Positions 1 through 64,000 of a DNA stretch of 64,000 nucleotides are shown one piece after another; positions within the stretch are counted from its first letter, which is position 1; the number at the start of each line of letters is the position of its first letter. The DNA lies in contig NZ_CP015105.1 of the NCBI RefSeq assembly GCF_002214545.1, forward strand, positions 806,001 to 870,000, given 5' to 3'. The DNA comes from Thermococcus thioreducens (GTDB taxonomy: Archaea > Methanobacteriota_B > Thermococci > Thermococcales > Thermococcaceae). Under the pieces are notes generated by a model. That model was not told the DNA's origin and did not search any database. It was given only the letters and a program-made list of their open reading frames with translations. Both the position numbers and the translations under genes were made by a program.

Positions 1-400
1 CGATGAAGCCTATTGGCCCCTCGCGTCCAACGCTTCCCCCAGAGCCTATGGTTATGGCGGTGGCTATCGTTTTCAGAACGGCAAACTTTCCGGGGATATT
101 ACCGCCTTTAAATATGACCGCCTCTACAACCTCCGGAATGCCGTTTCCCTTGATTTCGGGGCACTTGATCACGAAGAACGTAACTATGAACGCACCGAGG
201 GTTGGTAGGAGAACGTAGCCGATGTTAAAGCCCTCCACGTTGTAAGAAACGATCGGGAGAAGCCGCTCGAAGAAAAACCCGTGAACCATCCCTATGAATA
301 GCCTAAAGACTACCGCACCTAAGCCACCCACCAGGCCGGCCAGAATGGAGAAGGCGATGACAAGGCCCCACTTTTTGAGATAGTCGCGTTTCGATGTCAT
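1..400 (-). CDS. CLC-family chloride channel/transporter, N-terminal part (cut by window edge)
   Basis: The reverse strand is open from an ATG at 400 to the window edge, giving 133 residues. A short charged N-terminus is followed by a membrane segment at about residues 11-32 and another near 60-80. Near residues 118-128 is GSGGSVGREGP, the anion-selectivity signature of CLC proteins. The rest of the channel, including the gating glutamate region of later helices, lies outside the window. A TTG codon sits directly before the chosen ATG and is an alternative start. CLC proteins move chloride through the cell membrane, either passively or in exchange for protons; the visible part cannot tell which. 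It is transcribed divergently from the next gene. Confidence 0.9.
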   Translation of the reverse strand, partial: MTSKRDYLKKWGLVIAFSILAGLVGGLGAVVFRLFIGMVHGFFFERLLPIVSYNVEGFNIGYVLLPTLGAFIVTFFVIKCPEIKGNGIPEVVEAVIFKGGNIPGKFAVLKTIATAITIGSGGSVGREGPIGFI

Positions 401-435
401 CAATGGGGAATGGGTGTCCCAAATAAAAAGCTTAA

Positions 436-446
436 GCTTTTATACC
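436..446 (+). promoter_or_regulatory. TATA-box promoter of the 476 gene
   Basis: The stretch AAGCTTTTATAC is a typical archaeal TATA element about 30 bases before the start codon. A GGTGGGA ribosome binding site at about 467-473 then precedes the ATG at 476. This pair decides the start against a longer open frame that begins at 410, before the promoter. Confidence 0.6.
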
Positions 447-475
447 CCTCAATCGGAAGGGTCTCTGGTGGGACT

Positions 476-946
476 ATGAAGGTTGAAGGATTTGTCGCTT
501 CCCTAAGGAATGCCGAGACCATCGGCGAGCTGTTTAAGATACTCGCAGAGAAAGGTGCCCCCATCGCTGAGCTCGATGGCAAGAGGTTCCTCATCGTCGT
601 TGAGGGCGATTTTGAGGGCAGAAAGTTCTGGACCGAAATAAACGGGGAGAAGGCCAACCAGGCCCTTGGAGATGCGATGCTCAACTCCTCAAGCTTCCCC
701 TTCAAGTGCAAGCGCCCCTACACCGGCGGAAACGTTATCTTCGTGGACTTTGGCGACATCGAGGTTGAGAAATTCCTTGTTGCCTACCGCGACCAGGACT
801 ACGGAATCTTCTACCTCGTCGAGAACGGACGGGCTGAGGAGATAACAAAGGAGGAGTACGAGGGGCTGGTTCCCGAGATGCCGGAGTTCAGGATAAAAAG
901 CATGAGCGAAGAGGAAATGAGTGCCATGGGAGCTTTCTTCGGCTGA
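476..946 (+). CDS. Conserved hypothetical protein (156 aa)
   Basis: A soluble, acidic protein of 156 residues that I cannot place in a named family. The first 50 residues look like a helix-rich start followed by a beta strand (RFLIVVEGDFEGRKFW). The middle has a hydrophobic strand NVIFVDFGDIEVEKFLVAYRD, and the end is acidic (MSEEEM). There is no signal peptide or membrane segment. The start at 476 is chosen because a TATA box and GGTGGGA lie just upstream. It stands alone between the divergent CLC gene and a convergent surface-protein gene. Codon use looks like the neighbours. It is probably a Thermococcales-specific protein, but no function can be given. Confidence 0.75.
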   Translation: MKVEGFVASLRNAETIGELFKILAEKGAPIAELDGKRFLIVVEGDFEGRKFWTEINGEKANQALGDAMLNSSSFPFKCKRPYTGGNVIFVDFGDIEVEKFLVAYRDQDYGIFYLVENGRAEEITKEEYEGLVPEMPEFRIKSMSEEEMSAMGAFFG

Positions 947-955
947 GGTTTGGCC

Positions 956-2563
956 CTATTCTCTATTTCTTCCGTTCAGCCTCCTAAGGATGAATGGTGT
1001 TGGCGTCAACCCCAACAGCAAAGCAGTACCGCATATAGCTGTCTTTTCCTTACTTGTGCCCGAGGTTGTGCTCTCACCCTCTTCCGAAGTCGTCGTTGGA
1101 GTGGTTATCGAGGGGATGGAGGTTGATGATGTTGTGCTTGGTGAACTAACGGTGCTTGTGGAGGGAGTAGGGGATGAGGTGGTGATGGGTGAAGCTGTGG
1201 GGGAAGGAGAAACCGTTGATGTCGTTGATACGGTCGTAGCGGGGGCGCAGGACGCGTTTTCCGAAACCGGGACGAGGGGGAGGTAGTCTCCACCGTTCAA
1301 AATGCTTCCCCCGGAAGTGTACGGCAGCATGGTGTCCCCGAAGCCGTCTCCATCAGTATCCCTGCCGGAATAGTCGCTCCAGTAGTTGCCCCCGAGACAG
1401 GGGCCCCCGATTATGTTCGTGCCGACAGTCTTCTCGATATTCCACCGGTTTTGCCTGTCCGCCTGTGCGTTCTTCGTGTTGTCAAAGTAGTTGTCGTAGA
1501 TTAAGTTGTCTTTGGAGAGGATGATGGTGATCCCGTATTCGTTGGAGCTAACGTTGTTGTGGACAATGGTGTTTCCGCTGGAGGAGTCAATCGATATCCC
1601 TACATCCCCGTTGCTCATTATCGTGTTGCTGGCCACCCGGTTGTGCCCGCTGTGCCTCCAGAGGGAGACTCCACGGAAACGGTTTTCGGTAATTATGTTC
1701 CCTGAGATGGTATTTTGGGTGGACAACTCAAGGGCAATTCCGTCTCTGCCGTTCAGCACCACATCGTTGCCGGCGATTGAGTTGTTCCGACTTGAAATAA
1801 GCCGGATCCCGTGGTCGCGGTTGGAGGCTATCCTGTTCCAGTATATTCTGTTTTCCGTTGCCTTCTGGAGGGACACACCCACGTATCCGTTTCCACTTAC
1901 ATAGTTGCTGGTTAAGGTGTTGCTGCTTGAACCGTCTATTGAGATGCCTTTGTTGGCGTTGGAACCTGCATTGTTCCCTGAAACGAGGTTGAAATCACTC
2001 ATGTCGCTGAGGGTTATTCCATCGTAATTGGAGTTCGCACTGTTGTTTACCACTGCACTGTGGCTGGAATTGTGGAGGAATATCCCCTGACCGTAGTTTG
2101 AGTCCACGGTGTTGTCCCTCACCACGACTTCATTGGAGTCCCACAGGAATATCCCCACTCCATAGGTCGATGTTACGGTGTTGTTTCCGATTTCCCCCGT
2201 CCTAACGTTTTTGTAGTATATCCCATGAAACCATTCAAAGACCACCAGGTTTCTGACGGTGACGTTGACCAAGGCCCCTGAACCCTGAGCATAGACTCCT
2301 ATCGTGTGGTAGTTCCCCAACCCACCAACTCTGTGCCCCATGCCGTCAAAAACAACGTTGCTAGCGGTTATCAGAATGCATATCATATTCTCGCTCTCGG
2401 TTATGTCGTCGGTGAGGATGTAGTATCCGGACTGGTTTATGAGGGTGCATGAGCTCACGGGAATCCAGGTAACGGTATCTGCGGAACCCTTTCCTAAAAA
2501 GTTTGGATGAGATAACAAAACCAGAACCACCATCATGATCGCAATCCCGAGCTTTGTTCCCAT
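956..2563 (-). CDS. Secreted right-handed beta-helix (NosD/CASH-like) surface protein with CGP-CTERM-like tail
   Basis: Residues 1-28 form a signal peptide. Residues about 60-370 hold repeated N-x-I/V...N...GI-x-L...S turns at about 22-24 residue spacing, typical of parallel beta-helix (NosD/CASH) proteins that bind or cleave carbohydrates. Near 390-430 is the GNYWSDYSGRDTDGDGFGD loop, common in archaeal NosD-like proteins and probably calcium-binding. A long Ser/Thr/Pro linker (about 440-505) leads to a tail of Cys-Gly-Thr, a hydrophobic stretch and Arg/Lys residues. This resembles the Thermococcales CGP-CTERM sorting signal, but with Thr where Pro is usual. The start has a GGTGGAG site and an upstream TTTATAC promoter. 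It is probably displayed on the cell surface; the substrate is unknown. Confidence 0.85.
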   Translation of the reverse strand: MGTKLGIAIMMVVLVLLSHPNFLGKGSADTVTWIPVSSCTLINQSGYYILTDDITESENMICILITASNVVFDGMGHRVGGLGNYHTIGVYAQGSGALVNVTVRNLVVFEWFHGIYYKNVRTGEIGNNTVTSTYGVGIFLWDSNEVVVRDNTVDSNYGQGIFLHNSSHSAVVNNSANSNYDGITLSDMSDFNLVSGNNAGSNANKGISIDGSSSNTLTSNYVSGNGYVGVSLQKATENRIYWNRIASNRDHGIRLISSRNNSIAGNDVVLNGRDGIALELSTQNTISGNIITENRFRGVSLWRHSGHNRVASNTIMSNGDVGISIDSSSGNTIVHNNVSSNEYGITIILSKDNLIYDNYFDNTKNAQADRQNRWNIEKTVGTNIIGGPCLGGNYWSDYSGRDTDGDGFGDTMLPYTSGGSILNGGDYLPLVPVSENASCAPATTVSTTSTVSPSPTASPITTSSPTPSTSTVSSPSTTSSTSIPSITTPTTTSEEGESTTSGTSKEKTAICGTALLLGLTPTPFILRRLNGRNRE

Positions 2564-2666
2564 AAAGCTCCACCGCTGTATTTAACTATGTCCAGAAAAG
2601 TGTATAAATGTTTTCCATACAAACGCCAAAAATATTGCTAAGATGCAAGGAAAAGTGGGAGGTAAA

Positions 2667-3986
2667 TTACTGAGCTCCCTTCAGTTCTTTTATCCTCTTC
2701 TTCGTGCTCTCTATCCTCTCGACTTTCCGGGCGGCCTTTGCGCTTCTGGCCGTTTCTATTTCGTGCCTGAACGCCCATTTGAGCAGGGGCGGGGTTATCA
2801 GCACCGATACCGTTATGAATATCAGCGTCGCCGCTATGAACTCCGGGGCGTGCTCCGGGCTTATCGCACCACCGTGGATTGCCACCATGAGGTCAACGAG
2901 AGCCACTTCAGTCCTTGGAACCGAACCGATGCCCATCTGGAGGGACATCCAGAAGTTCTCCCTGGTAAAGAGAAAGTCCCTGCCGCGGCCCCATGCGGTT
3001 ATCCATGCCCCAAATCCCCTTCCTGCGACCTTTCCAAAAACCGCTATGGCCGTCAGGACTGCCGCCAGAACGAGTGCCTTCGCGTTCTCGAACACCGTGA
3101 GATTCAGCATCGCCCCCGTGTGGACGAAGAAGAACGGTATGAGCAAACCGTAGCCTATTGCCTTTACGTCCTCCATAATGCGCTTTCCTTCTGGGAGCCT
3201 TGAGAGCACGAGGCCCATCATAAACGCTCCTTCGATGGCAGCTGCAAACCAGCCCTCAGCCAGGGCGGCGAAGAGGAACATCATACCGAGAACTGTCCCC
3301 AGTATGCCCTTTTCCACGTGAAGCCTCTCGGCGAATTTTATATAGTATTCAACGAGGAACCACCAGATGACACCGGTTATTATGAAAAACGCAACTATCT
3401 TGGCGCTCAGCTCTATCAGGCTTCCACTTCCGACTGCGAATATCACAAGGGCTATGCCTAAGAAGTCGTCCATAACGCTTGCGCTGAGCGAAGCCGCCCC
3501 GACCTCACTCTTGAGAACGCCCAAATCCATCATGACGCGGACTGTTATCCCGATGCTCGTTGCTGTGAGCAGAACACCCCCGGCAAAGGCCTCCCTGCTC
3601 GGGTACCCCATCTCCATGAGGGCAAACCAGCCTATGAGGAGCGGTACAAAGACTCCAAGGAGCGTGGAGACCGTTGCAGTAAGCCCGGTTTTCTTGAGCT
3701 GCTCGATGTCAGCGTCGAGGGCACCGAGGAACAGCAGGAAGATTATACCCAGCTTGGCTAGGAAGTTGGAAACAACGGTTAAATCCGTGGTAAAGCCCTC
3801 TCCGCTGACTATCGGAAGATACTGGGGGGCGACTATCCCGAAATAGACGAGGTTTCCGAGGAGCATCCCCATGAGGAGTTCTCCGAGGACTCCCGGTAGC
3901 TCAAGTCTCTCTATTATGCTGTCCCCTATCTTCGCCAGGATCAGGGATACCCCTATTGAAAACAAAAGCCAGGTTACTGTTTCCAT
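2667..3986 (-). CDS. CPA2-type cation/proton antiporter (NapA/KefB-like)
   Basis: A 439-residue polytopic membrane protein with about 12-13 hydrophobic segments, the usual size of the CPA2 Na+/H+ exchanger domain without cytoplasmic additions. Near residue 167 is VMDDFLG: the paired aspartates in the fifth core helix are typical of electrogenic antiporters such as NapA. The C-terminus is a short, strongly basic tail (ARKVERIESTKKRIKELKG). The ATG overlaps the last 13 bases of the upstream CBS-domain gene and is preceded by GGTGGGG, so the two are translated together. The CBS protein may therefore gate or sense for the transporter (inference). The exchanged ion (Na+ or K+) cannot be fixed from sequence alone. 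Confidence 0.88.
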   Translation of the reverse strand: METVTWLLFSIGVSLILAKIGDSIIERLELPGVLGELLMGMLLGNLVYFGIVAPQYLPIVSGEGFTTDLTVVSNFLAKLGIIFLLFLGALDADIEQLKKTGLTATVSTLLGVFVPLLIGWFALMEMGYPSREAFAGGVLLTATSIGITVRVMMDLGVLKSEVGAASLSASVMDDFLGIALVIFAVGSGSLIELSAKIVAFFIITGVIWWFLVEYYIKFAERLHVEKGILGTVLGMMFLFAALAEGWFAAAIEGAFMMGLVLSRLPEGKRIMEDVKAIGYGLLIPFFFVHTGAMLNLTVFENAKALVLAAVLTAIAVFGKVAGRGFGAWITAWGRGRDFLFTRENFWMSLQMGIGSVPRTEVALVDLMVAIHGGAISPEHAPEFIAATLIFITVSVLITPPLLKWAFRHEIETARSAKAARKVERIESTKKRIKELKGAQ

Positions 3987-4468
3987 TGTGCCCCACCCAC
4001 CCGGAGCAGCCTCAGCAGTTCATCTATCAGTATGCGAAGACTCACCTCGCCCACAAGTTTTCCGTCCTCTACGACGGCCAGCACCTGTACCCTGTACTTG
4101 CGCATCTTCATAAGGGCATCGAGAACCGTGGCATCTTTGTCTATAGTGAGCACGTGCCGCTCGGCGACGTCTTCAGCCTTGGTGGCGCCCCCGAGCATAG
4201 AGCGCATTATCTTGCTGGTCATGCCCAGTTTGAACTTGTGCGCCTCAGGGGGAAGAAGGACGTCTATGACGTCGATGTACCGGATGACGCCCACGAGCTT
4301 CATGTTCTCCCTGCTCTCAACAACCCAGACGTGGTGCCTGCTCCGCAGTATTTTGAGGACGCTGAGGAGGTCTGCATCTGCGGTGACCACGGGCATTGTC
4401 TCAAGTCTGGGCATGATGTTAGCCAGAGTGAGGGAGTGAAAGCTTTCGAGGGCCGCCTCGACTTCCAT
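3974..4468 (-). CDS. CBS-domain protein linked to the antiporter
   Basis: A 164-residue soluble protein made of two CBS motifs, about residues 14-75 (IMPRLETMPVVTADADLL, then VGVIRYIDVIDVLL) and 95-155 (RHVLTIDKDATVLDALMKM, then KLVGEVSLRILIDELL). CBS pairs usually bind adenine nucleotides and regulate a partner. The gene is first in a two-gene operon and overlaps the antiporter gene by 13 bases, which suggests that it controls transport in response to energy state or ionic strength. GGTGGTGAGAG precedes the ATG. No DNA-binding or catalytic domain is fused. Confidence 0.85.
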   Translation of the reverse strand: MEVEAALESFHSLTLANIMPRLETMPVVTADADLLSVLKILRSRHHVWVVESRENMKLVGVIRYIDVIDVLLPPEAHKFKLGMTSKIMRSMLGGATKAEDVAERHVLTIDKDATVLDALMKMRKYRVQVLAVVEDGKLVGEVSLRILIDELLRLLRVGGAQWKQ

Positions 4469-4649
4469 CTCTCACCACCAATTCTGAAGGATGAAAACGA
4501 TTCTATTTAAGACTTTGTGGGCCTAAGGGGGCACCGGAGCAACGTTTAGAACATTGTACCAGTTAATCCGCCCCATCTGAGAGTGTCAAACAAACCAAAC
4601 GTTTAAATATCTCTCGTAGAACCCCGGCCAAAGAACGGAGGATGTTCCA

Positions 4650-5981
4650 ATGGTGCCAACGGATGTTATAGCCAGGGTGCTCATAGCAGTACTCGGTGCG
4701 GGCATACTCTCAATGCTTCTCAGCAGACGGTTTAACATATCTTACGTCCCCCTCTTCATAATATTCGGAATGGTTCTTGGTCCGATAACCGCGTGGATGC
4801 CGAGGCCGGTTGCGCATGAGCTCTTTGACTACGTTAGGGTCTTTGGTCTGGTGATGATACTCTTTACTGAGGGGCACAACCTGAGCTGGAGGATGCTAAA
4901 ACGGAACATGAGTACGATAGTGACTCTAGACACTGTTGGACTCCTCATAACAGCCCTTCTCTCCGCATGGTTCTTCTCGTGGGTCTTTGATGCTCCGTTT
5001 CTGGTTGGCTTTCTCTTCGGTGCTATAATAAGCGCCACCGACCCGGCGACGCTGATACCCCTCTTCCGTCAGCACAGGGTTAAGCAGGACATCGAGACGA
5101 CCATAGTAACCGAGTCCATATTCAACGACCCGCTCGGCATAGTCCTGACAACCGTTGCGATAGCGATGTTCGTTCCCCAGGCCAGCGGTGGCATATTTGC
5201 CTCCCTGAGCTCCGCTGCTGGCCTCTACGGGGGGGCAGTTCTGTACTTCCTTTACGAGGTTGGGGTGTCCATCGCGGTCGGCTTCGTTCTTGGAATGTTC
5301 GGTTACTGGTTCATCAAGAAGACGGCTATATTCGAGTTCCCGGAGATAGAGATATTCTCTCTTCTCCTAGCCTTTACTGGTTTCTTTCTTGGGGAGTCCC
5401 TTCAGGCTTCAGGATATCTCGTTGCAACGGTCACTGGAATAGTGCTCGGAAACTACAAGATAATCGGAAAGAGAGAGAACCCGGCAATCATGGATCGGGT
5501 TCTCAGGGCGGTGGAGAAGGAGGTCGAGTTCAACGAGAGCCTCGCAGCGATAGCCACGGTGTTCATCTTTGTGCTCCTCGGGGCCAGCCTGAACCTCGAC
5601 CTCCTGACCGGAAACGTCCTGAGGAGTGTACTTGTCGCTTTCTTTATTATGGCGGTTGCGAGGCCCCTTGCATCGTTGCCCCTCCTCAAATGGTGGAACC
5701 CAAGGGAATACCTCTTCATAGCCCTCGAAGGGCCCAGGGGCATAGTTCCTTCCGCTCTGGCGGCGCTCCCACTGTCTCTGGCAGTGAAGTACCTGGGTGG
5801 AGAGCTCAGCGTTTACTGGGGCGATGTAATCCTGGCTACCACGGTCATAGTTGTCCTCGCCTCCGTTATAACCGAGACACTGTGGCTGCCCTTCCTCAGG
5901 GCAAAGCTCCTGAGAACCGAGACTGTACAGGACAGGATGGAGAACTACGAGAAGATGAAGCACGAGCTGAAAGCTTCCTAA
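4650..5981 (+). CDS. CPA1-type Na+/H+ antiporter (NhaP-like)
   Basis: A 443-residue membrane protein with about 12 transmembrane segments spread over the first 410 residues and a short hydrophilic tail. The conserved site is SIFNDPLGIVLT near residue 160. The Asn-Asp pair there marks electroneutral CPA1 exchangers of the NhaP/NHE type. SATDPATLIPLF near 130 and GPRGIVPSALAALP near 355 are also family signatures. GGAGGATG precedes the ATG, and TTTAAATA at about 4602 is the likely promoter. It lies divergent to the CBS/CPA2 pair, so two different antiporter classes sit back to back, presumably for sodium and pH homeostasis. Confidence 0.9.
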   Translation: MVPTDVIARVLIAVLGAGILSMLLSRRFNISYVPLFIIFGMVLGPITAWMPRPVAHELFDYVRVFGLVMILFTEGHNLSWRMLKRNMSTIVTLDTVGLLITALLSAWFFSWVFDAPFLVGFLFGAIISATDPATLIPLFRQHRVKQDIETTIVTESIFNDPLGIVLTTVAIAMFVPQASGGIFASLSSAAGLYGGAVLYFLYEVGVSIAVGFVLGMFGYWFIKKTAIFEFPEIEIFSLLLAFTGFFLGESLQASGYLVATVTGIVLGNYKIIGKRENPAIMDRVLRAVEKEVEFNESLAAIATVFIFVLLGASLNLDLLTGNVLRSVLVAFFIMAVARPLASLPLLKWWNPREYLFIALEGPRGIVPSALAALPLSLAVKYLGGELSVYWGDVILATTVIVVLASVITETLWLPFLRAKLLRTETVQDRMENYEKMKHELKAS

Positions 5982-6031
5982 TTTCTCTTTTTCAATTTCA
6001 ATTCGTTGTAAGTCTCGAAAGAAAATGATTG

Positions 6032-6892
6032 TCAGAGGCTGCCCTTCGCTCCCATGAAGTGGAAGAGGAGCTTTGCGGCTGTCAGGGCGGTGATGTCCCC
6101 GAGTTCGTTTCCCCCAACCTCCATGATGTCGAAGCCTGCTATTCTCTTGTTTTCCACGAGCCACTCCATGGCTTCCACGACCTCCCAGAAGCCCAGTCCC
6201 CCCGCCTCGGGGGTTCCGGTTGAGGGGACGAGCGAAAGATCGAAGACGTCTACATCAACCGAGAGATACACAGGCTCGGGGAGGGGCTTCACCAGCTCAA
6301 CGAAAGCATCGAAGTCGTAGTCCCTCGCGTGCACCCACGGGATTCCGTTCTCTTCTGCGTAGACTACCTCCTCCCTTGTTCCGCTCCGTATTCCGAACAT
6401 CGCCTCCCTCACTCCCAGCTCCCCTATTCTTCTCGCCACGCAGGCGTGGTTGTATGGGTTGTCCTCGTAGCTGTCCCTGAGGTCGAGGTGGGCGTCGAAG
6501 ACGACGTAGCTGGCCGGCCTGAGTGCCTCAACGGCTCCGAGGGTCTGGGAGTGCTCGCCGCCCAGGAGTATTGGCAGGGCGTCGGGATTTATGCGTTTAA
6601 GCTCCTCAAGGGTATCTCTGACCCTGTCCGCGGTCTTTCGGGGGTCGCCGGCGACGACGGCAATGTCCCCTATGTCCGCTATGGGGAGTTCGGCTATGTC
6701 GACGTCATAGTCAAGTATGTAGCTCTCGAGGTTGAGCGTTGCGTGCCTGATCAGGGTTGGTCCAAACCTCGCCCCGGGCTTAAAACTGGTCGTCCCGTCG
6801 AAGGGGATGCCGAGAATTACGAACTTTGCTTTTTCAGGCTCGGAAAGCGGAAATTCGAGCTTGAGCGTTTTATAGGTGTACAGGAACTCCAT
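6032..6892 (-). CDS. speB: Agmatinase/ureohydrolase-family enzyme (polyamine synthesis)
   Basis: A 286-residue arginase-fold hydrolase. The binuclear manganese ligands are visible in GGEHS (His, near residue 110), DAHLDLR (Asp, His, Asp, near 130) and SVDVDVFD (two Asp, near 210). In Thermococcales this family removes urea from agmatine or N1-aminopropylagmatine to make putrescine or spermidine; which substrate is used here is not readable. The start at 6892 is chosen because GGTGGGAGAG lies directly before that ATG; a longer frame begins at 6922. It is convergent with the antiporter gene and lies downstream of the GH65 gene on the same strand. Aminopropylated polyamines later supply hypusination of aIF5A, encoded 10 kb away. 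Confidence 0.88.
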   Translation of the reverse strand: MEFLYTYKTLKLEFPLSEPEKAKFVILGIPFDGTTSFKPGARFGPTLIRHATLNLESYILDYDVDIAELPIADIGDIAVVAGDPRKTADRVRDTLEELKRINPDALPILLGGEHSQTLGAVEALRPASYVVFDAHLDLRDSYEDNPYNHACVARRIGELGVREAMFGIRSGTREEVVYAEENGIPWVHARDYDFDAFVELVKPLPEPVYLSVDVDVFDLSLVPSTGTPEAGGLGFWEVVEAMEWLVENKRIAGFDIMEVGGNELGDITALTAAKLLFHFMGAKGSL

Positions 6893-6943
6893 CTCTCCCA
6901 CCGGGGAGATTTCCGAGGGCACGATTAAAAACCTTTGTGGGGG

Positions 6944-9187
6944 CTAAGGCCGGAGTACGACCTCTCCCCCCGGCTGAAGAACCGCCTCACTCCCGAAGGC
7001 TTCCACGCCTATCGGTTTCGTGCCCTCCAACATCTTTATGTGAACTTCGCCGTGCTTCACCTTCAGCTCAAGCCACGAGCCTCTGAAGAAGAACCTCAGC
7101 CTTACAGACTTCCATTTTTCCGGGAGGTTCGGGCTGACCTTCAGGGTGTCTCCCTTGAAATCAACACCGCAAAAGCCCCTGAAGAGTATCTGCCACAGGC
7201 CGCCGGCGGTTGCCAGGTGGAATCCGTCCGCGGTGTTTCCGTAAATGTTCTTCAGGTCTATATAGGCGCATTTCATGAAGTAGTCGTAGGCGAGCTCCAT
7301 GTTCCCGAGCCACGATGCGACTATGGCGTAGGTGGGCATTGAGAGTGAGGACGCGTGGGTGGTTCTGACGATGTAGTACTCGAAGTTCCTCCCGATGGTA
7401 TCCAGGTCAAACCAGTCCTTCAGGAGGTATTGGGCGGCTATAACGTCCGCCTGCTTAATGAGCTGGGTCTTTCCGAGGTTCTCCCTTACGTCCTCCGGCA
7501 GTCTTCCCTCGCCCAGGCCGTAGGGGTCAACCGTGTAGTCCATCAGTGCAAAATACCCGTCGAACTCCTCGTAAACTCCGTCGTCCCTCTGCGGTGGGAG
7601 GTACAGCCCCTCGGCTATCTCAAGCCACCTCTGGACTTCCCTTTCGGTCACCCCGATCCTCTCAATGACCTCCCCCCACCAGCTCTTCCCGAGGCCTTCT
7701 CTGAAATACGAGACCCCGAGGAGCAGGTTGTGCTTGGCCATCAGGTTGGTGAAGAAGCTGTTGTTAACGTGCTCGTGGTACTCGTCCGGTCCGATCACCT
7801 TTTCTATCACATAGCCCTTCCTCTCGTCGTACCTCACCCGGCTTGCCCAGAAGCGCGCCGTTTCCATGATAATCTCAAGGCCGTGGCGAATTATGAACTC
7901 CTCATCCCCCGTAAGGCGGTAGTATAGGTCAACGGCGTAGGCTATGTCGGCCGTTATGTGGTGCTCCTCCTCACCTGTATATATCCTGACCGTCTTTCCC
8001 CCCCTCATGTCCAGCGGCACGAGGGGGGGCGTCGCTTCTCTGCCGTCGTCGGCCGATTCCCATGGGAACTGCGCGCCCTCGTAGCCGTTGAGCCTTGCAT
8101 TTTCCCTGGCCGCGTTGAGGTTGTTGTACCTGTAAACGAGCATTCTGCGGGCTTCCTCCGGCATTGTTGCCATGAAGAAGGGGAGTGCATAGATCTCGGT
8201 GTCCCAGAAGACGTGCCCGCGGTAGCCAAAGCCGTGTATCCCCCTTGCGGTCAGGGATATGCGGCCGTCACGGGGAAGTGACTGCACCAGATGGAAGAGG
8301 CTGAATGCAAGTCCCCTCTCGGCGTCTTCGTCGCCTTCTATCTCCACCCAGGCCCTATCCCAGATTTTCTTCCAGTACTCCACGTGTTCCTCATACAGCC
8401 GCTCAAACCCCTTCCTTTTGCTCTCCCTGAGTTCCCTAAGAACTGCACTTCTCATGTCGCCTCGGCCAATTGAGGACACTACAACGTACTTCACGAACTC
8501 GTACTCCTTTCCGCCCTCAACGTTCAGCGTCAGAACTTCCCCTATGAGCCTCGTGTTCTTTACGGTGCTTCTCTCGTGGTTCCAGGGGGTGAAAATTGAG
8601 CTCGCTATGCCGACATGGTACCTCCCATCCAGCGTCCTGATGTGGGCGTACACTGCTTCCCCATCGCATTTCAGCTCCTCCACGGAATAGTGCCTGACGA
8701 GTATCTCCCCTCTGTAGGAGGGATTGGCCGTGTCGAGTTCTATCGGGTTCAGTATCGTTAGGAGGCCGTCCTGGCTGGCCCTGAGCCTGAACCTTAGAAT
8801 AATGAGGTTTTTTCTCTTTCCGTGGACTATTCGCGTGCTCTCGTAGTCGATTCTGACGCCTTTTCTGGTTTCGAGCTCCACCCAAGTTTTTAGGGTTCCT
8901 TTTTCTATGTCCAGCTCCCTCTCGTAGCGCAGAATTCTGTGCGTGCTCAGGTTTAAGGGCTCACCGTTGAACATCAGCTGCAGACCCACGACCCTGGGGG
9001 CGTTGACGATTTCACGGTAAAAGTAGGGGGCATCATCATAAACACCGGCTATGGTCGTGCCGTATATCGTCGGCTCAAGCTCAACCTCGCCCCGAACACC
9101 AAGATGCCCGTTTCCCAGGGTCAGTACCGTCCCGTAGACTGCCTCCTCCTCGGGTGAATACCCGGAAAGCCTGAACCGGAATTTCAT
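6944..9187 (-). CDS. Glycoside hydrolase family 65 disaccharide phosphorylase (trehalose/maltose/kojibiose type)
   Basis: A 747-residue protein, the normal length of GH65. An N-terminal beta-sandwich (about 1-260) is followed by the (alpha/alpha)6 barrel. The catalytic acid lies in VIGPDEYHEHVNNSFFTN near residue 470, and the phosphate-loop region is near THASSLSMPTYAIVASW (about 615). These enzymes split a glucosyl disaccharide with phosphate to give beta-glucose 1-phosphate and glucose. The start ATG at 9187 overlaps the stop of the HAD gene (ATGA). With that HAD enzyme and TrmB upstream it forms a three-gene unit facing the mal/tre transporter genes, so trehalose or maltose are the likely substrates. 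The exact linkage specificity is not readable from sequence. Confidence 0.87.
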   Translation of the reverse strand: MKFRFRLSGYSPEEEAVYGTVLTLGNGHLGVRGEVELEPTIYGTTIAGVYDDAPYFYREIVNAPRVVGLQLMFNGEPLNLSTHRILRYERELDIEKGTLKTWVELETRKGVRIDYESTRIVHGKRKNLIILRFRLRASQDGLLTILNPIELDTANPSYRGEILVRHYSVEELKCDGEAVYAHIRTLDGRYHVGIASSIFTPWNHERSTVKNTRLIGEVLTLNVEGGKEYEFVKYVVVSSIGRGDMRSAVLRELRESKRKGFERLYEEHVEYWKKIWDRAWVEIEGDEDAERGLAFSLFHLVQSLPRDGRISLTARGIHGFGYRGHVFWDTEIYALPFFMATMPEEARRMLVYRYNNLNAARENARLNGYEGAQFPWESADDGREATPPLVPLDMRGGKTVRIYTGEEEHHITADIAYAVDLYYRLTGDEEFIIRHGLEIIMETARFWASRVRYDERKGYVIEKVIGPDEYHEHVNNSFFTNLMAKHNLLLGVSYFREGLGKSWWGEVIERIGVTEREVQRWLEIAEGLYLPPQRDDGVYEEFDGYFALMDYTVDPYGLGEGRLPEDVRENLGKTQLIKQADVIAAQYLLKDWFDLDTIGRNFEYYIVRTTHASSLSMPTYAIVASWLGNMELAYDYFMKCAYIDLKNIYGNTADGFHLATAGGLWQILFRGFCGVDFKGDTLKVSPNLPEKWKSVRLRFFFRGSWLELKVKHGEVHIKMLEGTKPIGVEAFGSEAVLQPGGEVVLRP

Positions 9188-9888
9188 CAATCTCCCCCCT
9201 TGCCTCCGTTCAGCCTCAACAGTCGCTCGATGGAGACCTCTCCAAAGTCTCTGAACCTCAGATCCGCGCCCTCCAGCTCGGTATCTCTTTCGTATCCCAA
9301 AACAAGCATCCCGAGCTCCTTGGCGGCTTTCACGCCTGCGGGGGCATCCTCAACAACGAAAAACGACTCCACCTCCGGGAACATCTCCACGAGCTTTTTC
9401 CTGGCCAGTCGGAATACCTCCTTCTTGCTGGGTGCCATGCCGCTGACGTTAACGTCAAAGAAGTCTATCAGCCTCTTCTCCCCCACCATAACCTTGGCCG
9501 CCAGCTTCGGGGCGTTCTTTGATGCAGAAGCCAGAGCGCTCGGTATCCCCTGCTCCCTTGTCTTCATCAGGAACTCTATTGCCCCTTGGTTAACCTCGTA
9601 CTCTCCCCTGTCGAACATCTCGTTGACCATCCTGTTCTTGAACTCGGCGAACTCCGTGAGCAGTTTTTTCCTCTTTTCTTCAGTGTCCGCGCCGTGGCGT
9701 TCGTAGATACCCGTCAGCTCCAGTATGTTGTGCGCACCCTCGTAGCGTGGCTTCCCTGAGACGTACCTCACGTAGAACTCGTGGTCGATTTCAGCCCCAT
9801 AGATTTTTGCCGCCTTTCTCCAGGCTTCCTCGTGGGGTGTGTAAACGAGAACCCCGTCGAAGTCCCATATTAGTGCTATTCTGGCCAT
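9187..9888 (-). CDS. HAD-superfamily hydrolase, beta-phosphoglucomutase-like
   Basis: A 233-residue HAD protein. Motif I is WDFDGVLVYTP at the N-terminus (nucleophile Asp), motif II is the Ser of ALASASKNAPK near 130, the Lys of SKKEVFRLARK follows, and the acidic motif is FFVVEDAPAGVKAAKE near 190. The helical cap lies between about 20 and 100. Overlap by 4 bases with the GH65 gene suggests that it converts beta-glucose 1-phosphate to glucose 6-phosphate, the usual partnership of GH65 phosphorylases. The first motif aspartate pair is seen, but mutase versus phosphatase activity is an inference. The start at 9888 has AAGGTGG before it; it lies about 10 bases after the TrmB stop. Confidence 0.8.
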   Translation of the reverse strand: MARIALIWDFDGVLVYTPHEEAWRKAAKIYGAEIDHEFYVRYVSGKPRYEGAHNILELTGIYERHGADTEEKRKKLLTEFAEFKNRMVNEMFDRGEYEVNQGAIEFLMKTREQGIPSALASASKNAPKLAAKVMVGEKRLIDFFDVNVSGMAPSKKEVFRLARKKLVEMFPEVESFFVVEDAPAGVKAAKELGMLVLGYERDTELEGADLRFRDFGEVSIERLLRLNGGKGGD

Positions 9889-9898
9889 CAGTGCCACC

Positions 9899-10957
9899 TT
9901 ATTTGGTTATCTCCCTGATAACAATCTTCTGCGCCTCTATGTCTTCCACCTCCGCATCAAAACCTCCGACTGTAAAGGTTCCGTTCTCGCTTTCGAGGAC
10001 GAAGTTGCTAACTATCCCGAAGCGGTTTATCGAGCGAACCTTTCCGGTAATGCTCACTGGATAGCCGCTCTTAACGTCCCTGCCCTCCACGGTCACCACC
10101 GGGGTGTAGCCGAGCTTCAGCAGGGTCTCAAGCTCGTTGAGCGCCATCGAGAACTCTATGAACACCTTGGGATACAGCTCCGGCCTGGGAATCCAGCCTA
10201 TGACCTCCTTTGACTTGAGCCAGAGGTTATTGTGGATGTTGAGAAGTCTGAGGAGAAGGTCTTTTTCCTGTATCACGTATCCGTAGATTTCGTTGCTGGA
10301 AATCGGGAGCTTGTGGACGCTGAAGAAGCGCCGTTTTGAGTAGACAGCGCTTGAGAGGTCGGATATAACGAGGAGAAAGTTTCCAAGGTCAAAGGTACGT
10401 ATCTTGACCTGATCCCTGAACCTTTCGAACTCCTCTGGAGTGCCCATGCTGGGGTAGATCAGGAGGTACAGGTTCACCCCCCTCTGGAGGGCTCCCAGCA
10501 GGTAGGGTTTGAGCTCCTTGAAGACAGGGTAGGGGAGCTCGGCCCTAATCTCGACCTCCGCGGAGTTTATTATCTCGATAATGCTCGCCAAGACACCTTC
10601 CAGGCTCCTCACAAGCGAGATATAGGGCCCCTCTTCCTCTGTTCTCCCCTTAATCTTCATAAGTTCCTCCTGAAGGACGCTCCGGAGGAGGTCAAATTTC
10701 ATCTTCTGAATGTCGATAAGGGCCCCTATATCGCTCGCCGTGTAGACCCTCGGCCTTCCGGCGGAAGCTCTTATGAATCCCTTTCGTATCAGGCTCTGGA
10801 TTATGTTGTAGAGCTGGGGCTGATGGATGTCGAGGGCCTCAAGAAGCTCCTTCACGGTGGCGCCGTCCTTTATGAGTATCGTCAGGTAAACTTCAGCCTC
10901 CCTTTTGGTGAGCCCGAGTTCCTGCAATTTTTCAATCAAAAAAGCATAATTTTCCAT
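9899..10957 (-). CDS. trmB: TrmB-family sugar-sensing transcriptional regulator
   Basis: A 352-residue regulator. Residues about 5-75 form a winged helix (LGLTKREAEVYLTILIKDGATVKELL, then HQPQLYNIIQSLIRKGFI), followed by a linker helix and a C-terminal sugar-binding domain (about 105-352). The length and domain order match TrmB of Thermococcus litoralis and Pyrococcus furiosus, which represses the trehalose/maltose ABC transporter until maltose or trehalose binds. GGAGGGG precedes the ATG at 10957; an in-frame upstream start at 10978 lacks such a site. It is the first gene of the trmB-HAD-GH65 unit and is divergent from malE, with a shared promoter region that carries a TACT-N5-AGTA inverted repeat. 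Confidence 0.92.
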   Translation of the reverse strand: MENYAFLIEKLQELGLTKREAEVYLTILIKDGATVKELLEALDIHQPQLYNIIQSLIRKGFIRASAGRPRVYTASDIGALIDIQKMKFDLLRSVLQEELMKIKGRTEEEGPYISLVRSLEGVLASIIEIINSAEVEIRAELPYPVFKELKPYLLGALQRGVNLYLLIYPSMGTPEEFERFRDQVKIRTFDLGNFLLVISDLSSAVYSKRRFFSVHKLPISSNEIYGYVIQEKDLLLRLLNIHNNLWLKSKEVIGWIPRPELYPKVFIEFSMALNELETLLKLGYTPVVTVEGRDVKSGYPVSITGKVRSINRFGIVSNFVLESENGTFTVGGFDAEVEDIEAQKIVIREITK

Positions 10958-11004
10958 CTGCACCCCTCCACAGGTCACTGCTACTATGTATTTTTGAGCT
11001 TCAA

Positions 11005-11052
11005 TACTATTTAAATATATTGGATACTAATTCAGTAAGGTTTATATAATAG
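11005..11052. promoter_or_regulatory. Divergent trmB/malE promoter region with candidate TrmB operator
   Basis: TTTATATAAT at about 11040-11050 is the malE TATA box, and TTTAAATA at about 11010-11017 serves trmB on the other strand. Directly before the malE box is TACT (11025-11028), five bases, AGTA (11034-11037), an inverted repeat overlapping the BRE position. TrmB operators described for Thermococcales contain TACT...AGTA half sites, though I recall a shorter central spacer. Binding here would block transcription factor B at malE and could also affect trmB itself. Confidence 0.55.
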
Positions 11053-11116
11053 TATTGTAGTATAAACATTGAATGCCCATATTATTCCATGCACGTATGT
11101 CGAGGGGTGAGGAGGT

Positions 11117-12478
11117 ATGAAAAAAGTCCTTGCTGGTGGTCTTTTGGTTTTTGTTCTGCTTTTGGCGGTAGTGGCCGCCGGGTGCATCGGCGGCGGAGGG
11201 CAGACCGGAACCCAGACGCCGGCGACCGTCACGGAGACCAAAGTTAAAACTGAGACCAAGGTTGAGACCCAAGTGCAGGAGAAGGTTTTCGTAAGGTTCG
11301 CCGGCTGGAGTGCCGGAGAAACCGAGATGAAGAACTACGAGAAGATGATTAAAGCCTTCGAAGAGCAGAACCCCAACATCGGCATCAAGTACGAGGTCAT
11401 CACCCAGATGTTCCACGAGAACATCCTGGCATCCTACGGTGCCGGAGTTGCCCCCGATGTATTCTACGTTGACAGTGCATGGGCTCCAATCTTCATCGAC
11501 AAGGGTGCCCTCTATCCGATATCCGACCTCGCCGACCAGAGCTTCATTGACCAGTTCTATCCGTTCCTTCTTGAGCCCTTCATGAAGGATGGAAAGCTCT
11601 ACGGCCTGCCGAAGGACTGGAGCATGCTGGCCCTCTTCTACAACAAGAAGCTCTTCGAACAGGCTGGCCTGACTAGGCCGCCCGAAACCTGGGAGGAGCT
11701 TGAGGAGTATGCTAAGATAATAGCTGACAAGACCGGAAAGCCCGGACTTGCTATATATCTGGGCGGATTTAACAGGTACGTCCCAGTTGCCGTAAGCAAC
11801 GGCGCCCCCAAGCCCTGGTTCGAGAAGCCCGAAGACGCTTCCTGGTTCGATAATCCAGCCGTTAAGGAGACCCTCACGTGGTACATCGACCTCTACCGGA
11901 AGGGCAAGACTGAGAGGGAGAACCAGGGGCTTACCCCGTACGTAGTCCAACCTAGTGACGTCGGAGCCGGCTGGCTCGGTGACGCCTTCGGCCAGCAGGA
12001 GGTCGCAATGGTCATCAGCGGAAACTGGATGATTCCATTCCTTGCAGACCAGTTCCCCGACTTCAAGTACGGTGAGGACTGGGACATAGCCCCTGTCCCG
12101 GCCGGAAAGGAAGGAAGGGTGACCATGGTCTACACAGTCATCCTGGGAATAAACGCCAAGACTGAGCACCCGCAGGAGGCCTGGAAGTTCGTTGAGTTCC
12201 TCCTTGGGCCGGAGGGGCAGAAGGAGCTCGTCGTCAAGGGCGGCCAGACCCTGCCCAGCATAAAGGGATTCGAGAACGACCCGGACATGTGGCCGCAGCA
12301 CAAGAAGACACTCTCGTTCAAGTACGACCAGATGATAGTCTTCCTCTGGGGCCCGAAGTCGGGACCGCTTGAGGGCAAGTTCAGCGACGCCATGGCCGCA
12401 GCGATGAGGGGCGAGATGAGCGTGGACGAGGCCATTGAGGTTATGAAGCAGGTCGTTCAGGAAGAGCTGAGCAGCTGA
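11117..12478 (+). CDS. malE: Trehalose/maltose ABC transporter, substrate-binding lipoprotein
   Basis: A 453-residue extracellular solute-binding protein (family 1). The N-terminus is a lipoprotein signal with lipobox VVAAGC near residue 20, then a Gly/Thr-rich linker (about 22-50) that holds it above the membrane. The mature part has the maltose/trehalose-binding protein pattern: VFVRFAGWSAGETEMKNYEK at the start of domain 1, VAPDVFYVDSAWAPIF near 115, and GNWMIPFLADQFP near 300. GGGGTGAGGAGGT precedes the ATG. It is the first gene of malE-malF-malG-malK-treT. Its promoter lies beside the candidate TrmB operator, so it should be induced by maltose or trehalose. Confidence 0.92.
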   Translation: MKKVLAGGLLVFVLLLAVVAAGCIGGGGQTGTQTPATVTETKVKTETKVETQVQEKVFVRFAGWSAGETEMKNYEKMIKAFEEQNPNIGIKYEVITQMFHENILASYGAGVAPDVFYVDSAWAPIFIDKGALYPISDLADQSFIDQFYPFLLEPFMKDGKLYGLPKDWSMLALFYNKKLFEQAGLTRPPETWEELEEYAKIIADKTGKPGLAIYLGGFNRYVPVAVSNGAPKPWFEKPEDASWFDNPAVKETLTWYIDLYRKGKTERENQGLTPYVVQPSDVGAGWLGDAFGQQEVAMVISGNWMIPFLADQFPDFKYGEDWDIAPVPAGKEGRVTMVYTVILGINAKTEHPQEAWKFVEFLLGPEGQKELVVKGGQTLPSIKGFENDPDMWPQHKKTLSFKYDQMIVFLWGPKSGPLEGKFSDAMAAAMRGEMSVDEAIEVMKQVVQEELSS

Positions 12479-12487
12479 GGTGAGAAC

Positions 12488-13429
12488 ATGTTTTCGTCTT
12501 TTTCTTCCTTTTACGAGAAGGCTAGAAATAAGGAGATTGTAGCAGGATTAACTCTCATTTCGATTGCCGTTGTTCTGAACCTGGTTTTCGGTTACTTCGC
12601 GATGTTCTTTGCCTTCTACCTGAGCTTCTTCAAGTGGGATTACATAGGTGAGATGCAGTTTGTGGGGCTTCAAAACTTTGAGATTGTGATAAGGGATCTT
12701 ATCAGGGGACTTCACGGAGCTCCCTATCTTCTCGTGCCCTTCTACACCGGCCTGAAGAACATACTGCTCTACACGCTCATCGTCGTGCCCATCCAGACCT
12801 TCCTGGCAATAGTGCTGGCCTCCTTTGCTAACCAGAAGATTCGTGGCCAGCAGTTCTTCAAGGTCTCCTATTTCCTGCCCGCGACGACTTCCTCGGTTAT
12901 CGTGGCCCTGATATTCATCTGGCTCTTCATGAAGAACGGCTACATAAACTACGTCCTGGTCCACGTGATCCCGGGCTTTGAGCCGGTGGACTGGATAAAC
13001 AACAAGGACTACCTGCTCTTCGCCATAGCTACTGTCGCCATCTGGGGGACCAGCGGACACTTCATGGTGTCCTTCCTGGCGGCGATGCAGGCCATTCCCA
13101 GGGAGATATACGAGGCGGCAATGCTTGACGGTGCAGGGCCGATAAGGAGGTTCTTCTTCATAACGATCCCGATGCTCAGGCCGATGATAACCTACGTGGT
13201 GGTCATGGGGCTCATAGGGGCCCTCCAGATGTTCGATCTCGCGTGGATAATGGCGGGGGCCAACGGCGGTCCTGGTGGAGCAGGCTATACCGTCGCGCTG
13301 GACATCTATAACGAGGCGTTCACCAGGATACGTCCCGGTGTTGCCGCGGCCAAAAGCTGGTTCCTGTTCGCGATAATATTCACGACCACATACCTGTTCC
13401 AGAAAAAGTACGGGAGGGCTATGAGATGA
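12488..13429 (+). CDS. malF: Trehalose/maltose ABC transporter permease
   Basis: A 313-residue membrane permease with about six transmembrane helices. The cytoplasmic EAA loop, which docks on the ATPase, is EIYEAAMLDGAGPIRRFFFI near residue 205. It begins nine bases after the malE stop with GAGGTGAGAAC before the ATG, and its last four bases overlap malG. A large extracytoplasmic insertion like that of enteric MalF is absent, as in other archaeal homologues. Confidence 0.92.
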   Translation: MFSSFSSFYEKARNKEIVAGLTLISIAVVLNLVFGYFAMFFAFYLSFFKWDYIGEMQFVGLQNFEIVIRDLIRGLHGAPYLLVPFYTGLKNILLYTLIVVPIQTFLAIVLASFANQKIRGQQFFKVSYFLPATTSSVIVALIFIWLFMKNGYINYVLVHVIPGFEPVDWINNKDYLLFAIATVAIWGTSGHFMVSFLAAMQAIPREIYEAAMLDGAGPIRRFFFITIPMLRPMITYVVVMGLIGALQMFDLAWIMAGANGGPGGAGYTVALDIYNEAFTRIRPGVAAAKSWFLFAIIFTTTYLFQKKYGRAMR

Positions 13430-14274
13430 CCCCCAAAGAGGAGGAGAGGCTCATCCGCCGTATCTGGATTGTCATAACCTACGCAGTGCTGATAACCTTT
13501 GCGCTGGTATATCTGATGCCCTTCATCAGGTCGCTGGTCGCTTCGTTTATGACGTGGGCCCAGGCTTCGGCCTATCCCCCTGAGTGGGTTCCCAATCCAT
13601 TCACGCTTGAGAACTACCAGAAGCTTTTTAGGCTTGACCTGTTCCCGCGCTGGATCCGCAACACCGCGCTCTACGCTGGGCTAATCGTTGCCGGCAACGT
13701 GCTCTTCACCAGCATGGCTGGCTACGCATTCGCCAGACTCAAATTCCCGGGAAAGGACGTAATATTCTCCGCGCTGCTCTCGCTCCTCATGATCCCAATG
13801 TTCGTCACGCTGGTTCCAAACTACATCATCATGTACAAGCTTGGCCTCATAGACAACATCTTCGGCCTCGCGCTGCTGGGAATAGTAAATGTGTCGAGCA
13901 TCTTCCTCATGAGGCAGTACTTTACCTCACTTTCCAACGAGATATTCGAAGCCGCCCGTCTGGATGGGTGCGGTCCGATAAAGGCGTTCTTCTACATAGC
14001 CCTACCGCTGGCCAAACCTGCCCTAGGTGCGGTTGCCGTTTACCAGTTCCTCGGCTCTTGGAACGCCTTCATCGGGCCGCTCATCTTCCTCCGTTCGCCG
14101 GAAAACTTCACCCTGCCGGTCGGTCTCAGCTTCGCCTTCCAGAGGAGCATGTGGACGGAGTACACCCCCATCATAGCCGGCTCGCTGGTGGCCTCGGCAC
14201 CAACGATACTGCTCTTCCTCGTGCTGAACAGGTATCTCATTAGGGGTATAGTTATTACGGGAGGGAAAGGCTGA
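13426..14274 (+). CDS. malG: Trehalose/maltose ABC transporter permease
   Basis: A 282-residue permease with six predicted transmembrane segments. The EAA motif is EIFEAARLDGCGPIKAFFYI near residue 175. The start overlaps malF by four bases (ATGA), and the stop overlaps the malK ATG, so the three are translationally coupled. It pairs with MalF to form the membrane channel of the importer. Confidence 0.93.
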   Translation: MTPKEEERLIRRIWIVITYAVLITFALVYLMPFIRSLVASFMTWAQASAYPPEWVPNPFTLENYQKLFRLDLFPRWIRNTALYAGLIVAGNVLFTSMAGYAFARLKFPGKDVIFSALLSLLMIPMFVTLVPNYIIMYKLGLIDNIFGLALLGIVNVSSIFLMRQYFTSLSNEIFEAARLDGCGPIKAFFYIALPLAKPALGAVAVYQFLGSWNAFIGPLIFLRSPENFTLPVGLSFAFQRSMWTEYTPIIAGSLVASAPTILLFLVLNRYLIRGIVITGGKG

Positions 14275-15347
14275 TGGCGAGGGTTCTGCTTAAGGACGTT
14301 ACCAAGAAGTTTGGAGAGGTAGTTGCTGTCAACAGACTGAACCTTGAGATCAGGGACGGGGAGTTCATGGTGCTCCTCGGGCCGAGCGGGTGTGGAAAAT
14401 CAACGACACTCAGAATGATAGCCGGCCTCGAAACGCCCACCGAAGGCGAGATATGGATAGGCGACCAGCTGGTCAACGAGATAGACCCCACAAAGAGAAA
14501 CACTGCCATGGTCTTCCAGAGCTACGCTCTCTATCCTCACATGACGGTCTTCGGCAACATAGAATTTCCGCTGAGGATGTGGAAGGTTCCGAAGCAGGAG
14601 AGGATACGGCGCGTTAAGGAGGTGGCCGAGTTCCTTGGGATAGCGGACCTTCTCAACCGGAAGCCGAGCGAACTGAGCGGCGGCCAGCAGCAGCGTGTTG
14701 CCCTGGCAAGGGCGTTGGTGAGGGAACCAGAGGTTTTCCTCCTCGACGAGCCGCTGAGCAACCTCGACGCCAAGATAAGAACCCAGATGCGCTTCGAGCT
14801 CAAAAAGCTCCTCAGCTACGACCTCGGAATAACCACCATCTACGTTACCCACGACCAGGTTGAGGCCATGACGATGGCCGACAGGATAGCGGTCATGGAC
14901 AGGGGCGTCCTCCAGCAGGTCGGCACGCCGGATGAGATATTCTACAAACCCGCCAACACATTCGTTGCAACGTTTGTTGGAAGCCCGCCCATGAACCTTG
15001 TGAAAGGGGAGGTTGTTGAGAGGGACGGAAAAGTGCTCTTCGATGCGGGAGAGTTCACACTTGAACTACCCGCCAGCATAGACGTCCGCGACACCGCGGT
15101 TCTCGGCTTCCGGCCCCAGCACGTTGAAGTCAGCTCCGAACCAAAGGAGGGCTTTGTGAAGGGCAGGCTCCTCGGTGTTGAGAGGCTCGGCGTAGAGAGC
15201 TACGGCCACATCGCCTACAGTGGTGTGGAGCTGGTACTCAGGCTTCCGGAAGGGGTAGAGACAGGCAGAGATGAGGTTTACTGGAGGCCGAGGATGGACA
15301 GGATGTACATCTTCGACCCCAAGAGTGGAAAGCTACTGTACGGCTGA
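14274..15347 (+). CDS. malK: Trehalose/maltose ABC transporter ATPase
   Basis: A 357-residue ATP-binding subunit. Walker A is GPSGCGKST (about residue 37), the signature is LSGGQQQRVALARAL (about 134), Walker B is VFLLDEPLSNLD, and the switch histidine is in YVTHDQ. Residues about 240-357 form the TOBE/OB regulatory domain typical of MalK, which in relatives can bind regulators or receive inducer control. It starts on the last base of malG. In T. litoralis malK lies after trmB; here malK directly follows malG, and trmB is divergent. Confidence 0.93.
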   Translation: MARVLLKDVTKKFGEVVAVNRLNLEIRDGEFMVLLGPSGCGKSTTLRMIAGLETPTEGEIWIGDQLVNEIDPTKRNTAMVFQSYALYPHMTVFGNIEFPLRMWKVPKQERIRRVKEVAEFLGIADLLNRKPSELSGGQQQRVALARALVREPEVFLLDEPLSNLDAKIRTQMRFELKKLLSYDLGITTIYVTHDQVEAMTMADRIAVMDRGVLQQVGTPDEIFYKPANTFVATFVGSPPMNLVKGEVVERDGKVLFDAGEFTLELPASIDVRDTAVLGFRPQHVEVSSEPKEGFVKGRLLGVERLGVESYGHIAYSGVELVLRLPEGVETGRDEVYWRPRMDRMYIFDPKSGKLLYG

Positions 15348-15390
15348 TTACCGCGCTGTCTGCCTTGAATCAGCCATTTCTCTTTATTGA

Positions 15391-15405
15391 ACTTTCACTG
15401 AAAGT
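15391..15405. promoter_or_regulatory. Perfect inverted repeat before treT
   Basis: ACTTTCA, one base, TGAAAGT lies in the 70-base gap between malK and treT, just after a weak TATA-like CTTTATTG and before the GGGGGGATGA ribosome binding site. It could be an operator at an internal treT promoter or an mRNA hairpin. Its half-site TGAAAGT is shared, in the opposite arrangement, with the operator array at 24.3 kb; that may be chance. Confidence 0.35.
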
Positions 15406-15419
15406 GGGGGGATGACGTG

Positions 15420-16658
15420 ATGCTAGAGGTTAGAGAATTCACAGGAGTTGGTAAGAGTCTGAAGGACTACGGCAGAATAATCGGAGAGGATGCCGTTGAA
15501 AGGATAAAGGTCAAGGCGGAAAGGCTCTTGGGAGCCAAGTTTGCCCACGTCAACTCGACGTCCTTTGGAGGAGGTGTTGCGGAGATACTTCACAATCTCG
15601 TGCCCCTTATGAGAGACACAGGACTCGACGCCAAATGGTTCGTCATTCGAGGCTCAGACGAGTTCTTTAATGTCACGAAGAGTTTTCACAACGCCCTCCA
15701 GGGCAACAAAGACCTCAAACTCACCGGGGAAATGAAGAACCTCTACCTCAAAACCAACGAAGAGAACGCTCAGAAAGCTGACCTAAGTGAATTTGACTAC
15801 GTTCTCATCCACGACCCACAACCCGCGGCGCTCATAGACTTCTACGAGAAAACCCAACCCTGGATCTGGCGGTGCCATATCGACTTAAGTGACCCGAACA
15901 GGCAATTCTGGGTGTTTCTGAGGGAGTATATCCAAAGATACGACAGGTACATCTTCCACCTTCCGGAATACGTTCAGCCAGACTTGAGCTCGGAGAAAAC
16001 CGTCATCATGCCGCCGTCTATCGATCCGCTGAGCGAAAAGAACATGGAGCTGAAAGAGTCGGAGGTCCTGAAAACGCTTGAAAGGTTCGACGTCGATCCG
16101 GACCGGCCGATAATCATACAGGTCGCCCGCTTCGATCCCTGGAAGGGTGTTTTCGACGTTATTGAGGTCTACCGGAAAGTGAAGGAAAAGATTCCGGAGG
16201 TTCAGTTGCTTCTCGTCGGGGTCATGGCGGCTGACGACCCAGAAGGTTGGGTTTACTTCGAAAAGACCTTGAGGAAGATTGGCGAGGACTACGACGTTAA
16301 AGTTCTGACGAACCTTACTGGGGTTCATGCCAGAGAAGTTAACGCCTTTCAGCGGGCTAGTGACGTTGTCTTGCAGATGTCTATCCGGGAAGGATTTGGG
16401 TTAACGGTTACCGAGGCGATGTGGAAGGGTAAGCCTGTTGTTGGCAGGGCCGTGGGGGGAATCAAATTCCAAGTGGTCGATGGGGAAACGGGCTTCCTCG
16501 TGAATGGCGTTGAAGAAGCCGTCGAAAGAGTAATCTACCTGCTGAAACACCCGAGAGAGACCAACCTCATGGGCATGAAGGCAAGAAAAAGGGTGCTGGA
16601 GAAATTTTTAATTACTCGGCACCTAGAAAGGTATCTGGATCTTCTGAATTCCCTTTAG
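15420..16658 (+). CDS. treT: Trehalose glycosyltransferring synthase TreT
   Basis: A 412-residue GT4-family glycosyltransferase. The N-terminal domain has HVNSTSFGGGVAEILHNLVP near residue 42, and the C-terminal nucleotide-binding domain has IREGFGLTVTEAMWKGKP near 322, with the two glutamates of the GT4 E-x7-E motif. Long stretches agree with the characterised TreT of Pyrococcus horikoshii and T. litoralis as I remember it, e.g. YVLIHDPQPAALIDFYEK and MPPSIDPLSEKNMELK. TreT joins a nucleotide-diphosphate glucose and glucose into trehalose, or runs in reverse. It follows malK by 72 bases and ends the transporter operon, convergent with aIF5A. Confidence 0.93.
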   Translation: MLEVREFTGVGKSLKDYGRIIGEDAVERIKVKAERLLGAKFAHVNSTSFGGGVAEILHNLVPLMRDTGLDAKWFVIRGSDEFFNVTKSFHNALQGNKDLKLTGEMKNLYLKTNEENAQKADLSEFDYVLIHDPQPAALIDFYEKTQPWIWRCHIDLSDPNRQFWVFLREYIQRYDRYIFHLPEYVQPDLSSEKTVIMPPSIDPLSEKNMELKESEVLKTLERFDVDPDRPIIIQVARFDPWKGVFDVIEVYRKVKEKIPEVQLLLVGVMAADDPEGWVYFEKTLRKIGEDYDVKVLTNLTGVHAREVNAFQRASDVVLQMSIREGFGLTVTEAMWKGKPVVGRAVGGIKFQVVDGETGFLVNGVEEAVERVIYLLKHPRETNLMGMKARKRVLEKFLITRHLERYLDLLNSL

Positions 16659-16708
16659 ATTTTCTAATTTCCCAAGAAAAGTCTGGTTTAAAGAGGTGAA
16701 AAAAGAGC

Positions 16709-17119
16709 TCACTCGCCCTTGAGCTTCATTATCTTGATCCTGCCGAGGGTCTCCCAGTACTCGACGTTGATACCCTCCTTGAGCTGGTCCTTGATCTCGT
16801 CGGCGACGCCGGTCTCGATGGGAACGTCGTAGAGCTCGTAGGTCTCCATGTCCATGATCTGGACGGTGTCCGGGGTCATGGCTATTATCTGGGCGGTTCT
16901 CTTGTCGATAATCGGGACGTCAACCTCGGCGCTGGTGGGCTTGACGATGCTTCTAACTTTTCCGTCGAAGATTCCAACGGCCTCGATCCTGGCCTTGGCT
17001 GAACCGTGCTTTCCGGGCGAGGAAACGGTTATGTTGCCGATCCTGCAGGGCTCGCCGTCGATGAGGATGTACCTTCCCGGCTTGAGCTTGCTAACCTGAA
17101 CCTTGGTCTTGTCTCCCAT
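16709..17119 (-). CDS. eif5A: Translation initiation/elongation factor aIF5A
   Basis: A 136-residue protein with the two-domain aIF5A layout: an SH3-like N-terminal half and an OB-fold C-terminal half. The loop [14 protein letters not shown] near residues 33-46 contains the lysine (in GKHG) that deoxyhypusine synthase modifies with a spermidine-derived aminobutyl group. The factor helps ribosomes through difficult peptide bonds. GGGAGGTCTG precedes the ATG. It is a single gene, convergent with treT. Confidence 0.97.
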
Positions 17120-17193
17120 TTTTCAGACCTCCCATAAGCGTTCTAAAACCGATTGGGAAGGGTCTTTAAAAAATTTTTGAATAAAAGAAAGAG

Positions 17194-18573
17194 TCAGCGC
17201 CGGCCCTTCATCAGCATGCTGTTCATGAGCGCGGGCACCAGGAGGACGAGACCGAGCAGTGCGCCTATCTTAACGGTGGTGCCCAGCGCTCTGAACGCGT
17301 AGTACAGTGTGAGCAGGCCCATGAGAAAGAGGACGATCATTGTGCCCGCCACGGCGCCCCTGTTGTGCGCGAGTTCCTCCGAGAGGAGGGGATATGCTTC
17401 GATAGCGGCTATTATTGCACCCACGCTGAACGGCACCACAAGAAACATTGTCCTGATGTCACCTATGACCATCACTGCTGAGAGCAGGAAGCCAAGGAGC
17501 GCCACCAGAGTCAGGCTTCTGTTCCTTCCAAGCTGCATGACCTCTGAGAGTATCTGGCTGCCCATCTCTATGAGGACGATGATCGTGGTCAGCCCGGCAA
17601 AGTAGAGCGAGAGCATGAGCAGAGATATCAACCTGCTGGCGTTGGCGATGTTGCCCTTGAGTACGTACGGGATTGAATAGAACACCTCAATTGAGTCCAT
17701 CGGGCTCTTTTCACTGTTCGTAGCGTATTCCCTGAGATCCTGAAATCCGAGGTAGAGCCTCATGGACTCCTCCGCTGGGATGTTGGGGCTGTGGAAGGCT
17801 TTTCCAAATCCCTGGTAGGCTGCACCGAGGGAGTAAGCGACGGTAAAAGCCGCGGCGAAGCTCAGTATTATCTGGAGGACAAAAACAGCGGCAAGAACCT
17901 TCCTGAGGTCAAGTTCCTCCGGGGTGAAGCTTCCAACCACATAATAAACGCCGGCACCAAGTCCGAAGGACATGAGCACCGAGATGAACATGTAGAGCAC
18001 TCCCCTGAGGGAGAGTGGCTGTCCAAAGGAAGTTATTGCCGAGACCGCGTTTTTCATGTAGTGAACTGCCTGGGGATCGGTGACTGTGTTGAGGGCCTGG
18101 TTCCTGACGAGGACCGCGGAAACTATTGCAAAGAGCACGAAAAGCACCGAGAGCACTGAGATAACTTCCAGAGTTCTGCCCTTGGCAAGGAGAAGTAGAA
18201 CCACGGAGACAAGTATCGTTCCGAGGGCTATTACGGGGACATACCTGGGAGCGATGCCGAGGATGTATATGATGCTGTACGAGGAGTAGTAGGTTGTGAT
18301 TCCGAGCATCACGAGCAGGAACATGATGAGGACGAATATCAGTGCTGGAGTGCGGGATATCTTGAAGAACAATTCGTATATCAGGTACCTCGTGCGTTTA
18401 GTGCTCTCTGCCTCACTGTATATCAGAAACAGCGCCAGGAGCATCGGTATCAGCGATATCAGGAACCCCTTCAGTCCAAAGTTTATGTAGTACTTTGGTA
18501 GCACCAGAAAGTTCCAGATGCCGAGGATGTATCCCGTTATCAAAAACGCCATCAGGAAGCTTATTTTTCGCAT
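17194..18573 (-). CDS. Polytopic membrane protein, possibly LeuT-fold NSS/SNF-like transporter
   Basis: A 459-residue protein with about 12 hydrophobic helices. The N-terminal segment (LITGYILGIWNFLVLPKYYI, then GLKGFLISLIPMLLALFLIY) resembles the first two helices of neurotransmitter:sodium symporters, and LMSFGLGAGVYYVVGSF near 215 resembles the helix 6 region. The resemblance is weak and no unambiguous sodium-site residues can be assigned. The C-terminus ends in MKGRR. GGGGGTGTGAATCT precedes the ATG. It is a monocistronic gene between aIF5A and nep1. It could be an amino-acid transporter or only share topology. Confidence 0.6.
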   Translation of the reverse strand: MRKISFLMAFLITGYILGIWNFLVLPKYYINFGLKGFLISLIPMLLALFLIYSEAESTKRTRYLIYELFFKISRTPALIFVLIMFLLVMLGITTYYSSYSIIYILGIAPRYVPVIALGTILVSVVLLLLAKGRTLEVISVLSVLFVLFAIVSAVLVRNQALNTVTDPQAVHYMKNAVSAITSFGQPLSLRGVLYMFISVLMSFGLGAGVYYVVGSFTPEELDLRKVLAAVFVLQIILSFAAAFTVAYSLGAAYQGFGKAFHSPNIPAEESMRLYLGFQDLREYATNSEKSPMDSIEVFYSIPYVLKGNIANASRLISLLMLSLYFAGLTTIIVLIEMGSQILSEVMQLGRNRSLTLVALLGFLLSAVMVIGDIRTMFLVVPFSVGAIIAAIEAYPLLSEELAHNRGAVAGTMIVLFLMGLLTLYYAFRALGTTVKIGALLGLVLLVPALMNSMLMKGRR

Positions 18574-18677
18574 AGATTCACACCCCCATGGAGGTTCAGC
18601 CCCATATTTTAGGCGAGATTTGCAGAAAAAATAAGAGAAAACTAATATAAAAACATTGTGTGCTTTTTCTACTCAAT

Positions 18678-20403
<1,726 letters not shown>

Positions 20404-20427
20404 GGTAACACCCCTTGGAACTTGTGG

Positions 20428-20439
20428 GAAGGTATATAT
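20428..20439 (+). promoter_or_regulatory. Leaderless TATA promoter of the phosphoesterase gene
   Basis: GGTATATATAAG lies about 27 bases before the ATG at 20463, with no ribosome binding site between. Transcription should begin at or next to the start codon, giving a leaderless message, which is common in Thermococcales. Confidence 0.55.
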
Positions 20440-20462
20440 AAGCCCTGCTCCTACCCCTGTTA

Positions 20463-21041
20463 ATGCCGTTCAAGCTACCCATCTTCCGGAAGAAAGTCCT
20501 TGAGGTGCTCGCTTCCTCCGATGAGACCAAGGTCATGCACATAAGCGACACGCCGGAAAGTGTCTACCGCTTCCTCGATGGGATTATTGGGAAAACCCGG
20601 CCGGATTACATTATCCACACCGGCGACTTGGCCGACAACGTGAAGCTTGAGAGGAGGCCGGAGCTGGTGCCCCTCTACAAGGGTGCCCTGAGAAAACTGG
20701 CACGTGTCCTTAAAGGCTCCGGCGCGGTTCTTTACATCGTTCCGGGCAACGAAGACGACCCTGAACTGCTCAGGGAGTTCTTCGGCGATTCCGTCGTCGA
20801 GCCAGGCACGGTCATCGAGATCGAGGGTAGCAGGTTTGCCCTCGGCCACACCTGGCGAGAAGTTGCGGAGAAAGAAGCCGACTTCAGGCTCTACGGCCAC
20901 AACTTCAAGCTGATCGAGAGGGGTCTAAACGGCGTTCTTGGAGTCAACTTCGTCCTCCTCCCGAGCGGAAAGACCTACAGGGTGAAGTATCCCGGAGGAA
21001 CGGACTTCGATAGAGGCTACAAGATGTGGAGGGGTATGTGA
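20463..21041 (+). CDS. Calcineurin-like metallophosphoesterase
   Basis: A 192-residue protein with the order of metallophosphoesterase motifs: VMHISDTPES near residue 24, IIHTGDLADN near 50 (GDxxDN), YIVPGNEDDPEL near 93 (GN-E/D in place of GNHD), and LGHTW and LYGHNFK near 126 and 145. The first motif has His-x-x-Asp rather than the usual Asp-x-His, so metal site 1 may differ. It might hydrolyse phosphodiesters or nucleotides; the substrate is unknown. Its stop TGA shares one base with the ATG of the next gene, so they form an operon. Confidence 0.8.
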   Translation: MPFKLPIFRKKVLEVLASSDETKVMHISDTPESVYRFLDGIIGKTRPDYIIHTGDLADNVKLERRPELVPLYKGALRKLARVLKGSGAVLYIVPGNEDDPELLREFFGDSVVEPGTVIEIEGSRFALGHTWREVAEKEADFRLYGHNFKLIERGLNGVLGVNFVLLPSGKTYRVKYPGGTDFDRGYKMWRGM

Positions 21042-22015
21042 TGAGGGTTCTCCGCTTTGGGCCGTCGATAATCTTCCTTCGAACTCCCCACAGGGAGGCC
21101 GTGAAGGCGGCAATCTCCCAGGTCTTCGGTGTCGAGGAGATGCCGACCGATGCAGCTATAAGGAACAGCAGTGAGTTTGAGACTATAGTATTTGTCACAG
21201 ACGAGTGGAAGAAGGAAACGATTCCCCCGGAGAGGGCATTCCTTCTGGGCTGCCACGCTCCTGTTGTTCTGAGCACCATTGTGAACCGGAAACTCCCGGT
21301 GGAGAAGGTTCACGTCGAGGGCACGCTGATCCTCATGCGGGTTCCCGACAAGGTTCAGGAGGGGCTTCAGCTTCTGGCTAAAAAGTACGGCGGGGAGATC
21401 ATGGATATAAGAACTGCTTTCGATGAGGGCGAGGCAGGGGACACGATAATAGGGGTAACGAGGAAGAAGCTCAACTCCCCAATCGGCCCGGAGGATATTG
21501 AGGGTGCGGTCCTCATCAGAAGGGACTTCCTGGAGGTCTACCGTGAGCTGACCCTTGATGTCCCCGTTCTCCTGCTCAGGCTGATGCCCGAGTGGAAGGA
21601 GATTACCATCAAAATCTACGACACCGACAAGCGCTACGAGGAGAACATCGAGAGGCTGATGATGGTAATAGAGGACCTCGATCTCGGCTTCGTCGTCGGC
21701 GAGGGCTGGGACTGGGACTATCCAAGGCCCTTCATGCGCGTTCCGGTTTACAAGCTCAAGCTTCTGACGTGGGAAGATCCAGTTCGCGTCAAGTTTCTCC
21801 TCAAGGGGCTTGAGTACAGGGGCTACAAAAGGCTCTGCGACATAGACGTTTTCATCGAGAAAAAGAAAATTTCATGGACTTCACTGGGAAAATTCAGCTC
21901 GAAGTTCGAGCTTGCAAAAAAAGCGAGGGAAGAGCTGGAGAAGAACCTGAGTGAAGAGGTTCTTGAGAGGCTCCGCAGAATAGAGGAAGTCCTGGTCAGG
22001 AAGGTCGAAGATTAA
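21041..22015 (+). CDS. Conserved hypothetical protein (324 aa)
   Basis: A soluble 324-residue protein that I cannot assign. It looks like two alpha/beta halves: 1-110 (with FETIVFVTDEWKKE and LGCHAPVVLSTIV) and 120-250 (DTIIGVTRKKLNSPIGPEDIEGAVLI, EWKEITIKIYDTDKRYEENIERL). A highly charged helical tail follows (280-324, EELEKNLSEEVLERLRRIEEVL), probably a coiled coil. GGAGGGG precedes the ATG, which overlaps the phosphoesterase stop, so a joint role with that enzyme is likely. The 3' end overlaps the convergent methyltransferase gene by four bases. Confidence 0.75.
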   Translation: MRVLRFGPSIIFLRTPHREAVKAAISQVFGVEEMPTDAAIRNSSEFETIVFVTDEWKKETIPPERAFLLGCHAPVVLSTIVNRKLPVEKVHVEGTLILMRVPDKVQEGLQLLAKKYGGEIMDIRTAFDEGEAGDTIIGVTRKKLNSPIGPEDIEGAVLIRRDFLEVYRELTLDVPVLLLRLMPEWKEITIKIYDTDKRYEENIERLMMVIEDLDLGFVVGEGWDWDYPRPFMRVPVYKLKLLTWEDPVRVKFLLKGLEYRGYKRLCDIDVFIEKKKISWTSLGKFSSKFELAKKAREELEKNLSEEVLERLRRIEEVLVRKVED

Positions 22016-22941
22016 AGCTTCCTGAGCTTTGCAACGAAGAAGCCGCTCGTGCCGTGCTTGTCGGGGTAGAAGCGCCTCGCCTTTCTTATCTCATCGCTCA
22101 GCTCGACTCCAAAGGGCATCGTTAGAGCCGGCTCGCCGTAGCGAAGCGGGAGCAGTTCAACGTCGAAGTTATCAAGAACCCACTGGATCACGAACTCGTT
22201 CTCCTCGGGCTCAAGGGAGCAGGTGGAGTAGACGAGGGTTCCACCCCTTTTGAGCACGCTTAGGCCCTTCTCAATGAGCCTCATCTGCAGTCCCTGGCAG
22301 AACTTTACATCCTCCATCGTCCTGTTGGCTTTCCTCTCAGGGTTTTTGTGGATTGTGCCTGAGCCGGTGCACGGTGCATCGAGGAGGATTCTGTCGAACT
22401 CGACGCTGAGTTCATCTATGTGGAGCGACGATTTGTGGAGGAGCACCGTATTTGTGACTCCAAGCCTTGAGAGGTTCAGGCGGGTCTCCTTCAAGCGCTC
22501 CTCTCCGACGTCGAAGGCGTAAACGATGCCCTCGTTCTCCATCAGCTGGGCGAGGTAAGAAGTTTTACCTCCCGGTGCCGCCGCCATGTCGGCAACGATC
22601 TCGCCGGGCTTCGGTTCCAGAGCCACCGGCGGATACATAGAGCTTGCCTCCTGAATGTAGAGGAGACCGCTGAGGTACTCGGGCGTTGAGGTTATCGAGA
22701 AGGGTTCCCTCGTCAGGCAGAAGCCCTCCCTCGCCCAGGGAATCCTCTTAAACTGAAAGCCCTTCTTGTTGAGGAGTTTGGTGAGCCTTGGAACTTCGAT
22801 GCGAAGGGTATTTATGCGGAAGCACCTCGGCAGGGGCTTTTCCATCGCCTCGGCTATGCTTAATGCCCTCTCGCCCCAGAGTTCATAATAGCGCTCCGCG
22901 AAGGTCTTCGAGTAGCCGAGGGAAAACAACTTTTCCAGCAT
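22012..22941 (-). CDS. NOL1/NOP2/Sun-family RNA cytosine-5 methyltransferase
   Basis: A 309-residue SAM-dependent methyltransferase. The SAM loop is ADMAAAPGGKTSYLAQLM near 120, the acidic residue is in YAFDVGEERL, motif IV with the first catalytic Cys is ILLDAPCTGSGTIHKNP near 190, and motif VI with the nucleophile is LVYSTCSLEPEENEFV near 240. Residues 1-100 hold the family's N-terminal RNA-binding part (PRCFRINTLR). The family makes m5C in tRNA or rRNA; the target site is not readable. The start at 22941 is the first methionine consistent with family length. Confidence 0.9.
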   Translation of the reverse strand: MLEKLFSLGYSKTFAERYYELWGERALSIAEAMEKPLPRCFRINTLRIEVPRLTKLLNKKGFQFKRIPWAREGFCLTREPFSITSTPEYLSGLLYIQEASSMYPPVALEPKPGEIVADMAAAPGGKTSYLAQLMENEGIVYAFDVGEERLKETRLNLSRLGVTNTVLLHKSSLHIDELSVEFDRILLDAPCTGSGTIHKNPERKANRTMEDVKFCQGLQMRLIEKGLSVLKRGGTLVYSTCSLEPEENEFVIQWVLDNFDVELLPLRYGEPALTMPFGVELSDEIRKARRFYPDKHGTSGFFVAKLRKL

Positions 22942-22969
22942 GGTGGGGAGTTGGGGGAGGGGTTTAAAA

Positions 22970-24289
22970 TCATATTGACCTCCCGCTCTTCTCCAGGCCG
23001 AGAAGATACAGCGAGACGGGAACGGTGTCCTCACCAAGCTCATCCTTCGAGACGTAAAGGGTCGGGAACGGGTAGTGCTTTCTTTTCACCTTTCCGTATT
23101 TCACCTCGATCCCGAAGAACTTTCCCCCCTCCCGCACAACGAGGTCGCACTCCTTGTTCCTGTCGTAGTAAAATCCGGCGAAGGAGTGCTTTTCCCGGAG
23201 TATTGGTTCCTCGATGTGCCAGATGACATGAGAGGCAACGATGTTCTCGACAAGCCATTCAACGTTTCCCTCAACGAACTCAACCGGATTCTCACCGAGA
23301 TAAACCGCCAGTGCCGTCGCTATGAGGGGGCTTTGGAAGACTATCTTTTTCTCCTTCCGGTGGGCGTGCCTCTTTTTGGCTATGTCCCAGGCCTCAAGGG
23401 TGTAAATAACCCTCGCGCTCTCAAGGGTCGAGAGATACTCCCTAACGGTCGGGTGGGAAACTCCGACTTCTCCAGCGAGGGTTACGTAATCAACGCGGTT
23501 GCCCTTGAGCCTGAAAATCGCCTCCAGGAGTTCCCTTGCAATCTCCTCACTCTTTCCAGATTTGGCAATTTCGCCGAGAACCAGCCTTATTATCTCCTCG
23601 TACCGCTCCTCCCCGATGGTTCCAGAGCTTTTGTAGTCCAAAACTGCCTCAGGAAAACCGCCAGTAAGAATGTACGCGTAGAAAAGCCCTTCAAGCTCCT
23701 CGTACCAGGGGAAAACGCTATCAACGGCTGGTTCGTTGTAGGGAAAAGACACATCCGGCAGTTCAGGGTTCATAAACCGCGCAAATTCCCTGAAGTTCAG
23801 GGGGTTGAAGTAGTACTCGTTTCCCTCGATGCCCCTCCCGGGTAAAAGCTCGGCCTCTCTCTTCATCTCTACCGGATTAGAGCCGGTTGCGACTGTAGTT
23901 ATTCTGTCTTCACCGAGTTCTTTGAGGAGGAGACGCCAGCCATCGAGGTACGTTATCTCGTCGAGGAAGACGTAAAGCTCCCCGTGTCTTAGTCTCAGCT
24001 CGTCTATGAAGCCCCTGACCTCTCTCTTTGTGAACCTGTCGCAGGGTATATAGACGACCCTCCTGGGAGCTACACCATCTGAAATCAGCCTTTTTATCAT
24101 GGTCTTAATGTAAAAGCTCTTGCCGGCACGGCGAATTCCTCTGAGGAGCGTTACTGAACCTTCCTTTATCACGATTTCTTTCCTGGGAATCACATCCTCC
24201 ACACGTGAGAGGTCCGGGTCTTCCCTCTCCCAGTCTGCTCCCTTCCACCAGGGGTTGTGCCTGACGAGTTTTACTATCTTAACCGCCAT
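22970..24289 (-). CDS. Archaeal AAA ATPase with DUF4143/nuclease-like C-terminus (ATPase 1 of island)
   Basis: A 439-residue protein. The ATPase domain (about 35-210) has Walker A LLRGIRRAGKSFY, Walker B ELYVFLDEITYL and sensor TGSNP. A winged-helix part follows (VDYVTLAGEVGVSHPTVREYL, near 270). The C-terminal DUF4143 part ends with KECDLVVREGGKFFGIEVKYGK near 395, an Asp...Glu-x-Lys arrangement typical of PD-(D/E)xK nucleases. Such ATPases are expanded in archaea and often behave as accessory genes; their role is unknown. A TATA box at about 24311-24319 makes the message leaderless. Five palindromic units with a 32-bp period start four bases upstream of the ATG, suggesting tight repression. 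Confidence 0.83.
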   Translation of the reverse strand: MAVKIVKLVRHNPWWKGADWEREDPDLSRVEDVIPRKEIVIKEGSVTLLRGIRRAGKSFYIKTMIKRLISDGVAPRRVVYIPCDRFTKREVRGFIDELRLRHGELYVFLDEITYLDGWRLLLKELGEDRITTVATGSNPVEMKREAELLPGRGIEGNEYYFNPLNFREFARFMNPELPDVSFPYNEPAVDSVFPWYEELEGLFYAYILTGGFPEAVLDYKSSGTIGEERYEEIIRLVLGEIAKSGKSEEIARELLEAIFRLKGNRVDYVTLAGEVGVSHPTVREYLSTLESARVIYTLEAWDIAKKRHAHRKEKKIVFQSPLIATALAVYLGENPVEFVEGNVEWLVENIVASHVIWHIEEPILREKHSFAGFYYDRNKECDLVVREGGKFFGIEVKYGKVKRKHYPFPTLYVSKDELGEDTVPVSLYLLGLEKSGRSI

Positions 24290-24292
24290 ATG

Positions 24293-24452
24293 TGAAAGTA
24301 CGCTTTCATGACTTATAAGGTTTGTGAAAGTGCACTTTCACAAAATGTCCCTTTTATGAAAGTTCACTTTCATAGATTGCACCGTTTATGAAAGCCCGCT
24401 TTCATAAAGTGCCCTTTTTGTGGAAGTACTCTCATAAAACGGCACTTCCTGA
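24293..24452. repeat. Array of five 32-bp units, each with a TGAAAG-N4-CTTTCA palindrome
   Basis: Palindromes begin at 24293, 24325, 24357, 24389 and 24421, exactly 32 bp apart. The first four have intact arms TGAAAG and CTTTCA around four bases; the fifth is decayed (TGGAAG...CTCA). The second extends to a perfect 24-bp palindrome (24321-24344, arms TTTGTGAAAGTG). The 16 bases between palindromes are also similar (TGCCCTTTTTG-like), so this is a true tandem repeat. The TATA box of ATPase 1 sits between units 1 and 2. A 32-bp period is about three helical turns, placing all sites on one DNA face, as expected for cooperative repressor binding. Confidence 0.85.
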
Positions 24453-24494
24453 GGGCTCGAATATGGTGAAGGGCTGTAGAGAATGCAGGAGAAC

Positions 24495-25415
24495 TCAGAG
24501 GTGCCTTAAGGCTTCCTCCGCTTTTTCGAACTTCCCTTCCTTTATGTAGGACAGCGCAAGGTAGTACATGCCGAGTCTGCAGAGGTCTTCCAACGTGGGG
24601 TTTTCGAGCTCTATGATGTCCATAATCTTCCTCTTGAAGTCCATCATGGCGTTGTTTACCGCCTCTTCGCTGTAGTTGAGGAGCTTCAGGGCCTGGAGCA
24701 TGGAAAGGACTTCGAGCTTCGCACTGGTGAGGTCTGTGGATGTCCCAATAGTTCTTTCCTCTGTCTGTATTCTCTCGACCGGCTGTGCCTTCTTCTCAGC
24801 GATAGTTGGTTCTGGTTGCTTCAGTTTAACACCAGCGAATTCTTGGAGTATTTTCAGGTACTCCTCGAACTCTTCCCACTTCTTTACTTCCTCGCTCGCT
24901 ACCGTGGTTATTGGGTGGCCCCATTCATCGAAGCCGCCCCACCTGCTAACGAACTTGTCGTGTATCTTCATAGCAAGCGGATATACCCTATCAATCATTT
25001 TGTCGATCTCCTCCTCGTATGTTCTTACTCCTACATCTCTGAGTGCTACCCGCAGCCAACTCACAAACTCGTCCCTTTTCTTGGGGCCCTGGAGAACCTC
25101 TTCCAGCGGTGGGAGGAGGAAACCATCTTTTAGATCGTTTACTCTTTCCGGTTTTAAACTTGCGTTATGTAAATATGCCTTCACGTCCGCTATCTTCACC
25201 CTGCTCAACGCTTCCTTTAATGCTTTTACGAAGTTTTTCCTGTAATCGAGATCACTTATCTTCCCAAACCCGTACTTTGCAATTATTGGCGTTACTAGCA
25301 GGTGCAGGAAGGTCGACCACTTCCCCGCTTCGTAGAACCCTCCCTTCATTCGCTCGTAGTCAGACGGCTCGTGCAGTTTTGGGTTCTTCACCACGGGGAT
25401 CGGGGGATCTACCAT
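24495..25415 (-). pseudogene. Paralogous pair A, C-terminal reading frame (306 aa from first ATG)
   Basis: This frame encodes 306 residues from an ATG at 25415 that lacks a ribosome binding site. The frame stays open back through the AC tract to a TAA at 25436-25434. The last 75 residues (LEVLSMLQALKLLNYSEEAVNNA to the end) are nearly the same as those of pair B and look like a helical repeat (YYLALSYIKEGKFEKAEEAL, TPR-like). The central part is helix-rich with a charged linker (EPTIAEKKAQPVERIQTEER). I do not recognise the family. The N-terminal part is encoded at 25360-25638 in another frame. Adding one AC, or removing two, from the tract at 25425-25434 would fuse the two into about 380 residues. 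Confidence 0.65.
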
Positions 25416-25638
25416 CTCTGACTCGTGTGTGTGTTAGGGCAGCATCTATGGAGATCCGCCCATCGAGATCCAGATCTAAACTCTCCTTTATTGCCTTTGC
25501 TAGTATTTCGGAGCCTGTGGATTTTGGAAAAACTGGTTTATACTCCACATACTTCAGTTTTTTCTTCTCCTTTCCGAACCACCCCTTCGGCACCTCGTAC
25601 TCAAATTCTCCCCACCCCATCTCTGCGATCGGCGCCAT
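25360..25638 (-). pseudogene. Paralogous pair A, N-terminal reading frame (92 aa)
   Basis: It has a good start: GGGGTGA before the ATG at 25638 and a TTTTATAT promoter at about 25671. The first 70 residues resemble the pair B protein at 28168-28389: KGWFG versus KGLFG, an acidic/aromatic middle, and an ending ISIDAALTHT versus DAITAITHT. After the AC tract (25425-25434) the frame runs on for 22 residues (RVRDGRSPDPRGEEPKTARA) that look non-native. The downstream frame needs a +1 shift. It is either a real small protein, the front of a broken gene, or the front of a gene expressed by frameshifting or tract-length change. Confidence 0.6.
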
Positions 25639-25658
25639 TCTTCACCCCTCACAGACTG

Positions 25659-25673
25659 TATGTTAAAAACATA
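25659..25673. promoter_or_regulatory. Inverted repeat in the promoter of pair A
   Basis: TATGTT, three bases, AACATA overlaps the transcription start region between the TTTTATAT box (about 25671-25679) and the ribosome binding site of the 25638 gene. Position and symmetry suit an operator for a dimeric repressor. It differs in sequence from the other palindromes of the island. Confidence 0.45.
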
Positions 25674-25693
25674 TAAAACGGTTGCCTGCCGGC

Positions 25694-26980
25694 TCAGGTG
25701 GAACCCATCAAAAACCTCCACAGGGGGGTCATCTCTATGGTGGTGTCCTTCCCTTTTACCCTGCCCGCCACGTCCCATGTAATCAGCAGGACGTTTTTAA
25801 ATCCGAATTCTCTCGAAGCCTTTCTGAGAGCGTTCACCTCACGATTAAACGTCTCTTCTCCGCTGATATCGTAGCTCACCTGGATCAGTGTCTCCTCCTC
25901 AGGCAGGACGAAATCAACCTCCCAGTTCTTCCCGAGGGCATAATTAACTTCCTTTCTCCTCCGGAGGAGCTCGATGAAAACGGCGTTCTCCATAAGCCTC
26001 CCCATGTTCTCGCTGAACTTCACGCTAAGAAACGTCAAAAAGGACGTATCAACGAAGTATATCTTTCTGGGGTGCTGCATCCTGAGCCTCACCTTGGGGG
26101 AATACACCTCAAGGGGAAATGCAAAGTAGCACTCCTCAAGGTACCTCAGGTAGCTGGCGAGCGTTGATTTGGATATTGAGTAGCCCATGCTCCTCATAGT
26201 TTTCGCGGTTTTGCTCAGGCTCACGTACTCGGAGTTAAGGAGAAGTCGGATGAAAGCTCTGAGCTCTTCCGGGTTTCTGATTGAGTACCTCTCCACGACA
26301 TCGAGGGCTATTACCGTGTTGAAGTAGTCCATAACTATCAACCGCTTGACCCTCACGTCGCTGGTTAGAACCACCTCTGGGAAACCTCCGTATAGGAGGT
26401 ACTCCCTCAGCAGGTTGAGTAAGGCTGGCTTTTTTGGGCTGAAATCTAAATTCTCCGGCACCTCAAAACCCTTGAACCTCAGGAACTCCCGAAAGCTCAG
26501 GGGAAAAACCTCGAACGTCAGGGCCCTGCCTCTGAGTGAGGTGGGGATTTCTCTGCTGGAGAGCTTTGAGGAAGAACCGCTTAAAAAAAGCCTCACGTCT
26601 CTCCTCGAATCATGGACTCTCCTCACCCACGAGTCCCAGCCCGGAATGTTCTGTATCTCGTCCAGAAAAAGGTACAGCCCATCTTTTTTTCCGTAGAGCT
26701 CCTCTATCGTTGGTATGAGCTCCGTTAGAGTTTCGGTTCTCTTTTCGAGCCTTTCATCTTCAAAGTTGATGTAGAATATTTCCTCCCTCGGAGCTTTTTT
26801 TGACAGCTCGTTGATGAGCTGGAACATCAGGTACGTTTTGCCTGACCTCCGGCAGCCGGCAAAGGTTACAACCTTTCTCGGTTTATCCGGTATCAGGGAG
26901 ACATCAAAGTCCCTCTCGACGAGCTCGGGCGTCCAGGTTTCCTGCCACTCCACTAAGACCTTGGCCAAATCCTCCCTCAT
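25694..26980 (-). CDS. Archaeal AAA ATPase with DUF4143-like C-terminus (ATPase 2 of island)
   Basis: A 428-residue protein. Walker A is TFAGCRRSGKTYL near residue 40, Walker B is GLYLFLDEIQNIPGW near 105, and the sensor is LFLSGSSSKLSS near 130. The middle (about 235-300) is a winged-helix region (YVSLSKTAKTMRSMGYSISKSTLASYL). The C-terminal part has YALGKNWEVDFVLPEEETLIQVSYDIS near 350, where the usual Glu-Val-Lys of the nuclease motif reads Gln-Val-Ser. If the domain is a nuclease in relatives, this copy may be inactive. TTTATAAA at about 27002-27009 gives a leaderless start, with a perfect palindrome directly upstream. It lies 55 bases after pair A on the same strand. Confidence 0.83.
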   Translation of the reverse strand: MREDLAKVLVEWQETWTPELVERDFDVSLIPDKPRKVVTFAGCRRSGKTYLMFQLINELSKKAPREEIFYINFEDERLEKRTETLTELIPTIEELYGKKDGLYLFLDEIQNIPGWDSWVRRVHDSRRDVRLFLSGSSSKLSSREIPTSLRGRALTFEVFPLSFREFLRFKGFEVPENLDFSPKKPALLNLLREYLLYGGFPEVVLTSDVRVKRLIVMDYFNTVIALDVVERYSIRNPEELRAFIRLLLNSEYVSLSKTAKTMRSMGYSISKSTLASYLRYLEECYFAFPLEVYSPKVRLRMQHPRKIYFVDTSFLTFLSVKFSENMGRLMENAVFIELLRRRKEVNYALGKNWEVDFVLPEEETLIQVSYDISGEETFNREVNALRKASREFGFKNVLLITWDVAGRVKGKDTTIEMTPLWRFLMGST

Positions 26981-27000
26981 GGAGATTAATACCCCCTCAT

Positions 27001-27043
27001 CATTTATAAACCTTGTCCAGTATGCTGGACAACCATTTATAAA
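27001..27043. promoter_or_regulatory. Promoter of ATPase 2: palindrome flanked by direct CATTTATAAA repeats
   Basis: TTGTCCAG (27013-27020), four bases, CTGGACAA (27025-27032) is a perfect inverted repeat. The same ten bases CATTTATAAA flank it at 27001-27010 and 27034-27043. The near copy is the TATA box of ATPase 2, about 25 bases from its ATG. The far copy may serve an extra start or the rightward relic at 27129. A repressor bound here would sit on the BRE side of the promoter. Confidence 0.6.
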
Positions 27044-27128
27044 TTGCTGTTCTGCACGTTTACCCTTCCCGAAATCAGAATGCTGTAGGAAAAGTATTAT
27101 ACTCTGTCAACATCATTTTTAGCAGCCA

Positions 27129-27275
27129 ATGTTCGTGGACAGAGAGCTGGAGCTGGAGTTCCTTGAGAGGAAGGGGAAGGAAAGAACCCCAGCTCGTGGC
27201 AGAAGGCCGAAAAAATCGATGAAAAAAGGGGAAGGCATGATGGACCTGGAAGACCTTGAGGCGCTGGTGCGCTAA
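27129..27275 (+). pseudogene. Relic of an ATPase_2-type archaeal ATPase (N-terminal fragment)
   Basis: A 48-codon frame begins MFVDRELELEFLERK, the typical start of ATPase_2/DUF234 proteins (compare KFIDREPELEFLRSR in the gene at 28465). It then decays: RGRRPKKSMKK stands where YGRRRIGKTYILQK would form the Walker A loop. About 1.2 kb of expected sequence is missing, and the last residues (MMDLEDLEALVR) may come from the gene's far end. It lies in opposite orientation between ATPase 2 and pair B, and its last bases meet the pair B stop. I take it as a deletion remnant. Confidence 0.6.
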
Positions 27276-28126
27276 AGCCCCCTGAAGACGTCCTCCGCTT
27301 TTTCGAACTTTCCGTTCCTTATGTAGGACAGCGCGAGGTAGTACAGGCCGAGCCTGTAAACGTCCTCGGGCGTCGGGTAATCGAGCTCCGTTATCTTCCT
27401 AATCTTCTTCTCAAGGTCCTTAACCGCGTTGTTCACGGCCTCTTCGCTGTAGTTCAGGAGCTTCAATGCCTGGAGCATCGTCAGAACCTCAACGGTAAGC
27501 GAGTTCCCGCTTTCCTTTCCGTTATCCCCCTTCTTCCCCTGGACTGCCTTGGGACGCTCCACACTCCTTTTGGCTCCGGTGAAGTCTTCGAGGAACCTGA
27601 TGAGTTCCTTGTATGCGGGGTGCTTCATGACGGCCTTTTCGCTGGGGCTTGCCTGCATGATCTCCTTGAAACTCTCCTTGTCTGCAAACTTCTTCACGAT
27701 CTCGTAGGATTTTTTTAGTGCGTAGGCGATGTCCTCATCCGGTATGAGGATCTTGTATGCGTGGTAGAACTCGTCTCTCAGTGCCTCCGCAAGTTTTTCC
27801 ACGTTCTCCTCGTTCTCGAATAGTTCGTCCGGCTCCGGTATGACGTACGCATTCGGCTCCGGATCTGTTTTTATATGTCTTGCCGCTTCTTCGTCATTCA
27901 CGTCGCCGGGTATTGCGTGCACCTTCTTCTTCGCCACCTTCGTGAGCGCCCGCCCCGTCACGTGGTGCGGGTCCGGATCATCCACGAACCTGCCGAATAT
28001 GCCGGTTTCCCTGTGCTTATACGTGGCGGCGAACGTGGCAAGCCCGATCGTTGCCCTCAGCAGTTCCAGTTTCCTGTGGTAGTCCCATATCCTCCACGGC
28101 GGTATGTCTTCGCCCCCCTCGAGCAC
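27272..28126 (-). pseudogene. Paralogous pair B, C-terminal reading frame (284 aa from a GTG)
   Basis: The nominal GTG start at 28126 has no ribosome binding site. In the same frame coding-like sequence continues upstream to 28186 (WWEHAIREKTNGNEY, then RRVYLV). The last 75 residues match pair A closely (TMLQALKLLNYSEEAVNNA, YYLALSYIRNGKFEKAEDVF), ending in a TPR-like hairpin. The first 200 residues differ from pair A and contain DIPPWRIWDYHRKLELLRAT. Pair B is thus a divergent paralogue with a conserved tail, like a variable-front/constant-end family. Removing one AC, or adding two, at 28187-28194 would join it to the 28168-28389 frame. Function unknown. Confidence 0.65.
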
Positions 28127-28167
28127 GAGATATACGCGCCTGTACTCATTCCCATTCGTTTTTTCCC

Positions 28168-28389
28168 TTATTGCGTGTTCCCACCAGTGTGTGTTATGGC
28201 AGTAATTGCGTCGTTCGGTATGTCCAGGCCCCGGACGACCGCCGCTGCGATCCTATCGGTCATTCTTTCGTATTCTCTTTCCGGATCCCTCACCACCACG
28301 TACTCCGCTTCCCACTCCTTCACCGGCCCGAACAGCCCCTTCTTCTCCCTGATCTTTACCTTCCTCGGCTCCTTCTTCATCAGCAGCAT
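28168..28389 (-). pseudogene. Paralogous pair B, N-terminal reading frame (73 aa)
   Basis: The start at 28389 has GGTGG upstream; a second in-frame ATG lies three codons later. The protein (KKGLFGPVKEWEAEYVVVRD, then RMTDRIAAAVVRGLDI) is basic then acidic and resembles the front of pair A. It ends ITHTGGNTQ shortly after the AC tract (28187-28194), where the pair A frame also breaks. The downstream frame is offset by -1, whereas in pair A it is offset by +1. Both offsets disappear when the AC count is a multiple of three. Confidence 0.6.
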
Positions 28390-28408
28390 CGTCTTACCAC
28401 CGACCCCA

Positions 28409-28434
28409 CTGGGCCCGTAAATGTTTCGGCCCAG
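28409..28434. promoter_or_regulatory. Inverted repeat in the promoter of pair B
   Basis: CTGGGCC (28409-28415) and GGCCCAG (28428-28434) are seven-base arms around 12 bases. They lie just downstream of the TTTTATAC box (about 28437-28444) that should drive the 28389 gene. It is a candidate operator at the transcription start. Confidence 0.45.
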
Positions 28435-28464
28435 AAGTATAAAACCGTTTCTTCCTCAGGTTCC

Positions 28465-29823
28465 CTAAAAGTCCCTCAGGTCCCAAACCATCCAGCCGTC
28501 ATCCATCAGCTCTTCCTTACCCTCAAGGTGCTTTGCCACGAGACCATAGCCCTTCTCCCAGTCATCGAGACCGACAAGCCCGGCCTTCCGCTCCAGATCC
28601 TTCAAGATTTCCCGTGCTTCCCTCTCTTTCAGCTCTTTCCACTTCACTTCCACGAAGAGAACTTTTTTCTCCCTCTCATTCAGCGCCACAATGTCAATCT
28701 CCTCCCCTTTATGCCACCACCTTCCAATCCTCGTGAACCTGAAGGGTATCTTTCCGGCCCTGTTGAGCTCAACTAAGAACTGCCTTGCTATTTCCTCGAA
28801 AACGAAGCCAAGGTATTCATTAAACTTGGGCTTGATGTCCTCAACGACGTCAAACCCCATCTCGATCTCGCTTTTCCTCGGATAGACGAAGCGGAACCAG
28901 AAGTTGAAGAGCCTGTCGGTTATTTTGTAGATGCCCCTTCCCCGTCCCACGAGGGGCTTTTCCTCGCTTATGTATCCCATCCCCTCAAGGACGTTGAGGT
29001 ACTTGCCGAGCGAGTTAAGGTCAACCTTAGCTCTGTCGGCTATCTGGCCGAAGCGGTTGTAGCCGAGTGCTATCGCCCTCAGTATGGAGAAGTACCTCGA
29101 AACATCCCTCAGCTCCTGTTTAAGAAGGTATTTTGGCTCATCATAGTATTTCGCACCCTTCGACAGCAGAAGAACTCTTAGATTGTCCCAGAAGTCAAGC
29201 TCTGGATCGTAATCAGCCCAGTACTGTGGGACTCCTCCAAAGACGGAATAGACGTGGACGGCCTCCTCGGTGCTTAGGGGGTGGAACTTCCTTACGTTGA
29301 AAAAGTCCATTTCCTCAACTTTCCACGCCCCGGTTCTTCTTCCGTATATCGGTGACTTTGCTGAAAGAACGCCCTCCATGAACGAAACCAGCGAACCGCA
29401 GAGTATCAGCATTATCTTTGTATTGGAGAGATGCATATCCCAGTACTTCTGGAGGACGCTGAGAAAGTCCCTTTGGGCTTTCGCTATGTACTGAACCTCA
29501 TCTATTACCACTACAAGCCTTTCAGAGCTTTTTCCTGCGAGATAAGTGAAGAAAGCCCTCCAGTTCTGAAATGGATTCTCCATGAGGAACGGGTCTTTGA
29601 AATACTCGGCGAGCCTTTCGGAGAAGTCGTCGAGGATGGTCTCGCTCTCCTCGGCGAGCAGATAGACCCCATCAACTTCGGAAAGGAACTTCTGAAGGAT
29701 GTATGTTTTTCCTATCCTCCTCCGTCCGTAGAGGATTATCAGCTCGGGCCTTTCAGAACTGTATCTGCTCCTCAGGAACTCCAGCTCCGGCTCGCGGTCA
29801 ATAAACTTACTCACGAGTATCAT
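28465..29823 (-). CDS. Archaeal ATPase_2/DUF234 ATPase with nuclease-like C-terminus (ATPase 3 of island)
   Basis: A 452-residue protein starting with the family signature KFIDREPELEFLRSRY. Walker A is LYGRRRIGKTYIL near 35, Walker B is LVVVIDEVQYIAK near 105, and the sensor is LILCGSLVSFMEG near 138. A winged helix follows near 265 (GYNRFGQIADRAKVDLNSLGKYL). The C-terminal DUF234 domain ends with GEEIDIVALNEREKKVLFVEVKWK near 385, an Asp...Glu-x-Lys set typical of PD-(D/E)xK nucleases. Its start codon lies in the middle of an inverted repeat, and TATA at about 29845 implies a leaderless message. It is the upstream-most gene of the island on this strand. Role unknown; such families are discussed as mobile or conflict-related. 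Confidence 0.85.
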   Translation of the reverse strand: MILVSKFIDREPELEFLRSRYSSERPELIILYGRRRIGKTYILQKFLSEVDGVYLLAEESETILDDFSERLAEYFKDPFLMENPFQNWRAFFTYLAGKSSERLVVVIDEVQYIAKAQRDFLSVLQKYWDMHLSNTKIMLILCGSLVSFMEGVLSAKSPIYGRRTGAWKVEEMDFFNVRKFHPLSTEEAVHVYSVFGGVPQYWADYDPELDFWDNLRVLLLSKGAKYYDEPKYLLKQELRDVSRYFSILRAIALGYNRFGQIADRAKVDLNSLGKYLNVLEGMGYISEEKPLVGRGRGIYKITDRLFNFWFRFVYPRKSEIEMGFDVVEDIKPKFNEYLGFVFEEIARQFLVELNRAGKIPFRFTRIGRWWHKGEEIDIVALNEREKKVLFVEVKWKELKEREAREILKDLERKAGLVGLDDWEKGYGLVAKHLEGKEELMDDGWMVWDLRDF

Positions 29824-29839
29824 ACTTTAGAGTAAGTTT
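29803..29839. promoter_or_regulatory. Inverted repeat centred on the start codon of ATPase 3
   Basis: AAACTTACTC (29803-29812) and GAGTAAGTTT (29830-29839) are perfect ten-base arms around 17 bases, with the ATG (29823-29821) in the middle. The TATA box (CTTATAAAC, about 29844-29852) places the transcription start at the same point. It could be a repressor site at the start of transcription or, in leaderless RNA, a hairpin only if transcription starts further upstream. Confidence 0.65.
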
Positions 29840-29893
29840 CTTTGTTTATAAGGGTTTCTTTGCTGAACTTCAAAACGGGAAAATAGAATAGAA

Positions 29894-30841
29894 TCAGACC
29901 TTTATCCCGCCCATGACGAGGGCCATCACTGCCTTCTGGGCGTGGAGCCTGTTCTCCGCTTCATCGAAGACGACGCTGTTCGGGGAGTCAACGACGTCGT
30001 CCGTAACTTCTTCACCGCGGTGGGCCGGGAGGCAGTGCATGAAGATGTAGTCCGGCTTGGCGTGCTTGACTAGTTCCTTGTTCACCTGGAACGGCTGGAA
30101 TATCTTCCTCCTCTCCTCGGCCTCGGCCTCCTGACCCATTGACGCCCAGACGTCGGTGTAGATGACGTCCGCACCTTTAACTGCCTGAACCGGGTCGTGG
30201 AGGAGCTCGAAGCTGCCACCGCTCTCGGCCGCGTTCTGCTCGGCCCACTTGATTACGCGCTTATCCGGCTCGTAGCCCTCTGGAGTTGCAACGACGACGT
30301 TGGCACCGAGCTTAGTCCCGGCTATCATGAGTGAGTGTGCCACGTTGTTGCCGTCGCCGACGTAGACGACCTTAAGTCCCTGAATCCTGCCCTTCTTCTC
30401 AAGTATGGTCTGGTAGTCCGCTAAAGCCTGGCACGGGTGCGAGAAGTCGCTCAGACCGTTGATGACCGGAACGTCGGCGTACTTGGCGAGGTCAACAACG
30501 TCCTGGTGGTCGAAAACACGGGCCATTATCCCGTCGACGTACCTGCTGAGGACGCGGGCGGTATCGGCTATCGTCTCGCCGCGCCTGAGCTGAAGATCGT
30601 TCGCGTTGAGGTAGAGGCCGTAGCCGCCGAGCTGGTAGATGCCGACCTCGAAGGAAATCCTCGTCCTGGTTGAGGGCTTCTGGAATATCATTGCCAGCGT
30701 CTTCCCCTCAAGGACGCGGTGCGGCTTTCCTATCTTGTTCCATATCTTCATCATTTCGGCGGTTTTGAGAATAGTTTCAATCTCCTCCCTCGTGAAGTCC
30801 TGAAGGCAGAGAACGTCCCTTCCAGCAAGGCTAACCACCAT
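29894..30841 (-). CDS. argF: Ornithine carbamoyltransferase
   Basis: A 315-residue enzyme of arginine synthesis that joins carbamoyl phosphate and ornithine to citrulline. The carbamoyl-phosphate loop is KPSTRTRISFE near 53, HPCQALADYQTI lies near 135, and HCLPAHRGEEVTDDV near 270 holds the ornithine-site Cys. It matches the P. furiosus enzyme almost throughout as I recall it. The start at 30841 (MVVSLAGRDVL) has GGTGAT before it; a GTG nine bases upstream is an alternative. It is a single gene next to the ATPase island, with normal codon use. Confidence 0.97.
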   Translation of the reverse strand: MVVSLAGRDVLCLQDFTREEIETILKTAEMMKIWNKIGKPHRVLEGKTLAMIFQKPSTRTRISFEVGIYQLGGYGLYLNANDLQLRRGETIADTARVLSRYVDGIMARVFDHQDVVDLAKYADVPVINGLSDFSHPCQALADYQTILEKKGRIQGLKVVYVGDGNNVAHSLMIAGTKLGANVVVATPEGYEPDKRVIKWAEQNAAESGGSFELLHDPVQAVKGADVIYTDVWASMGQEAEAEERRKIFQPFQVNKELVKHAKPDYIFMHCLPAHRGEEVTDDVVDSPNSVVFDEAENRLHAQKAVMALVMGGIKV

Positions 30842-31075
30842 GTGCATCACCGTTTAATGCTGGCGCTCCCTTTTAATAACCCTTTCGTCGGAAAAAATCG
30901 TGGCTAACTGAAATCTTTTGAGCATTACCGAGCACCGACTTTCCAAATGTAATGTGCATCGCTGTTCTTTTTGTTCCCCCAATGCATTTCGGATGGAAAA
31001 TGGGCGGCGGTTTTACAGTTTTGAGTAGAAACTCTTTTATAAAAAAATCCCCTAATAAATGTCGAGGTGATTGGC

Positions 31076-31600
31076 GTGGCGGATTTGAGGAATGCAAAGC
31101 TGATGGGCGGCATCGGTGCCATCCTGACGTTTGTCGGACTGGGCTTCGTGGGCTTTATCCTGAAGCTCCTTGCCGTTAAGAACATCGCAGAAGCCACCGG
31201 AAGGGAGGAGATATTCAGCAAGTACCTCTGGGCTGCGATACTTGGAATTCTGGCCAGCCTCGTTTTCGTGGCGAGCTGGTGGGGGGCAATAATGGGAATG
31301 GCCGCGCATGGGGCGCCCGAGTTTGGCCTCGGCATGATGGGAGTTGGCGGCCTGCTCGCGGCGGTGCTTATGATAGTCGGGGCCTGGTTCATGAAACAGA
31401 GCTACGACATGATTTCGGAGGAGACAGGGGTTGGAGCCTTCCACACGGCGGCGCTGCTTTACATCGTCGGTGCCATCCTGATGATAGTCCTGATAGGTGG
31501 GCTGCTCGTGTTGATAGCGGCAATCCTGGAGATAATAGCTTTCTTCTCCCTCCCAGATGAGATTGAGAAGCCCGGAGAAGAGCTCCCTCCAGTCGCGTGA
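31076..31600 (+). CDS. DUF996-family membrane protein
   Basis: A 174-residue protein with four to five transmembrane helices: GGIGAILTFVGLGFVGFIL near 10-30, YLWAAILGILASLVFVASWW near 52-72, GMMGVGGLLAAVLMIVGAWF, and LLYIVGAILMIVLIGGLLVLIAAILEIIAFF near 125-160. The pattern and the opening ADLRNAKLMGGIG fit DUF996, a Thermococcales-rich family of unknown function. GAGGTGA before the GTG at 31076 fixes the start; TTTATAAA at about 31036 is the promoter. Confidence 0.8.
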   Translation: MADLRNAKLMGGIGAILTFVGLGFVGFILKLLAVKNIAEATGREEIFSKYLWAAILGILASLVFVASWWGAIMGMAAHGAPEFGLGMMGVGGLLAAVLMIVGAWFMKQSYDMISEETGVGAFHTAALLYIVGAILMIVLIGGLLVLIAAILEIIAFFSLPDEIEKPGEELPPVA

Positions 31601-31624
31601 ACTTCCTTTGCCCGTATTTTGAAA

Positions 31625-31709
31625 TTTTTATATCCCAACCCAGGGTAAGGAGGGCGCCCCTTCGGGTAAACCTAATAAACCTGGCCCTCTTCTATTCTCG
31701 GTGGCGCAA
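31625..31709 (+). promoter_or_regulatory. thyX promoter and possibly structured leader
   Basis: TTTTTATAT at 31625-31633 is the TATA box. The transcript should begin near 31655 and run about 55 bases to the start codon. The leader is GC-rich and can fold: GAGGGC (about 31650) pairs with GCCCTC (about 31684), with an inner CCC-CTTC-GGG hairpin and a repeated AAACCT. It may be only a stable leader; no known riboswitch is recognised. Confidence 0.35.
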
Positions 31710-32459
31710 ATGAGCGGTGGAATCAAGGTTACCCTTGTCAATTATACGAAAAAACCCCTTGAAACCGTCACGTGGTCAGCGCTCATAAGCTACTGGGACG
31801 AGTGGGAGAGCGAGGCCTTCGGGCGGATTACCGAGAAGGACGTCGAGATGCACCTGCCGAAGGTTTTGGGCTACGGCCACGAGTCAATCCTTGAGCACGC
31901 GGTTCTGACGTTTGCCCTCGAGGGATGTTCTCGGGTCTGTTCGCATCAACTTGTCCGCCACAGGATAGCCAGCTACACCCAGCAGAGCCAGCGCTACATC
32001 AAGCTCAACGCTGACGACGTTGAGGAGACCTTCGTGATTCCTGAAACTGTGAAGCAGAGGCCAGAACTCTACGAGAAATGGAAGCGCCTCATGAGAGAAG
32101 CTATAGAGCTCTACGAGGAGAGCTACAAGGCAGGCCTCCACCAGGAGGACGCGCGCTTCATTCTTCCCCAAGCGGTTAGAACTAAAATCGTTGTTACCAT
32201 GAACCTCCGCGAGCTCAAGCACTTCTTCGGCCTGAGAACCTGTGAAAGGGCCCAGTGGGAGATAAGAGAGGTTGCATGGAAGATGCTGGAAGAGATTGCG
32301 AAGAATGATGACCTGAGGCCGATTATCAAGTGGGCAAAGCTCGGACCCAGATGCGTCCAGCTGGGCTACTGTCCTGAGGGCGAACTCATGCCACCTGGCT
32401 GCTGGAGGAGGACAAGGGAGAGGTGGAAAGCCCTGACGGGTTCCAAACCAACGGTTTAA
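31710..32459 (+). CDS. thyX: Flavin-dependent thymidylate synthase
   Basis: A 249-residue ThyX. The family signature RHRxxSxxxxSxRY appears as RHRIASYTQQSQRY near residue 84, and further FAD/dUMP-binding parts are LPQAVRTKIVVTMNLRELKHF near 155 and the C-terminal PGCWRRTRERW. The enzyme methylates dUMP to dTMP using methylene-tetrahydrofolate (or an archaeal analogue) and reduced FAD. The start at 31710 is chosen with CGGTGG upstream; an in-frame GTG at 31701 is possible. It stands alone. Confidence 0.95.
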   Translation: MSGGIKVTLVNYTKKPLETVTWSALISYWDEWESEAFGRITEKDVEMHLPKVLGYGHESILEHAVLTFALEGCSRVCSHQLVRHRIASYTQQSQRYIKLNADDVEETFVIPETVKQRPELYEKWKRLMREAIELYEESYKAGLHQEDARFILPQAVRTKIVVTMNLRELKHFFGLRTCERAQWEIREVAWKMLEEIAKNDDLRPIIKWAKLGPRCVQLGYCPEGELMPPGCWRRTRERWKALTGSKPTV

Positions 32460-32505
32460 GAAAACCTTTTTATTGGCTTTTCTCAGGAGTTCCCGGTGAG
32501 TAATC

Positions 32506-33201
32506 ATGAAAATCAAGAGTTATGAGGTGGAACTGCCCCATTCATGGGACAGTCTTCAGGTAGTCATCAGCGAACCCGAAAAGACCCTTCCGTTCTTCCC
32601 GTACTTCGAGAGCCTTCACGGTGATACTGTTAGATTCAAAGTCCCCCGGTTCATCTTTGACTTCGGTTACGAGTTCAAGCTTGCCCTTGGCTTCATGAAG
32701 AACGGTGCCGTCTATACCTTTACCGGAGAGAAGGGTGTGCTGACCGTTACGTTTGAGATGCAGGGGAAAGGACTTAAAGTTACCGCCAGCTGGTCTGGAT
32801 TCGGCGAACTCCTGATGGGCAAGCCGCTTGAAATCTTCGCCAGGGGGATAGCGGAAGCGATAAGGGACTTCTGCAGTGCCCAGGCGACCTGCCCGGTGCT
32901 GGAGCTGGAATCTGAGGAAGGTGTGGTCCACCATGTGAGCCCCGAAAGCGCCCCCGCGCTCATCAAGAGGATCGTCTGGGAGCTCAGAGGGGAAGACTTC
33001 GTCCTTGAGGGTATTTCTGAGAAGGGGGTTAAACTCTCTGCAACCGTTAGAAATGGGAGGCTCGTTAGGCTCACTGTGAGGGATCCGCTTAATAAAGAGA
33101 CTGTGGTCGAGGCCGACCTCCCTGTGCTGGAGGTAACCCCGGAGCTCTTTGAAGGCCTCCCCCTGGACGGGGCGTTTAAGATAAAGGTTAGAAAAATTTA
33201 G
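32506..33201 (+). CDS. Conserved hypothetical protein, possibly SRPBCC-like (231 aa)
   Basis: A soluble 231-residue protein. The first 120 residues alternate strands and turns (SLHGDTVRFKVPRF, YTFTGEKGVLTVTFEMQGKGLKVTASW) and end in a long helix (PLEIFARGIAEAIRDFC), which resembles the helix-grip SRPBCC fold. The C-terminal 80 residues are a second beta-rich part. There is no signal peptide. GGTGAGTAATC precedes the ATG. It overlaps the convergent HIT gene by four bases. The fold assignment is a guess from pattern; function unknown. Confidence 0.7.
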   Translation: MKIKSYEVELPHSWDSLQVVISEPEKTLPFFPYFESLHGDTVRFKVPRFIFDFGYEFKLALGFMKNGAVYTFTGEKGVLTVTFEMQGKGLKVTASWSGFGELLMGKPLEIFARGIAEAIRDFCSAQATCPVLELESEEGVVHHVSPESAPALIKRIVWELRGEDFVLEGISEKGVKLSATVRNGRLVRLTVRDPLNKETVVEADLPVLEVTPELFEGLPLDGAFKIKVRKI

Positions 33202-33707
33202 GCCTTCTCTTCCGCTTTTTCACCAATTATCTCATCTATTGCCGCCTTGAGTTCCTCGTAGGCCTCCTCAAGCGACTCTGGAATGACTTTCGTGTCCGCT
33301 ATCACCGGCATGAAGTTGGTATCGCCGTTCCACCTCGGCACTATGTGGAGGTGCACGTGGTCGTCTATCCCTGCCCCGGCGACACGGCCGAGGTTCACGC
33401 CCATGTTGAAGCCGTGGGGGTTCATGGTCTTTTTCAGGGCCTTTATCATGAGCTGGGAGAGCTTCATGATCTCAAGGAGCTCCTCGTCGGTGAGGTCTTC
33501 CCACCTCCCGACGTGCCGGTAGGGTGCTATCATGACGTGGCCCGGGTTGTAGGGGTAGTTGTTCATGATGACAAAAGCGTGCTTCCCCCGGTAGAGGATG
33601 AGCCTCTCCCTATCGCGGTTCTCCTTAGGGAAGTCGCAGAATATGCAGCCGTCGTGCTTCGGTGAGCGTATGTACTCAATGCGCCACGGTGCCCACATTA
33701 TCTTCAT
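33198..33707 (-). CDS. HIT-family nucleotide hydrolase/phosphorylase
   Basis: A 169-residue histidine-triad protein. The triad is DHVHLHIVPRW near residue 117, with the zinc-type CIFCDFPKE near 21 and YNPGHVMIAPYRHVGRWEDL near 52. The central catalytic His of HVHLH is present. The length and CxxC are like the Ap4A phosphorylase/AMP-hydrolase branch (galT-like "HIT with W-A-P-W-R start"). The physiological substrate is not readable. It is divergent from apgM, with TATA boxes for both in the 119-base gap. Confidence 0.92.
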   Translation of the reverse strand: MKIMWAPWRIEYIRSPKHDGCIFCDFPKENRDRERLILYRGKHAFVIMNNYPYNPGHVMIAPYRHVGRWEDLTDEELLEIMKLSQLMIKALKKTMNPHGFNMGVNLGRVAGAGIDDHVHLHIVPRWNGDTNFMPVIADTKVIPESLEEAYEELKAAIDEIIGEKAEEKA

Positions 33708-33826
33708 TCCCTCACCCCCAGTGGGAGAAAGAAGGAGGGGTTAAAAGCTTTTTTGAAGAGAGAACCATCCAAATCCGGCCAACAAAGCTTTTAACTCCAC
33801 CACACTACTCACTCCAGGTGATAGGT

Positions 33827-35062
33827 ATGAAGCAGAGAAAGGGACTTCTCATAATCCTCGACGGCCTCGGCGACAGGCCGATAAAAGAACTCGGCGGAAA
33901 AACCCCACTTGAGTACGCGGACACACCCAATATGGACGGTCTTGCAAAGTTCGGAATCCTCGGCCAGCAGGACCCAATAAAGCCCGGACAGCCGGCTGGT
34001 AGCGACACAGCCCACCTCAGCATCTTCGGCTACGATCCCTACAAGGTCTACCGCGGAAGGGGCTTCCTTGAGGCCCTCGGAGTTGGCCTCGACCTGAGCG
34101 AGGACGACCTGGCCTTCCGCGTCAACTTCGCGACCATCGAAAACGGCATCATAACTGACAGGCGCGCCGGAAGGATAAGCACCGAAGAAGCCCACGAGCT
34201 GGCAAAAGCTATTCAGGAGAACGTTAAGCTTCCGGTCGAGTTCATCTTTGTAGGGGCCACAGGCCACAGAGCCGTTCTCGTTCTCAAGGGCATGGCCGCA
34301 GGCTATAAAGTCGGCGAGAACGACCCCCACGAGGCCGGGAAACCTCCCCATGAGTTCACTTGGGAGGACGATGAAAGCAAGAAGGTCGCCGAGATACTCA
34401 ACGACTTCGTCAGGCAGGCCCACGAGGTTCTTGACAAGCACCCAATCAACGAGAAGAGGAGAAAGGAGGGCAAGCCCATCGCCAACTACCTGCTCATCCG
34501 CGGTGCCGGAACCTACCCTGGAATCCCAATGAAGTTCACCGAGCAGTGGAAGGTGAAGGCAGCGGCAGTCGTCGCTGTCTCCCTCGTCAAGGGCGTCGCC
34601 AGGGCGATAGGATTCGACGTTTACACGCCGGAAGGAGCCACCGGTGAGTACAACACCGACGAGATGGCCAAGGCAAGGAAAGTAGTCGAGCTTCTGAAGG
34701 ACTACGACTTCGTCTTCCTGCACTTCAAGCCCACCGATGCCGCCGGCCATGACAACAACCCGAGGCTCAAGGCCGAGATGATAGAGAAGGCCGACAGGAT
34801 GATAGGTTACATAGTCAACAACATCAACCTGGAGGACGTTGTTATAGCCATAACCGGCGACCACAGCACACCATGCGAGGTCATGAACCACAGCGGTGAC
34901 CCGGTGCCTGTTCTCATAGCCGGCGGTGGTGTCAGGGCTGATTATACGGAGAGCTTCGGCGAGCGCGAGTGCATGCGCGGCGGCCTCGGCAGGATTAAGG
35001 GCCACGACATCGTGCACATAATGATGGATCTCATGAACAGGAGCGAGAAGTTCGGGGCCTAG
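33827..35062 (+). CDS. apgM: 2,3-bisphosphoglycerate-independent phosphoglycerate mutase, archaeal type
   Basis: A 411-residue glycolytic enzyme of the alkaline phosphatase superfamily. The metal-binding ends are visible: LIILDGLGDR near residue 8, GSDTAHLSIFGY near 57 (nucleophile Ser/Thr region), HFKPTDAAGHDNNP near 300 and ITGDHSTPCEVMNHSGDPVP near 345. It interconverts 3- and 2-phosphoglycerate. AGGTGATA precedes the ATG at 33827; the longer upstream open frame has no such signal. The long open frame on the opposite strand is a shadow. Confidence 0.96.
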   Translation: MKQRKGLLIILDGLGDRPIKELGGKTPLEYADTPNMDGLAKFGILGQQDPIKPGQPAGSDTAHLSIFGYDPYKVYRGRGFLEALGVGLDLSEDDLAFRVNFATIENGIITDRRAGRISTEEAHELAKAIQENVKLPVEFIFVGATGHRAVLVLKGMAAGYKVGENDPHEAGKPPHEFTWEDDESKKVAEILNDFVRQAHEVLDKHPINEKRRKEGKPIANYLLIRGAGTYPGIPMKFTEQWKVKAAAVVAVSLVKGVARAIGFDVYTPEGATGEYNTDEMAKARKVVELLKDYDFVFLHFKPTDAAGHDNNPRLKAEMIEKADRMIGYIVNNINLEDVVIAITGDHSTPCEVMNHSGDPVPVLIAGGGVRADYTESFGERECMRGGLGRIKGHDIVHIMMDLMNRSEKFGA

Positions 35063-35185
35063 CCCCATAATCTTTTCTTGTATGGGCTTAACCCGGCGCT
35101 ACAGACACCCGCGTTTGGTCTGCCATCTTAGCGTTTAGACGTAAACTTTAATTAGTTCGAAACCCAATCCCATCAGGTGTGCCCA

Positions 35186-36007
35186 ATGAGACGGGACGTG
35201 AAAAAAATAGGCGGGGACAAAGTTACCGCTGTGGGAATGGGGACATGGGGCATAGGTGGAAAAGAAAGTCCCGACCACTCACGCGACAGGGAGAGCGTTG
35301 AGGCCCTGAAGTACGGCATTGAGCTCGGGATAAACCTAATAGACACGGCCGAGTTCTATGGTAAAGGCCACAGTGAGGAGCTCGTCGGAAAGGCAATTCA
35401 AGGCTTCGAGCGTGAAGAACTCTTCATCGTCAGCAAGGTGTGGCCCACGCACTTCGGCTATGAGAGCGCAAAGAAAGCCGCACGGGCGAGTGCAAGGAGG
35501 CTCGGCACGTACATAGACCTCTACCTTCTTCACTGGCCTGTTGACAACTTTGAGAGGATAGAGGAGACACTTCACGCGTTAGAAGAGCTTGTTGATGAAG
35601 GGCTAATCCGCTACATCGGCGTCAGCAACTTCGACCTTGAGCTCTTCAAACGCTCCCAGGAGGCAATGAGAAAGTACGGGATAGTGGCCAACCAGGTGAA
35701 GTACTCGCTCCGCGATAGATGGCCTGAAACGAGCGGCCTGCTCGACTACATGAAGCGCGAGGGAATAGCTCTTATGGCATACACCCCCCTAGAAAAGGGC
35801 TCCCTCGCGAGGAACCCCTGTCTGGCCGAGATTGGAAAACCCTACGGTAAGACCGCAGCCCAGGTGGCTTTGAACTACCTCATCTGGGAGGAAAACGTCG
35901 TGGCAATACCCAAGGCCGGGAGGAAGGAGCACATTGAGGAGAACGCCGGGGCCATGGGCTGGAGGCTTTCAAAGGAGGATAGGGAAAAGGCAAGGGGGTG
36001 CGTCTGA
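35186..36007 (+). CDS. Aldo/keto reductase
   Basis: A 273-residue TIM-barrel AKR. Visible catalytic and binding elements are VGMGTWGIGG near 18, INLIDTAEFYGKGHSEELVG near 50 (Asp and Tyr of the tetrad), FIVSKVWPTHFG near 83 (Lys), DLYLLHWPVDNFE near 112 (His), and AIPKAGRKEHIEENAGA near 243 (NADPH phosphate loop). The start at 35186 has AGGTG upstream; a short inverted repeat GTTTA-GACG-TAAAC (35133-35146) sits just before the promoter. It overlaps the next gene by one base, so it should work with an AOR-family aldehyde oxidoreductase in aldehyde metabolism. Confidence 0.9.
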   Translation: MRRDVKKIGGDKVTAVGMGTWGIGGKESPDHSRDRESVEALKYGIELGINLIDTAEFYGKGHSEELVGKAIQGFEREELFIVSKVWPTHFGYESAKKAARASARRLGTYIDLYLLHWPVDNFERIEETLHALEELVDEGLIRYIGVSNFDLELFKRSQEAMRKYGIVANQVKYSLRDRWPETSGLLDYMKREGIALMAYTPLEKGSLARNPCLAEIGKPYGKTAAQVALNYLIWEENVVAIPKAGRKEHIEENAGAMGWRLSKEDREKARGCV

Positions 36008-37863
36008 TGTTTGCCTACCACAACAGGCTCGCAAGGGTGAACCTGACAGCGGGAAAGGTAACCTACGAGGAACTGCCCGATGAGATAATAAGAAAGTTCA
36101 TCGGGGGAAAGGGCCTGGGCTACTACCTGATTTATCGCGAGGTTCCTCCGGGAACTGAGCCGTTGAGCGAAGCCAACAAATTCGTCTTTGCCCCGGGTGG
36201 ATTAACCGGCCTCGTACCTGGCTCAAGCAAGGTCATAGCTGTGAGCAAGAGTCCCGAGACCAAGCTCATAAGTGATTCCAGCGGTGGAGACGCCTTCGGC
36301 CCGAAACTGAAGGGGCACTTCGATGCTCTTATCATCGAGGGAAAGGCAGAGGAGCCGGTTTACCTCTACGTCCACGATGGAAAAGTTGAGATTCTGTCTG
36401 CGGAGCACCTCTGGGGAAAGGGCAACTATGAGGTCGCCAGAAGGCTCTGGAAGGAACACCCGAAGGCGAGCATGGCCCTGATAGGCCCCGCCGGAGAGAG
36501 GCTGAGCAGGATAGCCAACGTTATCTACGACACCGAAAGGGCGAGCGGAAGGGGCGGTTTGGGGGCAGTTCTGGGGAGCAAGAAGGTCAAAGCAGTTGTA
36601 GTTGAGCCGGGCGAAAAGCCCAAGGTGGCCAACCCCGAGGAGTTCCAGAAACTCTGGATGGAGTTCTACAACGAGTTTGCCACAAATCCGAAATACGAGC
36701 ACACAAGGAACTACGGGACGACCGATGCCTTAAGGAGCGCCGCCTCGCTTGGAATGAGTCCGGCCTACAACTTCTCAAGGCCCTACATCCCGGACGAGCT
36801 GGCGAGCAAGTTGGCCGGAGACGAGGTCAAGAAGTATGAAGCTGAGCCGGAGTGGTTCGTCCACGGCAAGAGCTGTCCGATTAAGTGCGCCCGCTACGTC
36901 GAGGTGGAATACAAAGGTAGGAAAATCCGCGTCAAGCCCGAATACGAGAGCATAGCGATGCTCGGCGCTGCAACCGGCGTCTTCAACTTCCCTGCGGTGG
37001 CTTACTTTAACTGGCTCGTGAACGACCTCGGGCTGGACAGCATAGCGACAGGGGCCACGATAGGGTGGTTCTTCGAGATGGTCGAGAAGGGCCTGCTCAC
37101 TGAGGAGGAAATCGGCTTCCCTGTGAAGGGCTTCGGCGACGAGGAGGCTGAGGAAAAGCTTATCAAGCTGATGGCCGAGCGTAAGGGCATCGGTGCAGTT
37201 CTGGCGGACGGTGTTAAGCGCGCCTGTGAGAGGCTCGGCAGGGGCTGCGAGTTCGCAGTACACGTGAAGGGCATGGAGAGCCCAGCCTGGGACCCGCGCG
37301 GAAGGAGAACCTACGCCCTGAGCTATGCAACAGCCGACGTTGGTGCGAGCCACCTCCGCGGCTGGCCGAGGCCCCACCAGCTCCCGAATCAGGGGCCGGC
37401 AAAGGAACTGGTGCCCTCGATGATAGAGGGCAGGGACGAGAGCTACATCACAGACATGCTCGGAACATGTAAGTTCGTCCCCTACAAGATGGAGGAGTTA
37501 GCCAGGCTCTACTCACTCGCGACCGGCGAGGAGTGGACCGTTGAGAAGCTCAGAAATGTCGCTCAGGCAGTGGAGAGCATTGCCAGGATACACGACGCCC
37601 TCGACTGGGTAACCCCGCCGATGGACGACACCATACCACCACGCTGGTGGGAGCCAGAGCCAGAAGGTCCTGCAAAGGGCAATAAGGCCTTCATAGACTA
37701 CAACGATTTCCTTGAGGCGAGGAGGGAGTTCTACAGGCTCAGAGGCTGGCACGAGGAACTCGGCGTTCCGTTGCCCGAAACCATGGAGGAACTTGGCTAC
37801 CCGGAGTTCAAGGAAGATGCCGAGAGGGCTTTGGAGGTAGTGAAGAAGAGAATGGGAGCTTAG
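36007..37863 (+). CDS. Aldehyde:ferredoxin oxidoreductase-family tungstopterin enzyme
   Basis: A 618-residue protein with AOR family layout: N-terminal cofactor-binding domain (FIGGKGLGYYLIY near 30, APGGLTGLVPGSSKVIAVSKSP near 62), NVIYDTERASGRGGLGAVLGSKKVKA near 172, and the barrel with PAWDPRGRRTYALSYATADVG near 425. The [4Fe-4S] cluster motif C-x2-C-x3-C reads GKSCPIKC near 296, so the first Cys is a Gly; the fourth Cys is in DMLGTCKF near 487. Loss of one ligand suggests a [3Fe-4S] cluster or another ligand. The substrate is unknown. GGGGGTG precedes the ATG, which overlaps the AKR stop. Confidence 0.9.
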   Translation: MFAYHNRLARVNLTAGKVTYEELPDEIIRKFIGGKGLGYYLIYREVPPGTEPLSEANKFVFAPGGLTGLVPGSSKVIAVSKSPETKLISDSSGGDAFGPKLKGHFDALIIEGKAEEPVYLYVHDGKVEILSAEHLWGKGNYEVARRLWKEHPKASMALIGPAGERLSRIANVIYDTERASGRGGLGAVLGSKKVKAVVVEPGEKPKVANPEEFQKLWMEFYNEFATNPKYEHTRNYGTTDALRSAASLGMSPAYNFSRPYIPDELASKLAGDEVKKYEAEPEWFVHGKSCPIKCARYVEVEYKGRKIRVKPEYESIAMLGAATGVFNFPAVAYFNWLVNDLGLDSIATGATIGWFFEMVEKGLLTEEEIGFPVKGFGDEEAEEKLIKLMAERKGIGAVLADGVKRACERLGRGCEFAVHVKGMESPAWDPRGRRTYALSYATADVGASHLRGWPRPHQLPNQGPAKELVPSMIEGRDESYITDMLGTCKFVPYKMEELARLYSLATGEEWTVEKLRNVAQAVESIARIHDALDWVTPPMDDTIPPRWWEPEPEGPAKGNKAFIDYNDFLEARREFYRLRGWHEELGVPLPETMEELGYPEFKEDAERALEVVKKRMGA

Positions 37864-37865
37864 TC

Positions 37866-38489
37866 CTATTCTACGTTTTTCTTGAGTTCCTCGATGGAGA
37901 TATTATTTAAACCCACTATTGGATTTCTAGAGGTAATTAGAACTGCCCCACTCTCGGTGAGCACATTGACGATGTATCTAACAATATTGCTCCCAGATTT
38001 GTCAATTCCTATCGTAGGGTCATCGAGAACCGTTAGTTTCCTTTTAAGAGTGTAGGCGACGAGGAGCTGAAGCTTTCTTCTCTGACCCTGCGATAGATTG
38101 CCTATGCGCCTCTGATAAAAGGGTCCAAGTTCTAAAACGTTCAGCCCTTCATGGATTCGTGCCAAATCAGGTTTTTCTCCATAGAGGTCAAAGATAAGCT
38201 CAACGTATTCTCTGGCGCGCAGATGGGCTGGTAAGTCGATGGTCTCAGGCAGATAAAAGACGTTCTTCATGATAGGGCTTCCCCTCTTTGCTCTCTTTCC
38301 GAGTATTTCAACCTCACCAGAGATAGGTCTGAGAAGCCCTACTATGGTTCTTAGAAGGGTAGTTTTTCCCGTCCCGTTGGGGCCGTAGATTACGAGGTGC
38401 TCGCCGGTTTTAAGTTCAAATGAAGCACTAAGCAGAGGGACTCTGTATCCGCAGGTTAGATTTCTTAGCGAGAGAATCCTTTCACCCAA
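37866..38489 (-). CDS. ABC transporter ATP-binding protein (exporter type)
   Basis: A 207-residue single ATPase domain. Walker A is IYGPNGTGKTTLLRT near 35, the signature is NLSQGQRRKLQLL near 127 (LSxGQ type), and Walker B is LTVLDDPTIGID near 150 with Asp-Asp in place of the usual Asp-Glu. The second acid is the catalytic base in most ABC proteins, so hydrolysis may be slow. The H-loop reads LITSRN, lacking the switch His. It starts at TTG, overlapping the protease-like gene by 8 bases. It is the last gene of the 40406-37866 operon and should power the 357-residue permease. Confidence 0.85.
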   Translation of the reverse strand: MGERILSLRNLTCGYRVPLLSASFELKTGEHLVIYGPNGTGKTTLLRTIVGLLRPISGEVEILGKRAKRGSPIMKNVFYLPETIDLPAHLRAREYVELIFDLYGEKPDLARIHEGLNVLELGPFYQRRIGNLSQGQRRKLQLLVAYTLKRKLTVLDDPTIGIDKSGSNIVRYIVNVLTESGAVLITSRNPIVGLNNISIEELKKNVE

Positions 38490-38886
38490 GCCTAATCCCC
38501 CCTATTCCTGCTATGTCAAGTGGAACCGATAGGAGATGCATTACAAAAGGAAAAGCAACTAACGCATCGTGAGGAAGTAGTAATACTCCAACGCTCCCGA
38601 GAACAAGTCCCGGTAAGAGCGCCGAAACAAATAATGGAAATGCTGGAACATTGCCTGTTATTTCAACTGCTATGAAGGCACCTTTTCGGAGGGAAAAACT
38701 ACCCGAAGGGAGGAGCAACACATGAAGGAACTCATGAAGTGCTATGCTTATTGGAATGCCAGCCCCAAAAAGAAGGAAACTTTTCCCGTTACTTGGGCAG
38801 AGTGAGGCGATCGGGAGGGCAAATATCAAGGGTAGCCAGAGCAGTTTAATTGACAGCACCTCTCCAAACACTGCAAGCTTTCTCAT
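38482..38886 (-). CDS. Small integral-membrane HExxH protein (putative zinc peptidase)
   Basis: A 134-residue protein with about four transmembrane segments. Near residue 52 is SIALHEFLHVLLLPSG: HEFLH is a zinc-peptidase HExxH motif inside a hydrophobic helix, as in site-2-type (M50) and DUF3267 membrane peptidases. A possible third ligand is an Asp or His in LLSVPLDIAG or MHLLS near 115-125. GGAGGTGCG precedes the ATG at 38886, which overlaps the permease stop by four bases. Together with the ABC ATPase and permease it may cut or mature an exported peptide (inference). Confidence 0.7.
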   Translation of the reverse strand: MRKLAVFGEVLSIKLLWLPLIFALPIASLCPSNGKSFLLFGAGIPISIALHEFLHVLLLPSGSFSLRKGAFIAVEITGNVPAFPLFVSALLPGLVLGSVGVLLLPHDALVAFPFVMHLLSVPLDIAGIGGIRLG

Positions 38887-39956
38887 CTTACGCACCTCCA
38901 AACATCAATGTCATATAGAACTATTGAGAGCACAAAAAACACGGCAAGGCTCTGCCAAGCCGGCACTTTGATTAAGAAGTGAACCGCCACCATGTAAGCT
39001 ACGAAAGAATAACTAGTCCACTTAGAGTTGTTACCTGTTGGGACAACCGAGTTGAAGAAAGCACCTGCCCCAACAATTTTCAGGGCATTTCCAGGGGATA
39101 CGGCGAAATGCTCCAGAAGGTTTAGGTATGCAAGCACAGGAAGTTCCGGGACAAGGGCAAGGAGAAATGCCGTGGCCCTACGCCGAATGGGAGTTCCGAC
39201 TATTGCTCGAATGTGAGAGGTGTAGAGGTCTCCCTCCCTGAGCCCGTAGGACGTGAAGTATGGAATTGTAATGAACGCAAGAGATAAGGAAATGAAAGCA
39301 ATGAACAATACTGGATTGAAGTCTGGGTCTTTAAAGCCAATGTAATCGGCAACCACAAACTTCATCTCACCTTCATAGAATATGTCAAATACAAAGACCA
39401 AAAGGGAAAGCAGTATTGCATATCTACCGTCGATCAGGAAACCCCGAAAGCTCGTTCTGAATGCAAGTCGCTTGCTAATGGTCTTAATGGCCCATATCAA
39501 ATACGGTCCAGTAAGTGCGACGAGAGAAGCGAGCTTCAGGGATACGCAGTGGAGAAAGGGAAACACAAAGGCCAGAGGAAGCATTAGACCTGCAAAAACC
39601 GAGTCGAAGATAAGAAAAGTCGAGATCAAAATAGATAGCAGGGTAAGAAAAACTACAAGTATACCCTCGGACTTGAGGAAAAGCGGAACGGTTAGGGGTA
39701 AGAGTGCCAAAGCCATAAGAAATGAGAGCCTCTCCCTGACAAGGGGCAAATTCAGCAGGAAATCGTTTATTCCAAGAACCTTTCTGGGGTCTACTATTGG
39801 AGCTGAAACCCAGATGAAGCCGATAACCAGGATAAGCACGTAAGGAGCAGAATCTAGATTAAAGTCCGGAATCTTGAGTCCAATCCCGACAGAAACAAGG
39901 AGAAGTGCCAGGTAAAAACGGCTACGGAAGAGGCCATTAAAATAAGAAAAAATCAT
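38883..39956 (-). CDS. Multi-pass membrane protein, probable ABC permease
   Basis: A 357-residue protein with about nine to ten hydrophobic segments (SRFYLALLLVSVGIGLKI, YVLILVIGFIWVSAPIV, LSFLMALALLPLTVPLFL and others). A hydrophilic middle stretch near 240-265 (GLREGDLYTSHIRAIVGTPIRRR) could be the coupling loop. It lies between a cysteine-tailed membrane protein and the peptidase-like and ATPase genes, with 4-base overlaps, so it is most likely the permease of this ABC unit. No named family is recognised. GAGGTGGGAG precedes the ATG. Confidence 0.7.
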   Translation of the reverse strand: MIFSYFNGLFRSRFYLALLLVSVGIGLKIPDFNLDSAPYVLILVIGFIWVSAPIVDPRKVLGINDFLLNLPLVRERLSFLMALALLPLTVPLFLKSEGILVVFLTLLSILISTFLIFDSVFAGLMLPLAFVFPFLHCVSLKLASLVALTGPYLIWAIKTISKRLAFRTSFRGFLIDGRYAILLSLLVFVFDIFYEGEMKFVVADYIGFKDPDFNPVLFIAFISLSLAFITIPYFTSYGLREGDLYTSHIRAIVGTPIRRRATAFLLALVPELPVLAYLNLLEHFAVSPGNALKIVGAGAFFNSVVPTGNNSKWTSYSFVAYMVAVHFLIKVPAWQSLAVFFVLSIVLYDIDVWRCVR

Positions 39957-39965
39957 ACTCCCACC

Positions 39966-40406
39966 TCACAGGAGCGAGAGGAGACGCGCCACGAGCGCTG
40001 CACAGACGCACTTGATTTCAAAGAGCGTCCATGAAAGTCTTGCGTTTATTCCGCACTCCTTCACAGGATTTGGTGAGCAGACGACCTTCTTGCAGTAGCC
40101 GCAGGCACCACCGTAGAGCAGCAAAACGGTGAGTGAGATGACTATTATTGCCCCAATGGGACCAAGGTAGTAATAGGCTGGATTACTCCGTTTCTGAGCA
40201 AGGTGATCTCCTGCGTAGGCAATCAGAGCACCTAACAGGCCACCAATGATCAGGGCAAAGATCAGGTTCACCTGGTATCCTTCGGCCAGCTGCTTGACCC
40301 ATGGGAGCCCAATACCCTTCATGGAGAGATAGGCACTTATTGTGCTGAAGGCCATAAACCACAGGAGTGCCGTGACGACGTAGTAGGCAGATTTACTTAG
40401 CTTCAC
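39966..40406 (-). CDS. Membrane protein with cysteine-rich C-terminal tail
   Basis: A 146-residue protein starting at GTG 40406 with GGAGGAGA upstream. Three to four transmembrane helices (about 8-27, 45-66, 78-100) are followed by a tail with six cysteines (GGACGYCKKVVCS, then VKECGIN, IKCVCAALVARLL). The spacing does not match a known metal or disulfide fold. It is the first gene of the exporter operon, with a TATATA promoter at about 40451 inside a 210-base duplicated segment. It could be a modified substrate precursor, a membrane partner or an immunity protein; none can be shown from sequence. Confidence 0.65.
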   Translation of the reverse strand: MKLSKSAYYVVTALLWFMAFSTISAYLSMKGIGLPWVKQLAEGYQVNLIFALIIGGLLGALIAYAGDHLAQKRSNPAYYYLGPIGAIIVISLTVLLLYGGACGYCKKVVCSPNPVKECGINARLSWTLFEIKCVCAALVARLLSLL

Positions 40407-40407
40407 A

Positions 40408-40620
40408 GGTTCTCCTCCCGAGAGTTTTTCATAATTCTCACACTGTTAGCATATATAAGCTTTTCCTTTTACTATTAGTGGATTATCTTTCTTTTTTTCG
40501 GGTATAAATCTATTCAGAGTTGGGTTTTACGATGGGGATGGGCCAAAAGAAAGAAGAGTAACCGAGTAAACGATTGAATACATCGGGACAAAAAGTGAAA
40601 GATCACCTCATTAAAACACC
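40408..40620. repeat. Direct repeat copy 1 (about 210 bp), promoter and leader of the exporter operon
   Basis: This segment matches 42684-42897 along its whole length at roughly 85 percent by eye, 2276 bases apart, in the same orientation. It contains the ribosome binding site side (CTCCCGAGAG), an inverted repeat (GAGAGTT...AATTCTC), the TATA box (GCATATATAAGC), and a distal block (AAGAAAGAAGAGTAACCGAG). Its far end resembles the last codons of the tRNA-binding gene at 42880, showing that it was copied from the other locus. The remaining gap to 40778 holds no gene that I can support. Confidence 0.9.
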
Positions 40621-40778
40621 TAAGCGTTATGAGACACGGGTTTAGTCCCTTCTATTTCTTTTCCTTTGCCTTCCACACCTCCCGCATTCCGATATTACTT
40701 CCTGGACGATGCTCCTATTTGCCGGCTCAAACCTAATCTACACACCAAGAGGATTCTCCAAGTGAACGGAAGCATGCA

Positions 40779-41282
40779 TTACCTTCTGGCGATACGACTT
40801 AACTCGCATTCTGTTCCAGTACAGTTGAGTGCTAAAACAACCCTGATACTGTGTGGAACAACTATACCTACCCACCACACATCGTACGTCCTAATTGTAA
40901 TCTCAAGTTTTGCCGTGTCCGTAAAATTTGGGGGCACGTTTACTATTAGATCCTCCCTTACGGCCTCGATGCGAAATGGTTCCGATGAAGTTGAGGAGAA
41001 CTTGACCACAATTCCCCGACTTATCAGGGCCTTTCTTGAGATAGCAAAACTACACATAAGATATGGCCCGTTTACCGACTCCCTGGTTGAATTCCAGCAA
41101 TTTAGAGATCCCGTGTAGGTCATCCCTTTTACGAATAATCTGACTGCCCCCTGAAGTTCAACACCCCCACCATCCGATACCAGAGACGACTGCGGAATAA
41201 CAAGATTAAAAAGAATAACATAAAGGAAATAGACCGCGAGGAGTTCCTTGAAGTTGGCGCGTACCCAACCCTTGATGTTCAT
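40779..41282 (-). CDS. Membrane-anchored extracytoplasmic protein of unknown function (167 aa)
   Basis: The protein starts MNIKGWVRANFKELL; one transmembrane helix follows (LAVYFLYVILFNLVIP, about residues 16-31), then an external domain of alternating strands with N-glycosylation-like sites (NST, NFT, NCT) and four cysteines. I do not recognise the family. GGGGGCGG precedes the ATG at 41282, 22 bases after the stop of the secreted 458-residue protein, so the two are co-transcribed. Local base composition is more AT-rich than in the housekeeping genes. Confidence 0.65.
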   Translation of the reverse strand: MNIKGWVRANFKELLAVYFLYVILFNLVIPQSSLVSDGGGVELQGAVRLFVKGMTYTGSLNCWNSTRESVNGPYLMCSFAISRKALISRGIVVKFSSTSSEPFRIEAVREDLIVNVPPNFTDTAKLEITIRTYDVWWVGIVVPHSIRVVLALNCTGTECELSRIARR

Positions 41283-41304
41283 CGTACGCCGCCCCCTAAC
41301 ATGG

Positions 41305-42681
41305 TCACGGCCTCTGGAGTGATATCCATATGGGTATCGTGTAGTCCCTAGTATATAACGTATCTGTGGGTAAAGACGGGTGGGGCAATGCAATTCCTGG
41401 CCTTACTGTGAGACAGAATTTTATCATGTCCTCATTTAGATTGTAAGGGAGGTGTACAGTATATGTATAGTACTGACCTATTTCATCCACCCCAAGAGAA
41501 TACAACCTGACGTACCTTGAGGTTATAATCGATTTGCCAGAGTACCTTCTCTCGAGGAGATTGATACTTCTCCCACTGCCATCCCTAGCCAGCAATCCAT
41601 TGAGCATGATACCTATAAACCCACCCCCTTCAATGTAACTAGAAACAAGATCTATGAGAGTTCTATGAACATCGATAAACTGTGTGCTGGTACGACGCCC
41701 ACCTAACGCTTCGTAATTGAGTTCTATCGGAACATTTGGATATCCAGAACCCAAATAACCTCCACAAAACTCAAATTTAGTGTATAGTGAATGAAACTTT
41801 CCATATTTGGGAGCTACTGCATAACCAACTGAAGTAAATCCTTCCATTCCGTCCTCAAGGTATGCGTAGTTGCTTCCTCTTTTTCTGCTTCCGTAGATTG
41901 CCACAACGGCTCTACCAACGACGTTGCCATCGTGGTCGTAGATGTCGAAATACCTTTTTATTGGATACCTAGCCGGTGATGGGGTGTAGTAATAATATCC
42001 CATAGGGATTATCTTGTTAGCAGGGGCTCTTTGAATAGATATCTCAAACTCTCCAATATTGAGTGTTTCGTGTTGGGATATGCTAAATGGCCCAAATGTT
42101 AGAGAAATGCCTTGCCGAGTTATGATTGAGGATTTAAATTTTGAATATACTTCACCATACGACAAGGTAAATCTAATGTTATTGCTTTGGCCTATGATCG
42201 TTGGGGAAATTGTTCCGGTGGGATGAGCTTGCTTAGTGTTCACAGTGTCAAAATCTCTGAAGACAGGAGAATAAACATTCCACAATATTGTTAGATTTGT
42301 CGTTTCTCTGGAACTAACGACAAGAATAGTTTTTAGTTTACCCCTCTCAACAAATATTATTTCTGAAACGAGTATTTTTCCTAAGTGATATTTTCTGATA
42401 ATTTTTGTGGCTCCATGATCTCTCTTGATACTAATGTTTGTAGGCTCATGAGCCAAGTTGAATATTGTTCCATCGTCTGATAGCAATTTGAATTCTTGAT
42501 TGAGTCCTATATATTTAAAAAATGGGATTTCACTTGGACTGTTTGGCATATGATTATTCTTTAGAGATACTAAGAACTTCCCCTCCTCCCCTATTGGAGG
42601 CGATATTGCGCTTGCCGTTCCTGCAGTCATTCCAGTCATCATCAATCCCAAAAGGACTGCTAACATAGACTTCCATCTCAC
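41305..42681 (-). CDS. Large secreted protein of unknown function (458 aa)
   Basis: The start at GTG 42681 has GGAGGTGA upstream and gives a signal peptide (MLAVLLGLMMTGMTAGTASA, cleavage after about residue 25). The mature part is beta-rich with many Ser/Thr/Asn and Tyr (MGYYYYTPSPARYPIKRYFD) and two cysteines; no transmembrane anchor or CGP tail is seen. The sequence is more AT-rich, and codon use (ATA, AGA, TTA-type) departs from the neighbours, suggesting acquisition or fast change. Its promoter is the second copy of the repeat that also drives the exporter genes, so both are likely expressed together. Function unknown; it may be a substrate or a surface partner of the exporter. Confidence 0.7.
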   Translation of the reverse strand: MRWKSMLAVLLGLMMTGMTAGTASAISPPIGEEGKFLVSLKNNHMPNSPSEIPFFKYIGLNQEFKLLSDDGTIFNLAHEPTNISIKRDHGATKIIRKYHLGKILVSEIIFVERGKLKTILVVSSRETTNLTILWNVYSPVFRDFDTVNTKQAHPTGTISPTIIGQSNNIRFTLSYGEVYSKFKSSIITRQGISLTFGPFSISQHETLNIGEFEISIQRAPANKIIPMGYYYYTPSPARYPIKRYFDIYDHDGNVVGRAVVAIYGSRKRGSNYAYLEDGMEGFTSVGYAVAPKYGKFHSLYTKFEFCGGYLGSGYPNVPIELNYEALGGRRTSTQFIDVHRTLIDLVSSYIEGGGFIGIMLNGLLARDGSGRSINLLERRYSGKSIITSRYVRLYSLGVDEIGQYYTYTVHLPYNLNEDMIKFCLTVRPGIALPHPSLPTDTLYTRDYTIPIWISLQRP

Positions 42682-42683
42682 GT

Positions 42684-42897
42684 AGTTCACCTCCCGAGAG
42701 TTTTTCATAATTCTCACACCATTAGCATATATAAGCTTTTTCTTTTACTATTTATAGTCTCTATTCCTTTTTTTTCGAGTATAAATTTATTCGGAGTTGA
42801 GTTTTACGACGAGAACGAGCCAAAAGAAAGAAGAGTAACCGAGTAAACTATTGAATACATCGGGACAAAAAGCGAAAAATCACCCCTTTAAAAACGC
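42684..42897. repeat. Direct repeat copy 2 (about 210 bp), promoter of the secreted-protein genes
   Basis: This is the partner of 40408-40620. It includes the leader with CTCCCGAGAG, the TATA box at about 42726-42734 and the distal block AAGAAAGAAGAGTAACCGAG. It ends inside the 3' end of the tRNA-binding gene (stop at 42880-42882). Because here the match runs into a real gene end, this copy is probably the original. Confidence 0.9.
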
Positions 42898-43605
42898 CTC
42901 CACAAGGTTTCTCGTCTCGTTGAATGCCTCCAGCGGGATTCCCTTCGGAAGGCCTCCGATTTCCCCCTTGACATCTTTCAGGACGCCTTCTCCGGCACCG
43001 AGGAACATGCCCTCGCTGACTATTCCGCGGAAGTTGGCCGGCGGGAGCAGAGCCACTGCCACGCGGTTGCCCTCCTTCACCGTCAGGTCGTTGGTGACAA
43101 CCGTTATCGCCCTGTCGCCGATGTTCACGTTGGTAACCAGAAGCCTGTCGGCGTTCGGGTGCTTGCCGACGCTCATCACTTCCCCGACCTTGATGTCCAC
43201 CGCGATGACCGGGTCGTTTATCTTGCCGAGGGCGAGACGCTTGTCGAGGCCGAGTATCGTGTTCAGGAAGAAGCGGACTTTGGCCACCTGCTCCTCGACC
43301 TTTTCGCGCTCGCTCTTATCCGCCAGGCTGATGAACTTGTGGTGCCAGTCCTCGCCACCAAGGGCCTCGATTATACCGCCGGCCTTCTCCTTCAAAGCTT
43401 TCATCTGCGGTGTCTCAATCAATTCCTTCGGCTCCACGTAGCTGTACCTCATCGCCTGTATCTCCGGAATCATCTCCTTCGCTAACTGAATCGCTCCCTT
43501 CTTGTTCCACTTCCCCTTGAACTTCGCGTGCTCCACCGTCTTCAGGAACAGCTCCACCGCCTTCTCCGCCACCAGTAAGCGGTAATCCTTGCTCGTGTCC
43601 CACAT
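42880..43605 (-). CDS. tRNA-binding-domain protein (MetRS C-terminal/Arc1p-like)
   Basis: A 241-residue protein. The N-terminal 130 residues are helical ([23 protein letters not shown] and others), and the C-terminal 110 form the EMAPII-type OB fold: [29 protein letters not shown] near 138 and [17 protein letters not shown] near 195. In some archaea this domain is a separate beta subunit that helps methionyl-tRNA synthetase hold tRNA; the N-terminal extension is typical for Thermococcales. The start at 43605 has GGTGAG upstream. The first 190 bases overlap an apparently run-on end of the next gene upstream. Confidence 0.85.
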
Positions 43606-44647
43606 AGCTCTCACCCTCCAGTGCCTCCAAAACGCGGTTCTTAACGCTTTCGTCCCTTATTCCCTCGGCTATCGAACGGGCCTTAGCCCTATCGCCCCAG
43701 CGGGCATAGGCTAGAGCCACCTCTCCAAGGAGCTCCGAGGCGATTCTATCGTCCCTGATAACGCCGGCCAGGATCAGCGGCTCCTCCAGGAAGCCTATGC
43801 GGAGGAAGCGCCTCGCTATTCCCTCCAGCTCCCTGTCCGTCGGCTTGAACTTGCCCACAAAGATTATCTCAAGGGCGTCGTCGAAGACCCTCCTGCCGAG
43901 CTTCGGCTGCTCGTGGAGGTAGAGCCAGTATGCCAGCTCGAGCATGGCTATTGCTCTTCCCTCAAGCGGGAGGAAGCGCATCATTGAGATAGCAAGCTCT
44001 ACCTCCCCCTTCTCAAGGAGCTCCTCTACTGCTGTTTTCCCCCTCTTCAGGACGTCCTTCATCAGCTCCATCTTGTCCTCGATGTACTTTGCCTGAAGCT
44101 TGAAGAATATCGAGGCGTAAACATCCCTGGCCAAGCCGTAGAACTCAAGGGCCATCTCGTTGGGTATCTCGTCGGCACTCTTCTCAATTAGCCGGGCGAC
44201 CTTTATCAACGACGATGTTGCCGCCGATGACAGCCCCCGCGAGGCCTGAAGCAGCTCCACAGCCTCCCTGAACAGCTCCAGGCCGTCCTTATAGCGGTCC
44301 GAGAGGACGAGGTTCCTCGCTATCCCTGCCAGGACCTCCCCTCTAACCCGCGGGGAGTCTATGCTCCCGGCGATACCTATAGCGTTTTCAAAGTATGCCT
44401 CCGCGTCCCTGTCCCTGTCGAGCGTATAGAGGGCCCTGCCGAGGATAGAATAAGCTAAAGCCTTCTCCGGCGTTCCGCTTATGGATTCGAGCGTCTCCAG
44501 CATGTGGCTCAGGACTTCTTCCCTTGGAAAGGCCGTCAGTACCTCTGTTAACGCAAGAAGCCGCCGTATTTCATCTCCTATTTCCAGCGCGTTTCTCAGC
44601 GCGCTTCTGTAGTCGCCTTTTGAAAGGTAAAGCTCCACGGCCTCCAC
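43415..44647 (-). CDS. Helical-repeat (TPR-like) protein with apparently lost stop codon
   Basis: About 344 residues form antiparallel helical pairs ([51 protein letters not shown]) ending VLEALEG at about 43614. The frame then runs on for about 65 residues ([20 protein letters not shown] and a Gly/Glu/Asp-rich tail), which is simply the tRNA-binding gene read out of frame. A TGA at 43613-43611 in the -1 frame lies exactly at the expected end; one extra G in the GGG run before it would restore a normal stop. So a one-base deletion (or sequence error) is likely. The start is uncertain: GTG 44647 has GGTTGGTGG upstream. The repeats suggest a scaffold; function unknown. Confidence 0.7.
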
Positions 44648-44697
44648 GAGAACCACCAACCGCTGGAAATAGGGAACGAAAGTAAAAAAGGCTATCG

Positions 44698-45024
44698 CTA
44701 TCCCTTGACCTTTTTATCCCACTGTTCGAGCATCGTGTCGAGCGCTAAAAGGCTGTTGAGCCTAAGGCGAACCCTTTTGTTTTCCCAGTCTATTGATCCA
44801 TTGAACTCGTTGAGGAGCTCGAAAACCTTTTCGGCCTCTTTTTCTGGAAGGTTCCTTCCGTAGAACTCCTCACCGCAGTGAGGACACTTGAAGACGAAGC
44901 CCTCGAAGGCCTCCATGAACTTTTTGTGATCTTTCATTATGTCCTCCGCGTCATCAATGGTGAGCATCTGCTCGATCAGTTCACCCCAGTCGAGGGGTTT
45001 ACCGCAGAGCGGGCACTTTGCCAT
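44698..45024 (-). CDS. Small zinc-ribbon protein (108 aa)
   Basis: Two CxxC pairs are visible: MAKCPLCGKPLDWG at the N-terminus and FKCPHCGEEFYG near residue 48, with a helical insert (LIEQMLTIDDAEDIMKDHKKFM) between them and a helical C-terminus. Such split zinc ribbons often contact nucleic acid or proteins, but no family name is certain. The ATG follows the DHH gene stop by one base, with GGAGGTTGAT overlapping that stop, so the genes are coupled. Confidence 0.78.
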   Translation of the reverse strand: MAKCPLCGKPLDWGELIEQMLTIDDAEDIMKDHKKFMEAFEGFVFKCPHCGEEFYGRNLPEKEAEKVFELLNEFNGSIDWENKRVRLRLNSLLALDTMLEQWDKKVKG

Positions 45025-45025
45025 A

Positions 45026-46009
45026 TCAATCAACCTCCCTCAAAAACCTCTCAATCTCCTTCAGGATGAGCTTTATAGCCCCGTCAAGGTTATTTTTCCC
45101 GTTCGCCCCGGCGGCGCCGGCATGGCCTCCGCCCGAGCCGTCTATAATCGGTCCGACCTTCTCCATGATTTTGCCGAGGTGAAGGCCTTTCTTGACGAGG
45201 TTCTCCTTGGCCCTCGCGGAAATCCGAACCCCTTTCTTCTCACTTCCCACAACCGCTATGTCCGCGCCGAGGTTTAGAAACGTCTTGCATGCCAGGGACT
45301 CGTAGGCGGAAACCTTTGAGACCGCTATGATATACTTCCTGAACTTTTTGAGTTCAAGCCTCTGGCAGGCCTTGAGAATGGCCATGCGCTTCGCCTGATC
45401 GATGTTTTCGTCGCTGACCGGAGCGATGAGCTGGAAAATCTCGCCCATCTGAATCGGAAAACGCCCCAGCATCTCGCTTACTGCCTTGAAAGTCTTCGCG
45501 TTCCCAAAGCGGAAGTTGGCGGTGTCGGTGACTATTCCGGCGAGAAGTGCTCTAACAGCTGTCTCATCGTAGAAGCCAAAATATTTAAACAGCTCCCAGA
45601 CTATCTCGGCCGTGGATGTGCGTGAGGAGTCAACGACGGATATATTCGCCCTGATCGGCTTCTCCTTTTCTGAGTGGTGGTCTACGACGATTACGGTCTT
45701 ACCGCGCGGAATCTCGATAGGTTCGAGCTGTTCCAGTGAGGAGGTGTCGAAGATCATGACAACGTCTTCCCTAACAAGGGGGTCCTTCTCTAGCGGAACG
45801 GGTGAGAGCGTTAACAGTCTCTTCGCGTAGGAGGAGACGCTCTGGGCGACGCCTATTCTCACGCTTTTAACGCCCAGGGATTTGAGGTAGAGGGCAAAGG
45901 CTATCGCCGAGCCAAGGGAATCGGGGTCGGCGTTGTGGTGGCAGAGGAGAAGGAAGGATTTGTCCTTTGACCCCTGAAGGAAGCGCTTAAGCTTGAGCTT
46001 TCCCCTCAT
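45026..46009 (-). CDS. DHH-family phosphoesterase (NrnA-like)
   Basis: A 327-residue protein with the full DHH/DHHA1 motif set: HHNADPDSLG near 25, IFDTSSLEQ near 90, VVDHHSEKE near 110, GIVTDTANFRFG near 158, and GGGHAGAAG near 295 in the C-terminal DHHA1 domain. The metal-binding Asp and His residues are all present. Relatives degrade nanoRNA or dephosphorylate pAp; some archaeal ones cleave cyclic dinucleotides. It overlaps the 110-residue gene upstream by 23 bases and the zinc-ribbon gene follows directly. Confidence 0.9.
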   Translation of the reverse strand: MRGKLKLKRFLQGSKDKSFLLLCHHNADPDSLGSAIAFALYLKSLGVKSVRIGVAQSVSSYAKRLLTLSPVPLEKDPLVREDVVMIFDTSSLEQLEPIEIPRGKTVIVVDHHSEKEKPIRANISVVDSSRTSTAEIVWELFKYFGFYDETAVRALLAGIVTDTANFRFGNAKTFKAVSEMLGRFPIQMGEIFQLIAPVSDENIDQAKRMAILKACQRLELKKFRKYIIAVSKVSAYESLACKTFLNLGADIAVVGSEKKGVRISARAKENLVKKGLHLGKIMEKVGPIIDGSGGGHAGAAGANGKNNLDGAIKLILKEIERFLREVD

Positions 46010-46319
46010 TGGCTATCTCCCTCAGCTTCCTCTCGATAGCATCGTAGGCCTTCTCAACTGCCTCGTCGATGAGCTTCTCAACATCAACCTTCACAAATAC
46101 CGGAACCTCAAGGTAGACCTCAATTTCAAGGTCGAGGATCTCCCCGCGGTTTATCCTCAGGGTAACCTCTATGTCCTTGACGTCGCTCCTGTTGAGAGCA
46201 TCAAAGACGTGCTTGATTATCGTCTCCTGCGCGATCTCACCGACCTCTATGAGCTGCTCCTCGCTCAGCTCGGGCAGGCCTATGTGGATAACCCTCCTTC
46301 CGCTGGCTCCCTCGTCCAT
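45987..46319 (-). CDS. DUF3194-like small protein
   Basis: A 110-residue acidic protein: LPELSEEQLIEVGEIAQETIIKHVF in the first third, strands VTLRINRGEILDLEIEVYLEVP in the middle, and a long C-terminal helix (DVEKLIDEAVEKAYDAIERKLREI). It fits DUF3194 in size and in its usual place beside prefoldin beta in Thermococcales, as I recall. The start at 46319 has GGAGGG upstream. Function unknown; it probably belongs to the RNA/translation gene array. Confidence 0.75.
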   Translation of the reverse strand: MDEGASGRRVIHIGLPELSEEQLIEVGEIAQETIIKHVFDALNRSDVKDIEVTLRINRGEILDLEIEVYLEVPVFVKVDVEKLIDEAVEKAYDAIERKLREIANEGKAQA

Positions 46320-46348
46320 CACTATCCCTCCAAATGAAAGAGAAGAGG

Positions 46349-46699
46349 TCAGCCCGCCGTGGGCCTGAGGGCGGACTGTATCTTCGCGGTGAGTTCCTTG
46401 AGCTTCTCGTTGAGCTTCTTTTCCTGCCTCTCAAGGGCGCCGAGGCGAACCTCCAGCGTTTCGACCTTCTCCTTGAGCTCCTCGACTGCCTTGGCCTTGT
46501 CGGTCTTCACGATGAGAGTTCCGACGGTCTTGTATATGACCGTTCCATCCCCGACCTTCTCAAGCTCTTCCAGGGCCTTCTTTGCCTCGGTGAGCTCAAG
46601 CTGAACCTTCTGCTTCTGCTGGATGACGAGCTGCAGCTGCCCCTGATAGTTCTCAAGCTGGCCGAGCATGGCCTGAACTTGGGGTGGAATGTTCTGCAT
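46349..46699 (-). CDS. pfdB: Prefoldin beta subunit
   Basis: A 116-residue protein with the prefoldin shape: an N-terminal helix (VQAMLGQLENYQGQLQLVIQQKQKVQLELTEAKKAL), a short beta hairpin (TVIYKTVGTLIVKTDKAKAVEEL) and a C-terminal coiled-coil helix. Four beta subunits join two alpha subunits to hold unfolded proteins for the thermosome. GGAGGTG precedes the ATG at 46699. In other archaea this gene sits with pcc1, Brix, rpoP and rpl37ae; here the pst operon lies between. Confidence 0.93.
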   Translation of the reverse strand: MQNIPPQVQAMLGQLENYQGQLQLVIQQKQKVQLELTEAKKALEELEKVGDGTVIYKTVGTLIVKTDKAKAVEELKEKVETLEVRLGALERQEKKLNEKLKELTAKIQSALRPTAG

Positions 46700-46765
46700 A
46701 ACCAACACCTCCGTAATCGTAATGCCGGGTTAGAATAAGGGCGGAAGTTTAAGAAAGTTTGGGAA

Positions 46766-46797
46766 CCCATAATCTATATATCTATATAGATTATGGG
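46766..46797. promoter_or_regulatory. Perfect 15-bp inverted repeat between pfdB and pstS
   Basis: CCCATAATCTATATA (46766-46780), two bases, TATATAGATTATGGG (46783-46797). It lies about 50 bases before the pstS TATA box and 67 bases before the pfdB start on the other strand. Its length and perfection favour a regulator-binding site, perhaps for phosphate control; a terminator or hairpin role is less likely because nothing is transcribed into it from the left. Confidence 0.6.
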
Positions 46798-46845
46798 CCA
46801 ACACTTGGTTCATGTTATAAAACTATATTCTACTGCGGCAATCTT

Positions 46846-46882
46846 TATATTTAAACGAGGTTTCATGAAACATGGTGAAACC
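46846..46882 (+). promoter_or_regulatory. pstS promoter with palindrome at the transcription start
   Basis: CTTTATATTTAAAC at about 46843-46856 is the TATA region. The palindrome GTTTCATGAAAC (46860-46871) lies at the predicted transcription start, and GGTTTCA...TGAAACC (46859-46865, 46876-46882) forms a wider inverted repeat covering the ribosome binding site. A repressor here would block the whole pst operon. Confidence 0.5.
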
Positions 46883-46883
46883 C

Positions 46884-48059
46884 ATGAAAAGGGCGCTGGC
46901 CATATTGATGGTCTTTCTGCTGGCGGTCTCCGTTGCCGCCAGTGGATGTATAGGAAGCAGGACCAACACAACCACGAGCTCCCCTACAAGCTCTTCCAGC
47001 CCAACGTCGTCCCCAACATCTTCCCCCACTACTCAAACCTCGACCAGGGTAATAACCATACGCACCACCGGAGCCACCTTCCCGCAGTACCAGATCCAGA
47101 AGTGGATTGAAATCTACATGAAGAGCCACCCCAACGTTAAGATTGAATATGAGGGTGGTGGAAGCGGCCACGGACAGGAGGCCTTCATGAAGGGCCTGAC
47201 GCAGATAGGCAGAACTGATCCACCGGTTACCGAAGCGACCTGGAAAAAGTTCCTCGCAACTGGTGACCAGCCACTCCAGTTCCCCGAGATAGTCGGTGCC
47301 GTTGTCGTTGCCTACAACGTTCCTGGCGTTGATGAACTCAGGCTCGATGGTGAGACACTTGCAAAGATATTCATGGGTGAAATAGAGTACTGGGACGATC
47401 CGGCAATAAAGGCTCTCAACCCCAACGCAAACCTCCCGCATGAGAAGATAATCGTCGTTCACAGGAGCGACTCAAGTGGAACCACAGCCATATTTACCAC
47501 CTACCTCAGCCTCGTCAGCAAGGAGTTCGCCGAGAAGGTCGGTGCGGGCAAGCTGGTCGACTGGCCGGTTGACAAGGTTGGCAGGGGGATAGGTGGAAAG
47601 GGCAACCCTGGAGTTGTCCAGGCCCTGAAGAGCACCAAATACAGCATAGCTTACACGGAGCTTTCCTTTGCCATAGAGGAGAACCTCCCTGTTGTTGCCC
47701 TCAGGAACAAGGCGGGGAACTTCGTTAAGCCTACGGACGAGACCATAAAGGCCGCTGTTGCTGGAGTTAAGTCCTTCATACCCAATCCAACGGAGGGCTA
47801 CAAGGAAGACCTCAAGCAGCTTCTCAACGCTCCGGGCGAGAACTCCTATCCGATAGTTGCTTTCACACACCTCCTAGTCTGGCAGAACAAGAACGGCAAA
47901 CACTACTCGAAAGAAGAGGCCAAGGCCATCAAGGACTTCCTAACGTGGGTTCTGACGGAAGGACAGAAACCGGAGAACCTGGCTCCGGGATACGTTGGCC
48001 TTCCGAAGGATGTTGCCGAGATAGGACTTAAAGCGGTGAACATGATTCAGGAGGGTTGA
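46884..48059 (+). CDS. pstS: Phosphate ABC transporter, phosphate-binding lipoprotein
   Basis: A 391-residue protein. It has a lipoprotein signal with lipobox VAASGC near residue 23 and a Ser/Thr/Pro linker of about 30 residues. The PstS fold follows: GGGSGHGQEAFMKGLTQIGRTDPPVT near 92-117 and VVHRSDSSGTTAIFTTYLS near 196, whose Ser/Asp/Arg residues bind phosphate in relatives. The start at 46884 has GGTGAAA upstream; an ATG 12 bases earlier is possible. It is the first gene of pstS-TIM barrel-pstC-pstA-pstB-phoU-phoU. Confidence 0.93.
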   Translation: MKRALAILMVFLLAVSVAASGCIGSRTNTTTSSPTSSSSPTSSPTSSPTTQTSTRVITIRTTGATFPQYQIQKWIEIYMKSHPNVKIEYEGGGSGHGQEAFMKGLTQIGRTDPPVTEATWKKFLATGDQPLQFPEIVGAVVVAYNVPGVDELRLDGETLAKIFMGEIEYWDDPAIKALNPNANLPHEKIIVVHRSDSSGTTAIFTTYLSLVSKEFAEKVGAGKLVDWPVDKVGRGIGGKGNPGVVQALKSTKYSIAYTELSFAIEENLPVVALRNKAGNFVKPTDETIKAAVAGVKSFIPNPTEGYKEDLKQLLNAPGENSYPIVAFTHLLVWQNKNGKHYSKEEAKAIKDFLTWVLTEGQKPENLAPGYVGLPKDVAEIGLKAVNMIQEG

Positions 48060-48093
48060 GCCCTTCCAAACCTTTTCTTTGGGGAGTGCTGAT

Positions 48094-48879
48094 ATGAGGC
48101 TCGGAGTGACATCGTCTCTGGTCAAGGAGATTTCAGGGAAAGGCCTGAGCCTAGATGAGCTGAAGGTTCCCCTTGTTGAAATTTATCTCGACGAGGTTCC
48201 AATTCTGATCGGAACCTCCGTGGACTGGTCGCTCGTTAAGAACCTGAGTGGCCTTGGGGTTAGGTTTACAATCCATGCCCCAACTCATGTTGGCAGGTTC
48301 TCCTCGATTGACCTCGGAAAGCGCTCACGGCTCAACATCAAGGTCATGGAGCGGGTTTTTCAGGTGGCGTCATCTCTAAACGCGGAAAAGATTGTGGTTC
48401 ATGGAGGTAGCGTCGAAAAGTCCTACCACATGGCCTATCTAAACACAAAACGGACCTTAAATGAGATATGCAAAATGTCAGAGGAGACTGGAACGGGGCT
48501 CGTCCTTGAGAACCTTTTCGGTTCCAGCGTCGGTGTTCTCCCCTATGAGCTTACCACTCTGCTCAACGAAAACTTGAATGCTTGTCTCGATACTGGCCAT
48601 GCGTTCCTTGCCGCTATGGAGCTGGGCCTCAGCATGGACGAGTTCACCCTGCTTGCCCCCTACGTTGATCACGCCCACGTCCACGACAACAATGGAACCA
48701 AAGACGAGCATCTGCCCCCTGGAAAGGGCCTTCTCGGGAAGACCTTCATAAGAAAGCTTCTGAGAGCGGTAGAGCCCTCAACAGCTATCCTCGAAATTAG
48801 AAACTATCACTCTCCCGATGAAATACTCGAATCAATTCACTGCTTTGAAAAAATAAAGAAGGCAGAGGTGATAGAATGA
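48094..48879 (+). CDS. Sugar phosphate isomerase/epimerase-like TIM-barrel protein in the pst operon
   Basis: A 261-residue xylose isomerase-like/AP-endonuclease family 2 barrel. Metal-ligand regions are visible: RFTIHAPTHVGRFSSI near 60, KIVVHGGSVEKS near 98, GLVLENLFGSS near 135, NACLDTGHAF near 160, and VDHAHVHDNNGTKDEHLPPGKG near 195. The metal and sugar substrate are unknown; endonuclease IV activity is another option. It sits between pstS and pstC (overlapping pstC by four bases), an unusual member for a phosphate operon. It may release phosphate from, or process, a phosphorylated compound under starvation (inference). Confidence 0.82.
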   Translation: MRLGVTSSLVKEISGKGLSLDELKVPLVEIYLDEVPILIGTSVDWSLVKNLSGLGVRFTIHAPTHVGRFSSIDLGKRSRLNIKVMERVFQVASSLNAEKIVVHGGSVEKSYHMAYLNTKRTLNEICKMSEETGTGLVLENLFGSSVGVLPYELTTLLNENLNACLDTGHAFLAAMELGLSMDEFTLLAPYVDHAHVHDNNGTKDEHLPPGKGLLGKTFIRKLLRAVEPSTAILEIRNYHSPDEILESIHCFEKIKKAEVIE

Positions 48880-49796
48880 GGAGGAGAGACGCCTTTGACT
48901 ACATGGCCCTTCCGGTTGTGCTCCTTGTATTCCTCCTCTTTGCTGGAATGCTGCTGGTGTTCTTCACAAACGCCGTTCCAGCGTTTCACCGCTATGGCAT
49001 CGACGTATACATCAAAAACGTCTGGAAGGCTGCTGAAGTTCCGGAAGAGGAGGTGTATGGAATAGCGGCGGCGATATGGGGGAGCGTCTACACATCCGTG
49101 ATTGCAATTTTAATATCCCTTCCAGTTTCGATAGCCTTCTCGGTTTTCGTGGTTGATTACGCACCTAAAAGGATCAAGAACGCTCTAATTGTGATGTCCG
49201 ATGTGATGGCAGGTTTGCCGACCATAATCTATGGAATCTGGGGGGCTTTTGTTCTCGTTCCGTTCCTAAGGGACTACATAATGACCCCCCTCTACAATCA
49301 CCTCTCCTTTATACCCCTCTTCAACTATCCTCCCGTTGGAGGCTACAGCTACTTTTCAGCTGGGGTCCTCCTGGCGATAATGGTGACCCCCTTCGTTTCG
49401 GCGGTTTTGAGAGAGGCCTACTCCATGATACCCTTCACATATAGAGAAGCCGTCTACGCCCTCGGTGCGACGAGGTACGAGGCAACGAAAATCCTTCTCG
49501 GATACATAAAGCCCGCGATGGTATCTGGAGTAATCCTTGCCTTTGGGAGGGCCATAGGGGAGACGGTAGCGGTCAGCCTCGTCATCGGAAACACCTTCAA
49601 CATGACGTTCAAGCTCTTTGCGCCGGGGTATACGATATCATCACTGATAGCCAACCAGTTTGGCAATGCTTTCATCTACGGATACATGACCCCCGTTCTC
49701 TTCGCGGCCGGGCTCGCGCTGTTCCTCATAGGCTTTGCCGTGAACCTGCTCGGCATAAGAACCCTTAGGAGGTGGGAGGAGAATGTTCAGCTTTGA
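48876..49796 (+). CDS. pstC: Phosphate ABC transporter permease
   Basis: A 306-residue permease with six predicted helices. The EAA-like coupling region is SMIPFTYREAVYALGATRYEATKIL near 190, and FGRAIGETVAVSLVIGN near 225 is a PstC signature. It overlaps the TIM-barrel gene by 4 bases and pstA by 14 bases. Confidence 0.93.
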   Translation: MRRRDAFDYMALPVVLLVFLLFAGMLLVFFTNAVPAFHRYGIDVYIKNVWKAAEVPEEEVYGIAAAIWGSVYTSVIAILISLPVSIAFSVFVVDYAPKRIKNALIVMSDVMAGLPTIIYGIWGAFVLVPFLRDYIMTPLYNHLSFIPLFNYPPVGGYSYFSAGVLLAIMVTPFVSAVLREAYSMIPFTYREAVYALGATRYEATKILLGYIKPAMVSGVILAFGRAIGETVAVSLVIGNTFNMTFKLFAPGYTISSLIANQFGNAFIYGYMTPVLFAAGLALFLIGFAVNLLGIRTLRRWEENVQL

Positions 49797-50613
49797 CAGA
49801 AAAGCCCAGGAAAAATGCTTCCTTGGGTTAATAGGCTTTCTGACAGCGCTCGCTGTGTTCCCGCTATTTCACATCATCTACACCGTAACCGCCAACGGCT
49901 TCTCCACGATACTCGACAGGGGAGTCACTTTCATCACGGGCACCTTTTCGGAGGGCGGAATCGGACCGGCCATAGCCGGAACTTTCATACTAACGTTCCT
50001 GTCGAGCCTCATAGGCGTTCCTTTGGCGATAATCGTCGGAGTTTACGCCTATGAGAACCCCAAAAGCACAATAGGTAGGTGGACCAAGTCCCTGCTTGAG
50101 ATTATGATGGAGTTTCCAACGATACTGGTTGGGGTATTCGTCATGCAGATACTCGTGGTGCCGATGGGAACTTACTCCGCCATAGCCGGAGCTCTGGCAC
50201 TGGCCATAATCCTCATGCCCTACGTGGCCATCTACACACACGAGGCCATGCGCGGGATTCCCTTTACGTACAAGGAGGCCGGCTACGCCCTGGGCCTGAC
50301 AAGAATAAAAGTTCTCTTCAGGCTTTTAGCACCGATGGCCAAGCGCGGAATACTGACAGGGGTTCTCATAGGCATGGCCAAGGCCGCGGGAGAAACTGCC
50401 CCCATACTTTTTACCGCAGCAGGTCTTTACGAGAGCTATCCCACTTCACTCACCAGGCCCGTTGGCGCGATACCGCTCCTCGTTTACCAGCTCGTCCAGA
50501 GTCCAAAGCCAGAAGACCACGCCTTTGCATGGGGAGCATCGCTGGTTCTTCTCCTAATTTTCCTTGCCGTTTTCATTCCGCTGAGGCTCAGCCTTAAGGA
50601 GGTGAAACTATGA
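49783..50613 (+). CDS. pstA: Phosphate ABC transporter permease
   Basis: A 276-residue permease with six transmembrane helices. The coupling loop is [27 protein letters not shown] near 160, and [17 protein letters not shown] near 200 marks PstA. Its start lies inside the end of pstC, with GGAGGTGGGAGGAG before the ATG. It pairs with PstC in the membrane. Confidence 0.93.
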
Positions 50614-51371
50614 TGTACGCGATAGAAACAAAAAACCTCCGTGTTTCATACGGTGATAACGAGGTCATAAAGGGAGTGAACCTCCAGATACCGCCAAACT
50701 GCGTCTTTGCCCTTATGGGGCCGAGCGGATGCGGGAAGTCAACGATGCTGAGAACCTTTAACAGGCTCCTTGACCTGAACGACGATGCCAGGGTTGAGGG
50801 GGAAGTGCTCCTCTTCGGGAAGAACATCTACGAGCCAAATGTTGACCCGGTGGAGATAAGAAAGCAGATTGGCATGGTGTTCCAGTACCCAAATCCCTTC
50901 CCCCACCTGACCATCTACGACAACGTTGCCATCGGCCTTAAGCTCAACCGCCTCGTGGATTCAAAGGAAGAGCTCGATGAAAGGGTGGAGTGGGCGCTGA
51001 AAAAAGCGGCGCTCTGGGACGAGGTCAAGGACAGGCTTGATGATTACCCTTCCAACCTCTCCGGTGGACAGAGGCAGCGCTTGGTTATAGCCAGAGCTTT
51101 GGCGATGAGGCCCAAGGTTCTTTTGATGGACGAGCCAACCGCCAACATCGACCCGGTGGGAACCCAGAAAATCGAGGAGCTTCTCTTCGAGCTGAAGGAA
51201 GATTACACGATAGTGCTCGTGACACATTCCCCTGCCCAGGCGGCAAGGGTTTCTGACTACGTTGCCTTCCTGTACCTTGGGGATCTCATAGAGGTCGGCC
51301 CGACGAGAAAGGTCTTCGAGAACCCGGAGCACGAGCTGACTGAGAAGTACGTTACGGGGGCACTCGGATGA
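50610..51371 (+). CDS. pstB: Phosphate ABC transporter ATPase
   Basis: A 253-residue ATPase. Walker A is [17 protein letters not shown] near 38, the Q-loop is [11 protein letters not shown] near 90, the signature is [16 protein letters not shown] near 150, Walker B is [13 protein letters not shown] near 172, and the H-loop is [15 protein letters not shown] near 205. GGAGGTGA precedes two adjacent ATG codons (50610 and 50613); either may start. It overlaps phoU by four bases. Confidence 0.95.
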
Positions 51372-51973
51372 AGAGGAAGCTCTTCGCCCGGCTTAAGGAA
51401 TGGTTTGAGGAACTCGGCGAAATAACCCTGACCGCAACCGGTACCCTGATAAAGGAGGCCCAGAGGAACGAGTATGGACAGGTAGATGACCTCCTTTGGA
51501 AGGCGATTGACGTGAAGGACGAACTTAACGACACCGTAATTGAGGCCCTTATAAGGTGTCAGCCTCTCGCAAGAGACATGCGCTTTGTCCGTTCGATATT
51601 TACCGCATCGTACGATGCCTACAGGATAGTGAGGCACTGCTCAAGGGTTGAAGCTATACTCACCATAGATGGCAGGGAATCCGCCAGAAGCACGGTTATT
51701 GAAGGCCTCATGATAATCCAGCCCTGGCTCGAGCGGGGGGTCTCAACCTTCACCAGAGACGAAAAGCCGCCGGTTCACGAGTTGCCCTTCTTTGAGTCTG
51801 CCTTTGAAGAATTCTGGGAGACCAACGTGAAAACTGATGATCCATACGTTATGGGGGTTCTAATTCACTGTGAAGGAATCTTCAATCATACCAAACACCT
51901 TCTCAGAGCGGGGGTTTACTACCTCGATGGCTCCCGCGGGCTTGAGAAAACTCCCATACTGATGGTGGACTGA
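51368..51973 (+). CDS. phoU: PhoU-like regulator, first copy
   Basis: A 201-residue all-helical protein. The PhoU metal-site pattern is partly seen in [31 protein letters not shown] near 45, with LARDMRF the conserved PhoU loop and [11 protein letters not shown] following. The second three-helix bundle is more diverged ([15 protein letters not shown]-like end). PhoU proteins keep Pst transport in check when phosphate is plentiful. It overlaps pstB and is followed nine bases later by a second phoU. Confidence 0.83.
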
Positions 51974-51982
51974 GGTGATAGT

Positions 51983-52582
51983 ATGAGGAAACTTCTCGAC
52001 ATGGGTATGGAGCAGATAAGGAAGCTCCTGGTTGAGATGGGGAACGGTGCACTTGAGGCGCTTGAATCGGCAAGGAAATCCCTCGATGGGGAATTCGACG
52101 GCACGGTGGAGACGGCCAGCAAGCTCCACATTTTGAGGAACGAAATCCTCGATATTGCTACCGAGCTGTTAGTGAGGTATTCCCCAATGGCCGGTGACCT
52201 GCGCTTCATCCAGAGTGCCATTGACGTCTCCTACGACCTTTACAGAATCTCCCGCTATGCGATGGAGATTGAAAGGACTATGAGGATAGTTAAACCGGAC
52301 TGCCTGCCGGAACTCTCAAAGGAAGGGTTTGAAGTGACGGTCAAGGCTGTGAAAACAGCGGTTGAGGCCTTCTCGAACCTCGACGAGATGTCCGCGGGAA
52401 GGTTGCTCGAGCTCGACGAGAAGGTTGATGAGCTCTATCTGAAGTCCCTTGAAAACCTTAGGGAGCCGAGGGAATGCAGCGCCCTCGATGCGCTGATTCT
52501 GAGGCACCTCGAAAGGATAAGCGACCACGCCAAGGAAATCGGGGCGAGGGTGGTTTACATCAAGGAAGGCAAAAGACTCTAA
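51983..52582 (+). CDS. phoU: PhoU-like regulator, second copy
   Basis: A 199-residue PhoU with both bundles intact: ASKLHILRNEILDIATELLVRYSPMAGDLRFIQ near 40 and RLLELDEKVDELYLKSL near 135, ending LILRHLERISDHAKEIGARVVYI, the typical PhoU end. It is better conserved than the first copy. The two may form a heterodimer or have split roles. It ends the pst operon and overlaps the convergent pcc1 gene by four bases. Confidence 0.88.
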   Translation: MRKLLDMGMEQIRKLLVEMGNGALEALESARKSLDGEFDGTVETASKLHILRNEILDIATELLVRYSPMAGDLRFIQSAIDVSYDLYRISRYAMEIERTMRIVKPDCLPELSKEGFEVTVKAVKTAVEAFSNLDEMSAGRLLELDEKVDELYLKSLENLREPRECSALDALILRHLERISDHAKEIGARVVYIKEGKRL

Positions 52583-52836
52583 ACCTCAAGCGAGTCAATG
52601 GCAACCTTAATCCATCTCAGATAGGAGTTCAGCGTCCCCCTCAAAGCCGAGTTATCCTTTGCTAAAAACCTTATCACTATTTTCTTTCCATCTCTGAGAA
52701 ACTCTATCCTGCTCCTCCGGTAGGGCACGCTCTCGTGCTCGTAGAGGACGCTTTCATAAACTATCCTCGCAGTCTCCTCGTCGGGAAAAGAGACCTCGAT
52801 CACCCCTTCGATTGGCCAGGTTTTTTCTTCAGCCAC
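52579..52836 (-). CDS. pcc1: KEOPS complex subunit Pcc1
   Basis: A small protein with VIEVSFPDEETARIVYESVLYEHESVPYRR followed by IEFLRDGKKIVIRFLAKDNSALRGTLNSYLRWIKVAID, agreeing closely with P. furiosus Pcc1. Pcc1 is the dimerising tRNA-binding subunit of KEOPS, which makes t6A in tRNA. The start is uncertain: GTG 52836 gives 85 residues, near the family length; GTG 52803, overlapping the Brix stop, would give only 74. Confidence 0.88.
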   Translation of the reverse strand: MAEEKTWPIEGVIEVSFPDEETARIVYESVLYEHESVPYRRSRIEFLRDGKKIVIRFLAKDNSALRGTLNSYLRWIKVAIDSLEV

Positions 52837-53441
52837 GCCGCCTCTTTGTAGTCCCATCTCCGCCCGTCCTCCATTATCCATATCTTGACACTTATGAGCG
52901 GGCCAACGGCCTTCTCCTTACTAACGTCAAGGCGGTAGAAGTTCACCGCCATTCCACGCGGGTGCCTCTCGATGACGCTCAGAACATCGGTGTTGTACCT
53001 GTCGGCTATTCCGAGGAGCGAGCGCTCCCTTCTCGGAACGAACTTCCCGCCGGTCAGCTCGGCGAAAACCTGGGCGAATGCAACGTGGTCGAGGCCGACG
53101 CGCTTTGCTGTGGTCACAACAAGCGGCATCTCCTCGCGTATGGGCCTTATATCTCTGAAACCAATCTCGCGCTGGAGCTTTATGCCGTGGAGGTACAGGT
53201 AGCCGAGGTAGCCCCAGTCCTCGGGGTCAACCTTGATGAAGGTCATCTTAAGCGGGTTGCCCTTCCAGACGTTGACTATCAGGAGCCTCTCATAGTTCCT
53301 GTCGTAGGCTTCCATGAGTAAATCCTGTATCGTCTTCTTTCCCCTGGTCAGGTAGAGCGAGTTGGGGAAGACCCTCTCCAAGTCGTGACCGAAGCTCCTC
53401 GTCCTCCTCGTGGGTCTGTGGGAAGTCGTTATCAGCATCAT
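52800..53441 (-). CDS. Brix-domain ribosome biogenesis protein (Imp4-like)
   Basis: A 213-residue Brix protein. The N-terminal half starts MLITTSHRPTRRTRSFGHDLERVFPNS with the conserved ITTSxRP loop; RLLIVNVWKGNPLKMTFIKV near 54 and PLVVTTAKRVGLDHVAFAQVFAELTGGKFVPRR near 105 complete the fold. Archaeal members are thought to help rRNA folding, as Imp4/Rpf1 do in eukaryotes. Two adjacent ATG codons (53441 and 53438) may start. It lies between rpoP and pcc1, the usual archaeal order. Confidence 0.92.
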   Translation of the reverse strand: MMLITTSHRPTRRTRSFGHDLERVFPNSLYLTRGKKTIQDLLMEAYDRNYERLLIVNVWKGNPLKMTFIKVDPEDWGYLGYLYLHGIKLQREIGFRDIRPIREEMPLVVTTAKRVGLDHVAFAQVFAELTGGKFVPRRERSLLGIADRYNTDVLSVIERHPRGMAVNFYRLDVSKEKAVGPLISVKIWIMEDGRRWDYKEAAWLKKKPGQSKG

Positions 53442-53493
53442 AGCCCTCACTCAAAATTCGTTTAATCGATAAAAGGCTTTCGAAACGAAAGAA

Positions 53494-53643
53494 TCAGATC
53501 GCCTTTACGCGTCTGGCCACCCTGGGCCTGGGCTTGTAGAGTATCTTGCTGCCGCAGTAGGGGCAGCGGACTTCCCTGGTGTTTTCGAGGTCGAGCTCGA
53601 CCTCCCTTCCGCACTTTGCGCACCGGTAAACGGCCATCACCAT
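53494..53643 (-). CDS. rpoP: RNA polymerase subunit P (RpoP/Rpc10)
   Basis: A 49-residue zinc ribbon: YRCAKCGREVELDLEN near 6 and VRCPYCGSKILYKPRPR near 25, ending ARRVKAI. The two CxxC pairs bind one zinc. It matches the P. furiosus subunit nearly residue for residue. Too short for many gene finders, but the start (GGGTGAT upstream of 53643) and position between Brix and L37Ae genes are standard. Confidence 0.96.
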   Translation of the reverse strand: MVMAVYRCAKCGREVELDLENTREVRCPYCGSKILYKPRPRVARRVKAI

Positions 53644-53676
53644 AGTTATCACCCTAAACTAAGCAAAGGAAAGGGG

Positions 53677-53937
53677 TCAGGCCTTGGAGGCCGTGACGCG
53701 CTTGGCGACCTTTCCGGCCGGAGTGGTCGGCAGGTATGCACCGCCGGCGAAAGTGGCGCCGCACTTCTGGCACTGCCATATGCCCGTGCTTATCCTCCTG
53801 ACGGCCTTCCTTCCGCAGACCGGGCAGACGTGCTTCTGCTTCATCTTGGCCTCAACGGCCGCTACCCTTCTCCTGATCTTGAGACCGTACCTTGGACCGT
53901 ATCTTCCGGCTGAACCAACCTTAGTAGTCCTTCCCAT
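53677..53937 (-). CDS. rpl37ae: 50S ribosomal protein L37Ae
   Basis: An 86-residue ribosomal protein starting [24 protein letters not shown]. The zinc finger is [21 protein letters not shown] and KCGATF (about 38-65). GGGGTGATG precedes the ATG at 53937. It is the first gene of the rpl37ae-rpoP-Brix-pcc1 series. Confidence 0.97.
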
Positions 53938-53949
53938 GAGCATCACCCC

Positions 53950-54900
53950 TAATTATCAACCGATTTTCACGACTGGAGAGTGTTTCCGGGGACGTTTTAT
54001 AAACCTTTGCCTGGAAACTTTGCGGAGCAAAGTTTCATCAAAGTTTGCGGTTCCTTTAAACCCGCCGGTTGGTGGAAGATTCCCTTATAAAATTTATCTA
54101 AGCGCTGAGAATTTGCCCGGTAAAATTTCACCAAAGTTTGTGATTGAAGCTTTTGGAAAAAGCTCCACCAAAGAAACTTTTCTTGCGAAAAGTTTCATCA
54201 AAGTTTGTGATTCCTCTTCCAAAAGGTGCAGTTGAAAAGGGTTTGCACTATCAAACTGCCATTTTAAGCTGGAATTCACATTTCACAAGCCTCAAAACAG
54301 GGGTTTAAACCATCAAAGCGCTCCAACGGAGCGCGGAAGAAGCAAACCCACTTAAACAAAGCACCTTCAAAAAGGAATTCTTCACCAAAAATCACACCCA
54401 ACAAGGCAAACCATCTCAAAAAAGCACCTCCAAAACGAATCACCAACTTGATCAAACTCTGCGGGACTGTCGTCCCTTGCGTCGAGCAAAGCTCGACATC
54501 GCGCAGGCGAACAAGCTTTAGGAAAGCTTGACCAAAGGAATGCCCTTCTTACCAACAGGCAAAAAAATCAGTCGTGCACTCGCGAATTGAGCAATTCCAG
54601 AGCGAGTTTAGCGTTAGATGGGGACTTTTAGGTAGTTTCATTCTATTTTTGGCGTCCTTCGGACGCTGTTTGTGTAGTGAAACACTCACAAAAGAGCAAG
54701 TCGAAAAGAAACTCCCTACAATTGCTAAATTTCAGAAAACGCATCCACTTTTCCGCCAGCGCTTGCGCAAGCAAGGGCTGTGAGGGGGGCATTTGAGCTG
54801 TCGCCCCCCTGGGGGTCCCGACGTCATCGCAACCCCATACTCGTCGGGCAGATTTATATTGTGCCAAAAAGATAAAAGCCTTCTGGGATGAGCATCATTT
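53950..54900. repeat. Gene-free region dense in hairpins, with repeated stem plus AYCAAA units
   Basis: No supported gene lies here. Perfect or near-perfect hairpins occur at 54014-54036 (GAAACTTTGC arms), 54107-54129 (imperfect), 54148-54164, 54173-54196 (GAAACTTTTC arms), 54302-54311, 54318-54334, 54463-54476, 54481-54497 (GTCGAGC), 54512-54530 (CAAGCTTT), 54652-54666 (GCGTCC), 54761-54772, 54784-54809 and 54817-54848. Five or six are followed at once by ATCAAA or ACCAAA, often with GTTTGTGATT. The first four read as copies of one unit. It may be a worn repeat family, a tract of small RNAs, or a decayed mobile element. The promoter of the 54916 gene (ATTTATATTG, about 54851) lies at its end. 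Confidence 0.75.
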
Positions 54901-54915
54901 AGGGGGGCAAACGGT

Positions 54916-55233
54916 ATGGAAAGGGTATGGGGTTCGGTGTTTCCGCTCGTTTACATAATCGTCTTCGCTCTAACAATGAAGCAGTACAGCCTACAGTTCA
55001 CTCCCCTTATTTCATGGGCTTTTGTCGGCGGGGTGGTTCTCTCTTCTTCGGCTGGCATTTACCTCGACGGCAGAATACCTCTAAGAAGTGTCTTCATCTT
55101 CGGACTTTTCACGCTGATATGGCTTCTTATTGGAATCAGGCACAGCTCACCGGGCAACTGGTATGTTCTGGGTGGCCTAGCCGGCTACTTTCTGCTCGCG
55201 ATTCTCATGCAGAAGACGAGCAAACCCTTATAA
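54916..55233 (+). CDS. Small membrane protein (105 aa), unknown
   Basis: Three to four hydrophobic segments are visible: VFPLVYIIVFALTMKQY, ISWAFVGGVVLSSSAGIYL, SVFIFGLFTLIWLLIGI and WYVLGGLAGYFLLAILM. A short basic tail (QKTSKPL) follows. AGGGGGGC precedes the ATG, and a TATA box lies about 60 bases upstream. No family is recognised. Confidence 0.72.
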   Translation: MERVWGSVFPLVYIIVFALTMKQYSLQFTPLISWAFVGGVVLSSSAGIYLDGRIPLRSVFIFGLFTLIWLLIGIRHSSPGNWYVLGGLAGYFLLAILMQKTSKPL

Positions 55234-55264
55234 CTTCACCCCCAACTCCAATTAGGTGCAGAAC

Positions 55265-55765
55265 ATGGCTGGAACGATAAGCAAGATAATACACTTCAGA
55301 GACGAGGAAGAGTTCCTCGACGATATGACGGAGATAATGGAGCGCTTCTCATATCTGGCGAGCAAATACGGCCACAATCCGGTGGAGGGCGTTCTCCTGT
55401 GGGACTACATCGGCGTCCAGGACGAGGAGGGCGTCAAAATTTTCCGGGTCGGAGAGTTCCCATACTTCGAGGGGACGCTGAAGGTTGACCTTGAAACTCT
55501 CCGCGTAATGGAGCGCTACTTCGACGAGATGGAGAGCAAGTGGGACGAGCTCCGCGTGGAGGACATCGCCTACTTCGTAGAGATGCTGAATGAGGCCCTG
55601 GGCAGGGAAATCGTCTTCTACGAGGCCTACGACCTCGGCCTTGACAGGAACACCGCCTACATAATCCTGAACCTCCTCAGCATACACTACCTTGAGGGTG
55701 TTCTCGATGGGGGGGACAGGGATATATTCGAGGAGGCTCTCGAACTGCTGATGAAATATATTTGA
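55265..55765 (+). CDS. Conserved hypothetical protein (166 aa)
   Basis: A soluble acidic protein starting MAGTISKIIHFRDEEEFLDDMTEIMERF. Strongly helical and Glu/Asp/Tyr-rich throughout, with YDLGLDRNTAYIILNLLSIHYLEG near 125. There is no motif I can name. AGGTG lies upstream of the ATG at 55265. It is 31 bases after the membrane-protein gene, probably co-transcribed. Confidence 0.75.
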   Translation: MAGTISKIIHFRDEEEFLDDMTEIMERFSYLASKYGHNPVEGVLLWDYIGVQDEEGVKIFRVGEFPYFEGTLKVDLETLRVMERYFDEMESKWDELRVEDIAYFVEMLNEALGREIVFYEAYDLGLDRNTAYIILNLLSIHYLEGVLDGGDRDIFEEALELLMKYI

Positions 55766-55817
55766 TAATGTAATTGCTGAATTATGCAATTGTTTAACTA
55801 AAGCTGGAGGTGTGGCG

Positions 55818-56078
55818 ATGCTCTTCAAGAAAAGGGGAACCTTCACCGAGGAAGATGCCAGAAAGGTCATCGAAATCGTGAGCAAAAGGCCCAACGAGCG
55901 GGAGATAATCATCATGGCGGAGAGGATCACCGATGGGGCAAAGAGGCGCCTCTGGGACTACGCGAGGGGAGTTCAGCTTATGGCCGACATGACCGGCGAG
56001 GAAAGAAAGGTACGGGTCGAGATTCTTGAAGGCTACGTGAGCGAACACGTTAAGGGCGTTGATGTGGATGAGCTGTGA
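55818..56078 (+). CDS. Small conserved hypothetical protein (86 aa)
   Basis: Starts MLFKKRGTFTEEDARKVIEIV; a helical, charged protein with EREIIIMAERITDGAKRRLWDYARGVQ near 30. GGAGGTGTGGCG lies before the ATG at 55818. It is 9 bases upstream of queE, so it is likely in the same transcript. No family is recognised. Confidence 0.72.
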   Translation: MLFKKRGTFTEEDARKVIEIVSKRPNEREIIIMAERITDGAKRRLWDYARGVQLMADMTGEERKVRVEILEGYVSEHVKGVDVDEL

Positions 56079-56087
56079 GGTGTTGGC

Positions 56088-56849
56088 ATGAAGCTCGTGA
56101 TGGCCGAGGTCTTCAACAGCTGGCAGGGTGAAGGAGGGAGCGTTCCCGGAAGTGCCTTCGGCAGGAGGCAGATTTTCGTCCGCTTCGCAGGTTGCGACCT
56201 TAACTGTGCCTGGTGCGACTCAAAGGAATACATAGACGCCTCTCGTGTTTCCCGCTGGCGTTACGAGGTGGAGCCCTTCACAGGGAAGTTCGAGTACAGA
56301 CCAAACCCTGCGGAGCTCGATGATGTCGTTGATGCCATCCTGCGCCTCGATACCGGTGACGTACACTCGGTAAGCTACACGGGCGGCGAGCCCACGCTCC
56401 AGATAAGGGCACTCAAGGTGCTTATGGAGAAAATGAAAAGCCTCGGCTTAGACAACTTCCTGGAAACCCACGGCGGCCTTCCGGAGCTGATTAGGGAGGT
56501 TGCCCACCTTACCGATTACGCGAGCGTTGACATAAAGGACGAGACGGCAAAGGCCACAGGGGACTGGAGGGCTTTGGTTCTCCGTGAGGTCGAGAGCATA
56601 CGGATCCTGAAGGAAGCCGGGGCCAGGGTTTACGCCAAGCTCGTCGTTACATCGGAGACGAAAATCGAGAACGTCCGCTGGTATGCGGAGCTTTTGAAAG
56701 GTTTGGCCCCACTCGTAATCCAGCCGAGGGAGCCGATCGAGATACGTCAGGAAAAGCTCGTGGAGCTGTACCGCGAAGCCTCGCTCGTTATGGGCCGGAA
56801 GAACGTCGGCCTGAGCTTCCAGGTTCACAAGTACCTCAACGTCCTCTGA
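56088..56849 (+). CDS. queE: 7-carboxy-7-deazaguanine synthase (radical SAM)
   Basis: A 253-residue radical SAM enzyme. The cluster loop is FAGCDLNCAWCDSKEY near residue 34 (C-x3-C-x2-C), the SAM site is SYTGGEPTLQIRAL near 95, and the start MAEVFNSWQGEG is typical of QueE. It rearranges carboxy-tetrahydropterin to 7-carboxy-7-deazaguanine, the precursor of archaeosine in tRNA. GAGGTG precedes the ATG. Confidence 0.93.
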   Translation: MKLVMAEVFNSWQGEGGSVPGSAFGRRQIFVRFAGCDLNCAWCDSKEYIDASRVSRWRYEVEPFTGKFEYRPNPAELDDVVDAILRLDTGDVHSVSYTGGEPTLQIRALKVLMEKMKSLGLDNFLETHGGLPELIREVAHLTDYASVDIKDETAKATGDWRALVLREVESIRILKEAGARVYAKLVVTSETKIENVRWYAELLKGLAPLVIQPREPIEIRQEKLVELYREASLVMGRKNVGLSFQVHKYLNVL

Positions 56850-56858
56850 GGTGAGAGT

Positions 56859-57296
56859 GTGAAGGGTGAGGCGCTTATTGCGCTCTCCCTCGTGTTCGCT
56901 GGCCTTTCCGCATATCTTCAAGGTTCCAGCGGGGAGCTTTCTCTTGCACTCCTCCTGGCCGCGTTTGTGGCCCTCTTTTCCGGGGCTTCCATAATCAACC
57001 GCTCAAAGCCTTCGAAGCGTTCTGAAAGCGCTCTCGTTCTTGGCGTTCTCCTTCCGTTGCTGCTGTTCCTGAACTACGGGAATCCGCTTTATCTCGCCGC
57101 GGGTGGGCTTATGGTGGTGGCCTTCTTCTGGAATTCCGAGAAATCGGTTTTGCTCCTGGTCCCGGCTGGGCTGATAATGGGGTGGCTGGCCATCGGGGAG
57201 AGCTCGTACGTGGCCAGATTCGTCGGTGCTTTCCTGCCCGCGGTTTCAATCATCGTGGGGAGCGCGTCCCTCTACTTCTGGTTGAGATACAGGTGA
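56859..57296 (+). CDS. Small multi-pass membrane protein (145 aa), unknown
   Basis: Starts at GTG 56859 with GAGGTGAG upstream, nine bases after queE. About five hydrophobic helices (ALIALSLVFAGLSAYLQ, LSLALLLAAFVALFSGASII, ALVLGVLLPLLLFLNYG, LLLVPAGLIMGWLAIGE, FLPAVSIIVGSASLYFWL) fill the chain. No charged functional motif is visible. Function unknown. Confidence 0.7.
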   Translation: MKGEALIALSLVFAGLSAYLQGSSGELSLALLLAAFVALFSGASIINRSKPSKRSESALVLGVLLPLLLFLNYGNPLYLAAGGLMVVAFFWNSEKSVLLLVPAGLIMGWLAIGESSYVARFVGAFLPAVSIIVGSASLYFWLRYR

Positions 57297-57329
57297 GCTT
57301 TTAAGGGATTTTCCGAAGTGAGTGTGGCG

Positions 57330-57384
57330 ATGATGAGATTGGCCTTTGGGGTGAGTGATGCCCGGAAAAGCCGCCTGAGCCTCC
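57330..57384 (+). ncRNA. Candidate C/D box guide sRNA
   Basis: A C box ATGATGA (57332-57338), a C' box GTGATGC (57357-57363), 13 bases (57364-57376) and a D box CTGA (57377-57380) are in the right order. A weak D'-like GTGA (57353-57356) directly abuts C'. CTTTTAAGG at about 57299 lies about 30 bases upstream and could be its promoter. The two guide stretches are 57339-57352 and 57364-57376. The closing stem is weak and D' is poor, so this is a candidate only. A 40-codon frame in the same place has no clear ribosome binding site. Confidence 0.42.
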
Positions 57385-57442
57385 GTCAAATTTTTAAGGC
57401 ATCTCTTTTAGTAACCCCTGGAAAGATTAAGGGGGTGGTGCC

Positions 57443-58765
57443 ATGCCGGTGATAGAGGAAGTGGCGCCGAGGAGCTTCGAGAGGATCGGAAGCCACTCCC
57501 ACATAAGGGGCCTTGGCCTCGACGAGAACGGAAAGGCCAGGTTCATGGGAGACGGAATGGTCGGACAGGTCAAGGCGAGGGAAGCGGCTGGAATAGCTGT
57601 TGAGCTCATCAAACGCGGTAAGCTCGCCGGCAAGGGAATCCTCCTCGTCGGCCCGACTGGGAGCGGTAAGACGGCGATAGCGATGGGCATAGCGAGGGAG
57701 CTCGGTGAGGACGTTCCCTTCGTCCAGATAGCCGGCAGTGAGATTTACTCCGCCGAGGTCAAGAAGACCGAGTTCCTGAAGGAGGCCCTGAGAAGGGCGA
57801 TAGGAGTAAGGATAAGCGAGGAGAGGAAGGTCTACGAGGGTGAGATAAGGGAGATTAAAATCAACAGGACGAGGCACCCGTTCAACCCCTACGTCGAGAT
57901 TCCTGAGAGCGTCATCATAACCCTCCGCACGAAGGACGACGAGAAGACGATTAGGGCAGGAAGGGAGATAGCCTACCAGCTGCTTGAGATGGGCGTCGAG
58001 GAGGGCGACGTCATACAGATTGACGCGGAAACAGGAAGGATTTCGAAAATAGGCACCACCAAGGAGGAGGAGGGGCTGTTCTTCAAGAGGAAAGTGAACC
58101 TGCCGAGCGGCCCGGTTCTCAAGATAAAGGAGTTCACTTACACAGTAACCCTCCACGACCTCGACGTTGCCAACGCCCGCGGAAACATCTTCGGCCTGCT
58201 CTTCAGCACGGGGGCGGAGATAAGCGACGAGATAAGGCAGAGGGTTGATGAGACGGTCAAGAAGTGGATCGAAGAGGGGAAGGCCAGCCTCGTGCCGGGT
58301 GTTCTCTTCATAGACGAGGTGCACATGCTCGACATCGAGGCGTTCTCCTTCCTCGCGAGGGCGATGGAGAGCGAGCTGGCGCCGATCCTAATCCTCGCGA
58401 CGAACCGCGGAAGGACGAAGATCAGGGGCACCGACCTCGAAGCCCCGCACGGCATTCCGATAGATATGCTCGACAGGCTGCTCATAATCAACACCGAGCC
58501 CTACAGGAAGGAGGAAATTCGCGAGATAATCAAGATAAGGGCTAAGGAGGAGAAGATCGAGGTAAGCGAGGATGCCATCGAGTACCTCGCGGAGCTCGGC
58601 GAGAAGACCAGCTTAAGGTATGCAGTCCAGCTCCTCGCCCCGGCGAGCGTCCTGGCAAAGGGCGGAAGGGTGGAGAGGGAGCACATCGAAAAAGCTAAGG
58701 AGTACTTCGCCGACCTCAGGAGGAGCATGGAGTTCGTGGAAAAGCTGGAGGGCATGCTGAGGTGA
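57443..58765 (+). CDS. TIP49 (RuvBL)-like AAA+ ATPase
   Basis: A 440-residue AAA+ protein of the RuvB-like/TIP49 family. Walker A is GILLVGPTGSGKTAIAMGIAREL near 66, Walker B is GVLFIDEVHMLDIEAFSFLARAME near 288, sensor 1 is LILATNRG near 318, and the arginine-finger region is MDLDRLLII-like (IDMLDRLLIINTEPY) near 342. The OB-fold insertion of the family lies at about 120-245. In eukaryotes relatives act in snoRNP assembly and chromatin remodelling. GGGGGTGGTG precedes the ATG. A candidate C/D sRNA gene lies just upstream, which fits a role in RNP assembly (inference). Confidence 0.92.
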   Translation: MPVIEEVAPRSFERIGSHSHIRGLGLDENGKARFMGDGMVGQVKAREAAGIAVELIKRGKLAGKGILLVGPTGSGKTAIAMGIARELGEDVPFVQIAGSEIYSAEVKKTEFLKEALRRAIGVRISEERKVYEGEIREIKINRTRHPFNPYVEIPESVIITLRTKDDEKTIRAGREIAYQLLEMGVEEGDVIQIDAETGRISKIGTTKEEEGLFFKRKVNLPSGPVLKIKEFTYTVTLHDLDVANARGNIFGLLFSTGAEISDEIRQRVDETVKKWIEEGKASLVPGVLFIDEVHMLDIEAFSFLARAMESELAPILILATNRGRTKIRGTDLEAPHGIPIDMLDRLLIINTEPYRKEEIREIIKIRAKEEKIEVSEDAIEYLAELGEKTSLRYAVQLLAPASVLAKGGRVEREHIEKAKEYFADLRRSMEFVEKLEGMLR

Positions 58766-58773
58766 TTCCTTTT

Positions 58774-59772
58774 CTATCTTCCTCCCATTATCTCCATCAG
58801 CTTCCTGCTGAGCTTCAGGTGGAACTCGAACTCGTGATATGCCCTGTTCTCCGTCGGGAAGACAAGCTTCAGCTCGTTCAGTCCCTGCTTTCCACCGAAC
58901 TCACCGAACACCGTTATCCCGTTCACCTCGATGACGCCGAAGACCGCCGCGAGGTTGAAGATCAGCGTCCTGAGCTGGTAGGCCGTAATGTCGTGCCTCC
59001 CAAGCTCTTTGCGCGGATACTTGAAGAGGAAGTACTCAAGCCCCTCCATCTCGGCCACGTCGGTTATCGCTATGTCGGCCGTCAGGAAGACCAGCAAAGT
59101 TGGCGTCATGTTGTCGTAGTGCTTTAGGGACTTCACTATTATCTCGTCGTTGTTGTGGGCCGGCTCCTTGGCGCTCTCCGCTATGATTATCCTGTCCTTC
59201 AGCCTCTCGAACTCCTTTAGGGCTATGTAAGCCGCCTTTCTGCTCTTTTTCGTCCTCCTGTTGCTGAACTCCTTCAAAAGACTTCCGTTCCTCACCTCAC
59301 GCCTCATCTCCTCCAGCTCCCTGTGGCGGTACTTGTAGTTCATCGCGTTTTCTATCTCCTTCTTCACTCCCTCGGCCACGACTATCTGATACCTGTCAAG
59401 GGGCCGGAAGCCCGAGATGAAGCGGTGGTAGAAGAGGTTTGTGTCGGGGGCAAAGGAGACGCCCTTTCTGAGCCTCTCGTAGAGCTCAAGGTTCTGGAGG
59501 AACTCGTCCACGTTGTCGTAGAGGATTATCCCCGAGGAGATAAAGCACTCGTAGAAGTCGGTGTAAGTGGGCAGTTCGTGGGAGAGGTGCTCCGGAACTT
59601 GGTCGTTGAATTCCCTTCGGTTAACGGTGACTTCAACGCGGTAGCCCGTCTCTATCGGCTTCGCCCTCAGCAGGCGGAGACCGTACAGCGGGTAGCTCAC
59701 TTCAACCTCCCCGAGAACGTTCATAAGAACCTGAAGCTCCGGCTTTTCGATGAGTTCAGTAGGGCGGCGCAT
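58774..59772 (-). CDS. PIN-domain protein (332 aa)
   Basis: The N-terminal 110 residues are beta-rich (VSYPLYGLRLLRAKPIETGYRVEVTVNRR). A PIN nuclease domain follows: SFAPDTNLFYHRF near 128 (first Asp), EGVKKEIENAMNYK near 155 (Glu), HNNDEIIVKSLKHY near 228 (Asp) and LVFLTADIAITDVAEME near 248 (Asp pair). All expected acidic residues are visible, so it should be an active RNase. A further C-terminal 70 residues are of unknown role. The start at 59772 has GGTGAT upstream and lies inside the end of the CARF-like gene (17-base overlap), so the two are co-translated and may form a sensor-effector pair. Confidence 0.75.
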   Translation of the reverse strand: MRRPTELIEKPELQVLMNVLGEVEVSYPLYGLRLLRAKPIETGYRVEVTVNRREFNDQVPEHLSHELPTYTDFYECFISSGIILYDNVDEFLQNLELYERLRKGVSFAPDTNLFYHRFISGFRPLDRYQIVVAEGVKKEIENAMNYKYRHRELEEMRREVRNGSLLKEFSNRRTKKSRKAAYIALKEFERLKDRIIIAESAKEPAHNNDEIIVKSLKHYDNMTPTLLVFLTADIAITDVAEMEGLEYFLFKYPRKELGRHDITAYQLRTLIFNLAAVFGVIEVNGITVFGEFGGKQGLNELKLVFPTENRAYHEFEFHLKLSRKLMEIMGGR

Positions 59773-60238
59773 TTCCATCACCCAGGAAGTTCTTGAGGCG
59801 CTGCATGTGGATTGGTATCATCATGTAAGGCCTGTCCGGAAAGTCCATGTCGAGGAGGGCCATGTAGATTATCCTGTCCACTGGGAACTCCCTGAGCTGA
59901 ACCACCGCCGCCGTGGCGAGGGCCTTCCGTCCGGACGTTATATCCAGCCCGATGGTGTACCCTTCCTTTTCAAGCCTCTGGAAGAGTATCTTGAACTTCC
60001 TATCAGCCTCAAGGAAGCTGTTGTCCGGGATTACAATGGTCTCGATTTCGGGGGTGAAGTTGTAGGCCCGAGATATTGCCTTCAGTGCCTCCACAACTCT
60101 GGGAAGCTTTTTGCGGTACGTCTCTTCCGTGAATATGAAGACCCGGTCCGGTTTTCTCCCCCTTGAGACGACCGCGTAGTAGGTATTTACCAGTGCCCAT
60201 TCCGAGCGGCCGAGCAAGGTTATGTAGGCAATCTTCAT
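59756..60238 (-). CDS. CARF-like Rossmann protein (160 aa)
   Basis: Starts MKIAYITLLGRSEWALVNTYYAVV; a Rossmann-like pattern follows with DRVFIFTEETYRKKL near 30, IETIVIPDNSFLEADRKF near 66, and GLDITSGRKALATAAVVQL near 97. The D-x-T-S-G-R-K turn resembles the D-x-T-G-G-T-K ligand loop of CARF domains that sense cyclic oligoadenylate in type III CRISPR immunity. There is no effector domain in the chain; the PIN protein overlapping its 3' end could serve. No CRISPR array is present in the window. The ATG overlaps the previous stop (ATGA). Confidence 0.6.
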   Translation of the reverse strand: MKIAYITLLGRSEWALVNTYYAVVSRGRKPDRVFIFTEETYRKKLPRVVEALKAISRAYNFTPEIETIVIPDNSFLEADRKFKILFQRLEKEGYTIGLDITSGRKALATAAVVQLREFPVDRIIYMALLDMDFPDRPYMMIPIHMQRLKNFLGDGNAPPY

Positions 60239-60684
60239 AAACCACGCCCCCATACGTACGCTAAAACACCGTAGGCTATTGCCAGAATGAATGGCAGGGC
60301 TGAGATTCGCCCCTTGACCGTCCTGTAGGCGAGCAGGAACGGAACCAGTGCCATCACGAAGTATTCGGCGCCCCATGTTTCGTAAATTCCAAATGATGTA
60401 ACGGCAAAGATGAAAAAGAGGGCTACCACAGCACCGGCGGGAACGGTTAAGAGGGTGAGCATGAGGACATCAAGGGCGTCCCCTGACTCCCTTTCAGGAA
60501 TTAAGACCACCCAGAAGAGGAAGCTCAGAACAAGAAAATGAACCAACAGCCCCCAGAACTCCACGTCAAGGTTCGGCTCGCCCCTCGCGGGCAGGTAGTA
60601 GAAGAGAGCCGCTCCGAATGCATAGGCGAGCGTCATGATGAGCGAGATCCCCCACTTCATGGGGGAGGAGCCCTCCGCTTTCAT
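60235..60684 (-). CDS. Four-helix membrane protein (149 aa), unknown
   Basis: Hydrophobic helices at about 10-30, 43-62, 70-95 and 105-145 (WGISLIMTLAYAFGAALFYYL, FWGLLVHFLVLSFLFWVVLI, VLMLTLLTVPAGAVVALFFIFAV, YFVMALVPFLLAY). GGTGTGAACGA precedes the ATG at 60684. It overlaps the CARF-like gene by four bases and so is first in a three-gene unit (membrane protein, CARF-like, PIN). Function unknown. Confidence 0.7.
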   Translation of the reverse strand: MKAEGSSPMKWGISLIMTLAYAFGAALFYYLPARGEPNLDVEFWGLLVHFLVLSFLFWVVLIPERESGDALDVLMLTLLTVPAGAVVALFFIFAVTSFGIYETWGAEYFVMALVPFLLAYRTVKGRISALPFILAIAYGVLAYVWGRGL

Positions 60685-60696
60685 TCGTTCACACCT

Positions 60697-61158
60697 TCAT
60701 TCAATTAGTACCATCCCGTACAAAACGCTTTCGGAGAAGTCAATTTTCACGAGCCTTCCAATCTCGATGCCAATGGCGTCTATACTCGGCCTGACCTTGG
60801 TTGGAAGCCTGCACGGCTCGCCCCTCTCGAAGGGACAGTCATCACAGAGGTTGCAGTTGCCGGGGAACAGTGCTGTTGCATACATTTTTCCCTCCCGGAA
60901 AAACTCCTCCTCCCTTTTCAGCAGGTACAGGAGGGCTTCCCGCTTATCTCTCTCAAAGTGTTCCATATCTATCTCGAACTTCACTATCAGCGCCTTTTTG
61001 AAGGCGGCAATCCACTCTCTGGTCTCCCTCCAGTCCGGGGCGTGTGGCGGACAGCTCGGCCTCTTGCCGTACATGGGGCAGGAGCGGCACTTCCAGACCG
61101 GTCTGGGGGAGACGGTTATCTCATCCGCTGGAATTTCCTTCTCCCACAGCACCTTCAT
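60697..61158 (-). CDS. DUF2284 metal-binding protein
   Basis: A 153-residue protein with cysteine clusters: WKCRSCPMYGKRPSCPPHAPDW near 22-43 and FPGNCNLCDDCPFERGEPCRLP near 98-120. This pattern is DUF2284, proposed to bind iron-sulfur or other metal centres. It could be a small electron carrier or a corrinoid-related protein; nothing nearby decides. It ends 13 bases before the membrane-protein gene start, so co-transcription is likely. Confidence 0.85.
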   Translation of the reverse strand: MKVLWEKEIPADEITVSPRPVWKCRSCPMYGKRPSCPPHAPDWRETREWIAAFKKALIVKFEIDMEHFERDKREALLYLLKREEEFFREGKMYATALFPGNCNLCDDCPFERGEPCRLPTKVRPSIDAIGIEIGRLVKIDFSESVLYGMVLIE

Positions 61159-61194
61159 AGGGCATCAAGAAAAAATGGAGCCGGAGCTTAAAAA

Positions 61195-61917
61195 TCAATC
61201 CATCAGCCTGCCGCCGTTGACATCTATGACCTCGCCAGTTATGTGGTCGTTTTCGAGGAGGAAAATCACCGTGTGGGCTATCTCCTCCGGTTTGGCTATC
61301 TCCCCCGTCAGCGAGAGCGAACGGAGCCTCTTCTTTATCTCAGGATTTATCAGCTCGGTATCAACTGGCCCGGGGGCGACTGCGTTGACGAGAATATCCG
61401 GTGCAAGGTGCCTCGCGAGGTTAAATGTGAGGGCTATCAGTCCGCCCTTCGATGCCGCGTAGTGCGGCCCCACGGTTCCGCCGTCCTTGCCCGCTATCGA
61501 GGCTATGTTGACTATCTTTCCCTTCTTCATGTATTTGAGGACTTCCTGAGTGACGATAAAGGCCCCCTTGAGGTTGACGCCGAGAACCGCGTCCCAGTCC
61601 TCGTCAGTGACCTCCATCGGCTTCAGGGCCTTTCCAAGGATTCCTGCGTTGTTCACGAGGATGTCTATCCTTCCAAAGTGGTTAATAACTTCCTCGACCA
61701 TCCTTCTGACCTCTTCCCGGTTGCTCACGTCGGCCTTTACGGCGATCGCGTCGACCCCGTAGGAACGGCAGAGCTCCGCGGTCTCTTCCGCCTTCTCCCT
61801 GCTGTGGGCGTAGTTTACGGCAACGTTTGCCCCCTTCTCCGCGAGGGCGAGTGATATCGCCCTCCCTATTCCCCTTCCGCCGCCGGTAACTAGGGCAACC
61901 TTCCCGGTCAGCTCCAC
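61195..61917 (-). CDS. Short-chain dehydrogenase/reductase (FabG-like)
   Basis: A 240-residue classical SDR. Cofactor motif TGGGRGIGRAI near 10, the NNAG motif (ILVNNAGILG) near 85, catalytic Ser in VNIASIAGKDGG near 135, and Tyr-x3-Lys in HYAASKGGLI near 150; the end has ITGEVIDVNGGRLMD. It reduces a carbonyl with NAD(P)H; the substrate is unknown, since archaea lack bacterial fatty acid synthesis. The start is uncertain: GTG 61917 has GGTGGTG upstream; the frame opens at TTG 61929. Confidence 0.88.
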   Translation of the reverse strand: MELTGKVALVTGGGRGIGRAISLALAEKGANVAVNYAHSREKAEETAELCRSYGVDAIAVKADVSNREEVRRMVEEVINHFGRIDILVNNAGILGKALKPMEVTDEDWDAVLGVNLKGAFIVTQEVLKYMKKGKIVNIASIAGKDGGTVGPHYAASKGGLIALTFNLARHLAPDILVNAVAPGPVDTELINPEIKKRLRSLSLTGEIAKPEEIAHTVIFLLENDHITGEVIDVNGGRLMD

Positions 61918-62001
61918 ACGCACCACCAACCCTTCTTTGCCTTTGAACTTAATAAAGCCTAACGCCGAAATATTTTTACGTTTGAAAACTTAATTGTTCA
62001 T

Positions 62002-62559
62002 ATGAAGGAATTCGCGGTAGTGCTACTTTTGATTTTTGGGACGTTGGCCGCCGGGTGCACGTCCCAAGAAAAGCCCGAAGGAGGGGTTGGTATGGATTTG
62101 GAGATCGGTTCGATATTTCACAACGGGGAGTACATACCAGTTGAGTTCACGTGCGACGGTGAGAACGTCAATCCTCCCATCTTCATCGGCCACATAGACT
62201 CCAGGGCCAAAAGCCTGGTCATCATCATGGACGACCCCGACGCCCCAGGAGGAACTTTCACCCACTGGATAGCCTGGAATATCCCCCCGCTTGGGGAGAT
62301 TCCCAAAGGCGTGCCCCCTCAGCCGGAGGTCGATGCCCCGGTGCATGTTGTTCAGGGGCGCAATGACTTCGGAAGGATAGGCTATGGTGGGCCGTGTCCG
62401 CCGAGGGGTCATGGGGTGCACCATTACCACTTCAAGGTCTATGCGCTTGACACGACCCTCAACCTAAAACCCGGCTCAAGCAGGGAAGAACTGGAAAAGG
62501 CCATGGAAGGCCACGTTATCCAGTGGGGAGAGCTCGTCGGGCTCTACGAGAGGAAATGA
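62002..62559 (+). CDS. PEBP/YbhB-like lipoprotein
   Basis: A 185-residue protein with lipobox LAAGC near residue 19, so anchored outside the membrane. The PEBP fold shows in VNPPIFIGHIDSRAKSLVIIMDDPDAPGGTFTHWIAWNIPP near 52-92 and GYGGPCPPRGHGVHHYHFKVYALD near 127-150, with the conserved Asp-Pro-Asp and Gly-x-x-Pro-Pro ligand-site residues. Usual length for the bacterial/archaeal branch. ATATTTTTA at about 61968 is the promoter; the leader has no clear ribosome binding site. Confidence 0.9.
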   Translation: MKEFAVVLLLIFGTLAAGCTSQEKPEGGVGMDLEIGSIFHNGEYIPVEFTCDGENVNPPIFIGHIDSRAKSLVIIMDDPDAPGGTFTHWIAWNIPPLGEIPKGVPPQPEVDAPVHVVQGRNDFGRIGYGGPCPPRGHGVHHYHFKVYALDTTLNLKPGSSREELEKAMEGHVIQWGELVGLYERK

Positions 62560-62561
62560 CC

Positions 62562-62819
62562 CTATCTTTTCTTTTCCATTAACTTTACGGTAAGGTTTAT
62601 GGCGCTCTGGAACGCTGCCAGGAAGTTCAGGGCGAAGAATATCCAGTCCCCTATCAGGTAGGAGTATATCGTGAGCAGCGTCGAGGCCGTCACGTAGATC
62701 AGTATGAACTGCATGTTGAGCGGGCACTTCCTCGTCTTTATGGTCTCCCACGTCTGGGGAACCCACGAGCTCACCAGGAGAAGCATTCCTATGAGTCCTA
62801 TTATCGCTCCACCTTCCAT
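62562..62819 (-). CDS. SemiSWEET-like PQ-loop membrane protein
   Basis: An 85-residue protein with three helices. The first ends SWVPQTWETIKTRK, the PQ-loop signature of SemiSWEET sugar transporters; the others are MQFILIYVTASTLLTIYSYLI and WIFFALNFLAAFQSAINL. SemiSWEETs dimerise to make a sugar pore, though short PQ-loop proteins may move other solutes. GGAGGTGAGAGAAA precedes the ATG. Confidence 0.8.
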   Translation of the reverse strand: MEGGAIIGLIGMLLLVSSWVPQTWETIKTRKCPLNMQFILIYVTASTLLTIYSYLIGDWIFFALNFLAAFQSAINLTVKLMEKKR

Positions 62820-62929
62820 TTTCTCTCACCTCCAACGGGAGGAAAAGGATGAGGGAAGCGTAAAAAAGCCTTGTGGATGGGTTGGTGTTAAAATTTCCGG
62901 AAAATCGTGAAAAAATAGACAGAATTAAG

Positions 62930-63394
62930 CTAAAGCTGGCTAGCGAGCCTCGACATTGCCCAGGTTTTAACGTCCTCATCGAGGATTCCGTTGATGATTT
63001 CCATGGCCTCAGAAATATTTCCGGCTTTTGCGAGAGCGAGTGCTACCTCGGCCTCAACCTTTGACCTGTTGGAAAGATCGGTAATGTATCGGGATATATG
63101 AAGGGCATCGTCCGGTTTGCCCATGTTCAGGAACTCAAAGGCCAGGCTCATCAGGGCCTTTGTACTTTCCTCGTGGTTCTCTATGTCCAGTGCTGCCTCG
63201 ATGGCATGATTTAGGGCTTCTTTGTAGTTAGGACTCTTCCGTGCGACTTCAACGGCTATGTGGGAGAAGGCTTTTGAGCGAATCACTTTGTCTGGTATGC
63301 CACCGGCCATCTCGATGGCCTCTTTCACTTTTCCTGAATTAACGAGCTTAAGAACAGCCTCATAGAGCGCCCGGGAGCGGTACCATTCCTGCAT
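62930..63394 (-). CDS. Helical-repeat (TPR-like) protein, 154 aa
   Basis: Starts MQEWYRSRALYEAVLKLVNSGKVKEAIEMAGGI; four similar helix pairs follow, each ending in an Ala/Ile-rich turn (KAFSHIAVEVARKSPNYKEALNHAIEAA, LMSLAFEFLNMGKPDDALHIS, EVALALAKAGNISEAMEII). These are TPR-like units. It resembles the repeat protein at 43415 in kind. There is no catalytic motif; the role is probably protein binding. GGGGATA lies before the ATG. Confidence 0.75.
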   Translation of the reverse strand: MQEWYRSRALYEAVLKLVNSGKVKEAIEMAGGIPDKVIRSKAFSHIAVEVARKSPNYKEALNHAIEAALDIENHEESTKALMSLAFEFLNMGKPDDALHISRYITDLSNRSKVEAEVALALAKAGNISEAMEIINGILDEDVKTWAMSRLASQL

Positions 63395-63486
63395 GAGTAT
63401 CCCCAAAACTTTTGCAACTCCCAGGATTTAAGCTTTCCGCGGCCAAAGTTTATAACTCCCCATGAGAATAAGGCTCAGGTGAGAAA

Positions 63487-64000
63487 ATGAAGAAGTTGGT
63501 GTTGTTTTTCATATGGTTGCTGGTGTTCTCAACGGTCTCCTACGCCCTCGTCGAAACCCAGATCGACCCAGGCAAGCTCCATTTTTACATGTACGGTCTG
63601 GAGACATGTCCCCACTGTCAAAAAATGAAGGAAGAGATTCCCAAGTTCTACGGGGAGAACAGCCTAACGTACTACGAGCTGATCAACAACGACGAGAACA
63701 ACAAGCTCTTTTCGGCCCAGTACAAGTACACCGGTATAGCCGGAGTGCCCGCCATAGGTATAGCGTACGACGGAAAGCTTGTGGCAATAGTTGAAGGAGA
63801 ATACAACGTCTCAGCTACGCCAAAGATTGTGCAGGCGGCCCTTGACAACGGGGGCTTAATACTCTTCACCGGTGGGCAGGCGTACATAATCAAGAACGAA
63901 ACAATAATCCAGGAGCTTCAGGCGATATACGTTGAGCACAGAATGCCCGGGGAGGGCCAGACCACAACGACCACCGCATCGGAAACAACATCCACTACAA
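63487..64000 (+). CDS. Exported thioredoxin-like protein with CPHC site (cut by window edge)
   Basis: Starts with a signal or anchor helix (MKKLVLFFIWLLVFSTVSYA), then FYMYGLETCPHCQKMKEEI near 33-51, the thioredoxin-fold redox site (C-P-H-C), and YTGIAGVPAIGIAYDGKLV near 80 with the cis-proline. A Thr/Ser-rich stretch begins at about 160 (QTTTTTASETTS), probably a linker to a membrane part beyond the window. It likely shuttles disulfides outside the cell. AGGTGAG precedes the ATG, and a TTTATAAC promoter lies at about 63448. Confidence 0.85.
   Translation, partial: MKKLVLFFIWLLVFSTVSYALVETQIDPGKLHFYMYGLETCPHCQKMKEEIPKFYGENSLTYYELINNDENNKLFSAQYKYTGIAGVPAIGIAYDGKLVAIVEGEYNVSATPKIVQAALDNGGLILFTGGQAYIIKNETIIQELQAIYVEHRMPGEGQTTTTTASETTSTT

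What the first reader, a model, noticed from the sequence alone, without database searches (positions are those of the whole stretch)
25425..28194. Two paralogous loci break frame at the same kind of site, a short AC dinucleotide tract
In pair A the upstream frame (25638 to 25360) and downstream frame (to 24495) meet at (AC)5, 25425-25434. In pair B they meet at (AC)4, 28187-28194. Pair A needs a +1 change and pair B a -1 change, yet both become single proteins of about 370-380 aa when the AC count is a multiple of three. Upstream parts are related (KGWFG/KGLFG; ALTH/AITH) and the last 75 residues are nearly the same. Neither downstream frame has a ribosome binding site at its first start. Two independent breaks at one position suggest a length-variable (phase-variable) switch, frameshift expression, or a shared ancestral weakness.
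Basis: partly seen in the sequence, partly recalled or inferred. Interest (0 to 1): 0.8.

Follow-up and report, generated by a model that had tools for sequence, protein, structure and literature searches.

The report
Archaeal gene family with repeat-length switches
Two broken genes in this heat-loving archaeon belong to a large, undescribed gene family whose members nearly all carry a tiny DNA repeat at the same spot, where gaining or losing a repeat unit appears to turn the gene on or off, a switching trick well known in bacteria but for which I found no archaeal report.

Summary
Pairs A and B are two members of a Thermococcaceae-only gene family (about 120 places in 48 of 94 genomes), usually lying directly downstream of a DUF234 or AAA_14/DUF4143 ATPase. 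In 47 loci anchored on the ATPase stop, 29 dinucleotide tracts of at least 8 nt fall 150-350 nt downstream, against about 2 expected. (AC)≥5 occurs twice in the whole 2.07-Mb genome, both times in this family. In the close relative G037, locus B is a single intact frame with (AC)6; the window has (AC)4 in 94% identical DNA. Another allele set runs (AC)6/5/4/3 across four genomes. Tract type differs between subfamilies ((AC)n, (TA)n, A7-8), but the position is the same. All three phases occur (8 ON, 19 and 25 OFF). Both halves of OFF genes stay under purifying selection. Best explanation: phase variation by slipped-strand mispairing, favoured by indel-blind EndoMS/NucS repair. The effector fold matches nothing known; the ATPases match PADLOC candidate-defence profiles. 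Programmed frameshifting, pseudogenes and two-gene models fit worse. Switching within a population is not shown; the biological role is inferred. I found no archaeal precedent in the held literature.

The parts
25360..25638 (-). Pair A, N-terminal frame (92 aa; coding part up to the tract about 68 codons, motif KGWFGKEKKK)
   Evidence: ribosome-binding-like GAGGGGTGA just before the ATG (read)
25425..25434 (-). (AC)5 tract: proposed slip site of A; OFF, shift +1
   Evidence: G037 ortholog also (AC)5
24495..25430 (-). Pair A, downstream frame (HTHESEM... to stop); no ribosome binding site at its first ATG
   Evidence: dN/dS 0.22 against G037
24501..24746 (-). C-terminal module of A (profile A1)
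   Evidence: E 1.1e-32
25694..26980 (-). Partner AAA_14/DUF4143 ATPase of A, about 56 nt upstream
   Evidence: AAA_14 2.7e-38; PADLOC PDC-S01 7.4e-110
28168..28389 (-). Pair B, N-terminal frame (73 aa, KKGLFGPVKEW)
28187..28194 (-). (AC)4 tract: proposed slip site of B; OFF, shift +2; (AC)6 and ON in G037
27272..28193 (-). Pair B, downstream frame (THWWEHAIREK... to stop)
   Evidence: dN/dS 0.21 against G037
27278..27523 (-). C-terminal module of B (profile A1)
   Evidence: E 3.9e-32
28465..29823 (-). Partner ATPase_2/DUF234 ATPase of B, about 75 nt upstream
   Evidence: DUF234 8e-38; PADLOC PDC-S27 3.8e-51

Best explanation
A and B are phase-variable genes (simple-sequence contingency loci). 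Each encodes, behind a partner AAA+ ATPase, a roughly 370-aa protein of new fold. A short repeat ((AC)n here; (TA)n or A7-8 in sister subfamilies) lies in the segment joining the N-terminal domain to the core. Slipped-strand mispairing at replication adds or removes repeat units and so moves the downstream frame in or out. In phase, a full-length protein is made; out of phase, only an N-terminal peptide of about 70-90 aa, because the downstream frame has no ribosome binding site. Thermococcales use EndoMS/NucS instead of MutS-MutL; that repair does not correct indels, so even 8-12-nt tracts may be mutable enough. SHOWN: tract position, rarity, length variation between close relatives, all three phases, purifying selection on both halves, intact ON orthologs, ATPase linkage, NucS present. 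INFERRED: slippage as the mutational route, reversibility within a population, loss of function in OFF, and a role as a costly defence or conflict effector acting with the ATPase.
For: G037 ortholog of B is one intact frame with (AC)6 against (AC)4 in the window, in 94% identical DNA. Allele series (AC)6 ON, 5, 4, 3 at 90-94% DNA identity (L135, L088, L089, L105) and several other ON/OFF sets. 29 dinucleotide tracts at 150-350 nt in 47 loci against 1.8 expected from the neighbouring ATPases, Poisson P about 1e-24. (AC)>=5 only twice in the genome, both in the family; about half or more of the roughly 22 sites in 94 genomes are in the family. 57 of 170 frame-breaking indels in effectors sit at tracts that cover 2.4% of the alignment, 0 of 41 in ATPases. 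All three phases: ON 8, +1 19, +2 25. dN/dS 0.2-0.4 in most both-OFF comparisons. Different repeat types at the same site. Pure repeat against codon bias. NucS present; EndoMS/NucS cannot correct indels (PMC8228993); Pyrococcus PolB/PolD slip in vitro (PMC4134008).
Against: No within-population data: tract variation is between species-level genomes only. Tracts are short compared with classical bacterial contingency loci. ON alleles are fewer than one third (8 of 52, and my choice of tract per locus leans to OFF), and some ON alleles have interrupted tracts, which also fits one-way decay. Some members carry further lesions away from tracts (L057, L096, L102, L104, L122). No ON allele of A was found (2 close orthologs, both (AC)5). 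B's N-terminal half has a higher dN/dS (0.61, 61 codons).
Confidence: 0.77

Rival explanations
1. Decaying accessory genes: the family is under weak selection and breaks first at its most mutable sites, the short repeats; OFF alleles are pseudogenes, ON ones survivors.
For: OFF alleles outnumber ON; some members carry extra non-tract lesions or internal deletions.
Against: Both halves of OFF alleles remain open over about 300 codons with dN/dS mostly 0.2-0.4. A is OFF at the same length in two species yet conserved. Tracts are enriched at one position and kept against codon bias. Neighbouring ATPases hold few tracts and no tract indels. ON and OFF alleles alternate within allele sets.
Confidence: 0.12
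2. Programmed recoding: ribosomal frameshifting or RNA-polymerase slippage on the repeats makes full-length protein from OFF alleles.
For: A conserved position, and tracts that can re-pair after a 2-nt slip; A7-8 tracts are plausible transcriptional slip sites.
Against: OFF alleles need +1 and +2 about equally (19 and 25), and the tract sequence differs between subfamilies (AC, TA, A). Intact in-frame orthologs exist. There is no common slippery heptamer.
Confidence: 0.07
3. Two separate overlapping genes.
For: Both frames are open and conserved.
Against: Fused orthologs at identical locus and synteny (G037 B) and fused relatives (L135, L132, L046). The downstream frames lack a ribosome binding site and often a nearby start. 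AlphaFold models the fused protein as one largely well-ordered chain.
Confidence: 0.03
4. Sequencing or assembly error at repeats.
For: Repeats are classical error sites.
Against: Tracts are only 8-12 nt. The window genome is a single 99.9% complete contig. Different genomes, complete and draft, share the pattern, and neighbouring genes are intact.
Confidence: 0.01

Closest known systems
Simple-sequence contingency loci of bacteria (e.g. Haemophilus and Neisseria phase-variable genes, type III methyltransferase phasevarions)
   Same: Intragenic short repeat whose unit number sets the reading frame; ON and OFF alleles among relatives; tract position conserved in a gene family.
   Different: Archaeal; short dinucleotide tracts (4-7 units) or A7-8; protein family of unknown fold; tract type varies between subfamilies at one protein position; organism uses EndoMS/NucS rather than MutS-MutL.
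Phase-variable phage-defence genes (Pgl/BREX pglX, phase-variable R-M; from general knowledge)
   Same: If the defence guess is right: a switchable costly component beside an ATPase.
   Different: No methyltransferase, nuclease or any known domain found in the effector.
PADLOC candidate defence families PDC-S01 and PDC-S27
   Same: The two partner ATPases match these profiles.
   Different: I know of no phase-variable partner gene in those single-gene candidates; the effector has no PADLOC hit.
VARTIG, hypervariable Thermococcales module (PMC8416519)
   Same: Restricted to Thermococcales, mosaic and highly variable, conflict-like.
   Different: VARTIG is built on Ig-domain proteins and proposed recombination; the paper's text does not mention frameshifts or ATPases. 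No Ig domain here.
GeneTack frame-transition clusters (PMC3711429)
   Same: Systematic detection of conserved frame transitions, including phase-variation clusters.
   Different: The main text names no Thermococcus or Pyrococcus cluster.

Membership tests
SSR contingency locus (phase variation by slipped-strand mispairing) | Short tandem repeat inside the coding region, at the frame break | tested here: met
SSR contingency locus (phase variation by slipped-strand mispairing) | Repeat number differs between close relatives and sets the frame; ON and OFF alleles exist | tested here: met
   between species only
SSR contingency locus (phase variation by slipped-strand mispairing) | Both sides of the tract kept under purifying selection in OFF alleles | tested here: met
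   (A 0.29 and 0.22; B 0.61 and 0.21; other both-OFF pairs mostly 0.2-0.4)
SSR contingency locus (phase variation by slipped-strand mispairing) | Reversible, frequent switching within one population | not testable with these tools
   one genome per species is held; no reads
SSR contingency locus (phase variation by slipped-strand mispairing) | Switch changes a phenotype | not testable with these tools
   needs experiment
Programmed ribosomal frameshifting | One conserved shift direction at a conserved slippery sequence | tested here: not met
   +1 19, +2 25, ON 8; AC, TA and A tracts
Pseudogene | Relaxed constraint and scattered lesions | tested here: not met
   for A and B; a minority of family members carry further lesions
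Anti-phage defence system | Partner ATPases match candidate-defence profiles | tested here: met
   PDC-S01 7.4e-110, PDC-S27 3.8e-51 (candidates, not proven systems)
Anti-phage defence system | Effector with a known defence domain | tested here: not met
   no convincing family or fold match
Anti-phage defence system | Protects against virus or plasmid | not testable with these tools
   needs experiment

The most novel reading that the evidence does not exclude
Thermococcaceae carry a multi-copy two-gene defence or conflict system (AAA+ ATPase plus a mosaic effector of new fold) whose effector subunit is switched by hypermutable short repeats, so each cell lineage holds a different ON/OFF combination of up to about seven loci: the first SSR 'phasome' in archaea, made possible by indel-blind EndoMS/NucS repair.
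Probability: 0.4. Interest if true: 0.92.

Novelty: new variant of a known kind. Interest (0 to 1): 0.85.

Why it matters
Simple-repeat phase variation is studied almost only in bacteria, mainly host-associated ones; a 2025 review (PMC11868660) lists archaea only as a future expansion. A family of about 120 members, with ON and OFF alleles and a conserved switch position, would carry the principle to free-living hyperthermophilic archaea, and suggests that organisms relying on EndoMS/NucS can run contingency loci with very short tracts. It also flags a switchable candidate conflict system, and warns that annotators will call these genes pseudogenes or split ORFs. It is directly testable by amplicon sequencing of cultured Thermococcus strains.

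Tried and rejected
Pfam, NCBIfam, PADLOC, PHROGs, PDB-profile and Foldseek-PDB searches gave no identity for the effector; TPR-like C-terminal hits are below cut-off, and the best PDB-profile hits are designed helical repeats, taken as compositional. Plasmid, phage and IMG/VR searches gave no relatives. The first genome-contig scan with B found none; the second, with the TA-type alignment, found 12 Thermococcus/Thermococcaceae records. The C-terminal profile could not be used as a viral-contig query. Outside Thermococcaceae, the 21 other genomes of the class gave no match. VARTIG was considered and rejected. A single recoding mechanism was rejected because OFF alleles need both shifts. In one search many non-tract 'frame-breaking' indels are alignment pairs that cancel out, so 57 of 170 is a conservative share. 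The ON/OFF tally uses one tract per locus and prefers OFF tracts, so the OFF excess (P 0.003) is indicative only.

Full report
OBSERVATION. On the minus strand, pair A breaks at CTA(AC)5GAG (25425-25434) and pair B at ATA(AC)4TGG (28187-28194). The upstream halves end in ...ALTHTR... and ...AITHTG...; the downstream halves open as HTHESEM... and THWWEH.... A needs +1 and B needs +2 (equal to -1). Ribosome-binding-like sequences precede the two N-terminal starts (GAGGGGTGAAG-ATG for A; GGTGGTAAGACG-ATG for B), while nothing comparable precedes the first starts of the downstream frames (read directly).

THE FAMILY. A search of the window's own genome and of 94 Thermococcaceae genomes with B's downstream half found homologues in 30 genomes. 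A profile of the C-terminal 85 aa (A1) extended this to about 120 places in 48 of 94 genomes and none in the 21 other genomes of the class. Named records are Thermococcus and Thermococcaceae MAGs. I fetched about 80 loci and traced reading frames with a codon-usage Viterbi decoder trained on the window. Most loci with enough upstream sequence have a DUF234/ATPase_2 or AAA_14/DUF4143 ATPase ending just upstream on the same strand. In the window the gaps are about 56 and 75 nt.

INTACT RELATIVES. In the close relative G037 the B ortholog is one open frame...TAITHTHWWEHAIREK..., because its tract is (AC)6. Around the tract the two genomes are 94% identical over 451 nt, and the only other gaps found are two compensating 1-nt ones near the start. 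A is OFF with (AC)5 in both genomes. G092 ((AC)5) and G009 ((AC)5) are broken at the same place. Another allele set gives (AC)6 (ON, L135, G038), (AC)5 (L088, G071), (AC)4 (L089, G064) and (AC)3 (L105, G021) at 90-94% DNA identity. L056 (ON) against L059 (-4 nt, OFF), L122 (ON) against L110, L119 and L121 (-4 nt, OFF), L116 (ON) against L071 and L120 (TA tract, OFF), and L125 (second tract ON) against L114, L115 and L128 (OFF) repeat the pattern.

STATISTICS. In 47 loci anchored on the ATPase stop, dinucleotide tracts of at least 8 nt peak at 150-350 nt (29 tracts); the ATPase reading frames of the same loci give 12 per 61,455 nt, that is 1.8 expected (Poisson P about 1e-24). Poly-A of 7 or more also peaks there. 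In the whole 2.07-Mb genome (AC)>=5 occurs twice, at A and in another family member at 391181. In 94 genomes there are about 22 such sites, and about 14 lie in genes with this family's architecture (the rest include IleRS, a HerA-like end and intergenic sites). In pairwise alignments, 57 of 170 frame-breaking indels of effectors touch tracts that make up 2.4% of the sequence; in ATPases 0 of 41 do. Of 52 distinct tract-bearing alleles with confident frames, 8 are ON, 19 are +1 and 25 are +2. The tract sequence differs between subfamilies, (AC)n coding THTH, (TA)n coding YIYI, A7-8 coding KK, yet sits at the same place. ACA is 16% of Thr codons and TAT 26% of Tyr codons in window genes, so the pure repeat goes against codon bias.

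SELECTION. Between G000 and G037, dN/dS is 0.29 and 0.22 for A's two halves (both genomes OFF) and 0.61 (only 61 codons) and 0.21 for B's; other both-OFF pairs give 0.17-0.41. Both halves are therefore maintained, which a simple pseudogene would not show.

PROTEIN. AlphaFold2 gives confident models: the TA-type member L055 (338 aa, pLDDT 89.4, mostly helical; the tract codes part of a small hairpin between the N-terminal helices and the core) and the intact G037 B (373 aa, pLDDT 83.7, tract in the connector at residues 66-69). Foldseek against the PDB finds nothing at E <= 0.001 for either. No Pfam, PADLOC or PHROG family is met. The partner ATPases match PADLOC candidate-defence profiles PDC-S01 (7.4e-110) and PDC-S27 (3.8e-51). 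A defence or conflict role is therefore a reasonable guess, not a result; the excess of OFF alleles would fit a costly effector.

MECHANISM. Best supported is slipped-strand mispairing at the tract, giving ON/OFF switching. The genome has NucS/EndoMS (2.3e-44) and only a weak partial MutS_V match in a 620-aa frame. EndoMS/NucS is reported not to correct indels (PMC8228993), and Pyrococcus PolB and PolD slip in vitro (PMC4134008). Short tracts could thus be mutable enough; the rate is unknown. All members of the window's own genome whose tract I examined are OFF (A, B, 391181, 442198, 466130, 1130394, 1205537).

RIVALS. Recoding fails on the mixture of shifts and tract types. Two genes fails on fused orthologs. 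Sequencing error fails on recurrence in many genomes. Decay at mutable sites is the serious rival: it explains the OFF excess and the extra lesions in some members, but not the positional and codon-level retention of tracts, nor the continuing constraint on both halves.

NOVELTY. Text searches found no report of repeat-mediated phase variation in Thermococcales or any other archaeon, in an open-access library only. A 2025 review treats archaea as future work (PMC11868660). The mechanism is known from bacteria; the domain of life, the gene family and the fold are new.

Noticed in passing
window 24294-24403: Four perfect GAAAGNNNNCTTTC palindromes at exact 32-nt spacing, just upstream of the AAA_14/DUF4143 ATPase at 22970-24289 and absent elsewhere in the window: looks like an operator array.
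   Followed up: partly
L126 / G000:C1:391181: Another (AC)5 member in the own genome has two AC tracts, each with its own frame break, so the middle piece is out of frame while the ends share a frame; no ATPase seen upstream.
   Followed up: partly
L027 / L066 (G043): The C-terminal module is attached to a protein resembling the N-terminal domains of a VAT/Cdc48 ATPase, suggesting a mobile docking module (resemblance recalled, not tested).
   Followed up: no
L061, L070, L105: Short members in which the N-terminal part is joined directly to the C-terminal module, the core being deleted.
   Followed up: no
A2 alignment, block GIDIEPELEEFRQFLAEISGKK: A nearly invariant block lies between very variable cores and several exchangeable C-terminal modules: the family looks mosaic, as if shuffled by recombination.
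   Followed up: no
L122, L110, L121 (about 300 nt after the ATPase stop): A second CA tract follows the first one, and its length also varies between relatives: possibly two switches in series.
   Followed up: partly
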